DNA from: Helicobacter pullorum NCTC 12824
GTDB lineage: Bacteria > Campylobacterota > Campylobacteria > Campylobacterales > Helicobacteraceae
Reading direction: 5' to 3'
Length of the DNA stretch: 64,000 bases
NCBI RefSeq assembly: GCF_017979475.1
Contig: NZ_JAERIT010000005.1
Coordinates: forward strand, 116,907 to 180,906
Positions 1 to 64,000 of the stretch are shown here, piece by piece. The notes beneath the pieces are model-generated. The model worked only from the letters and a program-made list of their open reading frames with translations, ran no database searches and had not been told where the DNA came from. Each line of letters begins with the position of its first letter. The stretch's first letter is position 1. Both the position numbers and the translations under genes were made by a program.

Positions 1-1
1 A

Positions 2-1117
2 GCATTGAAAAAAAGCGAGATTGCTTTTATCGCTGTTGGGACACCTATGGGTGAAGATGGCAGTGCAGATTTACAATATGTTTTGGCGGTTGCTAAAGAG
101 ATTGGAGCAAAAATGCAGAATCCTCTTATTGTGGTTGATAAATCCACCGTTCCAGTGGGTACTGCCCAAAAAGTAAAAGAGGTAATTTTGCAAGAATTGC
201 AAAAAAGAAATAAAGAGATTCAATTTAGCGTAGCAAGTAATCCAGAATTTCTAAAAGAGGGCGATGCAGTTAATGATTTTTTGAAGCCAGATAGAGTGGT
301 TATTGGTGCAGAAGATGAATGGAGCAAAGATAAACTAAAAGAGCTTTATTCCCCTTTTAGTCGTAATCATGATAGGCTTATTATCATGGATATCAAAAGT
401 GCAGAAATGACGAAATATGCTGCAAATGCAATGCTTGCAACTAAAATTAGTTTTATGAATGAAATTGCAAATATTTGTGAAGCAGTGGGAGCAAATGTCA
501 ATGATGTGAGAGTAGGAATAGGGAGTGATAAACGCATTGGATATAGTTTTATTTATCCGGGTTGTGGTTATGGTGGAAGTTGTTTTCCAAAAGATGTGAA
601 GGCATTGAGCAAGATTGCTTATGATGCAGGGGTGAATCCAAAAATTATTAATGCTGTAGAACAAGTGAATTTGGAGCAAAAAAAGATTCTAGGTAAGAAA
701 ATTGTCCAGCATTTTGGGGAGGATTTAAGCGATAAAAGCTTTGGTATTTGGGGACTTAGTTTCAAGCCAGAGACTGATGATATGAGAGAGGCAACCTCTC
801 TTGTTTTGGTTAATGAATTAATAGCGCGTGGTGCAATTATCAAAGTTTATGACCCAAAAGCAATGGAAGAAGCAAAAAGGTTTTATTTCAAAGAAACGCC
901 AAATATTATTTATTGTAAAAGCAAATATGAAGCTTTAGAAGATTGTGATGCTTTGGTATTGGTAACAGAGTGGAAAGAATTTAGAAGCCCAGATTTTTTG
1001 GAAATTAAAGAAAGATTGAAAAATCCAGTGATTTTTGATGGTAGAAATCAATACAATGCAAAAAAATTGCAAGAGATAGGCTTTGTTTATTATGAAATTG
1101 GAGTTGGAAAATGTTAA
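2..1117 (+). CDS. UDP-glucose 6-dehydrogenase, 3' part (5' end outside window)
   Basis: Oxidises UDP-glucose to UDP-glucuronate with two NAD+, in the cytoplasm, for surface polysaccharide synthesis. The visible part begins inside the N-terminal Rossmann domain at the VGTP motif. The catalytic cysteine lies in GGSCFPKD (about residue 193 of the visible part), and the C-terminal UDP-binding domain with SFKPETDDMREA follows. The first roughly 65-70 residues, including the GxGYVG nucleotide loop, are missing because the frame is open to the window edge; the in-frame TTG at position 5 is not a credible start. The next gene starts inside its last codons, so they are probably co-transcribed. GDP-mannose dehydrogenase is related, but the catalytic-site wording fits UDP-glucose better. 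Confidence 0.9.
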   Translation, partial: ALKKSEIAFIAVGTPMGEDGSADLQYVLAVAKEIGAKMQNPLIVVDKSTVPVGTAQKVKEVILQELQKRNKEIQFSVASNPEFLKEGDAVNDFLKPDRVVIGAEDEWSKDKLKELYSPFSRNHDRLIIMDIKSAEMTKYAANAMLATKISFMNEIANICEAVGANVNDVRVGIGSDKRIGYSFIYPGCGYGGSCFPKDVKALSKIAYDAGVNPKIINAVEQVNLEQKKILGKKIVQHFGEDLSDKSFGIWGLSFKPETDDMREATSLVLVNELIARGAIIKVYDPKAMEEAKRFYFKETPNIIYCKSKYEALEDCDALVLVTEWKEFRSPDFLEIKERLKNPVIFDGRNQYNAKKLQEIGFVYYEIGVGKC

Positions 1118-1614
1118 AACAAATCTTGCTTTTTTTGGCTGTTTTTATGATTTTTGGTTGCCAAAAAATGTCCAGTGGTCTTGCGCCATTAAAAACTGAT
1201 GAATCTTATTTGCAAGCCACAAGAAAAACCGAATTGATTGTGCAGGGAAATACACAAATTGTCGTTATTGCAACCCATCTTAATGAATTTGATTGGATTA
1301 AATTCCCTAGAGAAGAGGGGGAGATTTTCTTTCTTGATGTGTATCAAACCCGTAAAAATAGCAAAGGGTTTTTGAAAAATGGCTATGAGATAAGATTGGC
1401 AAATGGCACAAAACCAAGCAAAATAACTCGACTTAAAAAAGAAGATTTAGAAGGAATGATTGCTCAAAATGCAACACAATGGGGAGAATATTATTGGGTA
1501 GAATTTCCTAAGCAAGATAAACGCACACAAGATAGAATGATTTTGGTATTATCGCATAAAGATTTTGGTGAAAATACCCTAGAATTTGGTTTTAAGAAAA
1601 TTAAAAAATATTAA
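1111..1614 (+). CDS. putative lipoprotein of unknown function
   Basis: The 167-residue product starts with MLKQ, a hydrophobic stretch and a lipobox-like IFGC with Cys at about residue 17, so it is probably a lipidated periplasmic or outer-membrane-anchored protein. The mature part is polar, with tryptophans in FDWIKFP and EYYWVEFP, and I recognise no domain. The ATG overlaps the last codons of the UDP-glucose dehydrogenase gene, and its stop overlaps the start of tlyA by one base, so it sits in the middle of a tight operon. Function unknown; export and lipidation are inferred from the N-terminus only. Confidence 0.8.
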   Translation: MLKQILLFLAVFMIFGCQKMSSGLAPLKTDESYLQATRKTELIVQGNTQIVVIATHLNEFDWIKFPREEGEIFFLDVYQTRKNSKGFLKNGYEIRLANGTKPSKITRLKKEDLEGMIAQNATQWGEYYWVEFPKQDKRTQDRMILVLSHKDFGENTLEFGFKKIKKY

Positions 1615-2333
1615 TGCGTTTAGATTTGTTTTGTGTGGTACAAGGATTGTTTGATTCTAGAAATAAAGCTCAAGAATCTATTCAAAAAGGCTTTGTTTAT
1701 GTAGATGAAAAACAGATTCTCAAACCCGCTTATGAAGTATCTTTGGATTGCACTATTGCTTTAAAAGAGAGGCAAATATTTGTAAGTCGTGCAGGAGAGA
1801 AGCTTTGGAATTTTTTGGAAAAAAATCCCATTGATATACAAAATGCAAAAGCGTTAGATATTGGCTCTAGCACGGGTGGCTTCACGCAAGTGTTATTGCA
1901 AAAGGGGGCTAGGGATATTTATTGTGTTGATGTTGGCACAAACCAACTCCACAAGAGCTTAAGAGAGAATCCTAAAATTCATCTTTTTGAAAAAACAGAT
2001 ATTAGAGATTTTATCTCTAAAGTATCTAAAATAGAATTTGATATAATTGTCTGTGATGTATCTTTTATTAAGATTGAGCAGATTTTTTATGCCTTTAATC
2101 CATTGATTAAAAAGTGGTTAATTTTGCTTTTTAAGCCACAATATGAAGTGGGTAGAGAAGCCAAACGCAATAAAAAAGGTGTGGTGCTTGATGAAAAAAA
2201 GATTCAAGCATCACTCCAAGAGCTATTAGAGTTTTTAGAAAATCAGGGCTTAAAAGTTCTAATACAAGAAGAATCTTCAATCAGAGGAAAAGAAGGGAAT
2301 GCAGAGTTTTTTATCGCTTGTCAAAGAAGCTAA
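1614..2333 (+). CDS. tlyA: TlyA family rRNA 2'-O-methyltransferase / hemolysin
   Basis: TlyA proteins methylate the 2'-OH of rRNA cytidines (16S C1409 and/or 23S C1920 in studied members) using SAM; hemolytic activity has also been reported for some. The first ~60 residues form an S4-like RNA-binding domain, followed by VSRAGEKLW and a Rossmann methyltransferase with the SAM motif LDIGSSTGGFTQVLL. Later motifs include CDVSFI and LFKPQYEVG, which carry the Asp and Lys expected of the catalytic K-D-K-E set. The length of 239 residues is normal. The start overlaps the upstream lipoprotein stop, and the 3' end overlaps ribF by 35 bases. I recall the same tlyA-ribF pair from H. pylori. Confidence 0.93.
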   Translation: MRLDLFCVVQGLFDSRNKAQESIQKGFVYVDEKQILKPAYEVSLDCTIALKERQIFVSRAGEKLWNFLEKNPIDIQNAKALDIGSSTGGFTQVLLQKGARDIYCVDVGTNQLHKSLRENPKIHLFEKTDIRDFISKVSKIEFDIIVCDVSFIKIEQIFYAFNPLIKKWLILLFKPQYEVGREAKRNKKGVVLDEKKIQASLQELLEFLENQGLKVLIQEESSIRGKEGNAEFFIACQRS

Positions 2334-3189
2334 AAAGGCTAATAGTTTTACTAGTATTGCTTTGGGAAAATTTGATGGAATGCATATTGCGCATCAAGAA
2401 ATTTTTAAGGCTTTGGATTCTAATGGAATGGTTTTGTGTATTGAATCTAATAGAGGAGAATTGCTGCCTAAGCCTTATCGGGATTTTTATTGTGAGTTTC
2501 CTATTTATCATTTGGCACTAGATATTATCAAAGAGAAAAGTGGTGAAGATTTTGTGCGGTTTATTTGTGGGATTTTGCCTAATCTTAAGCGGATTGTTGT
2601 GGGGTATGATTTTCGCTTTGGCAAAGATAGGAATTGCTATACTTTTGATTTGCAGAAATATTTTCAAGGCGAGGTTGTTGTTATTGAAGAAGTGTTTTGT
2701 AAAAAACTCTCTGTGCATAGTGGCTTAATTAAAGAATTGCTTATCAATGGGAATCTCAAAGAAGCTAATAAGCTGTTGGGAAGAAATTTTGAGATTCATG
2801 GCAATATTATTAAAGGGCAGGGGATAGGCAAAAGCAAATTGTATGCAACTATTAATATTGAAAATGATGGTTTTATTTTGCCTCAAGAAGGCGTATATGC
2901 AGGATATATTCAACTAGGCAAACAAAGCCACATAACACCAAAATACCCTGCGGTGATTTTTGTTGGAAATCGTCTAAGTACCGATAAGGCTTTTGCGATT
3001 GAGGGGCATTTATTGGGAGTGGAAATAGAAGTCAAAGATAAAGAAGCTGGATTTTATTTTTATAGAAAAATTAGGGAAAATTATTATTTTGATAATCTTG
3101 AATCTCTCAAAATGCAAATCAAGCAGGATATTCAAAAAGCTTATAAAATACTCAAAATAGAAATTCCAAAAGAGGTGGAGAATGGATAA
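2299..3189 (+). CDS. ribF: bifunctional riboflavin kinase / FAD synthetase
   Basis: Converts riboflavin to FMN and FMN to FAD. The N-terminal nucleotidyltransferase domain has GKFDGMHIAHQEIF (HxGH-like) and the conserved GYDFRFGKDR. The C-terminal riboflavin kinase domain starts near residue 165 with GNIIKGQGIGKSKLYATINI and contains GVYAGYI. The 296-residue length fits short epsilonproteobacterial forms. It begins inside tlyA and its 3' end overlaps cmoA by 8 bases, indicating translational coupling. I do not see an FMN riboswitch, as expected for a gene embedded in an operon. Confidence 0.93.
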   Translation: MQSFLSLVKEAKKANSFTSIALGKFDGMHIAHQEIFKALDSNGMVLCIESNRGELLPKPYRDFYCEFPIYHLALDIIKEKSGEDFVRFICGILPNLKRIVVGYDFRFGKDRNCYTFDLQKYFQGEVVVIEEVFCKKLSVHSGLIKELLINGNLKEANKLLGRNFEIHGNIIKGQGIGKSKLYATINIENDGFILPQEGVYAGYIQLGKQSHITPKYPAVIFVGNRLSTDKAFAIEGHLLGVEIEVKDKEAGFYFYRKIRENYYFDNLESLKMQIKQDIQKAYKILKIEIPKEVENG

Positions 3190-3886
3190 GATTTTTATGG
3201 AATCGCCCCAAAAGCAATTTGAATTTGATGAAAAAGTGGCTGGCGTTTTTGATGATATGGTAAATCGTTCTATTCCGCATTATAAAGAAGTGTTGGGGCT
3301 TATTGCAGATTTTGCTTTGAAATTTACCAAAGAAGATTCTAATATCTTAGATTTAGGGACTTCCACAGGCTCTATGTTGATAGAAATCGCCTCAAAAGCG
3401 AGTTTTAAGGTCAATCTTTTTGGGATTGATAATTCTAGCTTTATGTTAAAATCTGCTAAAAACAAACTAGAAGCCTATGGAATGGAGGCTAAGCTCATTT
3501 GTGGAGATATTTTAGAAGAATCTTTTATGCAGTGTGATTGCATTATTGCTAATTATACTTTGCAGTTTATCCGTCCATTACAAAGGGAAAAATTGGCAAA
3601 AAAGATCTTTGATTCGCTTAATCCAGAGGGTGTATTTATTTTTTCTGAAAAGGTGATTTGCGAAAACAAAAAACTTGATTTTGAAATGATTGATTATTAT
3701 TTGCAAAGCAAAAAAAAGCAAGGTTATAGCGAGTTTGAAATCACCAAAAAAAGAGAAGCATTAGAAAATGTACTCATTCCTTATAGCGAACAAGAAAATA
3801 AAAAAATGCTAAAAGATTGTGGTTTTTCACATATTGAAACGCTTTTTAGGTGGGTCAATTTCGCAACCTTTATCGCAATGAAATAA
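3182..3886 (+). CDS. cmoA: carboxy-S-adenosyl-L-methionine synthase
   Basis: CmoA makes carboxy-SAM from SAM and prephenate; CmoB then uses it to modify tRNA wobble uridine 34 (cmo5U). The 234-residue protein shows the family N-terminus with FDEKVAGVFDDMVNRSIPHY, the SAM-binding LDLGTSTGSMLIEIA, and ANYTLQFIRP further on. The length is typical. It is the last gene of the tlyA-ribF-cmoA run. No gene follows on the same strand, and the next ORF is a decayed gene on the opposite strand. Confidence 0.94.
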   Translation: MDKIFMESPQKQFEFDEKVAGVFDDMVNRSIPHYKEVLGLIADFALKFTKEDSNILDLGTSTGSMLIEIASKASFKVNLFGIDNSSFMLKSAKNKLEAYGMEAKLICGDILEESFMQCDCIIANYTLQFIRPLQREKLAKKIFDSLNPEGVFIFSEKVICENKKLDFEMIDYYLQSKKKQGYSEFEITKKREALENVLIPYSEQENKKMLKDCGFSHIETLFRWVNFATFIAMK

Positions 3887-4129
3887 CTTTATTAATATAC
3901 TTTTTTGGGGATATTGCTATAAAATTTATTTTTGCAAATACAATATTAAGAAGAATCCATCATGCTAAATTATAAATTTGTTATCACAGGGGAAATGGCT
4001 TGAGAAATTGAGTGATTTTAGAGGCTTGTTATCCTTGTGTTATGAGCGTTTGATGGATTTGAGAAGTTTTTGTAGTGGGCTAGGGTGCATGGAGATTATT
4101 ATATTTTGCAAGGTTGCAAAATCAAAATT

Positions 4130-4681
4130 TTATATTTGACTTTGCTTATTCCATTCCTTTTTTAATATTGCAAATTGCATTGTGTTTTCATATAAAGGTG
4201 TGCCATCAGGATTGTTAATAAATGAAATAAACTCTCTAAATAAGCCTTCTTGTCGCATACCTAATTTTTCACAAAGACGCTGTGAGCTTATATTGTAATC
4301 TTCAACATAGACATAAATGCGTCTTGCATTCATATGATTAAAAAGATAATCCAAATATGCCTTAGCAGATTCATAGGCATAACCTTTTCCGCAGTAATTT
4401 GGCAAAAAATTCCAGCAAACACTAAAGGTATCTTTTTCCCAAAGCCCAAATAAATTGCCGATAAATTCGTTGGTATGTTTTAGACATACAGCCAATTCTC
4501 AAACCATCATTCTTATCTTTTTTGACGAAGATTTCATTGCGCGCTTCCTCAAGATTTTCTATTTTATCTTGTTTGAAACAGTGCACTTTTGGGTTATTGA
4601 GAAGTTTGAAATATGCTTCAAGATTAGTTTGCACAATTACCCAATGATTAATCTTTTTACCTAAAATTCAATTTTTCCCAT
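4130..4681 (-). pseudogene. decayed GNAT acetyltransferase
   Basis: On the minus strand a GNAT N-acetyltransferase of the ribosomal-protein-acetyltransferase (RimJ/RimL-like) type can be pieced together from 4681 to 4130. It would begin with MGKIEF and a KRLII segment, but a TAG and then a TAA lie in that frame. The frame changes near 4640 to give TNLEAYFKLLNNPKVHCF, and changes again near 4494 into GNLFGLWEKD, the acetyl-CoA region NYCGKGYAYESAKAYL and NISSQRLCEKLGMRQEG. Two stops and two frameshifts make sequencing error an unlikely explanation for the whole. It flanks the GC-richer block that follows. Confidence 0.8.
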
Positions 4682-4745
4682 TTTGATTCTGCTTTCAATT
4701 AATATAGCTTCAATCATATAAATACAAAATTATTTTTGGTATGGC

Positions 4746-5723
4746 TCACTCCCATTCTATCGTGCCCGGTGGTTTTGAGGTGATGTCATAGACTACGCGA
4801 TTTATGCCCTCAACCTCGTTTATGATTCTATTTGAGACAGATTCTAAAAACTCGTGTGGCAGATGAGAAAAGCTTGCTGTCATGCCATCTAGTGCCTCCA
4901 CTGCTCGTACGCAAATCGTATTATCATAAGTGCGGTTATCGCCCATTACTCCGACACTCCTCACATTAAGTAGCACACAAAATGCCTGCCATACGCTATC
5001 ATATAGCCCCCACTTGTGTAATTCCTCGATAAATATAGAATCTGCCTCGCGTAACAAATCCAAATCCTCTTTTGTAACCTCGCCCATTATACGTATAGCT
5101 AGTCCGGGTCCGGGGAATGGGTGTCGCATAAGCATAGATTCTGGCATTCCTAATTCTCGCCCCAATGCCCTCACTTCATCTTTGAAAAGCTCCCTTAGCG
5201 GCTCGATAAGCTCAAACTTCATCCATTCTGGTAGTCCGCCTACATTGTGATGAGATTTTATCGTCTTAGAAGGTCCTTTTACGCTCACAGATTCTATCAC
5301 ATCAGGGTAGAGTGTGCCTTGTGCTAGGAATTTTATCTCGCCATTTGTGTTGTGCTTTTTTGCTTCCCTTTCAAAAACCTTGATAAAGGTCTCGCCGATG
5401 ATTTTGCGTTTAGTCTCTGGGTCTCTCACGCCTTTGAGTAGCCCCAAAAACTCCTCACTCGCATCTACTGTTATTAAAGGCACTTTGAGATTGTCTCTAA
5501 ACATCTTCTCTACCGCCTCTCTCTCGCCCTTACGAAGTAATCCGGTATCGACAAAAATCGGGATAAGATTCTCCCCGATAGCTCGGTAAAGCAAGGTCGC
5601 CACTACACTAGAATCCACCCCACCACTCACGGCACAAAGTACCTTGCTTGGGGTCGGCTTTTGAGTGCTTGTTGTTTTAGTAGAGGGCGTTGTCTCTTTT
5701 AAATTTGATAGTATTTCTTGCAT
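4746..5723 (-). CDS. guaA: GMP synthase, ATP-pyrophosphatase and dimerisation part (split gene)
   Basis: This is the C-terminal part of glutamine-hydrolysing GMP synthase. It adenylates XMP and aminates it with ammonia supplied by the glutaminase domain. The P-loop SGGVDSS is at residues 33-39, [12 protein letters not shown] is in the linker to the dimerisation domain, and the C-terminus ends in [11 protein letters not shown], as in full-length enzymes. The matching glutaminase domain is a separate ORF at 7387-8064, with a Tag-GNAT gene between them. The ATG at 5723 has an AAGGA ribosome site 6 bases upstream, so it can be translated on its own. Residues 10-26 form a Thr/Ser/Pro/Lys-rich tail not expected in a normal linker. 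Archaea use separate GuaAa and GuaAb subunits, so a working two-subunit enzyme is plausible, but this is inferred. Confidence 0.9.
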
Positions 5724-5848
5724 TCTTAGTCCTTAAATGAAATTTGATATTGTATCGTTTTGCTTGTTGTTTGCATAGTTTTATATGCTTTCATAACTGC
5801 TCCTTTAATAACTTGTGAATCTTTGTATCATCACTTCTTTATCTTGAG

Positions 5849-7117
5849 TTACCTACTTCTATCTTGTTTTGTTTGTGGGATTTTATAAGGTTTATACATT
5901 AAGCACGCATTGTTTATAGATTCTCTATTCTCAACAAACTCTGTGGCTTTGCATTCAAAGATATAATGCATTAAGTCTTTGCCCTTATAGTTTTTGATAT
6001 TTTCGCCAATTATGCGTCCGCCAAGCTTTCTAGCCACACGCATAGAGGCGAAATTATCCTCCTTGATGAGGCAATACAATCGCTCTAAGCCCAAAACCTT
6101 AAAGGCATACTCTTGCACAGCCCTTGCTGCCTCTGTGCCTAGCCCTTGTCCCCAAAATCTTTTTGCCACGATATAGCCTATCTCGACAATTTCTTGTTTT
6201 ACTATGCTCTTTTGATTTGTGAGATTAATGCTCACTCTATCTAGCCCTGCATTGCCAATGATTGTCCCACTAGCCTTATCAATGATAGCCCAAATCCCAA
6301 AGCCATTTTCTTTATAGCCTCTTAACTGCTTCTCTAGCCATTCTTTGCTTTCATCAATGCTAAAGCCATGCCCCCAAGCATACATTGTCTCTTTATCGCT
6401 TAGAATCGTATGCAAGGCAGGCAAATCCTCTAGCGTGTATTCTCGCAACTTCAAGCGGTTAGTCTCCAAGATATAGGGAGTCTTTGCGCTATTTTGCGTG
6501 ATTCGCTCATCTTTTTTGGAAGTATTGCGTTGGGCATTTTCTCTATGAAACGCACAAGTAATCAAGTGGTCGCACACTAGCCCGATAGATTGCATATACG
6601 CATACATTCCCACACTTCCCACAAAGCTAAAGCCACGCTTTTTTAAATCCTTTGCTATTTTGTCTGAAAGAGGCGTGCGGGTGGGAATCTGAGCTAGATT
6701 CTTAAAAGCATTCACGATAGGCTCACCTCCCACATAACTCCAAATAAACCTATCAAAGCTACCAAACTCCTCTTGCACTTCCAAAAACCGCTTGGCATTG
6801 TTAATTGCAGATTCTATCTTGGCACGATTGCGGATAATCTTAATATTTGCCATAAGCTCGGCTATTTTCATAGAATCATACTTTGCCACTTTTATTGGGT
6901 CAAAATCATCAAATGCCTCTCTAAAAGCCTCCCGCTTCTTTAGTATCGTAATCCACGAAAGCCCCGCTTGCATACCCTCTAGCACAAGCTGCTCAAAAAG
7001 TCGCTTTTCATGGTGTTGCGGTACTCCCCATTCAAAATCGTGATAGTCTTGATAGAGTTTTTGTGTATCTTTATCGGCAGTGTTGTAGCCCTGATAAATC
7101 CAATCACAACGTTGCAT
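5849..7117 (-). CDS. tag: DNA-3-methyladenine glycosylase I fused to GNAT acetyltransferase
   Basis: The first ~195 residues match Tag, which removes 3-methyladenine from alkylated DNA. They carry the zinc set expected of Tag (Cys4 in MQRCDW, His in YHDFEWG, His and Cys in DHLITC) and the active-site region LEGMQAGLSW. The last ~220 residues are a GNAT domain of the RimJ/RimL-like class (LETNRLKLREYTLED, then FWGQGLGTEAARAVQEYA). I chose the ATG at 7117 because Tag proteins begin at this point. The frame stays open upstream to a GTG at 7390 overlapping the guaA glutaminase stop, but those extra 91 codons look low-complexity and unrelated to Tag. The gene sits between the two guaA parts on the same strand. 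Tag plus GNAT in one chain is unusual. Confidence 0.85.
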   Translation of the reverse strand: MQRCDWIYQGYNTADKDTQKLYQDYHDFEWGVPQHHEKRLFEQLVLEGMQAGLSWITILKKREAFREAFDDFDPIKVAKYDSMKIAELMANIKIIRNRAKIESAINNAKRFLEVQEEFGSFDRFIWSYVGGEPIVNAFKNLAQIPTRTPLSDKIAKDLKKRGFSFVGSVGMYAYMQSIGLVCDHLITCAFHRENAQRNTSKKDERITQNSAKTPYILETNRLKLREYTLEDLPALHTILSDKETMYAWGHGFSIDESKEWLEKQLRGYKENGFGIWAIIDKASGTIIGNAGLDRVSINLTNQKSIVKQEIVEIGYIVAKRFWGQGLGTEAARAVQEYAFKVLGLERLYCLIKEDNFASMRVARKLGGRIIGENIKNYKGKDLMHYIFECKATEFVENRESINNACLMYKPYKIPQTKQDRSR

Positions 7118-7386
7118 AGGCGTTGGCTTTTGGGTAAAAGGCTTGTCTTTTAACGATAAATCGTGGATTACTTCGGTTTGGCTTTGGTCATTTATGTCTA
7201 ATAAACTCCCTCGCCTCGCCTTGTTTCTGCTTACAGTGATGTGAAGCGAAGCGGAACGAAAAAACCCCGATTTCTCATCTAAAATACTTCGCCCACTAGG
7301 GTTACCATTTTCACAATCTCCGCAAATTCCTACTACCTGCGAATTTTTAGAATCTGCAGATTCTGTATTTTTAGAATCTCTCAAAA

Positions 7387-8064
7387 TCACCCCTCTTGTG
7401 AATTTGTAGATTCTAACCCTGTGATTTTGCGAATCTTTTCTATCTCATAGGCGATGAAATTTTTCATATTCCAATCGGTATTAGCGTGGCAGATTTTCAC
7501 TGCAAAATTCTTTAAGATTTCTCCGCCGCACTCGCTATGCACGACTTCTGGGTGAAACTGCAAGGCATAAATTTGGCGATTAAAATCAGCCATAACGCAA
7601 TAATGCGTGTTGCCAGACTTTGCCAACTCGTTAAAGCCAGACGGTATTTGCTCGACTTTATCAGCGTGGCTCATCCACACGATAGAATCTTGCTTGACAT
7701 TGGCAAATAAGGGCGTTGAATCTTTGGCTAAAATTTCTAACCTCGCTTTGCCAAATTCCTGCTCCTTTGCCCTTATTACCTTACCGCCGAAGTGATAAGC
7801 GATGTATTGCATACCATAGCAGATTCCAAGCACTGGCACTTTTAAATCAAAGATCTTAGAATCTGGCTTATAAGAATCCTTTTCATACACAGAAGCAGGA
7901 CCTCCGCTTAATATTATGCCCTTAGGATTTTTTGCTTTTATTGATTCTATTTTTTCAAAATACGGCACGATTTCGGTATAAACTCCAAATTCACGCAGTC
8001 GCCTAGCGATAAGCTGTGTGTATTGACTCCCAAAGTCTAGGACTAAAATTTGGACTTGATTCAT
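7387..8064 (-). CDS. guaA: GMP synthase, glutaminase (GATase) part (split gene)
   Basis: This class I glutamine amidotransferase domain provides ammonia for GMP synthesis. The Cys nucleophile is in GICYGMQ (about residue 82), and His171 and Glu173 in FHPEVVHSE complete the triad. The start MNQVQILVLDFGSQYTQL is the normal GuaA N-terminus. The protein stops after ITGLESTNSQEG, just where a full-length enzyme would pass into its ATP-pyrophosphatase domain, which is encoded separately at 4746-5723. The stop overlaps a GTG by two bases, which keeps the downstream Tag-GNAT frame open. All catalytic residues of both halves are present, so the split appears to be stable and not an obvious decay. Confidence 0.9.
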   Translation of the reverse strand: MNQVQILVLDFGSQYTQLIARRLREFGVYTEIVPYFEKIESIKAKNPKGIILSGGPASVYEKDSYKPDSKIFDLKVPVLGICYGMQYIAYHFGGKVIRAKEQEFGKARLEILAKDSTPLFANVKQDSIVWMSHADKVEQIPSGFNELAKSGNTHYCVMADFNRQIYALQFHPEVVHSECGGEILKNFAVKICHANTDWNMKNFIAYEIEKIRKITGLESTNSQEG

Positions 8065-8308
8065 AGATTCTCACTTTTTGTATAATTTTGGCATTTAAGT
8101 TTTGTAATTATAGCTAATATTGCCTTAAGTTAAGGCTGTGGCTATAAATGCTTAATAAGAATTTATCAAGTTTAAAATATAAAGCATATGGGATTGAAAA
8201 ATTATTATTAATGTATGGAAACAAAGGATTTAATGAAGCTAGAGATATTTGCAAGGATTAATTAAAAAAATAATAGAATGCGATTTTGGTTTGTATTATT
8301 TTAAATTT

Positions 8309-9736
8309 TTAAGTAAGAATCTTTGCACTCACCCATAATCCAAAAAGTGCAGCACACAGCACACAAAGCGTAATGATACAAGCAAAGCTTAGGTAGGCTA
8401 GTAGTGAGATTTGCACACCAGAGATTTTAAGCTTTAGTAGAAAGAGTAGGGTAGCAAGCGAGCCTATGGGTGTGAGTTTTGAGCCGATATTGCAACCAAG
8501 CAAATGGGCAAGGGCAAGGGTGGTTTGGTGCAGTGAATCTAGCTCAAAAGATTGCAAAGTGAGATTACCCAAAAGCACCATAGGAAGGTTGTTTGCTATG
8601 CTAGAACCCAGACTTGAAAACAGCCCAATGCTAAAAATCTGCACAAACAGCGGTGCGGATTCTATGCTCCCAAAAATAGCACGCATAGATTCTATAAATC
8701 CTGCATTTTTCACACCAAAAACTACTACAAACAACCCAAAGCTAAAAATTATGACCGAAATGGGTGTTTCTTTGAGTAAAGTAGAGATCTTAATAAGGCT
8801 GAAAGTTGCTCCATAGCATAGAGCTATCGCACTTGTAAAAAACAAAACAACATACAAAGGCACACCGAATTTTTGTCCGATAGCTATGCTCATTAAAAGA
8901 AAAATAATAAGGGTATAGCATAGAGCTAGTGTCGTTTTGGAGGGGGGTTTAGGATTGTGGGTAGTTGTGGATTGTGGGCTAAAGTGTAGCGTGCGTGGGA
9001 GAAATTTCCTAAAACACAGCCATGTGATACCCACAAAGGCAAGCAAACCAAAGACTTGAGGCAATGCCATCATCAATGCAAAATAAGTAAAATCCATACT
9101 AAACATTTGTGCAGTGATGATATTAGTGAGGTTAGAAATCACAAGGGCATTGGAAGCAAAATCGCTTACAAAACTCACAAGGAGCAAAAATACTATGAGT
9201 GGCGAGAGGGAGAATTTGGGCATTGAAGATAAGTGAGAGTGCAAGTGTATGGGGGAATCTAAGGGGGGTTGTGTGAGATTTTGTTTTGGAGTGTGAAGTT
9301 GGGCATTATGAGGGGCGGGGGTTTGGGTGGAAGTGAGATTGTGTGTTGTGAGATTCTTGCCAAAAAGAGCTAGCACAAGTGGGGTTAGCACCAAAATTGC
9401 CCCATCATTAGCAAAAACCACACTCACCACACTTCCCAACATCACAAGAAACACAAAAAACTTCCAAGTGCTAATGGGGTGTGTGCGGGGCGTGATGAGT
9501 GAAGCAAGGTGTGTGAAAAATCCAAGCTTTTCAAAGGAGAGGCTAAGCAGGATAAGCCCGATGAGTGCAAGCGTGCTTGGCTTAGTAATCTCCCATACAA
9601 GTAATATATTATCCAGATTTACCGCACCAAAAATATAAGTACAAGCTGCCCCAAGTGTGCTAAAAATCCAAAGTGGTAGCCCAAATGGACGCACATAAAT
9701 GCAAAGCATAGTTACAATAAAGATAAAATAAGCCAT
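8309..9736 (-). CDS. ArsB-like arsenite/anion efflux membrane protein
   Basis: A 475-residue multi-pass inner membrane protein of the ArsB/ion-transporter superfamily. The family signature ANDGAILVLTPLV lies near residue 110 and a second half-site near the C-terminus includes SSIANNLPMVLLGN. ArsB normally has about 430 residues; the excess is a loop around residues 127-175 rich in His, Thr, Pro and Gln. No arsR or arsC gene is adjacent, so arsenite as substrate is inferred from the family, and another oxyanion or a carboxylate is possible. The gene is on the same strand as the split guaA locus and shares its higher GC appearance. Confidence 0.75.
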   Translation of the reverse strand: MAYFIFIVTMLCIYVRPFGLPLWIFSTLGAACTYIFGAVNLDNILLVWEITKPSTLALIGLILLSLSFEKLGFFTHLASLITPRTHPISTWKFFVFLVMLGSVVSVVFANDGAILVLTPLVLALFGKNLTTHNLTSTQTPAPHNAQLHTPKQNLTQPPLDSPIHLHSHLSSMPKFSLSPLIVFLLLVSFVSDFASNALVISNLTNIITAQMFSMDFTYFALMMALPQVFGLLAFVGITWLCFRKFLPRTLHFSPQSTTTHNPKPPSKTTLALCYTLIIFLLMSIAIGQKFGVPLYVVLFFTSAIALCYGATFSLIKISTLLKETPISVIIFSFGLFVVVFGVKNAGFIESMRAIFGSIESAPLFVQIFSIGLFSSLGSSIANNLPMVLLGNLTLQSFELDSLHQTTLALAHLLGCNIGSKLTPIGSLATLLFLLKLKISGVQISLLAYLSFACIITLCVLCAALFGLWVSAKILT

Positions 9737-10081
9737 TTAGATTTTTATTTCTTTTGGTATAAAATTGTTTTTTTAAGATATAAAATAATATTTTGTTTTG
9801 GAATTGTCTAAAATTATATCAAATTTTTGTGATTTTTTAGCTAGAAAGATAGATGAAAGCTCTAAAAAAGCATAATTTAAAGCCAAAAAAATAATTGATT
9901 TGGGATTAGGAGAGAGCCTTTGTGTGCATCTAAAATTAATTTTGCAAGATTAATTTTATGAATATTTATGGATTTAACCTGCATAAAGTATAGGATATTA
10001 TGGCTTTTATTATGTGTAATTAATAGCAAAGGGTTAATTTTGGTATAATTGTGTGCTTTAAGCTTTATTTATGGGGAAAAT
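9737..10081. other. AT-rich intergenic region between divergent arsB-like and dapE genes
   Basis: About 345 bases without a convincing ORF. The left part should carry the promoter of the arsB-like gene (minus strand) and the right end carries the dapE promoter listed separately. I see no RNA gene or repeat in it. Confidence 0.6.
10044..10049 (+). promoter_or_regulatory. sigma70-type -10 element for dapE
   Basis: TATAAT in the context TTGGTATAATTGTG, 33 bases before the dapE ATG at 10082. It overlaps the alternative upstream in-frame start at 10049, which argues against that start. As usual in Helicobacter, no good -35 is visible. Confidence 0.6.
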
Positions 10082-11221
10082 ATGCAATCAATAGAGATTT
10101 TGAAAAAACTGATAAGTTATCCAACTATCACGCCTAAAGAATGTGGGATTTATGATTATATCCAAGAATTGTTGCCAAATTTTAAAGTTTTGGAATTTGA
10201 AAAAGAGGGAATAAAGAATCTCTTTTTATACAAAGAATTTGGGGACAAAGATTTGGCTAAAACACATTTATGCTTTGCAGGACATATTGATGTAGTGCCG
10301 CCGGGAGAAGGGTGGGAGAGTGATCCATTTACTCCAACGCAAAAGGGAGAATATCTCTATGGGAGAGGCACTCAAGATATGAAAGGTGGAGTGGCTGCAT
10401 TTCTTTGTGCGGTGATGGAGTTTGAAAAACAATCTAACTCTCAAAATGCTTTTAATGGGATTCTTTCTATCTTGCTAACAAGCGATGAGGAAGGCGAGGC
10501 AATTTATGGCACAAAATATGTTTTAGAGGAGCTAGACAAACTCAATTTGCTTCCAGAATTTGCTATTGTAGCAGAGCCTACAAGTGCGGAGAGATTTGGC
10601 GATATGATTAAAATTGGCAGACGAGGTTCTATCAATGGAAAACTTACTATTTTTGGGAAACAAGGGCATGTAGCATATCCAAGCAAATGTATTAATCCCG
10701 TGGAATTAATTGCGCCCTTGCTTTCAAAGATTGCGGGTTTTAATATGGATAATGGAAATGAAGATTTTGAGCCAAGCAAGATTGTTATAACCGATATTCG
10801 TGGAGGAATGGAAGTTGTCAATGTTACCCCTAATGATTTAAGGATTATGTTTAATATTCGCAATTCAACACAAACGAGCTTGGAGGATTTGCAGAGCTAT
10901 TTAGAAAGCATTTTAAAAGAGATTCCACATTCTTTGGAGCTTAGACAAAGTTCTAAACCATTTTTGACAAACACTCAAAATTTTATTGTTCAAAAACTTG
11001 TTGAATCTTTGCAAAAAAATACAGGTTTTACCCCGATTTTAAGCACAAGTGGTGGGACAAGTGATGCAAGATATTTTGCAGAATATGGAGTAAATGTTGT
11101 AGAATGTGGAGTTTGCAATGATAGTATTCATTCTATCAATGAGAAAGTCAAAATCAGTGAAGTAGAATCACTTAGTCAAGTATTTTTGTATTTGTTGCAA
11201 AATTTTGCATTGAAAAACTAA
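10082..11221 (+). CDS. dapE: succinyl-diaminopimelate desuccinylase
   Basis: Zinc-dependent M20 family hydrolase that converts N-succinyl-LL-diaminopimelate to LL-diaminopimelate for lysine and peptidoglycan synthesis. It shows the metal ligands in CFAGHIDVVPPGEGW, GRGTQDMKGG and TSDEEGEA, and the later GGTSDARYF region. I start it at the ATG at 10082 (MQSIEILKKLISYPT), preceded by GGGGA; the upstream in-frame start at 10049 lies in the promoter. The resulting 379 residues fit the family. It is followed by alaS on the same strand with its own -10 element. Confidence 0.93.
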   Translation: MQSIEILKKLISYPTITPKECGIYDYIQELLPNFKVLEFEKEGIKNLFLYKEFGDKDLAKTHLCFAGHIDVVPPGEGWESDPFTPTQKGEYLYGRGTQDMKGGVAAFLCAVMEFEKQSNSQNAFNGILSILLTSDEEGEAIYGTKYVLEELDKLNLLPEFAIVAEPTSAERFGDMIKIGRRGSINGKLTIFGKQGHVAYPSKCINPVELIAPLLSKIAGFNMDNGNEDFEPSKIVITDIRGGMEVVNVTPNDLRIMFNIRNSTQTSLEDLQSYLESILKEIPHSLELRQSSKPFLTNTQNFIVQKLVESLQKNTGFTPILSTSGGTSDARYFAEYGVNVVECGVCNDSIHSINEKVKISEVESLSQVFLYLLQNFALKN

Positions 11222-11292
11222 TATTTCTTTATGCGATTTATTGCAAATATTGAGAATTAAAGAAAGATTTTAATACAAAAAAAGTAGAATAT

Positions 11293-11298
11293 TATAAT
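11293..11298 (+). promoter_or_regulatory. sigma70-type -10 element for alaS
   Basis: TATAAT 26 bases upstream of the alaS ATG at 11324. It would start transcription near 11305, which rules out the longer frame opening at 11303. Confidence 0.5.
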
Positions 11299-11323
11299 TT
11301 ATTTGTATGTTTTAAGGGTTTTA

Positions 11324-13882
11324 ATGAAAAAAGATGTTCGAGCTTTATTTTTGGAATTTTTTGAGAGTAAGGGGCATAAAGTTTATGAATCTATGCCATT
11401 AGTGCCAGATGATCCTAGTTTGCTTTTTACTAATGCTGGAATGGTGCAGTTTAAGGATATTTTTACAGGCAAGATTCCTATTCCAAGCCCAAATATTGCA
11501 ACAAGTGCGCAGCTTTGTATTCGTGCAGGTGGCAAGCACAATGATTTGGAAAATGTAGGATACACTTCAAGGCATCATACACTTTTTGAAATGCTTGGGA
11601 ATTTTAGCTTTGGTGCATATTTCAAAAAAGATGCAATTGCTTATGCGTGGGAATTCGTTACAGAGGTTTTGGGGTTTAGCAAAGAAGTGCTTTATGTAAC
11701 AGTCCATGAAAATGATGATGAAGCTTTTGAATTATGGACAAAACACATTGATCCTAGTCGCATTAAGAGAATGGGTGATAAAGATAATTTTTGGCAAATG
11801 GGGGATACCGGTCCTTGTGGTCCTTGTAGTGAAATTTTTGTAGATCAAGGGGAAGAAAATTTCAATGGTCCAGAAGATTATTTTGGGGGCGATGGAGATA
11901 GGTTTTTAGAGATTTGGAATCTTGTTTTTATGCAGTATGAAAGGGATATTTCTGGGAATCTCAAACCACTTCCTAAACCAAGCATTGATACAGGAATGGG
12001 GCTAGAGAGGGTAATGGCACTTTTAGAGGGCAAAAAAAGCAATTTTGATTCTTCGCTTTTTATGCCTTTGATTGCCAAAGTAGAACAAATTGTAGGGCAA
12101 AAATATATTTATGAAAGTGGAGCGAGTTTTAGGGTGATTGCAGACCATGCGAGGGCTGTGGCATTTTTGCTTGCACAGGGCGTGAATTTTGATAAAGAGG
12201 GCAGGGGCTATGTGCTAAGAAGAATCTTGCGTCGTGCCATTAGACACGGATATTTGCTAGGAATGCGGAAACCTTTTGTTTATGAGGTAATAGATAGTGT
12301 ATGTGAAAATATGGGCAATCACTATCGTTATTTAAGAGAAAAGCAAGAAGCTATCAAAATGCAGTGTAAAGCAGAAGAAGAGAGATTCTTTGAAACCATT
12401 GAAAATGGTATGAATCTTTTTAATAAAGAATTAGAAAATCTAAAAAAAGAAAAGCCAAATCAGCTTTTTAGTGGAGAAGTGGCATTTAGGCTGTATGATA
12501 CTTATGGATTCCCTCTTGATTTAACGCAAGATATGCTTAGAGAAAATGGTTTTGGCGTAGATATGGATAGTTTTGAAGTGTGTATGCAAAAACAAAAAGA
12601 GCAAGCAAAAGCAAATTGGAAAGGCAGCGGTGATAATATCAAAGAAGGGGATTTTAAAACCTTACTATCTAAGTTTGGAGAAAATGAGTTTGTGGGTTAT
12701 ACCACAATGCAATTTAAGAGCAAAATTTCAGCTTTGCTTGATGAAAATTTCAAGGAAGTTGCCAAACTACAAGGCGAAGGCTATGTAATGCTAGATAAAA
12801 CTCCATTTTATCCGCAATCAGGAGGTCCTATTGGAGATAAAGGAGTGATTTTGGATTCTAACTCCAAAGTACTTGCAGAAGTCATAGATACAAGAAAGTA
12901 TTTTGGATTAAATATTTCACAAATCAAAGCTTTAGAATCTCTTGTGGTAGGGCAAGAGGTTGTAGCACAAGTAAGCCAAGAGCGGCTAGAAATAGCTAAG
13001 CACCATAGTGCTACACATTTGTTACACAAAGCTTTGCGGGAAGTTTTGGGAGAGCATATCGCACAAGCTGGGAGTTTGGTAGAATCTAATCGTTTGCGGT
13101 TTGATTTTTCTCACCCAAAAGCTTTAAGTTATGAGGAAATAGAAAAAATTGAAATTTTGGTAAATGAAAAAATTTGTCTTTCAAATCCTCAAATTTGCGA
13201 AACAATGGATATTGATTCTGCAAAAGCAAAAGGTGCTATGGCACTTTTTGGCGAAAAATATGGGAAAAATGTCAGGGTAATTACTTTTGGGGATTCTATT
13301 GAATTGTGTGGCGGAATCCATGTCGAAAATACCGCAAATATTGGAAGTTTTTATATCATCAAAGAAAGTGGAGTAAGCAGTGGCGTAAGGAGAATTGAAG
13401 CGGTATGTGGAAAAGCAGCATACGAATATGGTAAAAAAGCATTAGTAGAAATTGCAAAAGCCAAAGAAGAATTAAAAACACAAGATTTGTTAGAGGGAAT
13501 CAAAAAGCAAAAAGAGCAAATCAAATCCCTAAAATCTCAAAGCACCACAAAAGCAACAACGCAAAATTTGCAAATAGAAGATATTAATGGCGTTTGTGTG
13601 ATTATTCAAAGTGTTGATGATGTGGAAATGAAAACTCTTGTAGATAACGCAAAAAATAAATATGAAAAAGTGGCGATTTTGCTGATTGATACTCAAGGCA
13701 AAATTGTTGCAGGAGTCAAAAATACAACAATAAAAGCTGGAAGTTGGGTAAAAGAAGTCGCACAAGTAATGGGTGGAAATGGAGGAGGTAGAGATGACTT
13801 TGCTACTGCTGGTGGAAAAGATATACAAAAAATAAAAGAAGCATTGCAAAGGGCAAGGGAAATTGTGCTAGAATCTATATAA
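11324..13882 (+). CDS. alaS: alanyl-tRNA synthetase
   Basis: Charges tRNA-Ala. The class II catalytic domain includes [17 protein letters not shown] near the N-terminus and [12 protein letters not shown]. The editing domain has the zinc-binding [12 protein letters not shown] (HxxxH) and [15 protein letters not shown]. The C-Ala domain ends with [16 protein letters not shown]. The 852-residue length is typical. I used the ATG at 11324 ([13 protein letters not shown]) with AAGGG upstream, not the TTG-type start at 11303. A small gap of 11 bases separates it from the SprA-like gene, so they are probably co-transcribed. Confidence 0.96.
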
Positions 13883-13893
13883 AGGAGGGGAAT

Positions 13894-14565
13894 ATGCAAA
13901 TTAAAAACACAAGTTTTTATCAATTCGCAAATTCTGATCTTTGGAATACAAAAACTCAATCCAATCAAAATGCCAAAGAATTGAGTAGCACTCAAGAATC
14001 CCAAGAAGATTCTACAAAGGAAACAACAGAAGAAAAACGCAATACTCAAATGGTCAATGGCAAAGAGCTTGAACCTGATGAAGTCCAATATGTAAGAGAA
14101 TTAGAACGCATTGATAGAAATGTCAAAGCTCACGAAGCTGCACATATAGCAGCAGGTGGTGGAGTAGTTAGCGGTGGGGCAAGCTATGGATACACAAGAG
14201 GACCTGATGGCAAGATGTATGCTGTTTCTGGTGAAGTGCCTATTTCTATGAAAAAGGGCAAAACTCCAGAAGAAACTATCCAAAATGCAAGACAAATCGT
14301 CGCAGCTGCAATGGCTCCAGCAGATCCTAGCCCACAAGATTATAAAGTTGCTGCAAGTGCGATGCAAATGGAATCTCAAGCTAGAGTGGAGCAATCTCAA
14401 GAAAAAATACAAGAAAATGAAGAGGGCTTAAAAGAAGAAGAACAAAAAAGGCAAGAGCAAGAGCAGGAAAAACCTTTTTTTGAAGATTCTAAGAGACAAT
14501 ATGCCTTGCAAATTTACACCCAAAACCAAACTTCCTACCAACCCAAAATTGAGATTGCAGGCTAA
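13894..14565 (+). CDS. SprA-related putative metalloprotease-like protein
   Basis: The central part carries VQYVRELERIDRNVKAHEAAH, with an HEAAH zinc-protease-like motif near residue 76, followed by GGASYGYTRGPDGKMYAVSG and an Ala/Met-rich helix AARQIVAAAMAPADPS-type region. This is the conserved core of the SprA-related family (annotated as putative metalloprotease in Campylobacter relatives). The N-terminal 50 residues and C-terminal 60 residues are Gln/Glu/Lys-rich and look disordered. I see no signal peptide. It follows alaS after 11 bases with an AAGGAGGGG ribosome site. Activity is unproven. Confidence 0.75.
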   Translation: MQIKNTSFYQFANSDLWNTKTQSNQNAKELSSTQESQEDSTKETTEEKRNTQMVNGKELEPDEVQYVRELERIDRNVKAHEAAHIAAGGGVVSGGASYGYTRGPDGKMYAVSGEVPISMKKGKTPEETIQNARQIVAAAMAPADPSPQDYKVAASAMQMESQARVEQSQEKIQENEEGLKEEEQKRQEQEQEKPFFEDSKRQYALQIYTQNQTSYQPKIEIAG

Positions 14566-14768
14566 CTTAAGTCAGTTGTGCTTTGGAATTGCCACAGGTA
14601 GAATCATATGGTAATTAAGTAGCATTTAAGAATTTACAAAAATTTAAGCAATTACATAAACACCTCCAAATCAAAGAAAACAAAGCTTAGAAGTTACAAA
14701 TTAGCCTTTTTATCTTGGGCTTTGCCTTGCTGTATCCTTCACTAAGCTAGATACAAAGAAAGAATCTA

Positions 14769-14774
14769 TATAAT
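14769..14774 (+). promoter_or_regulatory. sigma70-type -10 element for pycB
   Basis: TATAAT in CTATATAATCTATG, about 46 bases before the pycB ATG, in the 254-base gap after the SprA-like gene. No clear -35 is visible. Confidence 0.45.
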
Positions 14775-14819
14775 CTATGAAATTTTAATTTTTGACTTTA
14801 AATTTTGGGAGCGATTTAG

Positions 14820-16610
14820 ATGATAAAAATCACGGAAAATAGCCTAAGAGATGGACATCAATCTTTGCTTGCAACAAGAATGCGAACAGAAGATATGATA
14901 GAGGCAGCAAGAATCTTTGAGCAAATTGGTTTTTATAGCGTAGAAGTATGGGGTGGGGCAACTTATGATACTTGTTTGCGTTATCTCAAAGAGGATCCTT
15001 TTGAGAGATTGGCAATTTTTAAAGAAATTTTCAAAAAAACCCCTATACAAATGCTTCTAAGGGGGCAAAATTTGATTGGTTATCGCCATTATGCGGATGA
15101 TATTGTGAGAGAATTTATCAAATTAAGTGCGCAAAATGGCGTTGATATTTTCAGAATTTTTGATGCATTAAATGATATAAGAAATCTTGAAGTTTCCATA
15201 GAGGAAGTTAAAAAACACAATAAACACGCACAAGGTGCAATCTGCTATACGACTTCTCCGGTGCATACAATAAAAAGTTTTGTAGAATATGGGAAAGAGT
15301 TGGCAAAACGAGGCTGTGATTCTTTGGCAATCAAAGATATGGCGGGATTAATTACCCCAAATGCAGCCTATGAGCTTACAAAGGCGTTGAAAGCAGAAAT
15401 CGGACTTCCTTTGGCATTGCACACTCACTCTACTGCCGGATTTGCTTTTGGTTCTCATCTCAAAGCCATTGAGGCAGGGATTGACATTATTGATTTGGCA
15501 AATTCTGCATTAGCAGAAGGGACAAGCCACCCTTGCACGCAATCTATGGTAGCGACGCTAAAAGATACACAATGGGATAGCAAACTTGATTTATCATTGA
15601 TGGAAAAAGCAGCAGAGATTCTAAAACGCAATCGCAAAAAATATAAAAAATTTGAATCCTCTTATAATCAAATTGACACGCGTGTATTAGTTAATCAAAT
15701 CCCTGGAGGTATGATTTCTAATATGGCAAATCAGCTTAGAGAGCAAAATGCTTTGGATAAAATGGATGAAGTATTAGCCGAAATTCCAAATGTAAGAAAA
15801 GATTTTGGTTATCCTCCACTTGTAACGCCATCTAGTCAAATTGTTGGGACACAAGCGGTTTTGAATATCCTCACTCAAACAAGATACAAGACGCTTACCA
15901 CAGAATCCAAAAATCTCATTAAAGGATACTATGGTAAGACTCCAGCACCAATTGCAAAGGAATTGATACAAAAAATTCAAGCAGAAGGTGAGGAAATCAT
16001 CACAGAGCGTCCCGCGGATAAATTGCAACCCGAGCTACAAAAGGCGATTGAAGAATCCAGAGATTTTGCCAAAAGTCCAACTGATATAATTTCTTATGCT
16101 ATTTTTGGAAGTATTGCAAAAACTTTTTTGATAGAACGCAATGAAAATCGTCTAACTCCCGAGGCATTGACGACTTTTGAAGATGATCATAGACCTATGC
16201 CAAAAGATTTTATGATTAATCTTCATGGGGAGAGTTATCATATCAAAGTAGAGGGAAGTGGTGCAAAAGATGAGGAAATACGACCATTCTTTGTGCGTAT
16301 CAATGGGGATTTAAGAGAAGTATTTGTAGTTTCTAATGAAGATAACACAAAAAAAGAGAGCATAAAAAATGGAGATTCACTGCCACAAGCAAGTTTGCCT
16401 GGACACATTATCTCGCCAATGCCCGGAAATCTAACAAAGCTAAAAGTGAAAGTTGGGGATAATATCAAAGAAGGCGATGTTGTAGCGATTGTGGAAGCTA
16501 TGAAAATGGAAAATCAAGTTTTAGCCACAAAAGGTGGTGAAGTAAAAGAGATTTATGCAAGAGAAGGGCAGCAAATTAGTGCTAATCTTGCGATTATGCT
16601 TGTAGAATAA
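14820..16610 (+). CDS. pycB: pyruvate carboxylase subunit B (oxaloacetate decarboxylase alpha-like)
   Basis: The carboxyltransferase domain begins with ENSLRDGHQSLLATRM and includes ICYTTSPVHT and the metal site around LHTHSTAGFA. The C-terminal biotinyl domain has EAMKMEN (biotin-carrying Lys about 40 residues from the end). At 596 residues it matches the two-subunit pyruvate carboxylase B chain, which carboxylates pyruvate to oxaloacetate together with the PycA biotin carboxylase, or a soluble oxaloacetate decarboxylase alpha chain. No pycA is adjacent, as in Campylobacter where the two are apart, to my recollection. The stop overlaps the xseA start by one base. Confidence 0.88.
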   Translation: MIKITENSLRDGHQSLLATRMRTEDMIEAARIFEQIGFYSVEVWGGATYDTCLRYLKEDPFERLAIFKEIFKKTPIQMLLRGQNLIGYRHYADDIVREFIKLSAQNGVDIFRIFDALNDIRNLEVSIEEVKKHNKHAQGAICYTTSPVHTIKSFVEYGKELAKRGCDSLAIKDMAGLITPNAAYELTKALKAEIGLPLALHTHSTAGFAFGSHLKAIEAGIDIIDLANSALAEGTSHPCTQSMVATLKDTQWDSKLDLSLMEKAAEILKRNRKKYKKFESSYNQIDTRVLVNQIPGGMISNMANQLREQNALDKMDEVLAEIPNVRKDFGYPPLVTPSSQIVGTQAVLNILTQTRYKTLTTESKNLIKGYYGKTPAPIAKELIQKIQAEGEEIITERPADKLQPELQKAIEESRDFAKSPTDIISYAIFGSIAKTFLIERNENRLTPEALTTFEDDHRPMPKDFMINLHGESYHIKVEGSGAKDEEIRPFFVRINGDLREVFVVSNEDNTKKESIKNGDSLPQASLPGHIISPMPGNLTKLKVKVGDNIKEGDVVAIVEAMKMENQVLATKGGEVKEIYAREGQQISANLAIMLVE

Positions 16611-17860
16611 TGCAAACCCTTAGTGTTAGTGAATTGAACTTGCAAATTAAAAGTTTGCTAGAAGCGACTTTTTTGCAAGTTAGCGTGTGTGGGGAAGTGA
16701 GCAATTGCACCTATCATTCAAGCGGACATATTTATTTTTCTATCAAAGATAAAGATTCTGCACTTAAATGCGTAATGTTTAGGGGTAATGCAAGGAATCT
16801 CAAATTCAAAATTGAAGATGGTATGGATTTAACACTGAGTGGAGGCATTACGCTTTATACTCCACGAGGAGAATACCAGCTTAATTGTTTGAGTGCTATT
16901 CCTAGCGGTATTGGGGAGCTAACTCTTGCTTTTGAGCAACTCAAAAAAGACTATGAAGCAAAGGGATATTTTAACAATAAAAAATCTATCCCAAGATTCC
17001 CCTACAAAATCGCATTAATTACTTCCAAAAGTGGAGCGGTTTTGCAAGATATGTTGAGGATTGCAAAAAGGCGGTGGAATCTCATAGAATTTACACTAAT
17101 GGACACTTTGGTGCAAGGGGAGGGGGCAAAGGAAAATATTGCTAGAAATATCCAATATGCAGATTCTTTGGGCTTTGATTGCATTGTGATTGCTAGAGGG
17201 GGCGGAAGCTTAGAAGATTTATGGGCTTTTAATGAGCCGTTGGTGATTGAAGCAATTTATCAAGCCAAAACTCCAATTATTTCAGCTATTGGGCATGAGC
17301 CAGATTTTGTTTTGAGTGATTTTGTCGCTGATTTACGCGCTCCAACACCAAGTGCTGCTATGGAAATGTTGCTTCCAGATAAATTAGAATGGCTGATGAA
17401 TCTTGATTTGCTACAAAAAAATCTTGATAACAAAATCCAAATGATTTTATACCAAAAGCACAAAAAATTAGAACATTTGGAGATTTTATTGCAGAAAAAT
17501 TCATTTTTTACGAAATTAGAAAACTACAAACAGCAACTTTCATTGTGCTATAAACTTCTTACTCAAAATTTTTCCTCAAAGTGGATAAAATACAACTATC
17601 TTTTAGAATCATTGCCTTCACTTTTGGAGCAAAAAATGCTAAAGATTCTACACAAAAAGCTTAATGAACTCTCGCTCTTAAAAGCAAAACTAGAAGCCAA
17701 AAATCCAAAAAATAATCAAAAAAAAGGCTATGTTTATGCAAGTTTTCAAAATAAGCCCATTAGAACACTTGACGAAATTCCTTTAGATTCTGTTTTGATG
17801 CTAGAGGATTTGACGACAAAATTAAAAGTTATCACAAAAGAAAAAATAACCCGCAATTAA
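16610..17860 (+). CDS. xseA: exodeoxyribonuclease VII large subunit
   Basis: With XseB it degrades single-stranded DNA in recombination and mismatch repair. The N-terminal OB-fold (SVSELNLQIKSLLE, then VCGEVSNCTYHSSGHIYFS) is followed by the catalytic domain with ALITSKSGAVLQDML, IARGGGSLEDLWAFNE and SAIGHEPDF. The C-terminal part is a Lys/Leu-rich coiled coil. The 416 residues fit the family. Translation is probably coupled to pycB through the TAATG overlap. It converges on the PIN-PhoH gene with a 4-base overlap. Confidence 0.94.
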   Translation: MQTLSVSELNLQIKSLLEATFLQVSVCGEVSNCTYHSSGHIYFSIKDKDSALKCVMFRGNARNLKFKIEDGMDLTLSGGITLYTPRGEYQLNCLSAIPSGIGELTLAFEQLKKDYEAKGYFNNKKSIPRFPYKIALITSKSGAVLQDMLRIAKRRWNLIEFTLMDTLVQGEGAKENIARNIQYADSLGFDCIVIARGGGSLEDLWAFNEPLVIEAIYQAKTPIISAIGHEPDFVLSDFVADLRAPTPSAAMEMLLPDKLEWLMNLDLLQKNLDNKIQMILYQKHKKLEHLEILLQKNSFFTKLENYKQQLSLCYKLLTQNFSSKWIKYNYLLESLPSLLEQKMLKILHKKLNELSLLKAKLEAKNPKNNQKKGYVYASFQNKPIRTLDEIPLDSVLMLEDLTTKLKVITKEKITRN

Positions 17861-19245
17861 AGATTATCTTCAAACCAAGCAGCTATTTCACTTCTAATTG
17901 TTTGTTTGAGGGTAATCCCTGCTAAAAAATCTTCATTTTTGGCTTTGTTGAGTAGCGTGACTAATCCATTGCGATATTTACTTAAATAAGGGTGGTCAAT
18001 TTGTGCAGGATCGCCTAAAAAGACAATTTTAGAATCTTCTCCCATCCTTGTGCCAACTAATTTAATAGTGGCGTTAGAGGCATTTTGTGCTTCATCAAAA
18101 ATTACAAACTTTTTTGCAATGCTTGTGCCTCTTAAATGGGCAATATCCATGACTTCGATATTGTGCTTTTGAATAAAATATTCTGTTGCTTCTTTGTTGA
18201 AAATGCTATTAGCTTCGCCTCTGTATTCGATTCTTTTTGCCAAAGATTCTTTTTGCATTTTGGTAATCATAAAATTAATTGCACTAAAAAGCGGATACAT
18301 AAAATAATTTAGCTTTTGACTTTCATCGCCTTTGCGGAATCCAAGCTCTGCTTCTTTGTCATTTGCTGTTATGGTATTACGCATATAAACAATGCCATTA
18401 ACTTCGCCTTTTTTTAACAAATGCAATCCCGCTTGCAATGCTATCAATGTCTTGCCACTACCTGTAGCACCGCTGCAAATGGTAATTTTGTTTTTAGGAT
18501 GAGTTAAGATAGAATAAAGGAATTTTTGTTCTAAATTAATCGGATTGATATAAAGCTTATCTTCGGCAATCAAATCAAAGTTAAGCTCCACAAATTCATT
18601 ATTTAATTTTATTCCATAATGCCTTTTGCCCGTTTCATAAAGCGAATTTTCAGTGTTATCTTGTTCGGTAATTTCAAGCAAACTCCAATTTTTGAGGGCG
18701 ATAAAATCGCTATTGGCTTCTATGGAATCCTTAATATGATTCTTGTGTGCTTTAAAATGGTGCAAAAAATTAATATCTTGAGGGTTATCTATTTTGTCAC
18801 GCATAAGAGATTGAGAAATAAGGCTATTTGAAATAGCATAAACCTTTAAAGAAATATCATTAGTCAGCAAAATAAGATTGTAATCCTTAGCTACTTCTAA
18901 TATTCTTGCATCATTTAGCCCGTAATCTAAAGAATGGGTTTGATATTTTGGGCGATGGATAATTTGCAAGGGTATTTTAACATTGTGGGATAGAAAATAA
19001 ATTTGATGAATTTTGTCGCTATTTTTGGGAGGAAATTCAGAGAGATTTGATTCATCACTTAAAATATTGCGGAAAAATTCTCTTGCAAAAAAACCAGTTT
19101 GATTGTTTAAATCTTTCTTTTTGTCTAGCTCACTTAAGGTAACATCACAAATAAAAATGTGATTTTCGCCATTTTGATGCAGAAAATAAAGATTCTCCAC
19201 ATCATCTAAAATAATTGAAGTATCAATCAAATAAGCCTTATTCAC
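17857..19245 (-). CDS. PhoH-like ATPase with N-terminal PIN domain
   Basis: The first ~130 residues form a PIN nuclease-like domain starting with YLIDTSIILDD and continuing to LLTNDISLK, which keeps acidic residues. The C-terminal PhoH domain has Walker A GATGSGKTLIALQAG and the Walker B-like FVIFDEAQNAS. This PIN-PhoH architecture (YlaK-like) is linked to RNA metabolism, possibly as an RNA helicase plus RNase. The length of 462 is normal. It lies directly after nrdA on the minus strand with no gap, so they may be co-transcribed. Confidence 0.88.
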   Translation of the reverse strand: MNKAYLIDTSIILDDVENLYFLHQNGENHIFICDVTLSELDKKKDLNNQTGFFAREFFRNILSDESNLSEFPPKNSDKIHQIYFLSHNVKIPLQIIHRPKYQTHSLDYGLNDARILEVAKDYNLILLTNDISLKVYAISNSLISQSLMRDKIDNPQDINFLHHFKAHKNHIKDSIEANSDFIALKNWSLLEITEQDNTENSLYETGKRHYGIKLNNEFVELNFDLIAEDKLYINPINLEQKFLYSILTHPKNKITICSGATGSGKTLIALQAGLHLLKKGEVNGIVYMRNTITANDKEAELGFRKGDESQKLNYFMYPLFSAINFMITKMQKESLAKRIEYRGEANSIFNKEATEYFIQKHNIEVMDIAHLRGTSIAKKFVIFDEAQNASNATIKLVGTRMGEDSKIVFLGDPAQIDHPYLSKYRNGLVTLLNKAKNEDFLAGITLKQTIRSEIAAWFEDNL

Positions 19246-21612
19246 TTATTGGCAACCCTCGCATTCTATACTTCTATCCATTGTCGAGTTTTCTGCCTCT
19301 ACGCTTTGAGAACGCAAATAATAAGTGGATTTAAGCCCTAATCTCCAAGCTAAGCTATAAATATCATTGAGATATTTTCCGCTTGCTTTATCTAACGAGA
19401 TAAAAATATTTGTACTTTGCCCTTGATCAATCCATTTTTGGCGAATGGCAGCTGCTTTGATAATAAGCGTTTGATCGATTTCGTAAGCAGAAGTGTAATA
19501 ATTCCAGTTCTCCAAACTCAAATTTGGGGCGACAACAGGGATTAACCCACTTAAATTTTCTTCAAACCATTTGCGTTTGTAGATTGGTTCAATAGTTTGT
19601 GTTGTCCCTACAAGAATAGAAATAGAGCTTGTAGGTGCAATAGCCATTAAATAGCCATTGCGAATGCCTTTTGTTTTGACTTCTTCTCTTAAAGAATCCC
19701 AATCATAGATAAAGCCAAAAAGCCCGCCTCTATCTACTAAGGCTTTGGCTTCATTATTTGCCTTGTCAATTGGAAAGATTCCTTGAGACCATAAAGAACC
19801 AGCAAAATCGTTATAAACGCCCTTTTCTTGAGCTAATTTACAACTTGCATTAATAGCATTGTAGCTTATCATCTCCATAATCTCATCAATTTTTTCTAAA
19901 TGTTTTTGGCTGCCCCATTCAATCTTGTTTTCAGCAAGCATTTGAGCCTCTCCCATTACACCAAGACCGATTGCGCGTGTATCAAGATTAGTGACTTTCA
20001 CTTTGCGATTGGGATAGAAATTTAAATCAATCACATTATCCAACATTCTAATAGCAATAGGCACCACTCTTTCTATATCTTCTTTTGTATTGATTTTGGA
20101 AAGATTAATGGAGGCTAGGTTGCAAACCGCTGTTTTTCCATCCACTGATTCTCTTTGGGAGATAAACACTTTTTTGCCATTAATGCTATCTGTTGAAGTG
20201 ATTTTGTTGGAAGATTTAAGGATGCCACAATCCGTTAGCACTTCTTGATATTCCTCGTAATCTTGAATAGTGCCATCTTCAAATTCTACACGAATAAAGC
20301 ATTTATTGGGTTCTGTATTTTGGAATATTTCTGTGCAAAGATTAGAGCTTCTAATGATTCCTGAATGGTAATTTGGATTTGCTCTATTTGCATTATCTTT
20401 GAAACACAAAAAGGGAGAGCCAACTTCAAAATAATTAGTCAAGATTCTTTTCCATAAATCCTTAGCCTTAATGGTTTCTTTTGGGATAGATTCATCGGCT
20501 TCATATTCTTTGTATCTCTTTTCAAAAGCTTCCCCATAGAGATTAGTCAAATCCGCACAAGTAAGGGCATCAAATAAATTCCACAATCCATCTTCTGCTA
20601 CTCTTTTCATAAACAAATCAGGAATCCATAATGCAGGGAACAAATCATGCGTTCTGCGTCTTTCTTCTCCACTATTTTTTTTGATATCAACAAAATCAAA
20701 AATATCACTATGCCAAGGTTCTAAATACACAGCAATAGCACCTTTTCTAGTCCCTAATTGATCTACAGCAATTGCAATATCATTAGTGATTTTTAAAAAT
20801 GGGACAACCCCACCTGCTGCATTTTTGTGTCCATCAATGAAGCTTCCCAAACCTCGAATCTTAGAAAAATCCCAACCAATTCCACCGCCATATTTGCTTA
20901 GAAGTGCCATTTCTTTGTAAGAATCAAAAATCCCTTCAATATTATCAGGAGTGCTTCCTATATAACAAGAGCTAAGTTGATGGCGAGGGGTTCTAGCATT
21001 TGAGAGGGTAGGGGTAGCTGCCATTACTTCAAATTTAGAAAGTAAATCATAAAATTGTTCAGCCCAATAAGTTGGATCATCTTCATTTTGTGCCAAAAAC
21101 ATTGCAATGCCCATAAACATATGTTGAGGCAGCTCAATAGGATTGCCTTTTTTATCTTTTAGAAGATAGCGATCATAAAGCGTTTTGATGCCCAAATAAG
21201 TGAATTGTAAATCTCTTTTTGGGTCAATCTTTAAATTCAACTTCTCAAGATTAAATTTTTCCTTCATGCCTTTAATGATACGATTCTCTTTTTCTCCTAT
21301 TTCTAAATATTCCTTTAGTGTTTTATAGCCGTTGAATCCATTTACTTTGTGGTATAAATCATACAAAAATAATCTTGCTGCAACAAATGTCCAATTAGGA
21401 CAATCAATATCTATTTTATCCACAGCGGTTTTAATCAGTGTTTGTTGAATCTCTTGAGTGGTAATTCTATCCCTAAAATGCAATTTTGCATCTACTTCTA
21501 ATTCACTTTGTGAAACCCCCTCTAATCCTACCACCGAATCATGTGTGTATTTTTGGATTTTGGTGACATCAAGCGGCTCAATTCTCCCATCTCTTTTAAT
21601 GACTGTTAGCAT
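19246..21612 (-). CDS. nrdA: ribonucleoside-diphosphate reductase alpha subunit (class Ia)
   Basis: Reduces ribonucleotides to deoxyribonucleotides with the NrdB radical subunit. The N-terminal ATP-cone begins with IKRDGRIEPLDVTKI. Active-site motifs are LSSCYIGSTPDN, SSNLCTEIF (Asn-Cys-Glu) and AVCNLASINL, and the tail ends in CEGCQ, the CxxC pair that re-reduces the active site. The 788-residue length is normal. nrdB is not adjacent. It sits between bipA and the PIN-PhoH gene on the minus strand, 16 bases after bipA. Confidence 0.96.
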   Translation of the reverse strand: MLTVIKRDGRIEPLDVTKIQKYTHDSVVGLEGVSQSELEVDAKLHFRDRITTQEIQQTLIKTAVDKIDIDCPNWTFVAARLFLYDLYHKVNGFNGYKTLKEYLEIGEKENRIIKGMKEKFNLEKLNLKIDPKRDLQFTYLGIKTLYDRYLLKDKKGNPIELPQHMFMGIAMFLAQNEDDPTYWAEQFYDLLSKFEVMAATPTLSNARTPRHQLSSCYIGSTPDNIEGIFDSYKEMALLSKYGGGIGWDFSKIRGLGSFIDGHKNAAGGVVPFLKITNDIAIAVDQLGTRKGAIAVYLEPWHSDIFDFVDIKKNSGEERRRTHDLFPALWIPDLFMKRVAEDGLWNLFDALTCADLTNLYGEAFEKRYKEYEADESIPKETIKAKDLWKRILTNYFEVGSPFLCFKDNANRANPNYHSGIIRSSNLCTEIFQNTEPNKCFIRVEFEDGTIQDYEEYQEVLTDCGILKSSNKITSTDSINGKKVFISQRESVDGKTAVCNLASINLSKINTKEDIERVVPIAIRMLDNVIDLNFYPNRKVKVTNLDTRAIGLGVMGEAQMLAENKIEWGSQKHLEKIDEIMEMISYNAINASCKLAQEKGVYNDFAGSLWSQGIFPIDKANNEAKALVDRGGLFGFIYDWDSLREEVKTKGIRNGYLMAIAPTSSISILVGTTQTIEPIYKRKWFEENLSGLIPVVAPNLSLENWNYYTSAYEIDQTLIIKAAAIRQKWIDQGQSTNIFISLDKASGKYLNDIYSLAWRLGLKSTYYLRSQSVEAENSTMDRSIECEGCQ

Positions 21613-21628
21613 TTCTCACCCCCTCCCT

Positions 21629-23428
21629 TTATTTGCTTTTTCTTTTTCTTTGTGTTGGATCAAGCACCTTTTTGCGAATTCTAATATTTTTTGGAGTAAC
21701 TTCCAAGATTTCATCTTCTTCTATCCACTCTAATGCTCTCTCCAAATTTAAATCCCTAGGAGGAGTTAGCTTAATAGCATCATCACTGCCACTTGCACGC
21801 ATATTTGTGAGATGTTTTGCTTTGATAGGATTAACATCCAAATCATTTTCTCTTGAATGCTCCCCAATAATCATTCCTACATAAACCTTTGTTTGTGGTG
21901 GAATAAACAATACTCCTCTTTCTTGAATATTTCCCAAAGAAAATGGAGTAGCCTCTCCATTTTCCATAGAAATTAATGCTCCATTGTTGCGAGTTTCTAC
22001 ATTACCGCTAAAGGGGCGGAATTCCAAAAAGCTATTATTCATCACGCCTTCGCCTTTGGTATCGGTTAAAAACTCGCTACGATAGCCAATAAGCCCTCGT
22101 GCTGGAATCTCAAATTCCAATCTTGTATAACCTTCTCCCATAGGATTCATTGCCTTTAGCTCTGCTTTGCGTCTGCCTAATTTTTCTATTACACTTCCAG
22201 AATAATCTTGTGGAGTGTCAATAACTAGAGATTCAAAAGGTTCGCACTTTTGCCCATCAATCTCTTTGACAATGACTTCAGGACGCGAAATGCTAAACTC
22301 AAAGTCTTCTCTTCTTAGATTTTCTGCCAAAATTGTAATTTGCAATTCACCTCTACCACTTACTTTAAACTTTCCTTCGCCAAGCTCTTCTATTTTCATA
22401 GCAATGTTGGTTTGCATTTCTTTTTCTAAACGCTCTTTAAGCTTATTAGCTGTTACATGCTTGCCTTCTAATCCGGCTAATGGAGAATCATTGACTGCGA
22501 AATTTACACTCATTGTTGGCTCTTCTAAGTGCATAGGATCAAGCGGAATAGGGTTGTTTGGATCTACAATAGAATCCCCTACATTAATAGAATGGAATCC
22601 TGCCAAAGCGACAATATCTCCCGCTTGTGCTTCATCAATTTCTGTGCGAGCTAAGCCATAAAAGCCAATAAGTTTTGTGATTTTCCCGGTGATTTTTTCT
22701 CCATTGCTCTTTGCAAGCATTACATTTTCGCCTTTTTTGACTTTACCATTAAAGATTCTAGCAATTCCAATTTTTCCTACATAATTATCATAATCAAGAG
22801 TGAAAATTTGAATTTGCAAAGGATTTTCTTTATTTCCACTTGGCAATGGCACATATTCCAAAATTGCTTCAAAGAGTGGTCCTAGGTCTTTTTTTTCATC
22901 TTCTAAATTTTTAATTGCATAACCATCTCTTGCAGCAGCATATACGACAGGAAAGTCCAATTGCTCTTCATTAGCACCCATTGCAGCAAACAAATCAAAA
23001 ACTTCATCAATCACTCTATCAGGCTGTGCAGCAGGCTTATCAATTTTATTTACCACAACAATAGGGCGAATCCCTAAAGCCAAAGCCTTTTTTACAACAA
23101 ATTTTGTTTGTGGCATTACCCCTTCTTGTGCATCAACCAAAAGCAAAACTCCATCAACCATTTTCAAAACTCGCTCGACTTCACCTCCAAAATCTGCGTG
23201 TCCGGGAGTATCGATAATGTTGATTTTTGTATTTTTATAGCGGATAGCTGTATTTTTTGAAAGAATAGTAATTCCTCTCTCTTTTTCTATATCGTTGCTA
23301 TCCATTACACGCTCATCAATTTGTTCGTGGCTTGCAAAAGTCCCCGATTGCTTTAACAACCCATCAACTAAAGTGGTTTTTCCGTGATCAACGTGTGCAA
23401 TAACTGCAATATTTCTAATTTCTTGCAT
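21629..23428 (-). CDS. typA: ribosome-associated GTPase TypA/BipA
   Basis: Translational GTPase of the elongation-factor family, involved in ribosome assembly and stress adaptation. It has the P-loop [12 protein letters not shown], the switch region [23 protein letters not shown] and [13 protein letters not shown]. The C-terminal BipA-specific domain includes [17 protein letters not shown]. The 599 residues fit. It is transcribed divergently from fliK across a 162-base gap. Confidence 0.96.
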
Positions 23429-23530
23429 AAACTTCCTTGTAAAAATAAAAATAAAAAAGTTTTGGAATTCTACTCAAGAAAGGATTATAAAATTCTTTAA
23501 AAAATTAGTAGAAAATTTGATAATTAAATA

Positions 23531-23546
23531 TGGAATACTATTTGCT
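23531..23546 (+). promoter_or_regulatory. sigma54-like promoter for the fliK-flgD-flgE operon
   Basis: TGGAATACTATTTGCT matches the -24/-12 pattern TGGCAC-N5-TTGCW, with GG and GC separated by exactly 10 bases. It lies 45 bases before the fliK ATG. In Campylobacter and H. pylori the hook genes depend on RpoN, which supports the call. Confidence 0.7.
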
Positions 23547-23590
23547 TTATATTCCATATAGAAATTTTATTTTAAGAGTTTAATTCAAAA

Positions 23591-25621
23591 ATGATACCTT
23601 TTTTAGATGTAGAAAAAATTAACCATAAAAGTGCGATAAAGTCCGATATTTCTAGCATTCAAGAAGAAAAAAGTGATTTTGCAGAAATTTTCAATCTTTT
23701 AAGTAATCAAACTTCAAAAAAAGAATCCAATATAAAAGTGGAGAAAAAAGATTCTAAAGATTCTTTGGCTCAAGAAGGCGACAAAAAACAAACCTCAAAA
23801 AAACCTCAAGAAAAAGAAGCAGACGCTCTTTTGTCATCAAAAGAAAACAAAAATACATTCACAAAAGAAGAAACTTCCAAAAAAGAAGTTGTGGCAGAAA
23901 ATTTTGTAGCAATTAAGCAAAACCAAAATCAAACATTGCAATCTCTAAACCAAAACAACAACAACACACAAAAAGCAATCAAAACCAAGCAAGAAACTAT
24001 CCCTCAAAGTCCTCAGAATCCTAAAGAATTATTAGAATTTACCAAAGCTCAAAATACTCCAAAAACACTCAAAGATATTGTGGAATTGTCCAATAAAATG
24101 CAATTAAATTTACAAAAAATTACAATAGTGGAGGAAAAAGCCATAGAGGACAAACTTCCTTTAAAAGAGATTATCCCTCAAGCTTCTTTAGTTTCTACAA
24201 AAAAGCAATCAAAAGTTAAACAAAACAAAACTGACAATATCTTTAATGCCATTTTGCAAGATAAAGATTTTATACAACAAAAAGTCAAAAAACAAAACCC
24301 TCAACAAGCAACCATACAAGAAAAAAATAACAAAAAAGAGACAATAACCCAAAGTCCAACCAATGAAATTTTATCCAACAATCTAAAAACCACTACCAAA
24401 AAAGATTCTAAAAATACCCTTGATTCTAAGGAAACCAAGGAATTAAACATCAATCCCAAAGAAGTCAAGAGTGAAAATCCCCAATTTGAAATAAAATCGG
24501 TTGAAATAAAATCAAAAGATAAAAAAGTAGAAAAACAAGAAAATCATTCAATTGCCACCAAAACACCAAAAGAAGAAACAAAAAATCAAAGCACAATAAA
24601 ACAAGCCTCAATAGAAATCCAAGCAGAAAAAATCAAATCAAACAAGCCTGATTCTACTAATATTAATGCTGAAACAAAAAATACTGCAAACTCAATACAA
24701 GAAAACAAAGAATTGCCCAAAGAAGCTTTATTGAATCCAGAAGAAGTAGAAACCAAAATTCAATCCAGCAAAAATAATGAAATAGAACCTAAAAACAGCA
24801 AAAACACAAAACCAACAGAATCTCAAACAATCACTAATCCAATAACAATCAAAGAAGATAAAGAAAGCAAAGAGGATAAGAACAAAAACTCTTCAAAAAT
24901 TACCAAACAAGAAGACAAATACACCTCAATCAAGCAAGATGCCAAAGAAGAAATGATACAAAAATATTCTGATAATCAGATTCAAACAAAAGAGGAAATG
25001 CAAAAGAGTGATGAACAGCGTTTTTTGGATAATTTGCTCAAAATAGAAACCCCTCAAAAAAGCAAACAAGCTCCGCAAATAACTAAAATTGAAGAGGGCA
25101 AAGACCACAAAGAAAAAAACAATAAAATACACCAAGAAATTTATCAAACTAGCATTCAAAATCAAAGCTTTGAATCTTTTAATCCAAAAAACACTTTCTT
25201 GCATTTTAGTGACAAGCTTAGAGACGCACTTCAAAACTACAAGCCACCCATTACCAAAATTTCTTTGGAGCTAAATCCTGAAAATTTGGGCAGTGTAGAG
25301 CTTACTATTACCAAAATGGGAGATAAAGTCAATATACAAATCGGTTCTAATCAAACAGCTTTGCAACTTTTTATGCAAAATGCCCAAGAATTTAAAATTC
25401 AACTCAATAATGTAGGCTTTAATGAGGTAACAATGGATTTTAAGGACACTAGTGGAAATAGTTTTTCCCAAAATAATGGAGGAAATTTTGGAAATTCTCA
25501 ACAACAAAATCCTAATCAACACCAAAAGAGGAACGAAAATGGCTTGTATATTTACAAACAAGCTGAAGAATCTAATTTGGAAATCTCACATTTAGATTTA
25601 AGCTTTTCTTATTATGCCTAA
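23591..25621 (+). CDS. fliK: flagellar hook-length control protein
   Basis: FliK measures hook length and triggers the switch in export specificity. Most of the 676 residues are a low-complexity Lys/Glu/Asn/Gln/Ser/Thr-rich region with no stable domain visible, as expected for the ruler part. The C-terminal Flg_hook domain (about residues 535-625) is recognisable from KISLELNPENLGSVELTI, VNIQIGSNQTALQLF and AQEFKIQLNNVGF. The operon order fliK-flgD-flgE and the sigma54-like promoter support the call. The 13-base gap to flgD contains AAAAGGAG. Confidence 0.88.
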   Translation: MIPFLDVEKINHKSAIKSDISSIQEEKSDFAEIFNLLSNQTSKKESNIKVEKKDSKDSLAQEGDKKQTSKKPQEKEADALLSSKENKNTFTKEETSKKEVVAENFVAIKQNQNQTLQSLNQNNNNTQKAIKTKQETIPQSPQNPKELLEFTKAQNTPKTLKDIVELSNKMQLNLQKITIVEEKAIEDKLPLKEIIPQASLVSTKKQSKVKQNKTDNIFNAILQDKDFIQQKVKKQNPQQATIQEKNNKKETITQSPTNEILSNNLKTTTKKDSKNTLDSKETKELNINPKEVKSENPQFEIKSVEIKSKDKKVEKQENHSIATKTPKEETKNQSTIKQASIEIQAEKIKSNKPDSTNINAETKNTANSIQENKELPKEALLNPEEVETKIQSSKNNEIEPKNSKNTKPTESQTITNPITIKEDKESKEDKNKNSSKITKQEDKYTSIKQDAKEEMIQKYSDNQIQTKEEMQKSDEQRFLDNLLKIETPQKSKQAPQITKIEEGKDHKEKNNKIHQEIYQTSIQNQSFESFNPKNTFLHFSDKLRDALQNYKPPITKISLELNPENLGSVELTITKMGDKVNIQIGSNQTALQLFMQNAQEFKIQLNNVGFNEVTMDFKDTSGNSFSQNNGGNFGNSQQQNPNQHQKRNENGLYIYKQAEESNLEISHLDLSFSYYA

Positions 25622-25634
25622 AAAGGAGTAAAAG

Positions 25635-26747
25635 ATGACAATATCAAGTAGCAACAATTATCTTAACTATACAGCAGATGCAACAGCTAGAACAGCACAA
25701 TCTCGAACAGGAGAGAGTGATACAAGCAGCGATTCAACACAAAACAACACCGATACTTCCACAGATAATTCCACTAATACAGATAATAGCACAGGAGGCA
25801 CAACTGGCAATTCTGGAAGTGGCTCGACAGATAATTCAAGTGGTTCTTCTGGGAATTCTGGTAGCAGCTCTGGAGATTCTAGCACAGATGGCACTGATAG
25901 TATATTTCCCGGAGATACACCGATTATAAAAGACGAGGAAGAGGATAACAATGGCTTAGGGACAGAAGCTTTTATGCGATTATTTTTAGAGCAACTAAAA
26001 AATCAAGATCCCACAGCTCCTATGGAAACACAAGAAATTTTAACCCAAACTGCTCAGCTAACACAAGTAGAAGCACAAACCCAAATGAAAAATGCTATGG
26101 AGCAAATGACAACGACTATGCAATCGATGCAAGAAACTAATGAAAAAACCATAGAAGCACAACAAAAATTAATTAAAACACAAGAAAAAATGTTAGAAAC
26201 TATGGGGGTTTTAGCTGGAAGTATCCAAGATAGTAGTATTATTGGTGGATACAACACTGTGGGTATGATAGGAAATATCGCAGAAACTCCTTATACAGCT
26301 TTAAAGGTAGAGAAAAATGAAGCCATTGATTTTGAGCTTTATTTTGATGAGCCTATTGATCCAACCAAAGGGCAACCAAAGATTACAATCACCGATAAAG
26401 ACAATAATGTTATTCGCGAAATTGACTTAGCTGCCCAAGATGAGGAAGGAAATTATATCTACCTTAACAAAGAAGGTTATGTGGAGTTTGAATGGGATAC
26501 AAGGGATAGTAAAGGCAAATTTGTGGCAAATGGAGATTATACTGTGAAAGCTGAGTATAACTTAGATTCTACTACTAATCAATACAAAGAAACGCAGCTT
26601 GGTAGAGGAGAAGTGCAAAGTATTTTGTTTGATGCGGGAGTGCCTTATGTTAAATTAGGGGATCATTTAACCGTGCCAATTATTTATGTAACTTCTTATT
26701 ATAAGAAAACCGGAGAAGGCATTCAATTGCCTGATAGTTCCAATTAA
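25635..26747 (+). CDS. flgD: flagellar hook assembly (cap) protein
   Basis: FlgD caps the growing hook and directs FlgE polymerisation. The conserved core begins around residue 110 with AFMRLFLEQLKNQDPTAPM followed by TQLTQVEAQTQM. The C-terminal part has the Ig-like/FlgD domain (ITDKDNNVIREIDL, then FEWDTRDSKGKFVANGDYT). Between the first ~25 residues and the core is an unusual run of about 70 residues made almost only of Ser, Thr, Asn, Gly and Asp. It is followed by flgE after 11 bases with AAAGGAG. Confidence 0.92.
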   Translation: MTISSSNNYLNYTADATARTAQSRTGESDTSSDSTQNNTDTSTDNSTNTDNSTGGTTGNSGSGSTDNSSGSSGNSGSSSGDSSTDGTDSIFPGDTPIIKDEEEDNNGLGTEAFMRLFLEQLKNQDPTAPMETQEILTQTAQLTQVEAQTQMKNAMEQMTTTMQSMQETNEKTIEAQQKLIKTQEKMLETMGVLAGSIQDSSIIGGYNTVGMIGNIAETPYTALKVEKNEAIDFELYFDEPIDPTKGQPKITITDKDNNVIREIDLAAQDEEGNYIYLNKEGYVEFEWDTRDSKGKFVANGDYTVKAEYNLDSTTNQYKETQLGRGEVQSILFDAGVPYVKLGDHLTVPIIYVTSYYKKTGEGIQLPDSSN

Positions 26748-26758
26748 AGGAGATTGAA

Positions 26759-29053
26759 ATGGTAGGCTCACTTTATAGCGGTATTAGCGGTATTAAGACT
26801 CATCAAGTTGGAATTGATGTAACTTCAAATAATATCGCAAACATTAACACAACCGGTTTTAGAGCAAATACTCCAGAATTTAAAAGTTTATTTTCAACGA
26901 ATTTAAATTATGTTAATTCTAATTCCCCCGTTGCAAATGACTATAATTATGGTGTTACGCTTGGCTCAAATGCTATTAATACTAATGATGGAACTTATGT
27001 AAGTGCAGATGGGGATTTCAATGTTGCTTATAGCGGCAAGGGTTGGTTTGTAGTTGGATTAAACAAAAATGGTGAATTTGACATCAACAATCCAAACTAC
27101 AATGTCAAACAAAACTATTTTACTCGCGATGGTTCTTTTAGTTTGGATGGAGAAGGATATTTGGTCAATTCAAGTGGATATTATATGTATGGAATCAATC
27201 TTGGAAAAATTGCAGCAGATGGCACACTCACGGGCACAAACAATCTACAACAAGATTATGCTAATCTTGGAGGATCTGTGCTAGAGCCTATCCAAATACC
27301 AAAAGAATTGCATTATCAGCCTACACTTACAACAGAAGTAAATCTCGCAGTCAATCTCAATCGCACACAAAATGCAAAAGGAATTACTGCCTTGCAAGAT
27401 ATAAATGGTAATTTTAGTATGGAAAAATTCCTTGCACAAGATATTAATTCCCTCATGGATTCTAGTGGAAAGTTGCTAGATGCAAAAAACTACAAAGATA
27501 TTACTTTTAGCATTGAGCAAAATGGCGTTACGACAAACCATACTTTTACTTATGGGGATACGGGTGCAAATGGCTTTAAGAGTGTAGGGGAGCTTATTGA
27601 TTTGATTAAAGAGCAAACTGGGCTTGATTTGGCTTTAAAGCTTGATGAAAATGGAAATCCAAGCGATTGCTCTTTGTATCTTAGCAATAATTCTATGCAA
27701 AATATGAATGTAAGCATTAGCGGGAGATTAGCAGAAAAATTAGGATTAAGCACAAATAATGAAATATTAGATAGTGCTTTTACTTCCCAAATTAAGACTT
27801 TTGAAGAAAATGCAGTTTATCAAAATGGAGATTATGTTAATTATCAAGGAATGATTTTCCAAAAAAATGGGGAAGGGGAGGCTCTTGGCAATCCAATTGA
27901 CAATCCAGAATCATGGAATCTTGTAGATTCTACTAAAGTCCCCACTTACCAAGAAAATCAAGAATATTTAGAGGGTGATTTCATTGTTTATGAAGGAAGA
28001 GTTTATCAAAGAAGTGCAGAAGAAATCACTATGGTAGAAGACCCAGAGACAGGGGAGCTTGTGCCACAAAATCCAGCTGAAGACACACAAGCATGGATAG
28101 AAGTTGGGGAAAACACCAAAGGAATGATAGCGGAATATCAAGCAGGGAATAATTATCAAGAAAATGCTATGGTAACTTTAAATGGTATTTTGTATCAAAA
28201 AGTGAATGGGGCAGGGAATACCAATCCTTCAGAAGATTCAAGTGGTTGGCGTATCTTGATGTCTGATTCTTTGGATAGCACTCAACTTAATGTCCCCGCT
28301 TATGAAACTAACACAGAAGTATATAGCGATACAGGCGAGAAATTTATCCTAAAAAATCAATACATTCTTATTGAGCAAGGCGACCAAACAGCTACTCCAC
28401 CGATTAATGAAAGATGGGAAGTAAGAAGTGCGATTTATGACAGCACAGGCAAGACGATGATTAGTCAAAATCCAGTGCTTAGCGAAATATCTTTCAATGC
28501 TGATGGAAGTGCAAATGCTACACCTTTTGCAGTGGAGTTTCAAGGTGGAAGCATTCAGGTAAATCTAGCCCAAAGCGATGATGGCAAAAGCTCTAGCAAT
28601 TTTGCCTATACAGATTCTGCACTCAAATCCGCAACACAAGATGGCACAGAATCTGGAATTATGGATGATATTGTTATTAATGAAGATGGTATTATTTTGG
28701 TAAATTTCACTAATGGCAAAGTTGAACCTATCGGGAGAATAGGGATTGCTGCTTTTGTCAATGATCAAGGTTTAAGCAAAGTGGGTGGGAATCTCTTTGA
28801 GATGAATGCAATGACTATTAATGGTGAAACATCAGTTGTGAGCGGACCGCCACTTCTTGCATGGGAAGAGACAGGCACTGCAAGTTTGAAATATGGGCAA
28901 GTGCTAGATCATATGCTTGAAACTAGCAATGTAGATACAGGGACTGCTTTAACAGATTTGATTGTTTATCAAAGAGGTTATCAAATGAGTGCAAAATCTA
29001 TCACCACAGCAGATCAACTTATGCAAGAAGCAATCCAGCTCAAACGCAGCTAA
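26759..29053 (+). CDS. flgE: flagellar hook protein with four carbohydrate-binding-like repeats
   Basis: Structural protein of the hook. The N-terminus MVGSLYSGISGIKTHQ and NIANINTTGFRA, and the C-terminus with NVDTGTALTDLIVYQRGYQ and DQLMQEAIQLK, are the conserved coiled-coil and D0/D1 parts. The variable surface domain contains four tandem units at about residues 348-389, 397-449, 460-500 and 515-556. Each has the pattern aromatic-x5-Y-x-x-G-D/N-x-V-x-Y-x-G-x-x-Y-Q ending in P-x(5-8)-W, which resembles CBM5/12 (chitin-binding type 3) modules; the fourth is the most diverged. It is the last gene of the sigma54-type operon. The repeat reading is from pattern only. Confidence 0.93.
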   Translation: MVGSLYSGISGIKTHQVGIDVTSNNIANINTTGFRANTPEFKSLFSTNLNYVNSNSPVANDYNYGVTLGSNAINTNDGTYVSADGDFNVAYSGKGWFVVGLNKNGEFDINNPNYNVKQNYFTRDGSFSLDGEGYLVNSSGYYMYGINLGKIAADGTLTGTNNLQQDYANLGGSVLEPIQIPKELHYQPTLTTEVNLAVNLNRTQNAKGITALQDINGNFSMEKFLAQDINSLMDSSGKLLDAKNYKDITFSIEQNGVTTNHTFTYGDTGANGFKSVGELIDLIKEQTGLDLALKLDENGNPSDCSLYLSNNSMQNMNVSISGRLAEKLGLSTNNEILDSAFTSQIKTFEENAVYQNGDYVNYQGMIFQKNGEGEALGNPIDNPESWNLVDSTKVPTYQENQEYLEGDFIVYEGRVYQRSAEEITMVEDPETGELVPQNPAEDTQAWIEVGENTKGMIAEYQAGNNYQENAMVTLNGILYQKVNGAGNTNPSEDSSGWRILMSDSLDSTQLNVPAYETNTEVYSDTGEKFILKNQYILIEQGDQTATPPINERWEVRSAIYDSTGKTMISQNPVLSEISFNADGSANATPFAVEFQGGSIQVNLAQSDDGKSSSNFAYTDSALKSATQDGTESGIMDDIVINEDGIILVNFTNGKVEPIGRIGIAAFVNDQGLSKVGGNLFEMNAMTINGETSVVSGPPLLAWEETGTASLKYGQVLDHMLETSNVDTGTALTDLIVYQRGYQMSAKSITTADQLMQEAIQLKRS

Positions 29054-29164
29054 AGAGGGTAAATCACATTTAGAGCTTTGATTAAAGATAGGCTATAAAT
29101 CACCCTTGTGATTCCACATTTGCAAAGAGTTTGGGATTGCAAGAGGTAAGGGGAGGGGCAATTC

Positions 29165-30301
29165 TTACTCCAAATACTCCCCAATCTCTTTTTTAGAAGT
29201 TTTCCATTCTCCTATACTACGCCATTTTGCAACATTGCAATAACGACAAAATGGAATAGGTTTAGCCAAAAATTGTAAAATCTCTGTATAATCTTTGGCT
29301 TTGTAAATATCAATAAAATCAGAATCTATAACTTGTAAATTTTGATTAAATTTTTGGTTAAAAAATTCAATGTTTGCAGCAATATTGCAGGGATAAAGTT
29401 TCCCATCTCTTAATTGCACACAATTATTTGCCATACCACAATTTATAAAGCTATTGTAAGCATCAATATTGCCTTTTGGTTCTAAAATAAACTTCATTGA
29501 AGTTTTGACTACATTTTCATTATTAAAAAACTTTAGAGGAATCCCATAGCTTTCACACTTTGCTTTAATCAAATCCCAATCTACTTTAATGGGATATTTA
29601 GTAGGGTGAATTTCAATTCTATTATTTTTACAAGATTCCCAAAAACTTGTTTCTTGTTTGGGCAATAAGATTCCATTAGTTACAAGCCAAATAGCACTAT
29701 TTGGAAAATATTTGCGTGTAATAGCAAAAAAATCTTTGCAATTAGGATTCAAAAGTGGTTCGCCACCCATAAGGTGGAATCTACCCACCAAACCATTAGT
29801 AATTTCACTCAATCTTTTTATCTCTTTTTCATAGGATTGAATATTTGGCATTTCATTAGGAGCTAATTGCGAGAAATGACTGCAGCTAAAACAGTTTAAA
29901 TTGCAAGATTCAGCTAAGTGGATTTCAATTAATTGTAAAAATGGTTGTGGAGTAAGCTTTCGCAAATGTCTTGCAGTTTGATCATTACTGCGTTTGATAG
30001 CCTCATTTGTATTTTTTAAATCCGTGTTTTGTTGGGTTAAGTTTTGAATCTTAGATTCTGCATTTTGCAAAGTATTTTGTAAAATCTGTATTGTTTGCAG
30101 GTTTTGTTTAGAAACTTGCTTGAGGCTTTCGAGAGATTTTTCAAGTGCTGTGGTTTTAGTTTCTGCATTCTGTAGTGCTTTTTTAAGTTTTTCATGTTGT
30201 TTTCTATTTTTAGCCAAAGAAAGCAACCAACGCTTTTTGTTATCTAAAAAGGTGCTAAATGCCCCCCCCCCCCGCTTATTAGAAGAGTTTTGTTGTACCA
30301 C
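29165..30301 (-). CDS. phase-variable radical SAM protein with N-terminal coiled coil
   Basis: The 378-residue protein has a Gln/Lys/Leu-rich coiled coil at about residues 30-115, then a radical SAM core with the iron-sulfur motif CNLNCFSC (Cys133, 137, 140) and HLMGGEPLLNP. Later cysteines in NCGMANNCVQ, KLYPCN and FCRYCNVAKW look like an auxiliary (SPASM-like) cluster site. It starts with a GTG at 30301 after AAAGGAT. Codons 10-13 consist of a run of 12 G (C12 at 30262-30273 on the plus strand). With 12 the frame is open here, and a change of one base would close it. Substrate unknown. It lies after xerH on the same strand. Confidence 0.85.
   Translation of the reverse strand: MVQQNSSNKRGGGAFSTFLDNKKRWLLSLAKNRKQHEKLKKALQNAETKTTALEKSLESLKQVSKQNLQTIQILQNTLQNAESKIQNLTQQNTDLKNTNEAIKRSNDQTARHLRKLTPQPFLQLIEIHLAESCNLNCFSCSHFSQLAPNEMPNIQSYEKEIKRLSEITNGLVGRFHLMGGEPLLNPNCKDFFAITRKYFPNSAIWLVTNGILLPKQETSFWESCKNNRIEIHPTKYPIKVDWDLIKAKCESYGIPLKFFNNENVVKTSMKFILEPKGNIDAYNSFINCGMANNCVQLRDGKLYPCNIAANIEFFNQKFNQNLQVIDSDFIDIYKAKDYTEILQFLAKPIPFCRYCNVAKWRSIGEWKTSKKEIGEYLE
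30262..30273. repeat. C12 homopolymeric tract (G12 in the radical SAM coding strand)
   Basis: Twelve consecutive C on the plus strand, 28 bases inside the start of the radical SAM gene. Tracts of this kind slip during replication in Helicobacter and Campylobacter and switch genes on and off. The present length gives the on frame. Confidence 0.9.
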
Positions 30302-30347
30302 AAATATCCTTTAAATCTGAAGTTTTAAGATGAAATTATAATATATT

Positions 30348-31409
30348 TTACATTATTTCTGTGGTTGCTTTGAGTTTTTGCTTGTCAAAATGCGTATAGA
30401 TTCTTGAGGTATCTAGACTTGCATGCCCTAGGGCTTCTTGGACTAGCACCAAATCTTGACTTTTTTGATAGAGCAGGGTAGCAAAGGAATGTCGCAACAT
30501 ATGCGCGCCATTTTTTTCTTTGCGGATTCCATTAGTAAGCAAGACTTGTTCTACAATGCGGCTAACATAAGCTTGTGTGAGTTTTTTGGCTTTGTGATTG
30601 CAAAACAATAATTCATTTTCTACTTCCAAAGGACGAGAGTTAATCCAAGCCCCAAAATCACTATGAATATTTTTCGCCTTTATCATCACTACGCGGGGCT
30701 TATTGCCTTTGCCTTTCACTTGAATCACATAAAATTCTCCATCTAACATAATATCTTTGATTTTGAGATTCAAAGCCTCTCCCACGCGTATCCCGGTATA
30801 AATGATGGTTTTTAATAATAATCGATTTCTAGCACCCAAATCTTGATGTTTAAAGGGATAAGTTTCAATTCCATTTAAAAATCTCTGCACTTCCTCTTCA
30901 TTCATGTAAGAAGGCAATTTTTGACCACTTTTCCCACGCAATCCACCCCAATTTTTTAGCTCGATTCTAAAAATATAAGAAGTGCTATCATCATCTTCGT
31001 TTTGCTTGTCAATAAAGCCAAAAAAGTTAATTAATGCAATGCGGTAATTTTTCTTTGTTGCATCAGAAAGTGAGCTTGTGTGAATTGTCAAAAACTCTTT
31101 TAACATTTCCTCATCGACTTCCTTTAAAGAAGCCAAACCAAGATAATTCAAATATTCATAGAGTTTCATCAAAGGAGTAAAATAAGTATTAATGCCGATT
31201 AATCCAGCATTCCTGCATTGTTTGCAAATTTCTTGCAGTTCTTGAATGCTCTTTGCACCTTTACGCAAGGCATTCAAAGCCAAAATAATATCTTTTTTGT
31301 TTTGCACTTGATGATTGGAAAGACTATTGAGTTTGCTATAAACAAATCGCTCAATCCAAAATAAGAGATTTTGTGCAAAATCATCTTTAAAATCAATTGG
31401 ATAACGCAT
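30348..31409 (-). CDS. xerH: tyrosine recombinase XerH (chromosome dimer resolution)
   Basis: The 353-residue recombinase has an N-terminal core-binding domain and a C-terminal catalytic domain with the residues expected of tyrosine recombinases: Arg in YTGIRVGEALN, Lys in VKGKGNKPR, HMLRHSFATLL (HxxR), GHASLDTSRIYTHFD (His and the nucleophilic Tyr). The size and the N-terminal sequence fit the single-recombinase XerH system of epsilonproteobacteria, which works at difH with FtsK. A difH-like palindrome lies 80-100 bases upstream of the start. An integrase of a mobile element is less likely since no such element is visible. Confidence 0.9.
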   Translation of the reverse strand: MRYPIDFKDDFAQNLLFWIERFVYSKLNSLSNHQVQNKKDIILALNALRKGAKSIQELQEICKQCRNAGLIGINTYFTPLMKLYEYLNYLGLASLKEVDEEMLKEFLTIHTSSLSDATKKNYRIALINFFGFIDKQNEDDDSTSYIFRIELKNWGGLRGKSGQKLPSYMNEEEVQRFLNGIETYPFKHQDLGARNRLLLKTIIYTGIRVGEALNLKIKDIMLDGEFYVIQVKGKGNKPRVVMIKAKNIHSDFGAWINSRPLEVENELLFCNHKAKKLTQAYVSRIVEQVLLTNGIRKEKNGAHMLRHSFATLLYQKSQDLVLVQEALGHASLDTSRIYTHFDKQKLKATTEIM

Positions 31410-31480
31410 TATCGGTTCCTTAAATAAAATTAAGTTTTATTAATTTTTAAACTTTGGTTGCAATTATAGCAAAAAACTCT

Positions 31481-31520
31481 ATATTTTGTATTGAAAACTA
31501 TAATTTTCAAACTTTTTTTG
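31481..31520. promoter_or_regulatory. putative difH recombination site
   Basis: TTGAAAA-CTATAA-TTTTCAA (31491-31510) is a perfect 7-base inverted repeat around a 6-base centre, flanked by TTTG on the left and ACTTT on the right, just upstream of xerH. Its form and location match dif sites of single-recombinase Xer systems. A second similar half-site, TAATTTTTAAACTTTG, lies at 31441-31456. Confidence 0.65.
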
Positions 31521-31558
31521 TGAGTGTAGAAATAAGAAACGTTCTTGGTAGTTTTAAG

Positions 31559-31564
31559 TAAAAT
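31559..31564 (+). promoter_or_regulatory. possible -10 element for the small-peptide locus
   Basis: TAAAAT about 47 bases upstream of the leader ORF ATG at 31611, a fair match to the Helicobacter -10. No clear -35. It follows the difH-like palindrome. Confidence 0.35.
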
Positions 31565-31610
31565 GTAAGGATAAAGAAGTCTTGCAATCTAACCTATAAA
31601 AAGGAACCAT

Positions 31611-31694
31611 ATGAAAAATTATCTTTCTACAATTAAAGACAATATTGTCTATCACCCAAATTCAATAGAAAGGAGAAAAATTGAAGCTAAATAA
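31611..31694 (+). CDS. 27-residue leader peptide overlapping the next small ORF
   Basis: ATG preceded by AAAAAGGAACC, encoding a polar 27-residue peptide that begins MKNYLSTIKDNIVYH and ends in RRKIEAK. Its last 14 bases overlap the start of the hydrophobic peptide ORF in another frame, and its codons for IERRK contain that ORF's AAAGGAG ribosome site. This arrangement would couple translation of the two, as Mok does for Hok in plasmid R1. No homologue recognised. The ORF is short, so it could be chance, but the ribosome site and overlap favour it. Confidence 0.5.
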   Translation: MKNYLSTIKDNIVYHPNSIERRKIEAK

Positions 31695-31758
31695 GATACT
31701 CACAAGCATCTTGTGCATTATTATACTGCTTTGCATTTTAATTAGCAAGTGCTACTAG
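31681..31758 (+). CDS. 25-residue hydrophobic peptide, type I toxin-like
   Basis: TTG start 5 bases after AAAGGAG. The peptide begins MKLNKILTSI, is followed by a run of Ile, Leu and Cys long enough for one membrane span, and ends in ILISKCY. A terminator stem begins at its last codons. The sequence resembles the 20-residue peptide at 32804 in its last ten residues (L-L-x-I-L-x-x-K-C). Small single-span peptides in short self-contained units are typical of type I toxins, but small respiratory or transporter subunits look similar. Function is inferred only. Confidence 0.55.
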   Translation: MKLNKILTSILCIIILLCILISKCY

Positions 31759-31786
31759 GAATTTTAAATTTTCCTAGTCCTTTTTT
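31755..31786 (+). terminator. intrinsic terminator of the small-peptide locus
   Basis: CTAGGAA and TTCCTAG form a 7-base stem around TTTTAAATT, followed by TCCTTTTTTG. It starts within the last two codons of the hydrophobic peptide ORF, which defines a compact transcription unit of about 210 bases. Confidence 0.75.
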
Positions 31787-32119
31787 GTTTTTAGTCTCTT
31801 TCCAATCTCAAAAACTGCTTACAAACTCATCAATATTAATGCGATAACCAAACTCTACTAGGAAATTAGCTTCACCAATACAATTATAAATAAACCTAAC
31901 TCTATATTAAAAACTACAATAACCTACTCCACGATATTACAAGCATTTTTTAAACTTTATTTTTGCAAAAAATCTTTTTGAAAGATATTTTTATATTTGA
32001 TATTTATTTGATTATTATTTAGTTAATTTTTATTATAAATAAATATTATCTTTACAATATTTTAAAAAAAATGCTATAATTTTATATAACAAAAATAAAT
32101 TTTTAAAAAAGGAAAGAAA
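31787..32119. other. AT-rich intergenic region before the small lipoprotein gene
   Basis: Very AT-rich. The right end holds an extended -10 (TGCTATAAT at 32072-32080) for the downstream lipoprotein. A 33-codon open stretch on the minus strand ending at 31808 may be a gene remnant but has no start or neighbours to support it. Confidence 0.5.
32072..32080 (+). promoter_or_regulatory. extended -10 promoter for the small lipoprotein
   Basis: TGCTATAAT, 40 bases upstream of the ATG at 32120; the gene also has AAAAAAGGAAAG as ribosome site. Confidence 0.6.
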
Positions 32120-32542
32120 ATGAAAAGTATTAAAACTTTGGCATTAGCTGGATTGTCAATTTTATTTGTGGCGTGTGGTGGAAATAATTTGGTAGAAATG
32201 AAAAACGATAGAGGTTGGAATCAAGAGCTTTATGAATTCGGATTAAGTGAAATACAAAAGAAATACCTTGATTATAAGCCCTACCACTATGAATCTTTAA
32301 AAACAGCCTCCTTTTTGCAAACAGGAGTAGAATCTTATAGATTTGCACAAGATTTTATAAATAGACTTGAAAGCAATGCAGTGCTTTATCCAAAAGACGC
32401 CTCATATAATGATATGGTTTTCCTCTATAAAGATGATAAAGATTTTAGATTAGTGTGGATTTCTTGCAACATTCAAACGATAGGCAAAAACAAAGGACAA
32501 AAATATTGCAGGTTTAATGATAAATCAGAAGGTATTTATTAA
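32120..32542 (+). CDS. small putative lipoprotein of unknown function
   Basis: The 140-residue product begins with MKSIKTLALAGLSILFVACGG, a signal peptide with lipobox FVAC and Cys at about residue 19. The mature part is polar and aromatic-rich (KKYLDYKPYHYESL, then FLYKDDKDFRLVWISC) and I recognise no domain. It has its own promoter and a terminator-like hairpin just after the stop. It stands alone between the two small hydrophobic peptide loci. Location in the envelope is inferred from the signal peptide. Confidence 0.75.
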   Translation: MKSIKTLALAGLSILFVACGGNNLVEMKNDRGWNQELYEFGLSEIQKKYLDYKPYHYESLKTASFLQTGVESYRFAQDFINRLESNAVLYPKDASYNDMVFLYKDDKDFRLVWISCNIQTIGKNKGQKYCRFNDKSEGIY

Positions 32543-32546
32543 TAAA

Positions 32547-32572
32547 TGGCTATACTAAATAGCCACTTATTC
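32547..32572 (+). terminator. terminator-like hairpin after the small lipoprotein
   Basis: TGGCTAT-ACTAA-ATAGCCA, a 7-base stem, followed by CTTATTCTATTTAT. The T content after the stem is moderate. Confidence 0.5.
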
Positions 32573-32749
32573 TATTTATCCTAAAGCCAAAAATTGAACC
32601 CCTCCCTTTTTTTCGATAAGTATCTCCCTCTTAGTATTAAACCTTATTTATTTACTTTCCTTTAGTTTTTCATCTATTCTTTGTTTTTATAAATCGCAAA
32701 AATACCCAATTTATTGTTATTTTAGAAGTTCTCTTAAGGTTATTTGTTG

Positions 32750-32755
32750 TATAAT
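32750..32755 (+). promoter_or_regulatory. -10 element for the 20-residue peptide locus
   Basis: TATAAT in GTTGTATAATTTAAG, predicting an RNA start at about 32761-32763. The RNA would then begin with the very bases that pair with its own 3' region (32921-32932). Confidence 0.65.
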
Positions 32756-32762
32756 TTAAGTG

Positions 32763-32774
32763 GATTTAAGGTTA
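32763..32774 (+). promoter_or_regulatory. 5' half of long-distance RNA pairing (partner 32921-32932)
   Basis: GATTTAAGGTTA at 32763-32774 is a perfect 12-base reverse complement of TAACCTTAAATC at 32921-32932. Two G-U pairs and one A-U pair extend it on the outer side to about 15 pairs. It joins the predicted 5' end of the peptide mRNA to the region just inside its terminator. In H. pylori AapA-type toxin mRNAs this kind of pairing keeps the full-length transcript inactive. Confidence 0.7.
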
Positions 32775-32803
32775 GTCGGCTTTCTTGAAAAAAGGAGGTT
32801 GAT

Positions 32804-32866
32804 ATGGCAGAAATGATTCTTGTTTTAATTGTTTTGTTGTTGCTTATCCTAGCAGTGAAGTGCTAA
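32804..32866 (+). CDS. 20-residue hydrophobic peptide, candidate type I toxin
   Basis: ATG 5 bases after a very strong AAAGGAGG ribosome site. The peptide is MAEM followed by a run of Ile, Leu and Val, ending in ILAVKC: a single predicted membrane span with a positively charged, Cys-ending C-terminus. The reading frame sits in its own unit with a -10 at 32750, a long-distance 5'-3' RNA pairing and a strong terminator. It resembles the peptide at 31681. The RNA design matches type I toxin mRNAs of Helicobacter (AapA family) although the peptide sequence is unlike AapA1. An antisense antitoxin RNA is expected but cannot be fixed from sequence alone. Confidence 0.65.
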   Translation: MAEMILVLIVLLLLILAVKC

Positions 32867-32903
32867 GATAAATCAATTAAATATTCAAACAAAGTTATTT
32901 TAT

Positions 32904-32970
32904 GCCACTTCCGCTAAAAGTAACCTTAAATCTATAAAATCTAAAAGCCATTTTAGCGGAGTGGCTTTTA
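32904..32970 (+). terminator. terminator with competing hairpins for the peptide mRNA
   Basis: GCCACTTCCGCTAAAA (32904-32919) pairs with TTTTAGCGGAGTGGC (32951-32965) with one bulged T, giving about 15 pairs, followed by TTTTAG. The 31-base loop contains the long-distance pairing partner and CTAAAAGCCA, which can instead pair perfectly with TGGCTTTTAG (32962-32971). The two folds exclude each other. Confidence 0.65.
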
Positions 32971-32971
32971 G

Positions 32972-33256
32972 AAAACTCCACCAACTTTTTAACTATTATT
33001 TTGCAAGATAATCAACTAAACTCATTTCATAGTTTGAATTAAATAAAAAAACATATTTAGTAATTACAAAAAAGTTGATATTGCTTGCAGCCTTTTGCAG
33101 AATCTACGCAATTGCTGTTATCATTGGGAAAATTTATTGAAAGTTAGAGTAACAGAGAGTCCCCCCCCCCCTTAAAATATCAATATTTTTTATCTATATT
33201 TCCATTGATTTACTTTATTATGCTAAGATTTTATCTATTTTTAGAAGGAAGGTAAA
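32972..33256. other. intergenic region with C11 tract upstream of the DUF411 gene
   Basis: No ORF is visible. It contains a C11 tract (33161-33171), 85 bases before the DUF411 start, then an AT-rich segment with ATTGATTTACTTTATTATGCTAAGAT that could hold the promoter. Confidence 0.6.
33161..33171. repeat. intergenic C11 homopolymeric tract
   Basis: Eleven C in a non-coding region upstream of a predicted promoter. Slippage here could change spacing of upstream promoter elements and so the expression level of the next gene; this is inferred. Confidence 0.85.
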
Positions 33257-33721
33257 ATGCAAAATAAAACAAAAAAGATGCTTTTTGCGGCTTTAATGGC
33301 TCCGCTTTGTATGTTTGGCAAAGAAGTCGATATTTATAGTAGCCCATTTTGTGGTTGTTGTATCAAATGGGGAGATTATTTGCAAAATAATGGCTATAAA
33401 GTCACTCACCACAAAAACGATGATTTTATGGCTATCAAAGAAAAGTATAAAATTGCTCCACAAAATCAAAGTTGTCACACAGGAGTAATTGAAGGCTATG
33501 CGGTAGAAGGACATGTGCCACTTAGTGCGATTAACTGGCTTTTGGAAAATAAGCCCAAAGATGTAGTTGGAATCTCAACTCCGGGAATGCCAATAGGAAG
33601 TCCGGGAATGGAACAAGGAAACACCAAAGAAGAATATCCGGTTGTTTTGCTTTATAAAAACGGAGATTCTAAGACTTTTGCTATTTACAAAGGCGATGAG
33701 CTGATTAAACAAGTTTTTTAA
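33257..33721 (+). CDS. DUF411 (CopG-type) metal-binding exported protein
   Basis: A 154-residue protein with a signal peptide (MQNKTKKMLFAALMAPLCMFGKE) and the DUF411 signature YSSPFCGCCIKWGDYLQ, plus SCHTGVIEGYAVEGHVP with a conserved His/Cys pair. Family members are periplasmic copper-related proteins found with copper resistance genes. It has an AAGGAAGG ribosome site. No copper gene is adjacent; it converges on an EamA transporter 2 bases away. The copper role is inferred from the family. Confidence 0.85.
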   Translation: MQNKTKKMLFAALMAPLCMFGKEVDIYSSPFCGCCIKWGDYLQNNGYKVTHHKNDDFMAIKEKYKIAPQNQSCHTGVIEGYAVEGHVPLSAINWLLENKPKDVVGISTPGMPIGSPGMEQGNTKEEYPVVLLYKNGDSKTFAIYKGDELIKQVF

Positions 33722-33723
33722 TT

Positions 33724-34629
33724 TTAATCGCTAGAATGAGAGGTTTTGATTTTTGGCTTATAGAGATTGATTAGATAGGTTGCAATAATAGCAAGAATGC
33801 CTCCAAAAATTGTCAAAACACTAGGAATCTCTCCCAAAATCACAAAACTGCTTCCAAGAGCAGTTGCAGGAACCAAAAGCTGGAATGAACTAGCTTTGGT
33901 TGCCCCAAGTTTTGAAATTCCCACATAATAGATGCTTGTCCCAATTGCAGTAGATAGCACTGCAGCTACAAATAGCATTGACCAAAATCTCCCATCATAG
34001 CTAAACACTTCAAGCATATTAGAGTGAAATAAAAACAATGGCGAATATAAAATGATTGTAAAAAGCGTGATATAAAAATTAATTGCCAATGGGTGTATGC
34101 GAAGTCTTTGGCACACTAGCGTTAAAATAGCCCAATCTAATGCACACAATAAGAAAAGAGTATTAAATTTCCCAAATAGCTCTGCTACACTCCCCAAATT
34201 TAGCAAACAAATCCCAGAACAAATTCCAAGTGCTAATCCCAAAATTTCATTGCCTTTCATCTTTCTTTGGGAATCTTTTTTGTATATCCTATAAGCAATT
34301 AAATAAGTAAATATAGGAATCAAAACAGTTACAAGAACTCCGCCCTTCCCTGCACTCCCATAATTTAAACCGATAAAAAACAAGATTGAATAAACTCCAT
34401 TTAAAACCGCGGCAATAGCAAGTATTTTTAGAGCTTTAGTATCTATCCTCAAAGAAATTTTTAAAAACAAGATAAGAGGAATAGAAGCCAAAAATGCAAA
34501 AAAGAATCTCCAAAACGCCACAATATCTGCACTTGTATATTGAATAAGTATTTTTCCACTCGGCCAAGAGCTTCCCCAAAATATCATTGCAATAACCATC
34601 AAAATAGAAAAAATAATTTGCTTTTGCAT
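33724..34629 (-). CDS. EamA/DMT family transporter
   Basis: A 301-residue inner membrane protein with about ten predicted spans in two EamA repeats. The start carries FWGSSWPSGKILIQY and FWRFFFAFLAS, typical of the family, and the second half has TAIGTSIYYVGISKLGATKASSFQLLVP. Such proteins export or import metabolites such as amino acids; the substrate here is unknown. It is the last gene of the sppA-purU-eamA operon, one base after purU. Confidence 0.88.
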   Translation of the reverse strand: MQKQIIFSILMVIAMIFWGSSWPSGKILIQYTSADIVAFWRFFFAFLASIPLILFLKISLRIDTKALKILAIAAVLNGVYSILFFIGLNYGSAGKGGVLVTVLIPIFTYLIAYRIYKKDSQRKMKGNEILGLALGICSGICLLNLGSVAELFGKFNTLFLLCALDWAILTLVCQRLRIHPLAINFYITLFTIILYSPLFLFHSNMLEVFSYDGRFWSMLFVAAVLSTAIGTSIYYVGISKLGATKASSFQLLVPATALGSSFVILGEIPSVLTIFGGILAIIATYLINLYKPKIKTSHSSD

Positions 34630-34630
34630 T

Positions 34631-35461
34631 TTAAAACACTATAGTTTTATTTTGATAAACAAAGATTCTTTCTTCTAATGCGAGATTCAAGGCTTTAGAT
34701 AAGACAATCTTTTCTACATCTCTACCATGTTTTTGCATTTCCTTCCAATCCATTGCGTGATGAATTTTTGTAATATCTTGATAAATAATAGGGCCTTCAT
34801 CAAGCTCATTATTGACAAAATGTGCTGTTGCTCCAATAATTTTCACGCCTCTTTGATAAGCCTGTTTATAGGGATTTGCACCTACAAAGGCGGGTAAAAA
34901 GCTATGGTGAATATTAATAATTTTGCCTTCAAACATTCCTACAAAATGGGGAGTAAGAATCCGCATATACTTTGCTAACACAATATAATCGCAAGAAAAT
35001 TGCTTAATTGCTTCAATAACTTTGTTTTCGTGAGTTTCTCTATCTAGATTCTCATGGCTAATAAAAATAAAAGGCAAATCAAACTTTTGGCACAAAGGCT
35101 TTAAGGTATCATAATTAGAAATAACGGCTAAAATATCCGCATTTAATTCTCCACTATCATAGCGTATTAGCAAATCCCCCAAACAATGGCTTTCTTTTGT
35201 GCAAAGAATGATGATTTTCTTTTTTGTGCATTGTGTGATTTCAATTTGCGCTTCCTCTCCCAAAATCTCTTGAATAGCTTTGTGCAACTCCCCTATTTCA
35301 CACTCACCCTCCACTTCACTACGCATAAAAAATACATTGTATTCTTTATCTACAAATTCATCATTTTTCAAAATATTTAAATCAAATTGAAAAATAACTT
35401 GAGTGATTTTTGCAATTAAACCCTTTTTATCTGGAGTTTGAATCTTTAAAACAAACCGCAT
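34631..35461 (-). CDS. purU: formyltetrahydrofolate deformylase
   Basis: Hydrolyses 10-formyl-THF to formate and THF, balancing the one-carbon pool. The N-terminal ACT domain (FVLKIQTPDKKGLIAKIT) is followed by a formyltransferase-like domain with NIHHSFLPAFVGANPYKQAY and GATAHFVNNELDEGPII, including the conserved Asn, His and Asp. The 276 residues fit. Its ATG overlaps the sppA stop by one base (TAATG), showing a tight operon. Confidence 0.94.
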   Translation of the reverse strand: MRFVLKIQTPDKKGLIAKITQVIFQFDLNILKNDEFVDKEYNVFFMRSEVEGECEIGELHKAIQEILGEEAQIEITQCTKKKIIILCTKESHCLGDLLIRYDSGELNADILAVISNYDTLKPLCQKFDLPFIFISHENLDRETHENKVIEAIKQFSCDYIVLAKYMRILTPHFVGMFEGKIINIHHSFLPAFVGANPYKQAYQRGVKIIGATAHFVNNELDEGPIIYQDITKIHHAMDWKEMQKHGRDVEKIVLSKALNLALEERIFVYQNKTIVF

Positions 35462-36336
35462 TAATTCCCCTTTAGTATTTCTACATACAATCCATAAATA
35501 GCTCTTTGAATGCCAAGTGAAACATTTTCACCGATGATTCTTTCAAGGTATAAATCCATTTTGTCTTTTTTTAGCCACATAGGTTCTTCAATCTTAGCAA
35601 GCTCAAAAAGTGTATTTTGTGCTTCATAAATCCCCCCTACACTATCGATTAATCCAAGCTTTAGAGCACTATTAGCACTCAATATTTTCCCTTGTGCAAA
35701 ATCCTTTTCTTTTTTGATATCCAATTTTCTTGCTTCTGCCACTTCCTTGACAAATAGCCAATATTGCTCATTGATTAGATTTCTTAACATTTCTTCTTCT
35801 TGCTTATTCCAAGGACGCATAAAAGTCCCTGCTTCTTTGTAGATTCCAGCTTTTAAAATCTGTGTTTTAATGCCTAGTTTTTCAGCTAATTCACTAACAT
35901 CAACACCATTAAGAATAACTCCAATAGAGCCAATCATTGAGCCACTATTTGCAACAATCTTATTTGCCCACATACCTGCCATATAACTACCACTAGCCAT
36001 AGAACCTTGTGCATAAGCAACAATTGGCTTTTTATTTTTTATGCGTTTAATGGTTTGGGATATTTCTACACTTGGAGCAATTGCACCACCTGGAGAATCA
36101 ATTACAAGCAAGATTCCTTTGATATTAGGATTATTTTCCAATTCTGTAATTTCTTCCAAAAAACTATCGCTTTGCAAAATTGCACCTTTTAAATCAATCC
36201 TTGCCACATTTGCAGGATTCTCGCTTTCTTTAAAACTGGGTGCAAAAATTAAAAATACAATAAGCAATAAAACTAATGCCTTAAAATACTTCATAATAAA
36301 ATCAAATGGCGCTAAAAAGATTTTTACTATTTTCAA
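35461..36336 (-). CDS. sppA: signal peptide peptidase SppA, short form
   Basis: Membrane-bound serine protease that degrades cleaved signal peptides. After a membrane span (about residues 15-33, FKALVLLLIVFLIFAP) come VIDSPGGAIAPS, the catalytic Ser in GSMASGSYMAG and the catalytic Lys in KAGIYKEAGTFMRPW. At 291 residues it is the single-domain bacterial form. First gene of the sppA-purU-eamA operon, divergent from lepA across 110 bases. Confidence 0.93.
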   Translation of the reverse strand: MKIVKIFLAPFDFIMKYFKALVLLLIVFLIFAPSFKESENPANVARIDLKGAILQSDSFLEEITELENNPNIKGILLVIDSPGGAIAPSVEISQTIKRIKNKKPIVAYAQGSMASGSYMAGMWANKIVANSGSMIGSIGVILNGVDVSELAEKLGIKTQILKAGIYKEAGTFMRPWNKQEEEMLRNLINEQYWLFVKEVAEARKLDIKKEKDFAQGKILSANSALKLGLIDSVGGIYEAQNTLFELAKIEEPMWLKKDKMDLYLERIIGENVSLGIQRAIYGLYVEILKGN

Positions 36337-36446
36337 AATAATCCTTTCTTAAACAATTTTGAATAATAAAATTGTTGCAATTATAGCCTTATTTAGCAAA
36401 CTTTTGATAGAATTTTCAAATTAATTTTTAATTTTAAAGGTATGTT

Positions 36447-38249
36447 TTGGAAAATCCACTCTCAAAGATTCGTAATTTTTCAATTATCGCTCATATTGAT
36501 CATGGAAAATCTACTCTTGCAGATTGCCTCATTCAAGCTTGTGGAGCAATTTCTGAACGCGAAATGAGCTCTCAAGTAATGGATACTATGGATATCGAAA
36601 AAGAAAGAGGAATCACAATAAAAGCACAAAGTGTCCGATTAAATTATGTTTATAAAGGTGAAAAATATATTTTAAACCTCATTGATACGCCCGGGCATGT
36701 AGATTTTAGCTATGAAGTTTCACGCTCTCTTGCTTCTTGTGAAGGTGCTTTGTTGGTTGTTGATGCTTCTCAAGGAGTGGAAGCACAAACTATTGCAAAT
36801 GTTTATATCGCCTTAGAAAATAATCTTGAAATTATCCCTGTGTTAAATAAAATCGATTTGCCTGCTGCAAATGCAGGGCGTGTAAAGTCAGAAATAGAGC
36901 AAACCATTGGGCTTGATTGCACTCAAGCTTTGGAGGTGAGTGCTAAGGCAAATATCGGCATTTCTGAATTATTAAATAAAATTGTCGAGCTAATTCCCCC
37001 TCCAAGTGGAGATATAAATGCTCCAACAAAAGCCTTAATTTATGATTCTTGGTTTGATAATTATTTGGGTGCATTAGCATTAGTTAGGGTTTTTGATGGT
37101 TCAATCAAAGTTGGGCAGAATATTTATATTATGGGAAGTGGCAAGAATCACGAAGTTTTAGGACTATTCTACCCTCACCCACTCAAGCAAGAAAAAACAA
37201 AAGAGATTCGATGCGGTGAAGTAGGAATTGTAATTTTGGGATTAAAAAATGTAACAGATATCGCTGTTGGGGATACCATCACTGATTTCAAAAACAAAAC
37301 CAAAGAACCCATTGCTGGTTTTGAACCTGCCAAACCTTTTGTTTTTGCTGGAATCTATCCTATTGACACAGATAGATTTGAAGATTTACGCGATGCTTTA
37401 GAAAAACTCAAACTCAATGATTCAAGTCTTAATTTTGAACCTGAAACCTCTGTGGCTTTAGGATTTGGATTCCGCGTTGGATTTTTGGGGCTTTTGCATA
37501 TGGAAGTAATCAAAGAGCGTTTGGAGCGAGAGTTTGGATTGGATTTGATAGCCACAGCTCCTACGGTAATTTATGAAGTAACGCAAACTGATGGGGAAGT
37601 AGTGATGATACAAAATCCAAGCGAACTTCCTCCAGAGCAAAAAATAGCCCAAATCAAAGAACCTTATGTTAGGGCTACTATCATCGTTCCTAGCGAGTAT
37701 TTGGGAAATATTATTACATTAGTAAGCAAAAGGCGTGGAATCCAAAAGAAAATGGAATATCTTCAAGAAACGCGAGTATTGTTAGAATACCACATTCCAA
37801 CTAATGAAATTGTAATGGATTTTTATGATAAGCTAAAATCTTGCACCAAAGGCTATGCAAGTTTTGATTATGAGCCTATTGGCTATCAAGAGGGGGATTT
37901 AGTTAAGCTTGATATTAGAGTGGCTGGAGATATTGTTGATGCACTAAGCATTATTGTCCCCAAAAGCAAAGCCTATGAAAAGGGTAAAGAGCTTGTAGAG
38001 GCAATGAAAGAGATTATTCCAAGACAGCTTTTTGAAGTAGCAATTCAAGCAAGTGTTGGGAATAAAATCATCGCTAGAGAAACCGTCAAATCTATGGGTA
38101 AAAATGTAACTGCAAAGTGTTATGGTGGGGATATCACTCGAAAACGCAAATTGCTTGAAAAACAAAAAGAAGGCAAAAAGCGTATGAAAGCTATCGGCAA
38201 AGTAAATCTCCCTCAAGAGGCATTTTTGGCAGTGTTAAAAATCGATTAA
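36447..38249 (+). CDS. lepA: elongation factor 4
   Basis: Ribosome-bound GTPase that back-translocates or helps initiation and assembly. It has [51 protein letters not shown] and the LepA-specific C-terminal domain ([19 protein letters not shown]). The start is TTG at 36447 ([20 protein letters not shown]) after AAAGG; the nearby ATG is out of frame. 600 residues as usual. The M48 protease gene follows after 41 bases. Confidence 0.96.
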
Positions 38250-38290
38250 TTGTATTAATTTTTATTTTACAAAAAAGCGAGGATTAGAAA

Positions 38291-39040
38291 TTGAATTTAT
38301 ATTTCTCTTTTAAGCGAGTTTTGTCCATAGCTTCTATTTTCTTCTTATGTGCTTGTTCCTCCACTCTTTACACTGACCGCACTCAACTTATGCTTTTAGA
38401 TCAACAACAAGAAGTAGCTCTAGGCGAACAAAGTGCTAATGAAATTTTACAAAGCTCTAAACTTAGTAATAATGCAAAACAAAAAGCAATGGTTAATCGC
38501 GTTGGACAAAAAATCGCAGCAGTAGCAGACCGCCCTGATTTTAAATGGGAATTTTATCTTTTGGAAGATAACCAGCAAAATGCCTTTTGCTTGCCGGGAG
38601 GAAAAGTTTTTGTATATTCTGGAATCATGGAGCTAATTGAGAATGATGATGAGCTTGCAGTCGTCATCTCCCATGAGGTTGGACATACAATCTTAAGACA
38701 TGGTGCTGAGAGAATGAGTATGCAAATGTTGCAGCAACTAGGAGGAAGCCTTCTAGGCGCATTGCTTGGCAATCAATATTCTGAATACAGCGGTTTATTT
38801 AATAAAGCTTATAATATCGGAAGTAATGTTGGTATTATGTTGCCCTTTAGTCGTTCCCATGAATTAGAGGCAGATAAAGTAGGAATTATTTTAATGCAAA
38901 AAGCGGGATATAATCCAAAGGCTGCTTTGAATTTTTGGCAAAAAATGTCTGCTGGCAAACAAAGTTCTTCTGATTTCTTCTCAACACATCCAAGCGATTC
39001 TACTAGAATCCAAGAAATACAAAAAATACTTCAAAACTAA
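38291..39040 (+). CDS. M48 family zinc metalloprotease, lipoprotein
   Basis: A 249-residue LoiP/YcaL-like outer membrane quality-control protease. The signal peptide ends in a lipobox FFLCAC (Cys at about residue 22). The zinc motif is HEVGH, and the third ligand is in SHELEADKVGI. PGGKVFVYSGIM is also a family mark. It starts with TTG at 38291 after AGGATTAG. Activity on misassembled outer-membrane proteins is known for relatives and inferred here. Confidence 0.9.
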   Translation: MNLYFSFKRVLSIASIFFLCACSSTLYTDRTQLMLLDQQQEVALGEQSANEILQSSKLSNNAKQKAMVNRVGQKIAAVADRPDFKWEFYLLEDNQQNAFCLPGGKVFVYSGIMELIENDDELAVVISHEVGHTILRHGAERMSMQMLQQLGGSLLGALLGNQYSEYSGLFNKAYNIGSNVGIMLPFSRSHELEADKVGIILMQKAGYNPKAALNFWQKMSAGKQSSSDFFSTHPSDSTRIQEIQKILQN

Positions 39041-39108
39041 ATAAGATAAATTAATGATTTAAAAAGCAAGGATTGCTCTTCCCTCAAAAATTGAAGGAAG
39101 AGAATCTA

Positions 39109-40455
39109 TTAAAATAATGAAGCTGCCAAGAATCCAAGTGCAACGCTAAATGCAATAGCTAAGATTCCCGGAACCAAGAAAGCGTGATTGAAAATATATT
39201 TTCCAATTCTTGTAGAACCTGTATCGTCCATTTGCACAGCACCTAGAAGTGTTGGATAAGTTGGAAGCACGAAAAGTGCAGAAACTGCTGCAAATGAAGC
39301 AACAAGCATATAAGAATCTCCCGGATTTGCCGCAGTGATTCCAAGTGCTGCTACAACTACTGGAGTAATTGCTTTTGCTGTTGCTGCTTGAGAATACAAA
39401 AGCATACTTGCAAAGAAATAAGCAACTGCCAAAAGTGCTGGGATTTTTGAAACTAACTCTGCAGATAAATCTCCAATTTCTTTTGTATAACCACCTACAA
39501 AAGTATTTCCAAGCCAAGCTACACCCAATACACACACACACGCAACCATACCGGATTTAAATACGCTTGTATCAGCAATTTTATCTGGTTTGATTTTGCA
39601 AAGCATAACAATTAAAGTTGCAATTCCAAGCATAAAGCTCATAATTGCTGCATCTCTACCTACAATTACATTTTCAATCAAAACTGGTTTTCCACCTATT
39701 TTTGAAATTGCAGTAGCATAAAGCACAACACAAAGCACCCCGATTACAAAAATAGCAACAGAAAGTTTTGCACCTTCTTTTAATTCCATATTTTGTGCGC
39801 CTACTGGAGCTTTTACCAAACCTTGTGCCAATCTTTCTTGATAAACTGGATCTTTGCTTAAATCTAAGTCATAGAACATTGTCATAATAAACGCAGTAAT
39901 CATACAACCAACAAAAGTCGTAGGTATCCAGATTCCAAGCAATAGAGGATAACTCCAACCAAGTGGCTCTAGCACACCTGTCATATACACTACCGCTGCA
40001 CTCACAGGGCTAGCAGTAATAGCAATTTGACTAGAAACAACTGCAATAGAAAGTGGAGCAGAAGGCTTGATATTTTGCTCTTTTGCTACCTCTACAATAA
40101 CAGGAATCATAGAAAAAGCTGTATGTCCTGTCCCTGCTAGGATTGTTAAAAAATATGTAACTGTTGGTGCAAGATAGTTGATATATTTTGGATTAGAACG
40201 CAAAATTCTCTCTGCAATTTGAACCAAATAATCCAAACCACCTGCAAGTTGCATGGCAGAAATAGCAGCAATAACAGACATAATAATCAAAATAACATCC
40301 CAAGGAATTGCCCCCGGAGTCATTCCAAGACCAAGCCCTAGAATAATAACACCAATACCACCGGCATAACCAATACCGATTCCTCCAAGTCTAATACCTA
40401 CAAAAATTGCCCCAAGTAGGACAATAATTTGTAAAATTAACATGATTGTTTCCAT
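39109..40455 (-). CDS. dcuA: anaerobic C4-dicarboxylate transporter (DcuA/DcuB)
   Basis: Inner membrane carrier for aspartate, fumarate and succinate antiport; 448 residues with about ten to twelve spans. The N-terminal GIRLGGIGIGYAGGIGVIILG and the AGTGHTAFSMIPVI and TASPVSAAVVYMTG segments are typical. It lies 4 bases after aspA on the same strand, so aspartate uptake, deamination to fumarate and succinate exchange are linked. Codons for ACVCVL include a (GT)6 run (39530-39541 on the plus strand). Confidence 0.93.
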   Translation of the reverse strand: METIMLILQIIVLLGAIFVGIRLGGIGIGYAGGIGVIILGLGLGMTPGAIPWDVILIIMSVIAAISAMQLAGGLDYLVQIAERILRSNPKYINYLAPTVTYFLTILAGTGHTAFSMIPVIVEVAKEQNIKPSAPLSIAVVSSQIAITASPVSAAVVYMTGVLEPLGWSYPLLLGIWIPTTFVGCMITAFIMTMFYDLDLSKDPVYQERLAQGLVKAPVGAQNMELKEGAKLSVAIFVIGVLCVVLYATAISKIGGKPVLIENVIVGRDAAIMSFMLGIATLIVMLCKIKPDKIADTSVFKSGMVACVCVLGVAWLGNTFVGGYTKEIGDLSAELVSKIPALLAVAYFFASMLLYSQAATAKAITPVVVAALGITAANPGDSYMLVASFAAVSALFVLPTYPTLLGAVQMDDTGSTRIGKYIFNHAFLVPGILAIAFSVALGFLAASLF

Positions 40456-40459
40456 CTAT

Positions 40460-41872
40460 TTACCCTTGTCTTTTAGTTTTCATTTGCGGATTAAGCATAT
40501 TTTTTGGATCCAAAATTTTATCAATTTCTTCTTTTGGCAAATAACCTCTCTCCAAACAAATATCACCTACCGACTTTCCTGTCTCTAATGCTTCTTTTGC
40601 AATGCTAGCAGATTTTTCATAACCCAAAACCGGATTAAATGCAGTAACAATACCAATAGAATTTAAAACTGATTGTTTGCAAGCTTCTGGATTTGCGGTT
40701 AAATGCTTGATAGCTTTTTGAGCCAAAGTTCGCATTGCATTTTCTAAAACCACTACAGAATTAAAAAGTGCATAAGCGATCCCGGGTTCAAACGCATTAA
40801 GTTCAAACTCCCCTCTTTCAGAACATAACATAATAGTAACATCATTGCCAATCACTTCATAGCAAGCTTCTCCTACTGCTTCGCAAATAACAGGATTCAC
40901 TTTACCCGGCATAATAGAGCTTCCCGGTTGCATTTTTGGTAAATTAATTTCTCCAAGCCCGCATCTAGGACCAGAATTCATTAATCTCAAATCATTTGCA
41001 ATTTTAGAAAGTCTCACTGCAGCAGTTTTAAGGCAACCACTTACATATACAAAATCAGCTGTATCTTGAGTAGCAGCAATTAAATCCTCTGCAGGTCTAA
41101 AATTTACACCTGTGATTTCTTTTAATTTTTTTTCTACTATATTTTTATAATCTGGGTGGCAATTAATTCCTGTTCCAATCGCAGTTGCACCAAGATTTAA
41201 AGTTTCCATAACCTCTCTTGCTTTTTTTAATTTTTCAATATCACTTTTGATATAGCTTGCAAAAGCATTAAAGGTATTTCCCAATGTAGTTGGAACAGCG
41301 TCTTCTAATTCTGTCCTTCCCATTTTGATAAAATCTTTATATTCGCTAGCTTTCTTTAAAAGCTCTTCTTTAAGTTCTTCCATTGCTTCTAGCAAATGTC
41401 CCAATTTCTCATGAGTGGCAACCTTAATTGAGCTAGGATATGTATCATTTGTAGATTGTCCCAAGTTGGTATGATCATTTGGGTGCAAATATTGATATTC
41501 ACCTTTTTTGTGTCCCATACTCTCTAAGGCGATATTAGTTAATACTTCATTAACATTCATGTTTGTAGAAGTTCCTGCACCACCTTGAATCATATCTACC
41601 ACAAATTGATCGATAAACTCACCTGCAATCAATCTATCCGCAGCTTTTGCAAGTGCATCTGCCTTATCAGCATCCAAAACACCAACTTCTTTATTTGCTA
41701 AAGCAGCTGCTTTTTTGACTTGTGCAAATGCTTTGATAAAGAATGGATAATCCTTCAAATGACGACTTGTCATATGAAAATTTTCTACAGCACGATAGGT
41801 TTGCACTCCATAATACACATTATCAGGTATTTCAAGTTCCCCTATGAAATCATGTTCTTTTCTAGTTGCCAT
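40460..41872 (-). CDS. aspA: aspartate ammonia-lyase
   Basis: Converts aspartate to fumarate and ammonia, feeding fumarate respiration. It shows MIQGGAGTSTNMNVNEV, TGINCHPDYK and the family signature GSSIMPGKVNP with the catalytic Ser loop. The 470 residues fit. The ATG is preceded by AGGAGGT. First gene of an aspA-dcuA operon. Confidence 0.96.
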   Translation of the reverse strand: MATRKEHDFIGELEIPDNVYYGVQTYRAVENFHMTSRHLKDYPFFIKAFAQVKKAAALANKEVGVLDADKADALAKAADRLIAGEFIDQFVVDMIQGGAGTSTNMNVNEVLTNIALESMGHKKGEYQYLHPNDHTNLGQSTNDTYPSSIKVATHEKLGHLLEAMEELKEELLKKASEYKDFIKMGRTELEDAVPTTLGNTFNAFASYIKSDIEKLKKAREVMETLNLGATAIGTGINCHPDYKNIVEKKLKEITGVNFRPAEDLIAATQDTADFVYVSGCLKTAAVRLSKIANDLRLMNSGPRCGLGEINLPKMQPGSSIMPGKVNPVICEAVGEACYEVIGNDVTIMLCSERGEFELNAFEPGIAYALFNSVVVLENAMRTLAQKAIKHLTANPEACKQSVLNSIGIVTAFNPVLGYEKSASIAKEALETGKSVGDICLERGYLPKEEIDKILDPKNMLNPQMKTKRQG

Positions 41873-41990
41873 GACTTACCTCCTAAAAAATATATTCGAG
41901 ATGCTAGAGTCAATATCTACTCTCGATAAATAAAATCTTATTCCAACTCTAATGAATAATATTTTAAATTTTATAATTAATTTTATATTT

Positions 41991-43349
41991 TTATTTTTTT
42001 ATCAGGGAACTTAAAATTCCTCTTTTTGTCTCATAAACAATAATTACCACCGCTACGCAGCTTGCGCACAAAATACCCAAAGGATAAGAAATAATTACCC
42101 CATAAAAGCCATATATTTTTGGCAAAAATATTACAAAAAGCAACGCAAATAATAAAGTATAAGAAAAAGTGATAACAAAAGAACTCAAAGTTCTTTGTAT
42201 GGATTGAAAGAAAATTGCACTAACAATGTTAATCCCCAAAAGAATATAACTCAAAAAATAAATATCCATAGCTTCTTTAATATCCAATGCCAATGCAGAA
42301 TCTCTTAATATAATATCATCTTGCAAAAACCAAGGGATAATAAAAGGCGAGAGGAAATAAAAGATTCCATACAAGATTATTCCTCCAAAAAAGCTAACTC
42401 CCAACCCAAAATAAAAAATCCCCCTAACTCTCTCCATCAAATTTGCACCATAATTGAAACTTGCAATAGGTTGCACCCCTTGTGCCATTGATAGCAAAAT
42501 CGTAAAAGGAATAATCCCAACATACATCAAAACACTATAAATCGCCAATCCCCTATCCCCAGCAATTCCTGCTATGGTGTGATTAAAAATCAACATCATC
42601 ACACTTACACTAATTTCTGAACTACTTTGCGGGATTCCATTTTTGGTAGCCATTAAAATTGCATACAAATCAAAAGCTTTAATTAAATACAAATTGCCTT
42701 TTTTACGCAAAAAATGCTGCAACAAAATACACATTCCAATCCCATGCCCAAGCACAGTAGCCAAAGCACTAGAATGGATTCCAAGCTCTAACACAAACAA
42801 AAAGAGATAATTCAAAACAATATTCATTGCCGCACCAACAATCATAGCAATCATCGCTAAAAGCGGCTGTTTGTCATTGATGGCAAAAATATCCAACATA
42901 GGATGCAAAACAATAATAAATGCCCCAAGATAAATGATTTCTGTATATTCTTGCACCAAAGGCAATAATGTCTCACTTGCCCCCAAATACAAGGCAATAA
43001 AATCACTAAAGCAATAAAGAATAATTCCCCCAACAACGGAGGTTAAAAGGGCAAAATAAAACACTGAACTAAAAATAATCCTAGCTCTAAACGCCTTTCC
43101 CTTACCCAAAAAATAAGAGCTCATCGCTGCAGCCCCTACACTAAAAAGCAATTCAAATGCAATTAAAATAGGAAAAATAGGCCAAGCAATTCCAATTGCC
43201 GCCAAAGCATTTTCACCAAGTTTTTTGCCCACAAAGATTCCATCTATTGTAGAATAAGTCGATAAGGCAAGCATAGCCACCAAAGAAGGCAAAAAATAAG
43301 TAAAGAACAACTTTGAAATTTTGGCTGTCTTTAAATCAATTTTTGACAT
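41991..43349 (-). CDS. MATE family efflux transporter
   Basis: Multi-pass (about 12 spans) Na+- or H+-driven exporter of drugs or metabolites, 452 residues from the ATG at 43349. N-terminal FLPSLVAMLALSTYSTIDGIFVGKKLG and central MSMAQGVQPIASFNYGA-like (LLSMAQGVQPIASFNYG) stretches are typical of the family. I chose the start at 43349 because GGAGG lies just upstream; the longer frame begins inside hemD. It overlaps the hemD 3' end by 14 bases, so the two are coupled. Confidence 0.9.
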   Translation of the reverse strand: MSKIDLKTAKISKLFFTYFLPSLVAMLALSTYSTIDGIFVGKKLGENALAAIGIAWPIFPILIAFELLFSVGAAAMSSYFLGKGKAFRARIIFSSVFYFALLTSVVGGIILYCFSDFIALYLGASETLLPLVQEYTEIIYLGAFIIVLHPMLDIFAINDKQPLLAMIAMIVGAAMNIVLNYLFLFVLELGIHSSALATVLGHGIGMCILLQHFLRKKGNLYLIKAFDLYAILMATKNGIPQSSSEISVSVMMLIFNHTIAGIAGDRGLAIYSVLMYVGIIPFTILLSMAQGVQPIASFNYGANLMERVRGIFYFGLGVSFFGGIILYGIFYFLSPFIIPWFLQDDIILRDSALALDIKEAMDIYFLSYILLGINIVSAIFFQSIQRTLSSFVITFSYTLLFALLFVIFLPKIYGFYGVIISYPLGILCASCVAVVIIVYETKRGILSSLIKK

Positions 43350-44037
43350 TGTATCCTCCAATTTCTTTTGCAAATTCCAATGATGATTCAATTTCTACTT
43401 TTGGCGAAAGCAGAATCTCTGCATTTTCTCCAAGTAGTTTTTTGGCTTCATTTTTGGTTGTTTTGCCAATACAAAGTGCGATATAATCATCCTCCCAAGA
43501 AAAATTTTTCAAAAACGCCTTTATGCTTGATGGAGCACTAAAAAATATAATAGAATCTTTTTTGGGCTTTAGAATCTCTCTTTGTTTCTGTGAAAGCTTG
43601 AGAATTTTATTTTGATACAAAATAGATTCTATGGCAAAAACCCCTTTGTTTCTTAAAATTTCTAGCAAATTAGAAGCAACCTTTTGCCCGCGAATAAAAA
43701 GTGGTTTTTTATTTGCCAAAAATTCCCCTAATTCCTCCCCAAAAGAAACTCCATAGGGATTTTTAGCTACAAATTCAGCTTTTATGCCAAAAGATTCTAA
43801 TGCCTTTTTGCTCCCATTTCCTATCACACAACAAGGCAGTTTTTTCCAAATTTGAGGTACAAAATGCTCCAAAGCAAAAATTGCATTTTTGGAAGTAAAA
43901 ATCAAACAATCACTTTTTTTAATCTTTTCTAAAAGACAATCATCTTGAATAAAACAAATTTCCAAAAGCTCCAAATACTGGATATCCTGCATTGTTTTAT
44001 TGCTATTTTTTTTTGTGATATAATAAACTTTTTTCAT
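43336..44037 (-). CDS. hemD: uroporphyrinogen-III synthase
   Basis: Cyclises hydroxymethylbilane to uroporphyrinogen III in haem synthesis. This family is poorly conserved; the supporting segments are DCLIFTSKNAIFALEHF, CVIGNGSKKALESFG, FIRGQKVASNLLEIL and the C-terminal FFSAPSSIKAFL and LCIGKTTKNEAKKL. The length of 233 fits. It shares its 3' end with the MATE gene and diverges from the rhodanese gene 36 bases away. Confidence 0.85.
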   Translation of the reverse strand: MKKVYYITKKNSNKTMQDIQYLELLEICFIQDDCLLEKIKKSDCLIFTSKNAIFALEHFVPQIWKKLPCCVIGNGSKKALESFGIKAEFVAKNPYGVSFGEELGEFLANKKPLFIRGQKVASNLLEILRNKGVFAIESILYQNKILKLSQKQREILKPKKDSIIFFSAPSSIKAFLKNFSWEDDYIALCIGKTTKNEAKKLLGENAEILLSPKVEIESSLEFAKEIGGYNVKN

Positions 44038-44073
44038 TCAAAAAATTTTAGCTAATTTTTCAAAAGGAAGCAA

Positions 44074-44400
44074 ATGTATCTCAAGCACAAAAGTCTTGCC
44101 ACTCCATTTAATCCAGCTAAGGATAAGCAAGAAGAATTTATCATCATTGATTTACGCTCTAGAGGATATTTTCTTATTAGTCACATACAAAATGCTCTAA
44201 ACATCGAATCTTTACAACGAATTAGCTACATTGCCCAAGAAAATCCAGACAAAAAGATTCTGCTTTATTGCCATAGCGGTGCAACTGCTGCGGAGTTTGG
44301 AGATAAACTTGCAGAAATGGGCTATCACAATATTTTTTATCTTGATGAAAATTTCTTCAATCTCCCAAAAATAGGCTTTAATATCCAATACAACACCTAA
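44074..44400 (+). CDS. rhodanese-like domain protein
   Basis: A single rhodanese domain of 108 residues without signal peptide. The active-site loop is LLYCHSGATAAEFG with Cys at about residue 70, and DLRSRGYFLISHIQNALNI is the usual front motif. It probably carries sulfane sulfur in the cytoplasm; the partner is unknown. Good ribosome site AAAAGGAAG. It overlaps the 3' end of the phosphatase gene on the other strand by 4 bases. Confidence 0.88.
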   Translation: MYLKHKSLATPFNPAKDKQEEFIIIDLRSRGYFLISHIQNALNIESLQRISYIAQENPDKKILLYCHSGATAAEFGDKLAEMGYHNIFYLDENFFNLPKIGFNIQYNT

Positions 44401-44852
44401 CTTAACTGCTTATACATCTCAGCAATAGCGGTTTTTAGCATTGCAAAAATCTTTTCAAATCCTTCTAAATTTTTATAATAGTATGGGTCAGGAATCTCTT
44501 GACCTTCTAAACCAAAATCCCCTATAAACTTTACTTTGCTTTCATCAAATCCCATTTTCAATAAATCGTGATAATTTTGCTTATCCATTGCCACAATCCA
44601 ATCAAATACATCATCGCCATATACGCTAACTTTTCTCCCTCTAAGGCTTGAAATATCAATTCCATATTTTCTAGCAATCGCGATAGAATTTGCACAAGGT
44701 GGCTCATCAATATGCCAACCACTCGTGCCAGCAGAATCAATTTTGAGCTCTAACCCCCTTTTTTGTGCCAAATCCCTTGCAATCCCCTCTGCCAAAGGTG
44801 AGCGACAAATATTCCCCAAACAAACAAAAAGAATAGATTCTATTTTTGACAT
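44397..44852 (-). CDS. low molecular weight protein-tyrosine phosphatase
   Basis: A 151-residue cytoplasmic phosphatase with the P-loop FVCLGNICRSPLAEG near the N-terminus and the general acid in PDPYYY near the C-terminus. Homologues often control capsule or exopolysaccharide kinases. I use the ATG at 44852 (MSKIESILFVC), 6 bases after asd stops on the strand; the longer frame to 44942 would overlap asd and has a Cys-rich nonsense N-terminus. Confidence 0.9.
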   Translation of the reverse strand: MSKIESILFVCLGNICRSPLAEGIARDLAQKRGLELKIDSAGTSGWHIDEPPCANSIAIARKYGIDISSLRGRKVSVYGDDVFDWIVAMDKQNYHDLLKMGFDESKVKFIGDFGLEGQEIPDPYYYKNLEGFEKIFAMLKTAIAEMYKQLS

Positions 44853-44857
44853 TAAAA

Positions 44858-45883
44858 CTACTTTTGCATTTTTATCCATTTTTCTGCAATTCTTACAGCA
44901 TTCGTGGCAGCACCTACACGAATTTGATCTGCCACACACCAAAGGTGCAAAATATGCTTATCATAATTATCTACGCGGATTCTTCCTACATAAGTCTCAT
45001 CAGTATCAGTTGCAAGGCTTGGCATAGGATAAGATTTTTCTTTTGGATTATCTACAAGCACTACCGATTCTGCTTTGCTTAATACATCTTTAGCGGCATC
45101 TGCGGTAATTTCTTGTTCAAAAGTGATTGTGATAGATTCACTATGACTTCGCAAAACAGGCACACGCACGCAAGTGGCACTTACTGCAAAATCACTATGC
45201 ATAATTTTATTGGTTTCTTTAATCATTTTCATCTCTTCTTTTGTGTAATCATTATCCAAAAATACATCGATGTGCGGAATAAGATTTAAGGCAATTCTAT
45301 GTGGAAAAGCTTTTGGCTCAACAGAATCTAATGAAAAATCAAAGAACTTTTGCATTTGCAACACTAGCTCTTCCATTCCTTTTTTGCCAGCTCCAGAAAC
45401 CGCTTGATAAGTGCTAACATCAACCCTTTTGATTCCAAATGCCTTGTGCAAAGGTGCCAAAATATGCACCATTTGGATTGTAGAGCAATTAGGATTTGCA
45501 ATAATGCCGGTTTTCTCCCACAATGCAATATCTTGTGGATTTACTTCAGGCACGACTAATGGGACATTCTCTTGCATTCTAAAATGACTTGTATTATCAA
45601 TCACAACAGCACCAGCCTTAGCAGCACTAGGTGCAAATTCAGCACTAATACTTCCTCCAGCAGAGAAAAACGCAATTTCAATATCCTCTTCCTCAAAAAC
45701 ACTGTGCGTAAGCTCTTGCACTTTATAAGTTTCGCCTTTATAGCTAATCTCCCTGCCAACGCTTCTTGCACTTGCTAGAGGAACAAGTTTATTGATAGGA
45801 AAATTTCGCTCTTCTAAGATTCTAAAAATCTCTTCACCTACAGCTCCAGTAGCCCCAACAACTGCCACATTAAATTTTTTCAT
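44858..45883 (-). CDS. asd: aspartate-semialdehyde dehydrogenase
   Basis: Makes aspartate semialdehyde for lysine, diaminopimelate, threonine and methionine synthesis. It has the NADP loop VVGATGAVGEEIFRIL, the catalytic Cys in ANPNCSTIQM and the later ATCVRVPVLRSHSES. 341 residues as usual. It follows flgR on the minus strand after 13 bases with AAAAAGGAG and is followed by the phosphatase gene. Confidence 0.95.
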   Translation of the reverse strand: MKKFNVAVVGATGAVGEEIFRILEERNFPINKLVPLASARSVGREISYKGETYKVQELTHSVFEEEDIEIAFFSAGGSISAEFAPSAAKAGAVVIDNTSHFRMQENVPLVVPEVNPQDIALWEKTGIIANPNCSTIQMVHILAPLHKAFGIKRVDVSTYQAVSGAGKKGMEELVLQMQKFFDFSLDSVEPKAFPHRIALNLIPHIDVFLDNDYTKEEMKMIKETNKIMHSDFAVSATCVRVPVLRSHSESITITFEQEITADAAKDVLSKAESVVLVDNPKEKSYPMPSLATDTDETYVGRIRVDNYDKHILHLWCVADQIRVGAATNAVRIAEKWIKMQK

Positions 45884-45896
45884 TTTTTTCTCCTTT

Positions 45897-47194
45897 TTAA
45901 AGTTTAATATTATAATGATTCATTTTGCTTTGCAAAATCTCTTTTTGCATACCAAGCATTTGTGCAGCATTATCAATATCCGAATCTGCAGCCTTTAATG
46001 CTTCATAAATCAATTCTTCTTCTAAGCTAGCAATTTTCTTAGCACCTCCACCTTCTCTTGAACTCAAAAACAAATCTTCTGGCATAATAGTATCATTCTC
46101 ACACAATATTGCTGCCCTCTCAACTACTGACAAAAGCTCCCTAATATTGCCGGGCCACTTATAAGAAAGCAATTGCTCTTTAGCCCCCTTCCCCCATTTT
46201 TTCTTCCCTATTCCATATTGTTTATCCACTTCTTCAAGCTTCCATTCACAAAGCGGGATAATTTCCTCTAGCCTCTCCCTTAGTGCTGGAATATTGATTG
46301 GAATTGTTTGCAATCTAAAAAACAAATCCTCTCGAAATTCACCTTTTTTGATTTTCTTTTGAATATCTGCATTGGTTGCTGCTACAAAACGAATATCCAC
46401 TTTAATAGGCTTATTACTTCCCAATCTTACAACCTCTTTTTCTTGCAATACACGCAAGAGTTTAGCTTGCAAGTTAGCGGGCATCTCCCCTATTTCATCT
46501 AAAAAATAGTCCCTCCATTGGCATTTTCAAATTTTCCCGCTCTTCCTTCTGTGGCATCTGTAAAAGCCCCTTTTTCATATCCAAAAAGTTCAGATTCTAG
46601 CAAATTTTCCGGAATAGCCGCCATATTAATAGCCACAAAAGGTGCTTTAACTCTTGGGGAGTTATTGTGAATATAATTAGCAAAAAGTTCTTTGCCTACT
46701 CCACTTTCACCCAAAAGCAAAACAGAAGCATCTGTTTTGGCTGCCTTATTAGCAAGATTGAGTGCCTTTTGTAATGCAGGTGAAGTAGCGATGAAACTAT
46801 GCTTTTGTTCAATCATATTCTTTTTGGGTGTTTTGGTGATAATCTCTTTAGCCTTTTTGGCACGATGAATCGCTTCTACAAGCGTTTCAATATCAAAAGG
46901 TTTTGTCAAAAAATCCTTAACACCCAATCTAATTGAATCAATGGCTTTATTTAAAGTTGCATTTCCGGTAATAATAAGTGCTTCATAACGCCCATTAAGA
47001 GTGCGTAAAAATTCTATCCCGTCCATTTGAGGCATATTAATATCAGTAATCACCAAGTCAATGCTGTCATCTAATTTTTTCAGTGCATCTTTAGCGCTCT
47101 TGAAACTAACAACTTCAAATTCTTCATATTCTGCTAATGCAATCTCCAAAGATTTACGCATATTGATATCATCTTCAACAATCGCTATTTTCAT
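45897..47194 (-). pseudogene. flgR: FlgR, sigma54 flagellar response regulator, frameshifted in a T tract
   Basis: FlgR, phosphorylated by FlgS, activates sigma54-dependent rod and hook genes. The front fragment (47194-46499) has a receiver domain with Asp in [13 protein letters not shown], the AAA+ Walker [10 protein letters not shown] and the sigma54-contacting GAFTDA. It stops after GGTIF at TAG. The back fragment (from about 46498 to 45897) resumes in another frame with [20 protein letters not shown] (Walker B) and ends in a weak Fis-like helix-turn-helix. Six T are present at 46501-46506 (coding strand) where seven would keep the frame. C. jejuni FlgR is known to phase-vary through A/T tracts, so an off state is plausible; sequencing error is the alternative. 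Confidence 0.9.
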
Positions 47195-47604
47195 CTTTGC
47201 TCCTTTGTGTTTGCCATAAGGTGATAGATTTTTGCAATCCCGCTTTCATATTCTATTTTAATTCTTGTTGCTGGAATAGACAAAAAACTAATATAAGCAC
47301 CCTTATAATCACTTGCTGTGCTTCTATCTTCTAATTTCACTCCCCATTTAAAAAAACACTCCAAAATATCTTCTTTTGAATATCTCAAAAACTCTTTTTC
47401 ACTTTTTGCATTATGGACTATTTCGCATTGTTTATAAGGATTCTTGACTTTATTTAGCGTTTCTGCATTTACCATAGCAGGAGAAAAATAGTATTTTTCG
47501 CTTAAAACAATTCCATTCTCTACTGCCACTCTATAAGAAAAAATATATTCTGATGCTTCTATGAAACTGCAAAGAAAAATCCCTATCAAAATTTTTTGCA
47601 TCAT
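47191..47604 (-). CDS. small exported protein between gyrA and flgR
   Basis: A 137-residue protein with a signal peptide ([20 protein letters not shown]) and no domain I recognise; features include [20 protein letters not shown] and two cysteines (KQCEIV and LECFFKWG) that could form a disulfide. I recall the same position in H. pylori (HP0702 between gyrA HP0701 and flgR HP0703). It overlaps both neighbours by 4 bases, so it is part of a gyrA-x-flgR operon. Confidence 0.85.
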
Positions 47605-50090
47605 TCCTCATTTTTCAAATCTAACAAACCATTTTCTTCTTCGATTACTTCTTCTTCTTTTTCCTCTTTTGGACACCTCGCTATAGAAACAACCTTATCA
47701 TCATCGACATTAACAATAATAACTCCACTTGTAGCGCGTCCTGCTTTGCGGATTGTTTGCATATCTACGCGTATCATCTTTCCACTAGAAGTAAGCACCA
47801 TTAAATCCATATTTTCATCTACATTGACTACGCCAACTAATTTTCCTGTTTTGCTAGTTAGCTTCATAGCAATAACGCCCTTACCACCACGATTTGTGAT
47901 TCTATATTCATTGATTTCTGTGCGTTTTCCTATTCCTTTTTCACTTACGCTTAAAATTTCCTCATTTTCATTAGAAACCACTGTTGCACCAATTACATAG
48001 TCTTTTGGTATTTTAAATTTAATAGCAGTCACCCCTCGTGCCACTCTACCAATCTCACGCACATTATCAACGCTAAATCTTACACACATACCTTCATAAG
48101 TTACTACCAAAATTTGCTGGATTGCTGGAGAAATGATTTTTGCAGTTACAAGCTCATCATTTTCATCTAAATTAATTGCCCTAACTCCAACACTTCTAAT
48201 ATTTTTAAATTCACTTAAATTAGTGCGTTTGATAATACCATTTTTGGTGAAAAACGCGATAGATTTATCCTCATTAAAATCTTTTGTTGTGATGGTTGCC
48301 ATAATCTTTTCATCAGGTGCTAGATTGATAAGATTCACAACAGCTTTCCCAATTGCTGTGCGACTAGCTTCTGGAATCTTATAAACTTTCAACCAATACA
48401 ATTGCCCTTTATTAGTGATAAACATTATTGTATCGTGCGTATCAGATACAAAAAAGCTCTCTATAAAATCATCATCATGGGTGTTAGCAGAAATTTTTCC
48501 TTTGCCTCCCCTATTTTGTTTTTCATAGGTTCGAACCGGCACTCTCTTTACATATCCACGATGACTCATTGTTACAACTACCGCTTCATTAGGAATCAAA
48601 TCTTCCATATCAATGCTTTCATAATCTTCTTCAATAGCAGTCAGTCGTTTTGTGCTAAACTTTTCTTTGACTTCTAATAATTCTTCTTTGATGATTTTAT
48701 TAAGCAAATCCTCGCTTCTTAGAATTGAATTTAAATATTCAATTTCTTTGAGTAATTCTTGGTATTCATTTTCGATTTTTTCTCTCTCCAAACCTGTCAA
48801 TCTTTGCAATCGCATATCTAAAATTGCTTGTGCTTGGATTTCACTTAGATTAAATTGAGAAATTAAGCCTTCTTTGGCTACCTTTGGATCGCTACTTGAG
48901 CGTATCAAAGAAACAATTTCATCAATATTTTCTAAGGCTATTCTTAATCCCTCCAAAATATGCGCTCTAGCCTTAGCTTTTTCTAATTCAAAAATTGTGC
49001 GTCTTATTACTACGCTTTTGCGATGAGAAATAAATAATCCCAACAACTCCAAAAGTGTAAATATTTTTGGCTCTTTGTTATAAATTGCAAGCAAAATAAT
49101 ACCAAAAGTACTTTCCATAGGGGTTGATTTAAAAAGGTGATTAAGCACAATCTCGCTCATTGCCTCTCGTTTTAGCTCAATAACAACTCTAATCCCCTCT
49201 CTATCGGATTCATCACGCACTTCAGAAATGCCTTCAATAACCTTCTCTTTGGCTAATTCAGCAATTTGCTCTACAAGTCTTGCTTTATTGACCTGATAGG
49301 GAATCTCATCAATTACAATAATATCTTTTGTTTTGGTTTTTTCAATATGTGTTTTGGCACGGACTTTAATGCGCCCTCTCCCTGTTTCATAAGCCTCTCT
49401 TATTCCATTTTTACCATAGATAATACCACCTGTTGGAAAATCTGGACCTTCAACAAATTGCAAAATTTCGTTTAATTCTGCTTTGGGATTATCAATCAAA
49501 TACACCAAAGCATCAATAATTTCATCTACTCTGTGGGGTGGAATATTTGTCGCCATACCCACAGCAATCCCATTAGAGCCATTAATAAGCAAATTTGGCA
49601 AACGACTTGGAAGAATATCTGGCTCTTTTAGTGTATCATCATAATTAGGGAGAAAATCTACTGTATCTTTATCAATATCTCTCAAAACTTCTTCTGCCGC
49701 TTGTGTCATTTTGGCTTCTGTATAACGCATAGCAGCAGCACTATCTCCATCAATACTACCAAAGTTTCCTTGTCCATCAACAAGCTCTAAACGCATAGAA
49801 AAATCTTGTGCCATTCTAACAAGTGCATCATAAACAGCTGTATCTCCGTGAGGGTGATATTTACCTATTACATCACCCACGATTCTTGCAGACTTTTTAT
49901 ACTTAGCTTTTGAAGTTACACCAAGCTCATACATTGCATATAAAATTCTTCTATGCACAGGTTTTAGACCATCTCTTGCATCTGGCAATGCGCGTCCAAC
50001 TATAACACTCATTGAATAATCAAGATAGCTTTCTTTAATAGAATCTTCAATATTGACATTTTGGATATCTTGGTTTAACAAATCAGACAT
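47601..50090 (-). CDS. gyrA: DNA gyrase subunit A
   Basis: Breaks and rejoins DNA for negative supercoiling with GyrB. The catalytic Tyr123 is in [10 protein letters not shown]. The quinolone region reads [20 protein letters not shown] with Thr84 and Asp88, the residues found in sensitive Campylobacter. The C-terminal beta-propeller has a GyrA-box-like segment around QNRGGKGKI, and the tail is acidic ([14 protein letters not shown]). 829 residues. It leads the gyrA-hypothetical-flgR operon. Confidence 0.96.
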
Positions 50091-50133
50091 TTATCCCCTT
50101 CATCGTGTGAGCTAACAATTTTTAATTATACTT

Positions 50134-50874
50134 TCATTTAACTTTATTCTTGCTAATATCGCGGCTAATTTTGATTAAATCACAAGTTTTTTTATAAGTA
50201 GGCATTGATTCTAAAATCGCTGTATTTTGATTGATTTTGCACAAAAATTCTAAAATTTCTTGATGTTTTAGAAGTGAAAGATGTTGTTTTTCTCTTTTTT
50301 GCACAAGGATTCCCAAAAAATCATTCCCCGCAAATAAAGGCATTCCAAGAAGATTTCTTTTATTTTCTTGCAGTATTGTTTGCAAATCTTGCCAACTTAT
50401 TTTTTCTATACCAAAATTCAGCCATTCTTGCTCCAAAAAATAAGAAATCATTAAACCTTCTACATTAGAGATTTCCACAGGCTTTTTTAAAATATCAAAA
50501 AATTTACTCTTAAAATGCAAAAGTCGGAAATTAGGTTTAGGCAATACATTGCAATAAAAATCTGTAAAATTATACGCTTTTAATATCGCCAATCCCAAAG
50601 TATCATCTAATGCCAAAATTTGTGCATGGCTAAGGCAAGTTATGGGTTCTTCCAAAGATTCGCTATTATACAAAACAATCTCTTTTGCTCTATCTTTTTC
50701 ATAAACCAAACTTGAACTTGTCAAAATTAATCCCTCATTAATAACAATCCCATAACCTTCTTTAAAATCCTGTGCTCCAAATGAAGCGACAATTTTCAAA
50801 CCATCTTTAATCCAAGTTGGATATTGTGCATAGAGATTCCCTACCAAGAGCAAAAACAAAATCACTTTAGCCAT
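50134..50874 (-). CDS. exported trypsin-fold protein lacking catalytic residues
   Basis: A 246-residue protein with a signal peptide (MAKVILFLLLVGNLYAQ). The segments GYGIVINEGLILTSSSLV, ALDDTLGLAILKAY and NLLGMPLFAGNDFLGILV follow the pattern of a DegP/trypsin-like serine protease, but the catalytic His (LTNAHVV in active forms) and Ser (GxSGGP) are replaced. It would be a periplasmic pseudo-protease, perhaps a binding or scaffold protein. The match is by pattern and moderate. It lies upstream of gyrA on the same strand, 43 bases away. Confidence 0.6.
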   Translation of the reverse strand: MAKVILFLLLVGNLYAQYPTWIKDGLKIVASFGAQDFKEGYGIVINEGLILTSSSLVYEKDRAKEIVLYNSESLEEPITCLSHAQILALDDTLGLAILKAYNFTDFYCNVLPKPNFRLLHFKSKFFDILKKPVEISNVEGLMISYFLEQEWLNFGIEKISWQDLQTILQENKRNLLGMPLFAGNDFLGILVQKREKQHLSLLKHQEILEFLCKINQNTAILESMPTYKKTCDLIKISRDISKNKVK

Positions 50875-50956
50875 TTTTCACTCCCATCTAATTATTGTTT
50901 TAAGCAATAAAATACTACAATAAAACTCTTTAATTGAAGTTTTACAAGGAAACAAT

Positions 50957-51433
50957 ATGGAACTAAAAGATTTTAATCTCTCAAAAGATGAACTTGCCAC
51001 TTTGCAAAATGCCATAATCCACACAGAAAAAGGCGATATGAAAATCAAACTTTTTCCAGAAGCAGCACCAAATACTGTTGCAAATTTCGCCTCTTTGGCA
51101 AAAAGTGGATTTTATAATAATCTTAATTTTCATCGCGTTATTGCAGGATTTGTAGCACAAGGTGGTTGTCCAAATGGCGATGGTAGAGGGGGACCAGAAT
51201 ACAGAATCAAATGCGAATTACAAAACAATCCTCATAAACACTTACGCGGCACTTTATCTATGGCTCATGCAGGAAGAGATACGGGAGGAAGTCAGTTTTT
51301 CATCTGTTTTGCCCCACAACCGCACTTAGATGGAGAACACACCGTTTTTGGACAAATAGAAGATAAGGATAGCCTAAAAGTGTTAGATTCTATAAAGCAG
51401 GGAGATAAGATTCTCAATATTGAAATTTGCTAA
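50957..51433 (+). CDS. ppiA: cyclophilin-type peptidyl-prolyl cis-trans isomerase
   Basis: Catalyses proline isomerisation. The 158 residues include [39 protein letters not shown] and [22 protein letters not shown], with the usual catalytic Arg and Phe/Gln residues. No signal peptide is visible, so it is cytoplasmic. It stands alone, preceded by AAGGAAAC and followed by a hairpin. Confidence 0.93.
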
Positions 51434-51452
51434 CAAGCCAAAAGCTTGTTAG
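51430..51452 (+). terminator. hairpin after the cyclophilin gene
   Basis: CTAACAAGC-CAAAA-GCTTGTTAG, a perfect 9-base stem that includes the stop codon. No T run follows, so termination efficiency is uncertain. Confidence 0.5.
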
Positions 51453-51831
51453 AATCCACAGATTAAAACTCTAGTTTGGAGGTTTTATTTGCATATAAAG
51501 GAATTTGTGAGTGAATAATCAGTGGTTTTCTTAAAATAAACAATTTCCAAAAATAGCAATTTTCTCTCTTTTTTAAAATTTCTAATTTTAAATGGCATGC
51601 TTCTTAAATTTTCTACCAAATATTCTATTTCAAAATAAACATTTCAAACAGCATTTTATCCTATTAAAATTGCTCGATTGCAATTAAAAAATTAAAAAAG
51701 TTAAATTGACTTAAGACATTTTAGAGATAAAAACATAATTTAAGAGCAATTGCCAAATAATCAAAATTTTAATGAAGTATTTTACAAAGATTGAGATTAC
51801 AATCTTTTGCAATCCCAATCTAGCTCTTAAA
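51453..51831. other. AT-rich intergenic region between ppiA and acnB 3' ends
   Basis: About 380 bases with no supported ORF. It is bounded by two hairpins: the one after ppiA and AAAGATTG-AGATTA-CAATCTTT at 51786-51807, which may help end acnB transcription from the other side. Nothing else recognised. Confidence 0.5.
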
Positions 51832-54381
51832 TTAATTTAATTCCCAATTTTCCAAGAGATTAAAATTCAAATAACGATAGATTTGCTCCTCTTTGCCTTC
51901 TATTTTCTTAGGGATTAATTCTAAATATTCTTTTTTGGTTGGGATTCTGCCAAGCAAAGCACAGATTGCTGCTAATTCTGCACTTCCCAAATACACTTGC
52001 GCACCCTTACCCATTCGATTATCAAAATTTCTTGTAGAAGTTGAAAACACCACTGCATTATCTCTTACACGCGCTTGATTTCCCATACACAAGCTACATC
52101 CCGGTATCTCTATCCTAGCTCCTGCTGCACCAAAGAGCGAATAATAACCCTCTTCTACCAATTCTTTTGCGTCCATTTTGGTTGGTGGAGCAACCCATAA
52201 TGTCGTTGGCACCATTCCCTCGCCTCTTAAAACTTCCCCTAAAGCACGATAATGCCCGATATTTGTCATACAACTTCCGACAAAAACTTCATCGATTTTA
52301 TGCGGACGATTTGGATTTGCCAAAATTTCACTCAATGTCGCCACATCATCAGGATCATTTGGACAAGCAAGGATTGGTTCAGTAATTTCATCAAGATTAA
52401 TCTCAATGATTGCCGCATATTCTGCATTAGAATCTGCCTTTAATAATACTGGATTATCAATCCATTCTTGCATTTTTTCCGCTCGCCTTTTAAGAGTTTT
52501 TGCATCTTGATACCCTGCTTGAATCATCGCTTCAATCAATGCAATATTAGATTTTAGATATTCAATAATCGGTTCTTTATTCAAAGCAATACTGCAAGCT
52601 GCAGCACTTCTTTCTGCACTCGCATCACTCAATTCAAAAGCTTGTTCAACTTTCAAATTTGGCAATCCTTCAATCTCCAAAATCCTTCCACTAAAAATAT
52701 TTTTTTTGCCCTTTTTTTCCACCGTTAGCAAACCTTGCTTAATTGCATAATAAGGAATTGCATTCACCAAATCTCGCAAAGTAATACCCGGTTGCATTTT
52801 GCCTTTAAATCTCACAAGCACAGATTCTGGCATATCAAGAGGCATAGACCCCGTAACTGCCGCAAAAGCAACTAACCCACTTCCCGCAGGAAAACTAATA
52901 CCTATTGGGAATCGAGTGTGCGAATCTCCTCCTGTCCCTACACTATCTGGCAATACCATGCGATTAAGCCAAGAGTGAATAACGCCATCACCGGGCTTCA
53001 ATGCCACTCCACCGCGACTACTCATAAATTGAGGTAAAGTTGCGTGCAAATTTACATCTGCTGGTTTTGGATAAGCAGCAGTATGGCAGAAACTTTGCAA
53101 CACAAAATCCGCACTAAATCCCAAAGAAGCAAGTTCTTTGATTTCATCTCTTGTCATTGCCCCTGTAGTATCTTGACTACCAACTGTGCTAACTCTAGGC
53201 TCACAATAAGTGCCGGGCAAAATTCCTTCTACCCCACAAGCTTTTCCAACCATTTTTTGAGCCAAAGTAAATCCTTTTGCCTCTCCTTGTGGCACTTGAG
53301 GTTTTGCAAAAATATCTTCTTTAGGAAGTTTTAAAGCCTCCCTCGCTTTTACAGTTAAACCTCTACCAATGATTAGATTAATCCTGCCACCTGCTCTTAT
53401 TTCATCTGCTAAAGTATTAGGTTTTAGACTAAATTTTGAAACCACTGCCCCATTTTTGCAAATCTCGCCCTTATAAGGATAAATATCTATTACATCACCT
53501 TCGTTTAATTCTCCCACAGGAGCTACAATAGGCAAACAACCACTATCTTCACAGGTATTAAAGAAAATAGGAGCAATCACACCCCCTATCACCAAACCAC
53601 CAGCCTTTTTATTTGGAATATAAGGAATATCCCTTCCCATATGCCATACAAGAGAATTACAAGCCGATTTTCTCGAGCTTCCTGTCCCTACAACATCGCC
53701 CACATAAACAAGTGGATAACCTTTTTTCTTTAGTTCTTCAATTCTACCAAATGCGTTTTGTGTGCGACTTTTTAGCATTGCTTGTGCGTGGAGTGGAATA
53801 TCACTTCTTGTAAAGGCATCACCAGCTGGGCTTAAATCATCGGTATTAGTTTCCCCATCAACCTTAAAAACTACCGCTGTAATTTTTTCAGCTAATGGCT
53901 CTTTTGTCAAAAACCACTCTGCATTTGCCCAAGATTCTAAAACTTCTTTAGCATAAGCATTGTTTTTGCTTAACTCCACGACTTCACCAAATGAATCATA
54001 AACCAACAAAGTGTGTTTTAGGGCTTCTGCGGCGGACTTTGCAACCTCACTATCGTTTGATTTTAGTGCATTAATTAAAGGGGCAATGTTATAACCGCCA
54101 AGCATACTTCCTAGAAGTTTAATTGCTAGAGTTTTAGAGATTCCATTAATGCTAATTTTTCCCTCTACAATTTCATTCAAAAATGCTGCTTTTACTTTGG
54201 CAGCTTCATCAACACCCGGAGAAACACGATTTGAAATTAATTCAACCAATTCTTCTTGTCTTTCCCCCTTTTTTAACAAAGCAATCACTTCACTCACTTG
54301 TTCCTTTGTCAATGGAAGTGGGGGGACATTTTGTTTTGCACGCTGTTTAACTTGTTCTTGATATTCTTCAAAAAAGCTCAT
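51832..54381 (-). CDS. acnB: aconitate hydratase B
   Basis: Bifunctional TCA cycle aconitase with a 4Fe-4S cluster. It has the AcnB N-terminal helical (HEAT-like) domain, [47 protein letters not shown] and the cluster cysteines around FVGSCMTN and [12 protein letters not shown]. The 849 residues match AcnB. It is divergent from cysK over 215 bases. Confidence 0.96.
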
Positions 54382-54526
54382 TGATCTCTCCTAATTTTTA
54401 TCGATAAATTTCATAAATCATACAAAATTTTTTCTTAAAACAATAGATAAAAAAATTTTAAACTTTTATTTTTATTGCTTTATGTTTGCAAATGAAACAT
54501 TTTTCACACAAAAGATACCAAAAATC

Positions 54527-54556
54527 TTGACAAAATATTTTCTCTTAGGCTAAATT
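54527..54556 (+). promoter_or_regulatory. sigma70-type promoter for cysK
   Basis: TTGACA at 54527-54532 and TAAATT at 54551-54556, 18 bases apart, 41 bases before the cysK start. A clear -35 is rare in this window. Confidence 0.5.
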
Positions 54557-54596
54557 TACTTTTTGATAAAAAAATATTGATTGATAAGGTTTTATT

Positions 54597-55520
54597 ATGA
54601 AAGTAGCTCATTGCATTACAGAAATTATCGGAAATACTCCGCTTTTGTTTTTAAATCATCTCTCCAAAGAAAGTGGGGCAAATATCTATGCTAAATGCGA
54701 ATTTTTAAATCCAAGTGGTTCAATCAAAGATAGAATCGCTCTTAATATGATTGAATCTGCCCTTAATGAAGGTAAAATCAACGCAAATACAACCCTCATA
54801 GAGCCCACCAGTGGCAATACAGGTATCGGACTAGCTTCAATTTGTGCTGCTAAAGGGATTAAGCTAATCCTCACAATGCCAGAATCTATGAGTATCGAGA
54901 GACGCAAACTGCTTAGTGCTTTTGGGGCAAAACTAGAGCTAACCCCTGCTTCACAAGGAATGAAAGGGGCAGTCAATCGTGCTTTGGAATTGCAAAAAGA
55001 AATCCCAAATTCACTTGTACTGCAACAATTCCAAAACCCAGCAAATCCAGAGATTCACAGAAAAACTACCGCATTAGAAATTTGGGAAGCTTTAGAAGGT
55101 AAGATTGATATATTTGTGAGTGCTGTGGGCACAGGCGGGAGTCTAAGTGGCATAGGTGCAGTGCTTAAGGCAAAAAATCCCAATATCAAAGTCATCGCGG
55201 TGGAGCCTATTAACTCTCCCGTTCTTAGTGGTGGCAATCCCGGACCGCACAAGATTCAGGGTATCGGTGCAGGATTTATCCCAGAAACTTTGGATACAAG
55301 CCTTATTGATAAGATTTTGCAAGTTGATGCTGAACTTGCCGCAGAAGAATCACGCAAAATCGCTAAAAACGAGGGTGTGCTAGTGGGAATCTCAAGTGGA
55401 GCAAACCTTTGGGGTGCAAGACAAATGGCAAAACAATATCCCAATGCCAATATTGTAACTATTTTGTGCGATACAGGGGAGCGGTATTTAAGCACCGATC
55501 TTTACTCCACAGCACAATAA
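54597..55520 (+). CDS. cysK: cysteine synthase A
   Basis: PLP enzyme that makes cysteine from O-acetylserine and sulfide. It begins with ITEIIGNTPLLFLNHL, carries the PLP Lys in PSGSIKDRIALNMIE, the PLP phosphate site EPTSGNTGIGLA and GTGGSLSGIGAVLK. 307 residues as usual. It ends 1 base from the stop of the G3E GTPase gene on the other strand. Single gene with its own promoter. Confidence 0.95.
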   Translation: MKVAHCITEIIGNTPLLFLNHLSKESGANIYAKCEFLNPSGSIKDRIALNMIESALNEGKINANTTLIEPTSGNTGIGLASICAAKGIKLILTMPESMSIERRKLLSAFGAKLELTPASQGMKGAVNRALELQKEIPNSLVLQQFQNPANPEIHRKTTALEIWEALEGKIDIFVSAVGTGGSLSGIGAVLKAKNPNIKVIAVEPINSPVLSGGNPGPHKIQGIGAGFIPETLDTSLIDKILQVDAELAAEESRKIAKNEGVLVGISSGANLWGARQMAKQYPNANIVTILCDTGERYLSTDLYSTAQ

Positions 55521-55521
55521 A

Positions 55522-56478
55522 TTAGCAAGTTTGTATTTGGATATTTAAAAGTTTTGAAAATGATTGCAGCGAAGAAAAAACTTTATCCAAATCCATTTCT
55601 TTGCTAATAAAAACCAAATTAGATTCCATGTATGTTTTGGTTTTTTTAATATGTATGGGCGGATAAACAAGATGTCGCACTCCATTGACATTGATTAAAT
55701 ATTCATCATTAATATTCAACAATCCCTTTACTCGCAAAATTTTGTCTCCATATTTATACAAAAGTGCCGAAAGCCAGATTCCAAATGCACTCCAATCCAT
55801 TTGACCTTGAATATTGAGAGAAATAGTTTTGATATTTGTATTGTGGGAATTTAAATTTTTTGGATTATTTACCAATCTTTTTTTGAAATTGATATTAAAA
55901 AATTCATCATTGCAAAATTCATTTTTATTAAAAATCAATGCCGAATAATTCAAGCTTCTAAGCTCCTTTTCTAGCATTTTAGTATCTTGCTTAATATCTG
56001 TTTTGGTGATGAGCAAATAATCTGAATTGACAATTTGTGCGATATTTTCCTCATTTTTGAGATGCTCTAAGCCATTTAAAGAATCAATGCAAGTAAAAAC
56101 CGCATTCACAAAAAAATGATTTTGCAAAAAGGTATCACTTAATATAGTAAAAAGTATCGGTTCTATCGTAGCAAGACCGGTAGTTTCTATCACAACTTTA
56201 TCCAATTTTTTGCCACTTGTATGATAAAGATTCAAAATCTCTTTTAGTTTATCTGCCAAATCTTGTCTTCTATTGCAGCAAATACAGCCTTGATTGAGTA
56301 AAATCGTTTGTTCTTCTACAAAAAATGACGCCAAAATACTATCATCAAGTCCGCTATCTCCAAATTCATTGACTAAAACAGCGATATTTTCCCTGCTATC
56401 TCGCAAAAGCTCACTTAAAAAAGTTGTTTTTCCGCTTCCCAAAAAGCCTGTTACTATATTAACTGCTATCTTAGCCAT
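55522..56478 (-). CDS. G3E family GTPase (COG0523, CobW-like metallochaperone)
   Basis: A 318-residue P-loop GTPase related to CobW/YjiA. It has Walker A GFLGSGKTTFL, the metal-binding CxCC in QGCICCNRRQDL, ETTGLATIEPI and the base motif TKTD. The C-terminal CobW domain is short. Such proteins insert or carry zinc, cobalt or nickel for client enzymes. Here it is the last gene of a four-gene cluster with a predicted metalloenzyme (HP0310-like), so that enzyme may be its client; this is inferred. Its 5' end overlaps the preceding gene by 8 bases. Confidence 0.88.
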   Translation of the reverse strand: MAKIAVNIVTGFLGSGKTTFLSELLRDSRENIAVLVNEFGDSGLDDSILASFFVEEQTILLNQGCICCNRRQDLADKLKEILNLYHTSGKKLDKVVIETTGLATIEPILFTILSDTFLQNHFFVNAVFTCIDSLNGLEHLKNEENIAQIVNSDYLLITKTDIKQDTKMLEKELRSLNYSALIFNKNEFCNDEFFNINFKKRLVNNPKNLNSHNTNIKTISLNIQGQMDWSAFGIWLSALLYKYGDKILRVKGLLNINDEYLINVNGVRHLVYPPIHIKKTKTYMESNLVFISKEMDLDKVFSSLQSFSKLLNIQIQTC

Positions 56479-56806
56479 TTTTATCTTGCATAAATTTTAT
56501 AAAGTTATCATCTAATAAATCTATTTCTTTTTTGCTTAACTCTTGCACTTTTTGCCACAAATCACCCAAATCATTCACAATCACGCTTTTTCCTACCAAA
56601 TCACTAAGGATGAATTTAGAGCCTTGCCATTCTTTGATATTAAGTCGATAAAAAGACAAAATCTCATTTAGAATTTTCACTCTTTTTAGCCTAGCTCTCA
56701 TTCTATCTCTTTGATCTTGCAAGGCGCTCAAATTAGCACCTTGCTCATCAAAAGAAAGATCGCTCCAATGAAAAGAGCTTATCATCTCTCCGCATAATAC
56801 ACACAT
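56471..56806 (-). CDS. small conserved protein with N-terminal MCVLCGE
   Basis: A 111-residue cytoplasmic protein that begins MCVLCGEMISSFHWSDLSF, a CxxC pair that could bind metal or form a disulfide, followed by a helical Arg/Lys-rich part and SKFILSDLVGKSVIVNDLGDLW. I recall similar MCVLCGE proteins next to CobW-type GTPases in other bacteria, but no function. It abuts the deacetylase gene without a gap and overlaps the GTPase gene, so it belongs to the same operon. Confidence 0.8.
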   Translation of the reverse strand: MCVLCGEMISSFHWSDLSFDEQGANLSALQDQRDRMRARLKRVKILNEILSFYRLNIKEWQGSKFILSDLVGKSVIVNDLGDLWQKVQELSKKEIDLLDDNFIKFMQDKNG

Positions 56807-57688
56807 TTATTTTTTCCTAGGACATCTTTTGATGAAATCATCTGCCATTTCATTTAAAGTTACCCAACGCACACCCTCATGCTTATTAATATGCTCGATT
56901 ATCCTTTGGTGCATAAGCAGAACTTGAGGGCGACCACTCACATCAGGGTGTATAGTCATAGCAAAGATAGCATAATCCATATTTTCATAAACCCAGTCAA
57001 ATTGATCTATCCACATTTGCCCTATATCTCTAGGGGAGATAAAGCCAAAGCTATTTGGGGATTTTTTGATAAACATCATAGGCGGTAAGTCATCTAAATA
57101 CCAGTTAGCCGGTATTTCCACCAAATCTGTTTCTTGTCCTCTCACCAAAGGCTTCATCCAATCTTTAGCTTCCAAGCTATAATCAATCTTTGTCCATTTA
57201 TCGCCAACCCTCACATAATATGGAGTAAAATCGTTGTGCATCAAAGAATGATCGTATTTGATACCATGTTTTAATAAAAGCTCATTTGTTATATTTGAAA
57301 ATTCCCACCAAGGTGCCACATAACCGCTTGGTTTTTTACCTGTTAAATCCTTTATGAGTTCGATATTTTTAAGTAAAACATCTTCTTCTTGCTTAGCAGT
57401 CATAGCTATAGGATTTTCATGTGAATACCCATGTGCTCCTATCTCACAACCTGCATCCACTATCATTTTCATCTGCTCAGGGAATGTTTCTATAGAATGT
57501 CCCGGCGCAAACCAAGTAGAAGGCAAATTATATTTTTTAAACAAATTTAAAAGCCTAGGGACGCCAACCTCTCCAGCAAAAAGCCCTCTTGAAATATCAT
57601 CAGGAGAATCTTCCCCGCCATAAGAGCCAAGCCAACCAGCAACTGCATCTATATCTACACCATAAGCAACTAAAATTTCTTTTGCCAT
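56807..57688 (-). CDS. pgdA: HP0310-like polysaccharide deacetylase / cyclic imidase-fold enzyme
   Basis: The 293-residue protein is very close, as I recall it, to H. pylori HP0310 (PgdA), assigned as peptidoglycan deacetylase. It shows the NodB-fold elements [32 protein letters not shown] (metal-binding HxxxH), YVAPWWEF and [14 protein letters not shown]. No signal peptide is visible, which is odd for an enzyme acting on periplasmic peptidoglycan. The fold group also contains cytoplasmic allantoinase/imidase-type enzymes. The neighbour is a nitrilase-family amidohydrolase, so a two-step ring-opening and deamidation pathway is a reasonable alternative. Confidence 0.88.
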
Positions 57689-57708
57689 AAAATCTCCTTT
57701 ATTAGTGA

Positions 57709-58524
57709 TTAACCCCTAAACAGAGTCAGATTTAAATCCCTCAAATAAGGCAGATTCTCTCTTTGCAAATCCACCTCATTTAAATCGAGATTTACCACAC
57801 AAACCCCGCTTTTATCTTTGATTTCTTTGATAATTTCTCCCTTAGGATTTATGATTCTAGAATGTCCAGCAAAACTTAAAATTTTGCCATTTAATTTGCT
57901 AACTTCTTTGCCACCTCTATTGCAAGCCAAGACAAAAACTCCATTTTCAAGTGCCCTAGCCCTACTTGCCAAATCCCAAACATAAAGCCTTTGTTTGCCA
58001 AAAGCCGAAGGATAAATCAATATCTTAGCACCTTTTAGGGCAAATTCTCTAGCTATCTCGCCAAAGCCTATTTCATAGCAAATTCCAATACCAACCTTAA
58101 CAGAGGCATTCCCAAAATTAATTTCAAAAACTTTGAAACTATCTCCCCTTTCAAACCTCTTATTTTCATCTCCCCAAAGATGAGTTTTTTTATAAGTATC
58201 TAAGATTCCATTTTTTGAGACGATATAGGCACTATCATAAAGTTTTGTTTTTTCTTTTTGTATTGATGAGGCTACTATATATACATCATTTTCTTTGCAA
58301 AATTCTTTTAGTTTTTTAATTGTGTAACTATCTTCACTGAAATTGATAGCAAATTCATTATCTTTATCTTCTACACAATAACCGCTATCAAAAAGTTCTG
58401 GCAACACAATTAGTTTTGCACCTTTTTTAGCAGCTCTCTTAGCCAAAGAAAGAGATTCTTTTATATTATTTTTGATATTGTAAGATTTTGGAGAAAATTG
58501 CACTAAGCCTACTTTTATTTTCAT
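57709..58524 (-). CDS. carbon-nitrogen hydrolase (nitrilase superfamily)
   Basis: A 271-residue cytoplasmic amidase/carbamoylase-type enzyme with the Glu-Lys-Cys triad: Glu in [12 protein letters not shown], Lys in [11 protein letters not shown] and Cys in [11 protein letters not shown]. Members hydrolyse omega-amides, carbamoyl compounds or nitriles. First gene of the cluster with the HP0310-like enzyme, 20 bases upstream of it. The exact substrate cannot be told from sequence. Confidence 0.88.
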
Positions 58525-58690
58525 TTCAACTCCTTGGCTTTTAAAAATGCTAAGATAAAAAATATTATGAATTCCTTAAATGATTATAAAATTACAAAGA
58601 AAACACAAAATGAGTAATTTTGAAATCCAATGAGTTTTGAAATTTGCCGATTTACCGCTATTTGCATGATTTGATTTTAAGTATAGAAGT

Positions 58691-58716
58691 TTTCTAAAGC
58701 CAAATGGCTTTAGAAA
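58691..58716. terminator. hairpin between the ATP-grasp gene and the amidohydrolase cluster
   Basis: TTTCTAAAGCC-AAAT-GGCTTTAGAAA, a perfect 11-base stem, 32 bases beyond the stop of the ATP-grasp gene. No T run on either side; it may act as a transcription end or RNA stabiliser. Confidence 0.45.
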
Positions 58717-58747
58717 TTAAAATTGCAGTTTTAAAGAAATTTAAATT

Positions 58748-59857
58748 TTACGCCTTTTTCTCGCTCACGATATTGACGATATTATCGCCTACCATAACAG
58801 CTATTTTTTCCATAAACTCCGCTGGAGAGGTGAATCCCACGCACGAGCAGTTAATCTCGCCTAGCACATATTTATCCTTGCCATTTGCATCTGTATCGAG
58901 GATAAAATCCGCTGTCCAAATCAGTGGCAAGTCGTAGTTACCGAGCTTAGAACGAATCTCTGGGAGTTGTGCCAAAAACCAATCAATAAGCGCTTGCCAA
59001 TCCTTTGGCTCATCGTAGCGGTACTTTGCCCCGCTAAAGAGTGTCGCAGAAAACGCATCGCCACCCTCGGCTGGTTTTTTATGCACAACATACACAGGTG
59101 TTTTATACAGCATTAAGATTCTAATCTCACCTTCTTTGATACGCGGTAAGAAAGTCATATCCACAAGCATACCATTATCGCCTACCAAATAATGCTCACA
59201 AAAGTCCATAAACTCACCAAGTCTTCGTTCCTCTGTGTGGTTGTCTTTAGCCTCGGTGCAGATGATTTTGGTATCAAGCGGGAGTGAATCTAGCTTGCCA
59301 TACTCACTAGCAGATTCTAATCGCACACGCCAGATTCCTTCACCCGTGGAACCGCGGTTTTGTTTTAGCACTCTCTCGCCTTTGGCTAGAGTTTTGGGAA
59401 AAGTCTTTTTAAAATCGTGCTTATCACTCCATACTACGCCAATTCTCTTCGCCTCTGCAGGGTCATAATACGCATAGGTATCGCTAGGCACAAGCTGTGT
59501 ATCAGCTAGCTTAGTTAGTGCGTCCTTAGCACCATAGCCTATCATCGCATCGGGGTGTGGCATACCCACTAGCCCAGATTCACACAGCTTTCGCAATACA
59601 TCAAAGTAGAGCTTTTCCTCTTTGAGATTGCCCGGATTGACACGCGAGACATAGCCATCAGCAGTGTTTTTGACATGCTCATAGATTTTGTTTCGCTCCG
59701 CTTCATCACGCAAAATCTCATCGGTAAAAAACACCACTTCTGCGCTCCAGCCCTTAGCTTTTAGCGCATTTACCATCGGCATAGTATCTTTTCTATATCC
59801 ATCAGGTCCCTTGTCGCTGCCGCCCCTTGCCTCGAAAAACACGATGTTCTTTTTCAT
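58748..59857 (-). CDS. Cj0069-family ATP-grasp protein
   Basis: A 369-residue protein with an ATP-grasp-like layout: ARGGSDKGPDGYRKDTMPM at the start, LKQNRGSTGEGIWRVRL as the nucleotide-binding loop, and ILGEIN-type acidic metal-binding segment (KYVLGEINCSCVGF) at the end. Glutathione-synthetase-like ligases have this fold. I recall it as the Cj0069 family, without a known product. Its base composition looks richer in GC than its neighbours, like the 4.7-9.7 kb block, suggesting transfer. It is alone on its strand. Confidence 0.75.
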   Translation of the reverse strand: MKKNIVFFEARGGSDKGPDGYRKDTMPMVNALKAKGWSAEVVFFTDEILRDEAERNKIYEHVKNTADGYVSRVNPGNLKEEKLYFDVLRKLCESGLVGMPHPDAMIGYGAKDALTKLADTQLVPSDTYAYYDPAEAKRIGVVWSDKHDFKKTFPKTLAKGERVLKQNRGSTGEGIWRVRLESASEYGKLDSLPLDTKIICTEAKDNHTEERRLGEFMDFCEHYLVGDNGMLVDMTFLPRIKEGEIRILMLYKTPVYVVHKKPAEGGDAFSATLFSGAKYRYDEPKDWQALIDWFLAQLPEIRSKLGNYDLPLIWTADFILDTDANGKDKYVLGEINCSCVGFTSPAEFMEKIAVMVGDNIVNIVSEKKA

Positions 59858-59954
59858 ATCCTCTCCTTATTTATTTTGTCAAACAAAAAGGATAACAAAA
59901 AATCCCTAAAATTCATCTCAAAAAACGCAACAAAAACAAAAAGTAAAAATTTAT

Positions 59955-59981
59955 TTTAGTTTGTTTAAAAAATGCCGATAT
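59955..59981 (+). promoter_or_regulatory. sigma28 (FliA)-like promoter
   Basis: TTTAGTTT - 11 bases - GCCGATAT, close to the enterobacterial consensus TAAAGTTT-N11-GCCGATAA with the exact spacing. It lies 33 bases before the ATG of a 46-residue ORF and upstream of the EF-hand protein gene. Confidence 0.75.
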
Positions 59982-60013
59982 AAACAAAATATTTATAAAA
60001 ATAAGGGGCGAAA

Positions 60014-60154
60014 ATGTTTAGATTAAACACTCTTTTTATCAATGAAATCAACAAAGCAATAATGGGGCAACCCTCATCGCTAACCTTAAATGATTTTGAT
60101 GTATATGTGGATAATAACTACACAATTTATGTTGTGGATATTAGAGGATTTTAA
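60014..60154 (+). CDS. 46-residue protein of unknown function behind a sigma28-like promoter
   Basis: ATG after AAGGGGCGAAA. The product begins MFRLNTLFINEINKAIMG and ends in YTIYVVDIRGF. It is a polar, mixed alpha/beta-looking peptide without signal or membrane segment. Its stop codon is part of the ribosome site (TAAGGAT) of the next gene, 10 bases upstream of that gene's ATG, so the two are translated together. Small size and position suggest an accessory protein such as a chaperone for the following protein, but this is only a guess. Confidence 0.6.
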   Translation: MFRLNTLFINEINKAIMGQPSSLTLNDFDVYVDNNYTIYVVDIRGF

Positions 60155-60164
60155 GGATAGTGCT

Positions 60165-61832
60165 ATGAATATCACGCAAATGGGAATCCAAAATCTAAAA
60201 AGCGGAAGTATGAAGCTAGAGACGAAAGGTAAGAGCATTCAGCAAATCAATCAAGAATTAGCCAACACAAAAGTAGAGCAATTTTTATCCGGAACGCCCA
60301 CCCCTAAAGTCTATGGTAGTTATTCTAGAAATACTTTAATGGGTATAGTTGAAAAAAATCTTTCAACCTCACAGGTTCTTGATAGATACATAAGCGATAT
60401 AGAACTCAATTCTTTAGGGCAATCCAAAACCTTAAAAACCGCAATGGGACAAGCAGAAGTCTATTTGGATTATTTTGGCGATGGTTTGGAATCTAACCTA
60501 GGGATTAGTCAGATTCAAAAAATGGGGGATTTATTTAGGCTAGATAGCAATGGTGATGGATTTTTAAACCGAGATGATGAGATGTTTTCTAAACTCAAAA
60601 TCAAAGTCGATAAAGGCAATGGTGAATCTAAAATTGCTAATTTAAGCGATGTGGTAGGCACGATTGATTTGTATGATTTTATCAAAGGCTATGACAAAAA
60701 TAACGCCTCACAAATCAAAGAATGGCGGGATAACTTTCATACAGATCGACAAATTATGATTAATGGCAAAATGACGCTTAATAGCTTTTATCCCTATGAG
60801 GATATTCGCCTCTATCGCGATGATGAGATGAAGCTCTTCCCCCCAGAGCAGAGATACAAGCAAATCAAGCAGGAAGATATTCGGGCAATGTTTGAAGCCT
60901 ATGGTGATAGTGAGGGTTGGATAAATCTCAAAGACAAGGCAGTCAATGAAGCCCTTTTTGCTAGTGGGGATATTATTACCAATTTTGCTTACAAAAAGAC
61001 AAATTTAGCTGGAGTAGAAGTGCTAGAGGAGTTTAATGTCGTTGATAGGCTAGATAATGGCTCTAGGACGCCAAAATATGAGGGTATGAATATCCGAGAG
61101 TTTGAGGAGGCTTGGTATAGAGACCACCCAAGAGAGACAAACTATGAGCAAGGCTATGCAGAGGCTTTTAATGAGCTTTATAATAATTATTATCGCTTCA
61201 AAGAAAGCTTTGAATCCAAAAAAGCAGAATTTTTAAATGATGAGTTTGTCGCCCAAGAATACAAAGACAAAATCGCCCAAATGGATAAATCCGCAGAGAT
61301 GAGAGCCATTGAAGAAGAGTTTGAGAAAATTACTGGAATGGGCTTTAGTGAGGCAAGGTTTGAAGAGATTAAAAACGCCATCAACGACCCCATAAAACAG
61401 AAAGAAACCATCGCAGCAATGAGTGATTTAGATGCGGTTACTTCCATGAAGTTAGAAAAAGATGGCAGAATCACTTTGCGTTTTGATTCAGGAAGGGAGA
61501 TTTTAGTTGAAGGGCTTTATAATGATACAGGGGAATTACATATCACCAAAAAGGGCGAGAGAGCGAGTATCAGCCTAGAAGCACAAAGTATGACAAATAA
61601 AGAACTTAACAATCTTGATTTCAAAGAATATGGAATCAAAGAAGGCGATAATATCATCAGCTTACAAGAGATAGGGGCAAAAATGATTGAACGACTTAAT
61701 AACGCAAATGGTAAATTTTTGGGCTTTGTAATCACTACTCATAGCAATAAAGAAATCATTGTGGATAATCTCTATAACATCTTCACACTTGACCTACTCA
61801 ACCAACAACGCACTTTTGAAGCAGAAATCTAA
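60165..61832 (+). CDS. EF-hand-like protein of unknown function, probably flagella-co-regulated
   Basis: A 555-residue soluble protein, counted from the ATG at 60165 (MNITQMGIQNLKSG), which has AAGGAT 6 bases upstream; the longer frame from 60090 runs through the 46-residue ORF. At about residue 130 the loop DSNGDGFLNRDDE has the Asp/Asn spacing of an EF-hand calcium site. The rest is acidic and helical with Tyr-rich parts (NELYNNYYRFKESF). No signal peptide is visible. With the sigma28-like promoter this resembles Campylobacter Fed/Cia-type proteins that are exported through the flagellum, but no homologue is recognised. Confidence 0.7.
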   Translation: MNITQMGIQNLKSGSMKLETKGKSIQQINQELANTKVEQFLSGTPTPKVYGSYSRNTLMGIVEKNLSTSQVLDRYISDIELNSLGQSKTLKTAMGQAEVYLDYFGDGLESNLGISQIQKMGDLFRLDSNGDGFLNRDDEMFSKLKIKVDKGNGESKIANLSDVVGTIDLYDFIKGYDKNNASQIKEWRDNFHTDRQIMINGKMTLNSFYPYEDIRLYRDDEMKLFPPEQRYKQIKQEDIRAMFEAYGDSEGWINLKDKAVNEALFASGDIITNFAYKKTNLAGVEVLEEFNVVDRLDNGSRTPKYEGMNIREFEEAWYRDHPRETNYEQGYAEAFNELYNNYYRFKESFESKKAEFLNDEFVAQEYKDKIAQMDKSAEMRAIEEEFEKITGMGFSEARFEEIKNAINDPIKQKETIAAMSDLDAVTSMKLEKDGRITLRFDSGREILVEGLYNDTGELHITKKGERASISLEAQSMTNKELNNLDFKEYGIKEGDNIISLQEIGAKMIERLNNANGKFLGFVITTHSNKEIIVDNLYNIFTLDLLNQQRTFEAEI

Positions 61833-62672
61833 CTAATCTTTTAGCCAAATTCCCTCTTTGGCTTTGAGGGTAATTTTATCTTGCTCCAAAAGCCAAGTTA
61901 AAGCACTCTTAAAAGATTTTTTACTCATTTTTAGAATCTCTGTAATCTCTTGTGGTGCGCTATCATAATGCAATCCCAAATGTCCGCCACTCTCTTTTAG
62001 CCTCTCTAGCACTTTTTTTGCTTCATTTGTGGTATCTTTCTTTGCCATAGGGAGTTTTAGCGATAAATCGCATTTACCATTTGGATAAATTCTTTTGATA
62101 AAAGCCTCTATCTTTTGATTAATCTCAATTTGACTAAATATTTCATTTTTATACAAAAGCCCCAAATACTCGCCATCCACTACACATTCATAGCCCAAAT
62201 TACTTTCCCTAAATGGCACAATCTCTACTTTACTAGAAACCTTATAAAGCCCTTTTGGTGCTTCTTTGAAACTTTTTAAAAAAGATTTTATATTGCTCTT
62301 TGCTATGAGGCGATTTTCTCTATCAGTAGTGATGAAAACAAGCACTTGCGAATCCAAATTAAACTTATGTGGAGTTTTGGTTGGCATAAACAAATCCTTT
62401 GCAATCCCCAAATCCAAAAAACAACCCCACTCATTTTTGCCAACAACTTTCAAAAGAGCAATTTCTCCCCTTTGTGCTTTTGGCTCTAGTGTAGTAGCAA
62501 TCACCCTACCCTCTGAATCGTGATACAAAAAAACCTCTATCTCTTCCCCAATTTTAGAATCTTCTAAAACATATTTTTTAGGCAACAAAACCTCTTCTTG
62601 CCCACTTTGCAAATACACTCCAAAATCTACGATTCTAGATATTCTAAGTCTTTGTTTGATACCTATAATCAA
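61833..62672 (-). CDS. cvfB: CvfB-like S1 RNA-binding protein
   Basis: A 279-residue protein with two to three S1-like beta-barrel segments (ISRIVDFGVYLQSGQEEVLLP, ALLKVVGKNEWGCFLDLG) and a C-terminal winged helix (SGGHLGLHYDSAPQEITEIL, then SKKSFKSALTWLL), the layout of CvfB/YitL. Staphylococcal CvfB affects RNA stability and virulence. Its stop abuts the stop of the EF-hand gene on the other strand. Its start overlaps the membrane protein gene by 4 bases. Confidence 0.88.
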   Translation of the reverse strand: MIIGIKQRLRISRIVDFGVYLQSGQEEVLLPKKYVLEDSKIGEEIEVFLYHDSEGRVIATTLEPKAQRGEIALLKVVGKNEWGCFLDLGIAKDLFMPTKTPHKFNLDSQVLVFITTDRENRLIAKSNIKSFLKSFKEAPKGLYKVSSKVEIVPFRESNLGYECVVDGEYLGLLYKNEIFSQIEINQKIEAFIKRIYPNGKCDLSLKLPMAKKDTTNEAKKVLERLKESGGHLGLHYDSAPQEITEILKMSKKSFKSALTWLLEQDKITLKAKEGIWLKD

Positions 62673-63229
62673 TCTATAATCTCCATAAAAGTTTCATACA
62701 AGCTTCTCCCCAAAGGCATTCCATAAAATTCTGAAATCTGCCACCCCACTACAAATATCATTACCATAAAAATAATAAACCCAAGACACGCCAAAATCAA
62801 TAAAGTTTTAAATAATTTCAAATAAAAATTTTCATCTAAGGAATCATTGAGGATTTTATTGCAACAAAACCAATCTACAAAAAACCCAAACCAAAAACTA
62901 AAAATTACAAACAACAGCACACACCCCAGACCAAAAAGCAGCATTGAAACATAAGGGGACCATATTCCATCACTATAAGCATAAATATTAGCTTCCCATA
63001 GCAAAATAGTATAACTAATATGCACCCCAAGCAATACAACAGCAACCAACAAAGCAATGAAAACTATACTTATGATACTTTCTAGTTTGGTTGAATATTT
63101 TGCAAACTCTTGCTTGATTTGCTTTCTAATTTCTTTATCGGTTTTCCCTGTGCTTACTAACTCGATTATTTGACTTTTTAGGTTTTTAATCCATTCTTTG
63201 CGATTTCTTTTTTGATTAGCTAGATTCAT
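62669..63229 (-). CDS. three-span membrane protein of unknown function
   Basis: A 186-residue protein with a basic N-terminus (NQKRNRKEWIKNLKSQI), a helical cytoplasmic segment to about residue 48, then hydrophobic spans at about 50-75, 93-120 and 140-166. No domain recognised. It overlaps cvfB by 4 bases and is upstream of it, so they form a two-gene operon. No promoter identified in the AT-rich region before it. Confidence 0.7.
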   Translation of the reverse strand: MNLANQKRNRKEWIKNLKSQIIELVSTGKTDKEIRKQIKQEFAKYSTKLESIISIVFIALLVAVVLLGVHISYTILLWEANIYAYSDGIWSPYVSMLLFGLGCVLLFVIFSFWFGFFVDWFCCNKILNDSLDENFYLKLFKTLLILACLGFIIFMVMIFVVGWQISEFYGMPLGRSLYETFMEIID

Positions 63230-63923
63230 ACCTGCAACCTTAATTTTAAAATTCTATATTTGGAATCTTGCCTCAAAAATGCCAAGAATATCTTAACAAT
63301 TCAAGTTTTTAAACAATCCATTAATCTTATATTGAATTATATTAGCTATATTCCACTTATCAAACTAAGCCAAGCAAAAGAATAATGCCTAGCTTATTAT
63401 TAAATTCAATATTAAAGAGAAGCAAAGATTCTATAAAAGAATCTTTGATAAATGAAAGTCTATCTTGTAAAAGAATCTTTAAAGAATTAATTTTATCTTC
63501 TAAAAGAGATTTATAGATTAAATCTTATTCTTTATTAATTCAAAGCTTATCTATAAAAGTATCTTGAATAAATTAATTCTCATCTATTACAAGAACTTTA
63601 TAGATTAATCTTATTTCTAAAGCCTTTTACAAGAATTTTAAAAGAATTAATCTCGTCTTTTTAATTCAATTCAATAAATTAAATTCAATCTGATTCAATC
63701 AATGAATAAATTCAATTAATAGATGAATGAATTAAATTAAATTTGTTTCAATTTGATTTGATTCGGTCTAATTTGTTTCAATTCAATTCAATTCATTAAT
63801 GATTTAATCAATAAATCAATCAATGAATGAATTCAATCAATCAATGATTGAATTAAATCTGATTTGATTAATGAATTTGGTGAATAATTCAACCAACCAA
63901 TTTAATTCAATCAATCTTAGTTC
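63230..63923. other. AT-rich intergenic region with degenerate repeats
   Basis: About 690 bases without a gene. From 63423 there is a 10-base-stem hairpin (CAAAGATTCT / AGAATCTTTG), then several diverged copies of a 35-50 base unit like ATCTTnTAAAAGAATCTTTATAGATTAAT up to about 63660. From 63660 to 63915 it turns into a low-complexity mix of TTCAAT, ATTGAAT, TCAA and TGAA elements on both strands. Confidence 0.7.
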
Positions 63924-64000
63924 CTACCACCACACTCCTAATCTAATATACCCTGCATGAGATTGAACTCCATTTGCAAAGATACCACTATAATTTAAAG
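63924..64000 (-). CDS. 3' end of a probable outer membrane beta-barrel protein (rest outside window)
   Basis: The minus strand has 24 codons in frame to the window edge, ending GIFANGVQSHAGYIRLGVWW then TAG. The alternating hydrophobic pattern and terminal aromatic residue are typical of the last strand of outer-membrane barrels or autotransporters, common in Helicobacter. Only the end is visible, so the call is tentative. Confidence 0.45.
   Translation of the reverse strand, partial: LNYSGIFANGVQSHAGYIRLGVWW

What the first reader, a model, noticed from the sequence alone, without database searches (positions are those of the whole stretch)
32750..32971. Candidate type I toxin unit with 5'-3' RNA locking
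A short unit has a TATAAT, a 20-residue hydrophobic peptide with a very strong ribosome site, and a strong terminator. The predicted 5' end (32763-32774) is perfectly complementary over 12 bases to the 3' part (32921-32932), and the terminator region can fold in two exclusive ways. This is the regulatory design described for AapA toxins of H. pylori, but the peptide is different, so it could be an undescribed toxin family.
Basis: partly seen in the sequence, partly recalled or inferred. Interest (0 to 1): 0.85.

Follow-up and report, generated by a model that had tools for sequence, protein, structure and literature searches.

The report
Locked-message toxin unit of Campylobacter and Helicobacter
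This 210-base stretch encodes a 20-residue hydrophobic peptide on a message whose two ends are predicted to pair and shut it, probably a toxin held in check by an antisense RNA, and relatives with a similar layout occur in dozens of copies in Helicobacter and Campylobacter, some of them on plasmids.

Summary
In detail: the 12-base 5'/3' match is exact, the RNA folds at z = -7.5, and a second pairing links the 3' loop to an upstream element. The unit belongs to a family; I collected 50 members from the Helicobacter side and from Campylobacter, some on conjugative plasmids. The end-to-end lock, the ribosome-site hairpin, the 3' stem and the alternative 3' helix all show compensatory changes. The peptide is under protein-level selection (pN 0.30, pS 0.59). 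A minus-strand -10 box lies 23-35 bases past the stop codon in 48 of 50 (shuffled mean 10.2, maximum 23), implying an antisense RNA. On C. coli and C. jejuni plasmids it sits near HicAB and RelE/ParE genes. I read it as a type I toxin-antitoxin family. It works like AapA/IsoA but is not AapA: the peptide differs, the antisense box lies outside the ORF, the lock strand precedes the 3' hairpin, and the RNA model matches none of 12 AapA loci. No transcript or toxicity is shown; the 3' stem lacks a clear U-tract; 3' trimming alone is not predicted to free the ribosome site in 11 copies folded, so activation is open. I found no published description in the library searched; T1TAdb could not be consulted.

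The parts
32750..32755 (+). -10 box TATAAT of the toxin mRNA
   Evidence: Read; a -10-like hexamer precedes most relatives at a similar distance from the start codon.
32760..32774 (+). 5' strand of the end-to-end lock (LDI); the predicted RNA starts at about 32762
   Evidence: 15 bp gapless with 32921-32935, 0 of 300 shuffles; compensatory changes in relatives.
32775..32803 (+). Hairpin sequestering the Shine-Dalgarno sequence (GTCGGCTTTCTT / AAGGAGGTTGAT)
   Evidence: -13.0 kcal/mol; 8 of 10 pairs with two-sided change.
32804..32866 (+). 20-aa hydrophobic peptide MAEMILVLIVLLLLILAVKC, probable toxin
   Evidence: in the family pN is below pS in 871 of 898 pairs.
32897..32902 (-). -10-like box TAAAAT of the predicted antisense RNA (predicted start near 32890, running leftward over the ORF and 5' UTR; 3' end unknown)
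   Evidence: 48 of 50 members carry TAAAAT or better here, shuffled mean 10.2, max 23.
32909..32919 (+). Upstream element of the alternative 3' helix
   Evidence: 11 bp with 32951-32961, 1 of 300 shuffles; compensatory changes.
32921..32935 (+). 3' strand of the end-to-end lock
32940..32972 (+). 3' stem-loop (terminator-like; loop 32951-32961 pairs with 32909-32919)
   Evidence: 11 of 12 pairs with two-sided change in relatives; not listed by the terminator scan.

Best explanation
The unit is probably a type I toxin-antitoxin module: a short message for a 20-residue hydrophobic peptide that likely damages the cell's own inner membrane, predicted to be held silent by its own fold and by an antisense RNA from the opposite strand. 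Shown by sequence: the ORF is under protein-level selection; the pairing of the two ends of the message, the ribosome-site hairpin, the 3' stem-loop and an alternative 3' helix are kept by compensatory changes; a minus-strand -10 box lies just past the stop codon in nearly every member collected. Inferred: the message is made and folds shut (end-to-end helix plus ribosome-site hairpin), so it is stable but untranslated. The antisense RNA starts about 25 bases past the stop codon, covers the whole ORF and its ribosome site, and triggers duplex decay. The toxin is made when the antisense falls, for instance on plasmid loss or stress. The alternative 3' helix, which uses the loop of the 3' stem, is proposed as the switch that opens the 3' end so that the lock strand can be trimmed away. 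Untested: transcripts, toxicity, the trigger, and how the local ribosome-site hairpin is opened.
For: Lock: 94.1% of cells paired and 7 of 11 pairs with two-sided change in 22 members; whole structure 34 of 49 pairs against 21.5 +/- 2.3 in shuffles, 0 of 500. In 46 of 50 members the best gapless lock helix is 7-15 bp with its 3' strand 49-63 bases past the stop codon, in a search confined to 30-85. Taken one by one, 20 of 28 members beat at least 95% of 300 shuffles for the lock and 17 of 28 for the alternative helix. Alternative helix, on an alignment not fitted to it: 96.2% of 132 cells paired, 7 of 12 pairs with two-sided change against 2.1 +/- 1.1, 0 of 500. Peptide: pS 0.59, pN 0.30, pN below pS in 871 of 898 pairs; the one shifted frame with stop-free pairs (153) gives the reverse, 0.26 and 0.43. 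Antisense -10: 48 of 50, shuffled mean 10.2, max 23; plus strand of the same stretch 8 of 50. Paralogues: up to 8 matches in one genome and tandem copies about 283 nt apart. One copy has a broken reading frame while its RNA parts remain (L005). Plasmids: 11 Campylobacter records; on one C. coli and one C. jejuni plasmid viewed, near HicAB and RelE/ParE genes and, in C. coli, YafQ.
Against: No transcript, antisense RNA or toxicity was seen; none could be tested here. Two related ORFs (L072 in G409; the second copy on C. lari plasmid pCL2100 at L132:3482) have a short leader without the lock or the antisense box at the usual place; if the peptide is toxic they need another control or have lost toxicity. 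The ribosome-site lock is not universal: full-length P(unpaired) is below 0.2 in 23 of 50 and 0.42-0.70 in six C. lari/peloridis/armoricus-type copies (with a crude choice of start and SD position). RNAfold gives the lock helix a probability above 0.5 in 35 of 50; in L006 the best fold drops the lock for the alternative helix. One by one, 8 of 28 lock helices and 11 of 28 alternative helices do not beat 95% of shuffles. In the window and 10 relatives 3' truncation leaves the ribosome site paired, against AapA-style activation. No U-tract follows the 3' stem in the window. Biases: members were found with models that contain the lock; the 50-member set was filtered for hydrophobicity, a leading E/D/L/F and a late K; members are related, so the shuffle controls overstate independence; with the antisense weight matrix, the plus strand also scores 20 of 50 in the stretch starting 45 bases past the stop codon.
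Confidence: 0.8

Rival explanations
1. The peptide is a regulated, non-toxic small membrane protein (a modulator of a transporter or stress protein) whose message happens to be controlled by RNA structure and an antisense RNA.
For: Two copies appear without the RNA lock, which a harmless peptide would allow; toxicity is untested; the peptides look like single membrane helices, as many regulatory small proteins do.
Against: Multi-copy, tandem, patchy, partly plasmid-borne distribution, in two plasmids near other toxin-antitoxin genes, and a broken copy that keeps its RNA parts are more typical of toxins than of housekeeping modulators.
Confidence: 0.12
2. It is a diverged member of the known H. 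pylori AapA/IsoA family or of the AapB/IsoB (NikS) locus.
For: Related bacteria, same 5'-3' lock principle (PMC6733600, Introduction and Working model sections read). The AapB peptide sequence was not in the passages I read, so AapB was not compared.
Against: AapA1 has no match at E <= 0.01 in 19 of 19 genomes of the window's genus and matches only genera g2 and g3 among 121 family genomes. R2 matches none of 12 AapA loci on the sense strand. In four AapA loci read, a minus-strand TATAAT lies inside the ORF, 35 bases from the start codon, and by eye the lock 3' strand follows the 3' hairpin; here the box is outside the ORF and the strand precedes the hairpin. R2 finds only two weak matches in 34 genomes of the AapA-bearing genus.
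Confidence: 0.05
3. A structured regulatory RNA or a small mobile repeat, with the ORF incidental.
For: Strong conserved structure, many copies, some copies near contig ends.
Against: Codon-level selection with the right frame; ribosome site before ORFs of similar length in the members collected (a ribosome site was a filter).
Confidence: 0.03

Closest known systems
AapA/IsoA type I toxin-antitoxin systems of Helicobacter pylori
   Same: Short hydrophobic-peptide mRNA, 5'-3' long-distance lock, ribosome-site hairpins, antisense RNA, several copies per genome (PMC6733600 sections 3 and 10 read; PMC8322730 passages).
   Different: Different 20-residue peptide instead of the 30-residue AapA1; antisense box past the stop codon instead of inside the ORF; lock 3' strand before the 3' hairpin instead of after it; stable local ribosome-site hairpin in the 11 copies folded; covarying alternative 3' helix; found on the H. 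apodemus side of Helicobacter and in Campylobacter, also on plasmids.
Ibs/Sib type I toxin-antitoxin systems of Escherichia coli
   Same: IbsC is a 19-residue toxin predicted to be transmembrane, repressed by SibC RNA (PMC8309996, passages read); repeated paralogues and an antisense RNA spanning the ORF are recalled.
   Different: No Pfam family above cut-off; no 5'-3' lock of this kind recalled for Ibs; here Glu at residue 3 and Lys at residue 19 are usual.
hok/sok of plasmid R1
   Same: Plasmid-borne members, mRNA kept inactive by pairing of its 5' and 3' ends (cited in PMC6733600, reference seen; details recalled).
   Different: The peptide is 20 rather than about 50 residues (recalled), no leader ORF was looked for systematically, and no call relates the RNAs.
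AapB/IsoB (NikS) of H. pylori
   Same: Proposed degenerate type I pair in a related bacterium (PMC5385501 and PMC8322730, passages read).
   Different: Peptide sequence not seen, so not compared; R2 gives only two weak matches in the gastric genus.

Membership tests
Type I toxin-antitoxin (general) | Small hydrophobic peptide, translated | tested here: met
   Hydrophobic 20-aa ORF with strong ribosome site; pN 0.30 against pS 0.59 in the family. Translation itself is inferred.
Type I toxin-antitoxin (general) | Peptide is toxic to the producing cell | not testable with these tools
   Needs expression.
Type I toxin-antitoxin (general) | Antisense RNA antitoxin | tested here: inconclusive
   Conserved minus-strand -10 box in 48 of 50; no RNA data.
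Type I toxin-antitoxin (general) | Primary transcript folded so that it is not translatable | tested here: met
   In silico: covarying lock and ribosome-site hairpin, clear in 11 copies; weaker in the C. lari-type copies.
AapA/IsoA | AapA peptide homology | tested here: not met
   AapA1 query: no match at E <= 0.01 in any of 19 genomes of the window's genus.
AapA/IsoA | 5'-3' long-distance interaction | tested here: met
AapA/IsoA | Antisense promoter inside the toxin ORF | tested here: not met
   AapA loci: minus-strand TATAAT 35 bases from the start codon in 4 of 4 read; here 23-35 bases past the stop codon.
AapA/IsoA | RNA-level homology | tested here: not met
   R2 against 12 AapA loci: one opposite-strand match of 15.3 bits, E 0.56, none on the sense strand at E <= 1.
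AapA/IsoA | 3' trimming frees the ribosome site | tested here: not met
   In silico only: P(unpaired) stays at 0.22 or less in 11 of 11.
Ibs/Sib | Ibs peptide family match | tested here: not met
   No family named Ibs at E <= 10 for the window peptide or E <= 5 for seven relatives; short profiles and HMMER filters make this weak.
Ibs/Sib | Antisense RNA covering the whole toxin ORF | tested here: inconclusive
   Predicted from the position of the antisense box.
AapB/IsoB | AapB peptide homology | not tested
   AapB sequence not available in the passages read.

The most novel reading that the evidence does not exclude
A type I toxin-antitoxin family, not described in the papers I could search, runs through Campylobacter and the H. 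apodemus side of Helicobacter on chromosomes and conjugative plasmids. Its mRNA is a three-state RNA device: a 5'-3' lock, a ribosome-site hairpin, and a 3' switch helix that trades the 3' stem for a pairing with an element upstream and so decides when the lock can be undone.
Probability: 0.5. Interest if true: 0.85.

Novelty: new variant of a known kind. Interest (0 to 1): 0.74.

Why it matters
Type I systems are short and easily missed by gene finders; in the five plasmid regions viewed the peptide is not annotated. In the library searched, the cases found from these bacteria were the H. pylori AapA and AapB loci. If confirmed, many Campylobacter chromosomes and plasmids carry an overlooked toxin family that could stabilise plasmids or set dormancy. 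The covarying alternative 3' helix would also make a standing question testable: how a closed toxin mRNA is opened.

Tried and rejected
Homology by annotation: Pfam, NCBIfam (best 15.8 bits to SE2200, cut-off 30) and Rfam gave nothing above cut-off. The pattern GGAGG..ATGGCAGARRT gave 17 places: 7 members and 10 unrelated long ORFs, set aside. The short hits of the first DNA search were read only in part (L008, L013, L018) and those were not members; L007, L009-L012, L014 and L021 were not read. L060, L062 and L073 among the R2 hits showed no peptide and were dropped; L055, L063 and L065 are opposite-strand matches to known members; L057 and L058 were not read. Of the Campylobacter and phylum hits not all were read: G488 (L118) gave no convincing peptide; G054, G547 and G548 were not read. 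L104 and L105 in the gastric genus were scanned for a hydrophobic peptide and gave none. Alignment A1 had wrong strands and A3 lost the first bases of some rows; they were redone as A2 and A4. The 22-sequence alignment A9 was made from 23 of the 28 loci fetched: a first run had also aligned two opposite-strand matches, so I tightened the threshold and left out L091, L092 and L101; L102 and L103 were never given; L093 did not pass. Duplexfold with bulges against shuffles was uninformative because it allows large bulges, and many copies did no better than shuffles; I replaced it by gapless helices. Dropped from the 53 ORFs before counting: L051-881 and L068-1379 (unrelated) and L128+1516 (same ORF read from an earlier ATG). 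The filters also left out members seen by eye, at least G071, G419, G476 (L115) and the broken L005. Phages: no match for two queries; plasmids: none for the Helicobacter query.

Papers: Arnion 2017 and Fozo 2010 are not held; El Mortaji 2020 was not looked up; T1TAdb itself cannot be reached (one search lists only papers that name it). In the C. jejuni dRNA-seq paper PMC3656092 the words toxin-antitoxin, small ORF, hydrophobic and peptide do not occur in the main text (passages). So 'not in print' rests on searches only; the listings were not read further.

Full report
What is in the window. The unit reads, on the + strand: TATAAT (32750-32755), predicted 5' end near 32762, a hairpin that buries AAGGAGG (32775-32803), a 20-residue ORF (32804-32866), and a 3' region with the partner of the 5' end (32921-32935) and a stem-loop (32940-32972). 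The RNA is far more stable than shuffles (z = -7.47). A second inverted repeat joins the loop of the 3' stem to an element upstream of the lock strand (32910-32919/32951-32960). For the 3' part alone, the minimum-energy fold shows the stem and the centroid shows the alternative.

It is a family. A DNA search of 121 genomes of the bacterial family found full-length relatives in four congeners besides the window's own genome, one to three copies each. A covariance model from nine sequences added two divergent members, one in another genus. A model from eleven (R2) matched 10 of 19 genomes of the genus at E <= 0.5, and in each of these 10 at least one match carries a small hydrophobic ORF. It matched 12 of 398 genomes of the order at E <= 0.05 (G186 shows no peptide), 18 of 49 genomes of genus g36 at E <= 0.1 (not all read) and 24 of 397 genomes of the phylum at E <= 0.01, all in two families (not all read; large searches use stricter filters). 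Genus g36 is taken to be Campylobacter because contig G394:C2 has the length of plasmid pPEL1 of C. peloridis LMG 23910 and matches it at the same coordinates. In the gastric genus g2 only two weak matches in 34 genomes appeared (E 0.18 and 0.23), without a fitting peptide under the script's filter. One genome has tandem copies about 283 nt apart.

The RNA is conserved by compensation. On the 11-sequence alignment 95.6% of 526 cells pair and 23 of 49 pairs have two-sided changes, against 7.6 +/- 1.8 in shuffles (0 of 500). On 22 sequences: 89.8% of 948 cells, 34 of 49 pairs against 21.5 +/- 2.3 (0 of 500); lock 94.1%, ribosome-site hairpin 93.5%, 3' stem 97.0% of cells. These alignments were fitted to the structure, and members were found with models that contain it, so both lean towards it; shuffles do not allow for relatedness. 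The alternative 3' helix is not among the pairs of the model and was counted on a MAFFT alignment: 96.2% of 132 cells, 7 of 12 pairs with two-sided change against 2.1 +/- 1.1, 0 of 500, and the slid controls fall to 38-54%. Without any alignment, 20 of 28 members beat 95% of shuffles for the lock and 17 of 28 for the alternative helix. In 50 members the best lock helix is 7-15 bp with its 3' strand 49-63 bases past the stop codon in 46 (search confined to 30-85). Cognate lock scores average 22.9 against 16.0 for 1974 swaps between dissimilar members, and alternative-helix scores 23.5 against 16.5; swaps reach the cognate median in 4.9% and 6.6%.

The peptide is real. Among 43 ORFs, pS is 0.59 and pN 0.30, with pN below pS in 871 of 898 pairs; frame +2 gives the reverse in 153 stop-free pairs. 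The third residue is Glu and residue 19 is Lys in all 43, but Glu/Asp at 3 and a late Lys were used as filters. One paralogue (L005) has its frame broken early while its RNA elements stay; intact copies exist in the same genome.

An antisense promoter is conserved. A minus-strand hexamer TAAAAT or better lies 20-42 bases past the stop codon in 48 of 50 members (at 23-35); shuffles of the same stretches give 10.2 on average and at most 23; the plus strand gives 8; four neighbouring stretches give 2-7 on the minus strand and 1-20 on the plus strand. An RNA from it would cover the whole ORF and the ribosome site. Its 3' end is unknown.

Context. The L067 query finds 11 Campylobacter plasmid records, 8 of them conjugative by MOB-suite. 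On C. coli pCC14983A-1 and C. jejuni pSKBC25 the unit is unannotated and lies about 470 bases from HicA, with HicB and RelE/ParE beyond, and YafQ on the former. On C. lari, C. peloridis and C. armoricus plasmids it lies near an invertase/recombinase gene, with four copies on the C. armoricus plasmid; on the last two an opposite-strand hypothetical gene is annotated over its end. No phage record matched.

How it most likely works. The anatomy is that of a type I toxin-antitoxin unit: a stable, closed toxin message and an antisense RNA. It differs from AapA/IsoA in peptide, antisense promoter position, order of lock strand and 3' hairpin (the last read by eye), and RNA homology. In AapA the 3' end is trimmed to free translation (PMC6733600, sections 3 and 10 read). 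Here the ribosome site stays paired after such trimming in 11 of 11 copies folded, so another step (5' processing, or displacement of the hairpin) must be assumed; cutting the 5' side away raised SD accessibility above 0.5 in only 7 of 50, so this too is unsettled. In the C. lari-type copies the predicted ribosome site is largely open even in the full-length form (0.42-0.70). The alternative 3' helix shares its 3' arm with the loop and edge of the 3' stem; its full formation should open the stem, and in L006 the best fold is that form. Its part as a switch is my inference.

Novelty. No Rfam, Pfam or NCBIfam family covers it above cut-off. Searches listed no paper that I could see describing it; I read passages of a few only. 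Closest are AapA/IsoA and the proposed degenerate AapB/IsoB pair of H. pylori (PMC5385501, PMC8322730, passages read). I could not compare AapB or consult T1TAdb.

Noticed in passing
window 31681-31758 (+); L148, L149: A second small hydrophobic ORF with strong ribosome site (TTG start, 25 residues, KLNKILTSILCIIILLCILISKCY core), overlapped at its start by a 27-residue ORF (31611) and followed by an inverted repeat. Two further partial DNA matches (81-84%, with ATG-start ORFs of the same kind) lie elsewhere in the same genome and none in 18 congeners: perhaps another type I-like family.
   Followed up: partly
L072 (G409) and L132:3482 (C. lari pCL2100): Family-like peptides with a short leader, no end-to-end lock and no antisense box at the usual place; either detoxified or controlled in another way.
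   Followed up: partly
window 30348-31409 (-): Tyrosine recombinase with the Phage_int_SAM_6 domain, about 1.3 kb from the unit; whether a dif-like site is near was not checked.
   Followed up: no
window 33161-33171: A run of 11 C upstream of the DUF411 gene (33257-33721), a candidate for slippage-driven phase variation.
   Followed up: no
L128 (G479), C1:643859-645433: Tandem array of units about 283 nt apart whose RNA parts look almost identical while the first peptide differs from the rest: fits exchange of toxin ORFs within a fixed RNA frame.
   Followed up: partly
window 32120-32542 (+): 140-residue ORF with a lipoprotein-like start next to the unit, without any Pfam match at E<=10.
   Followed up: no
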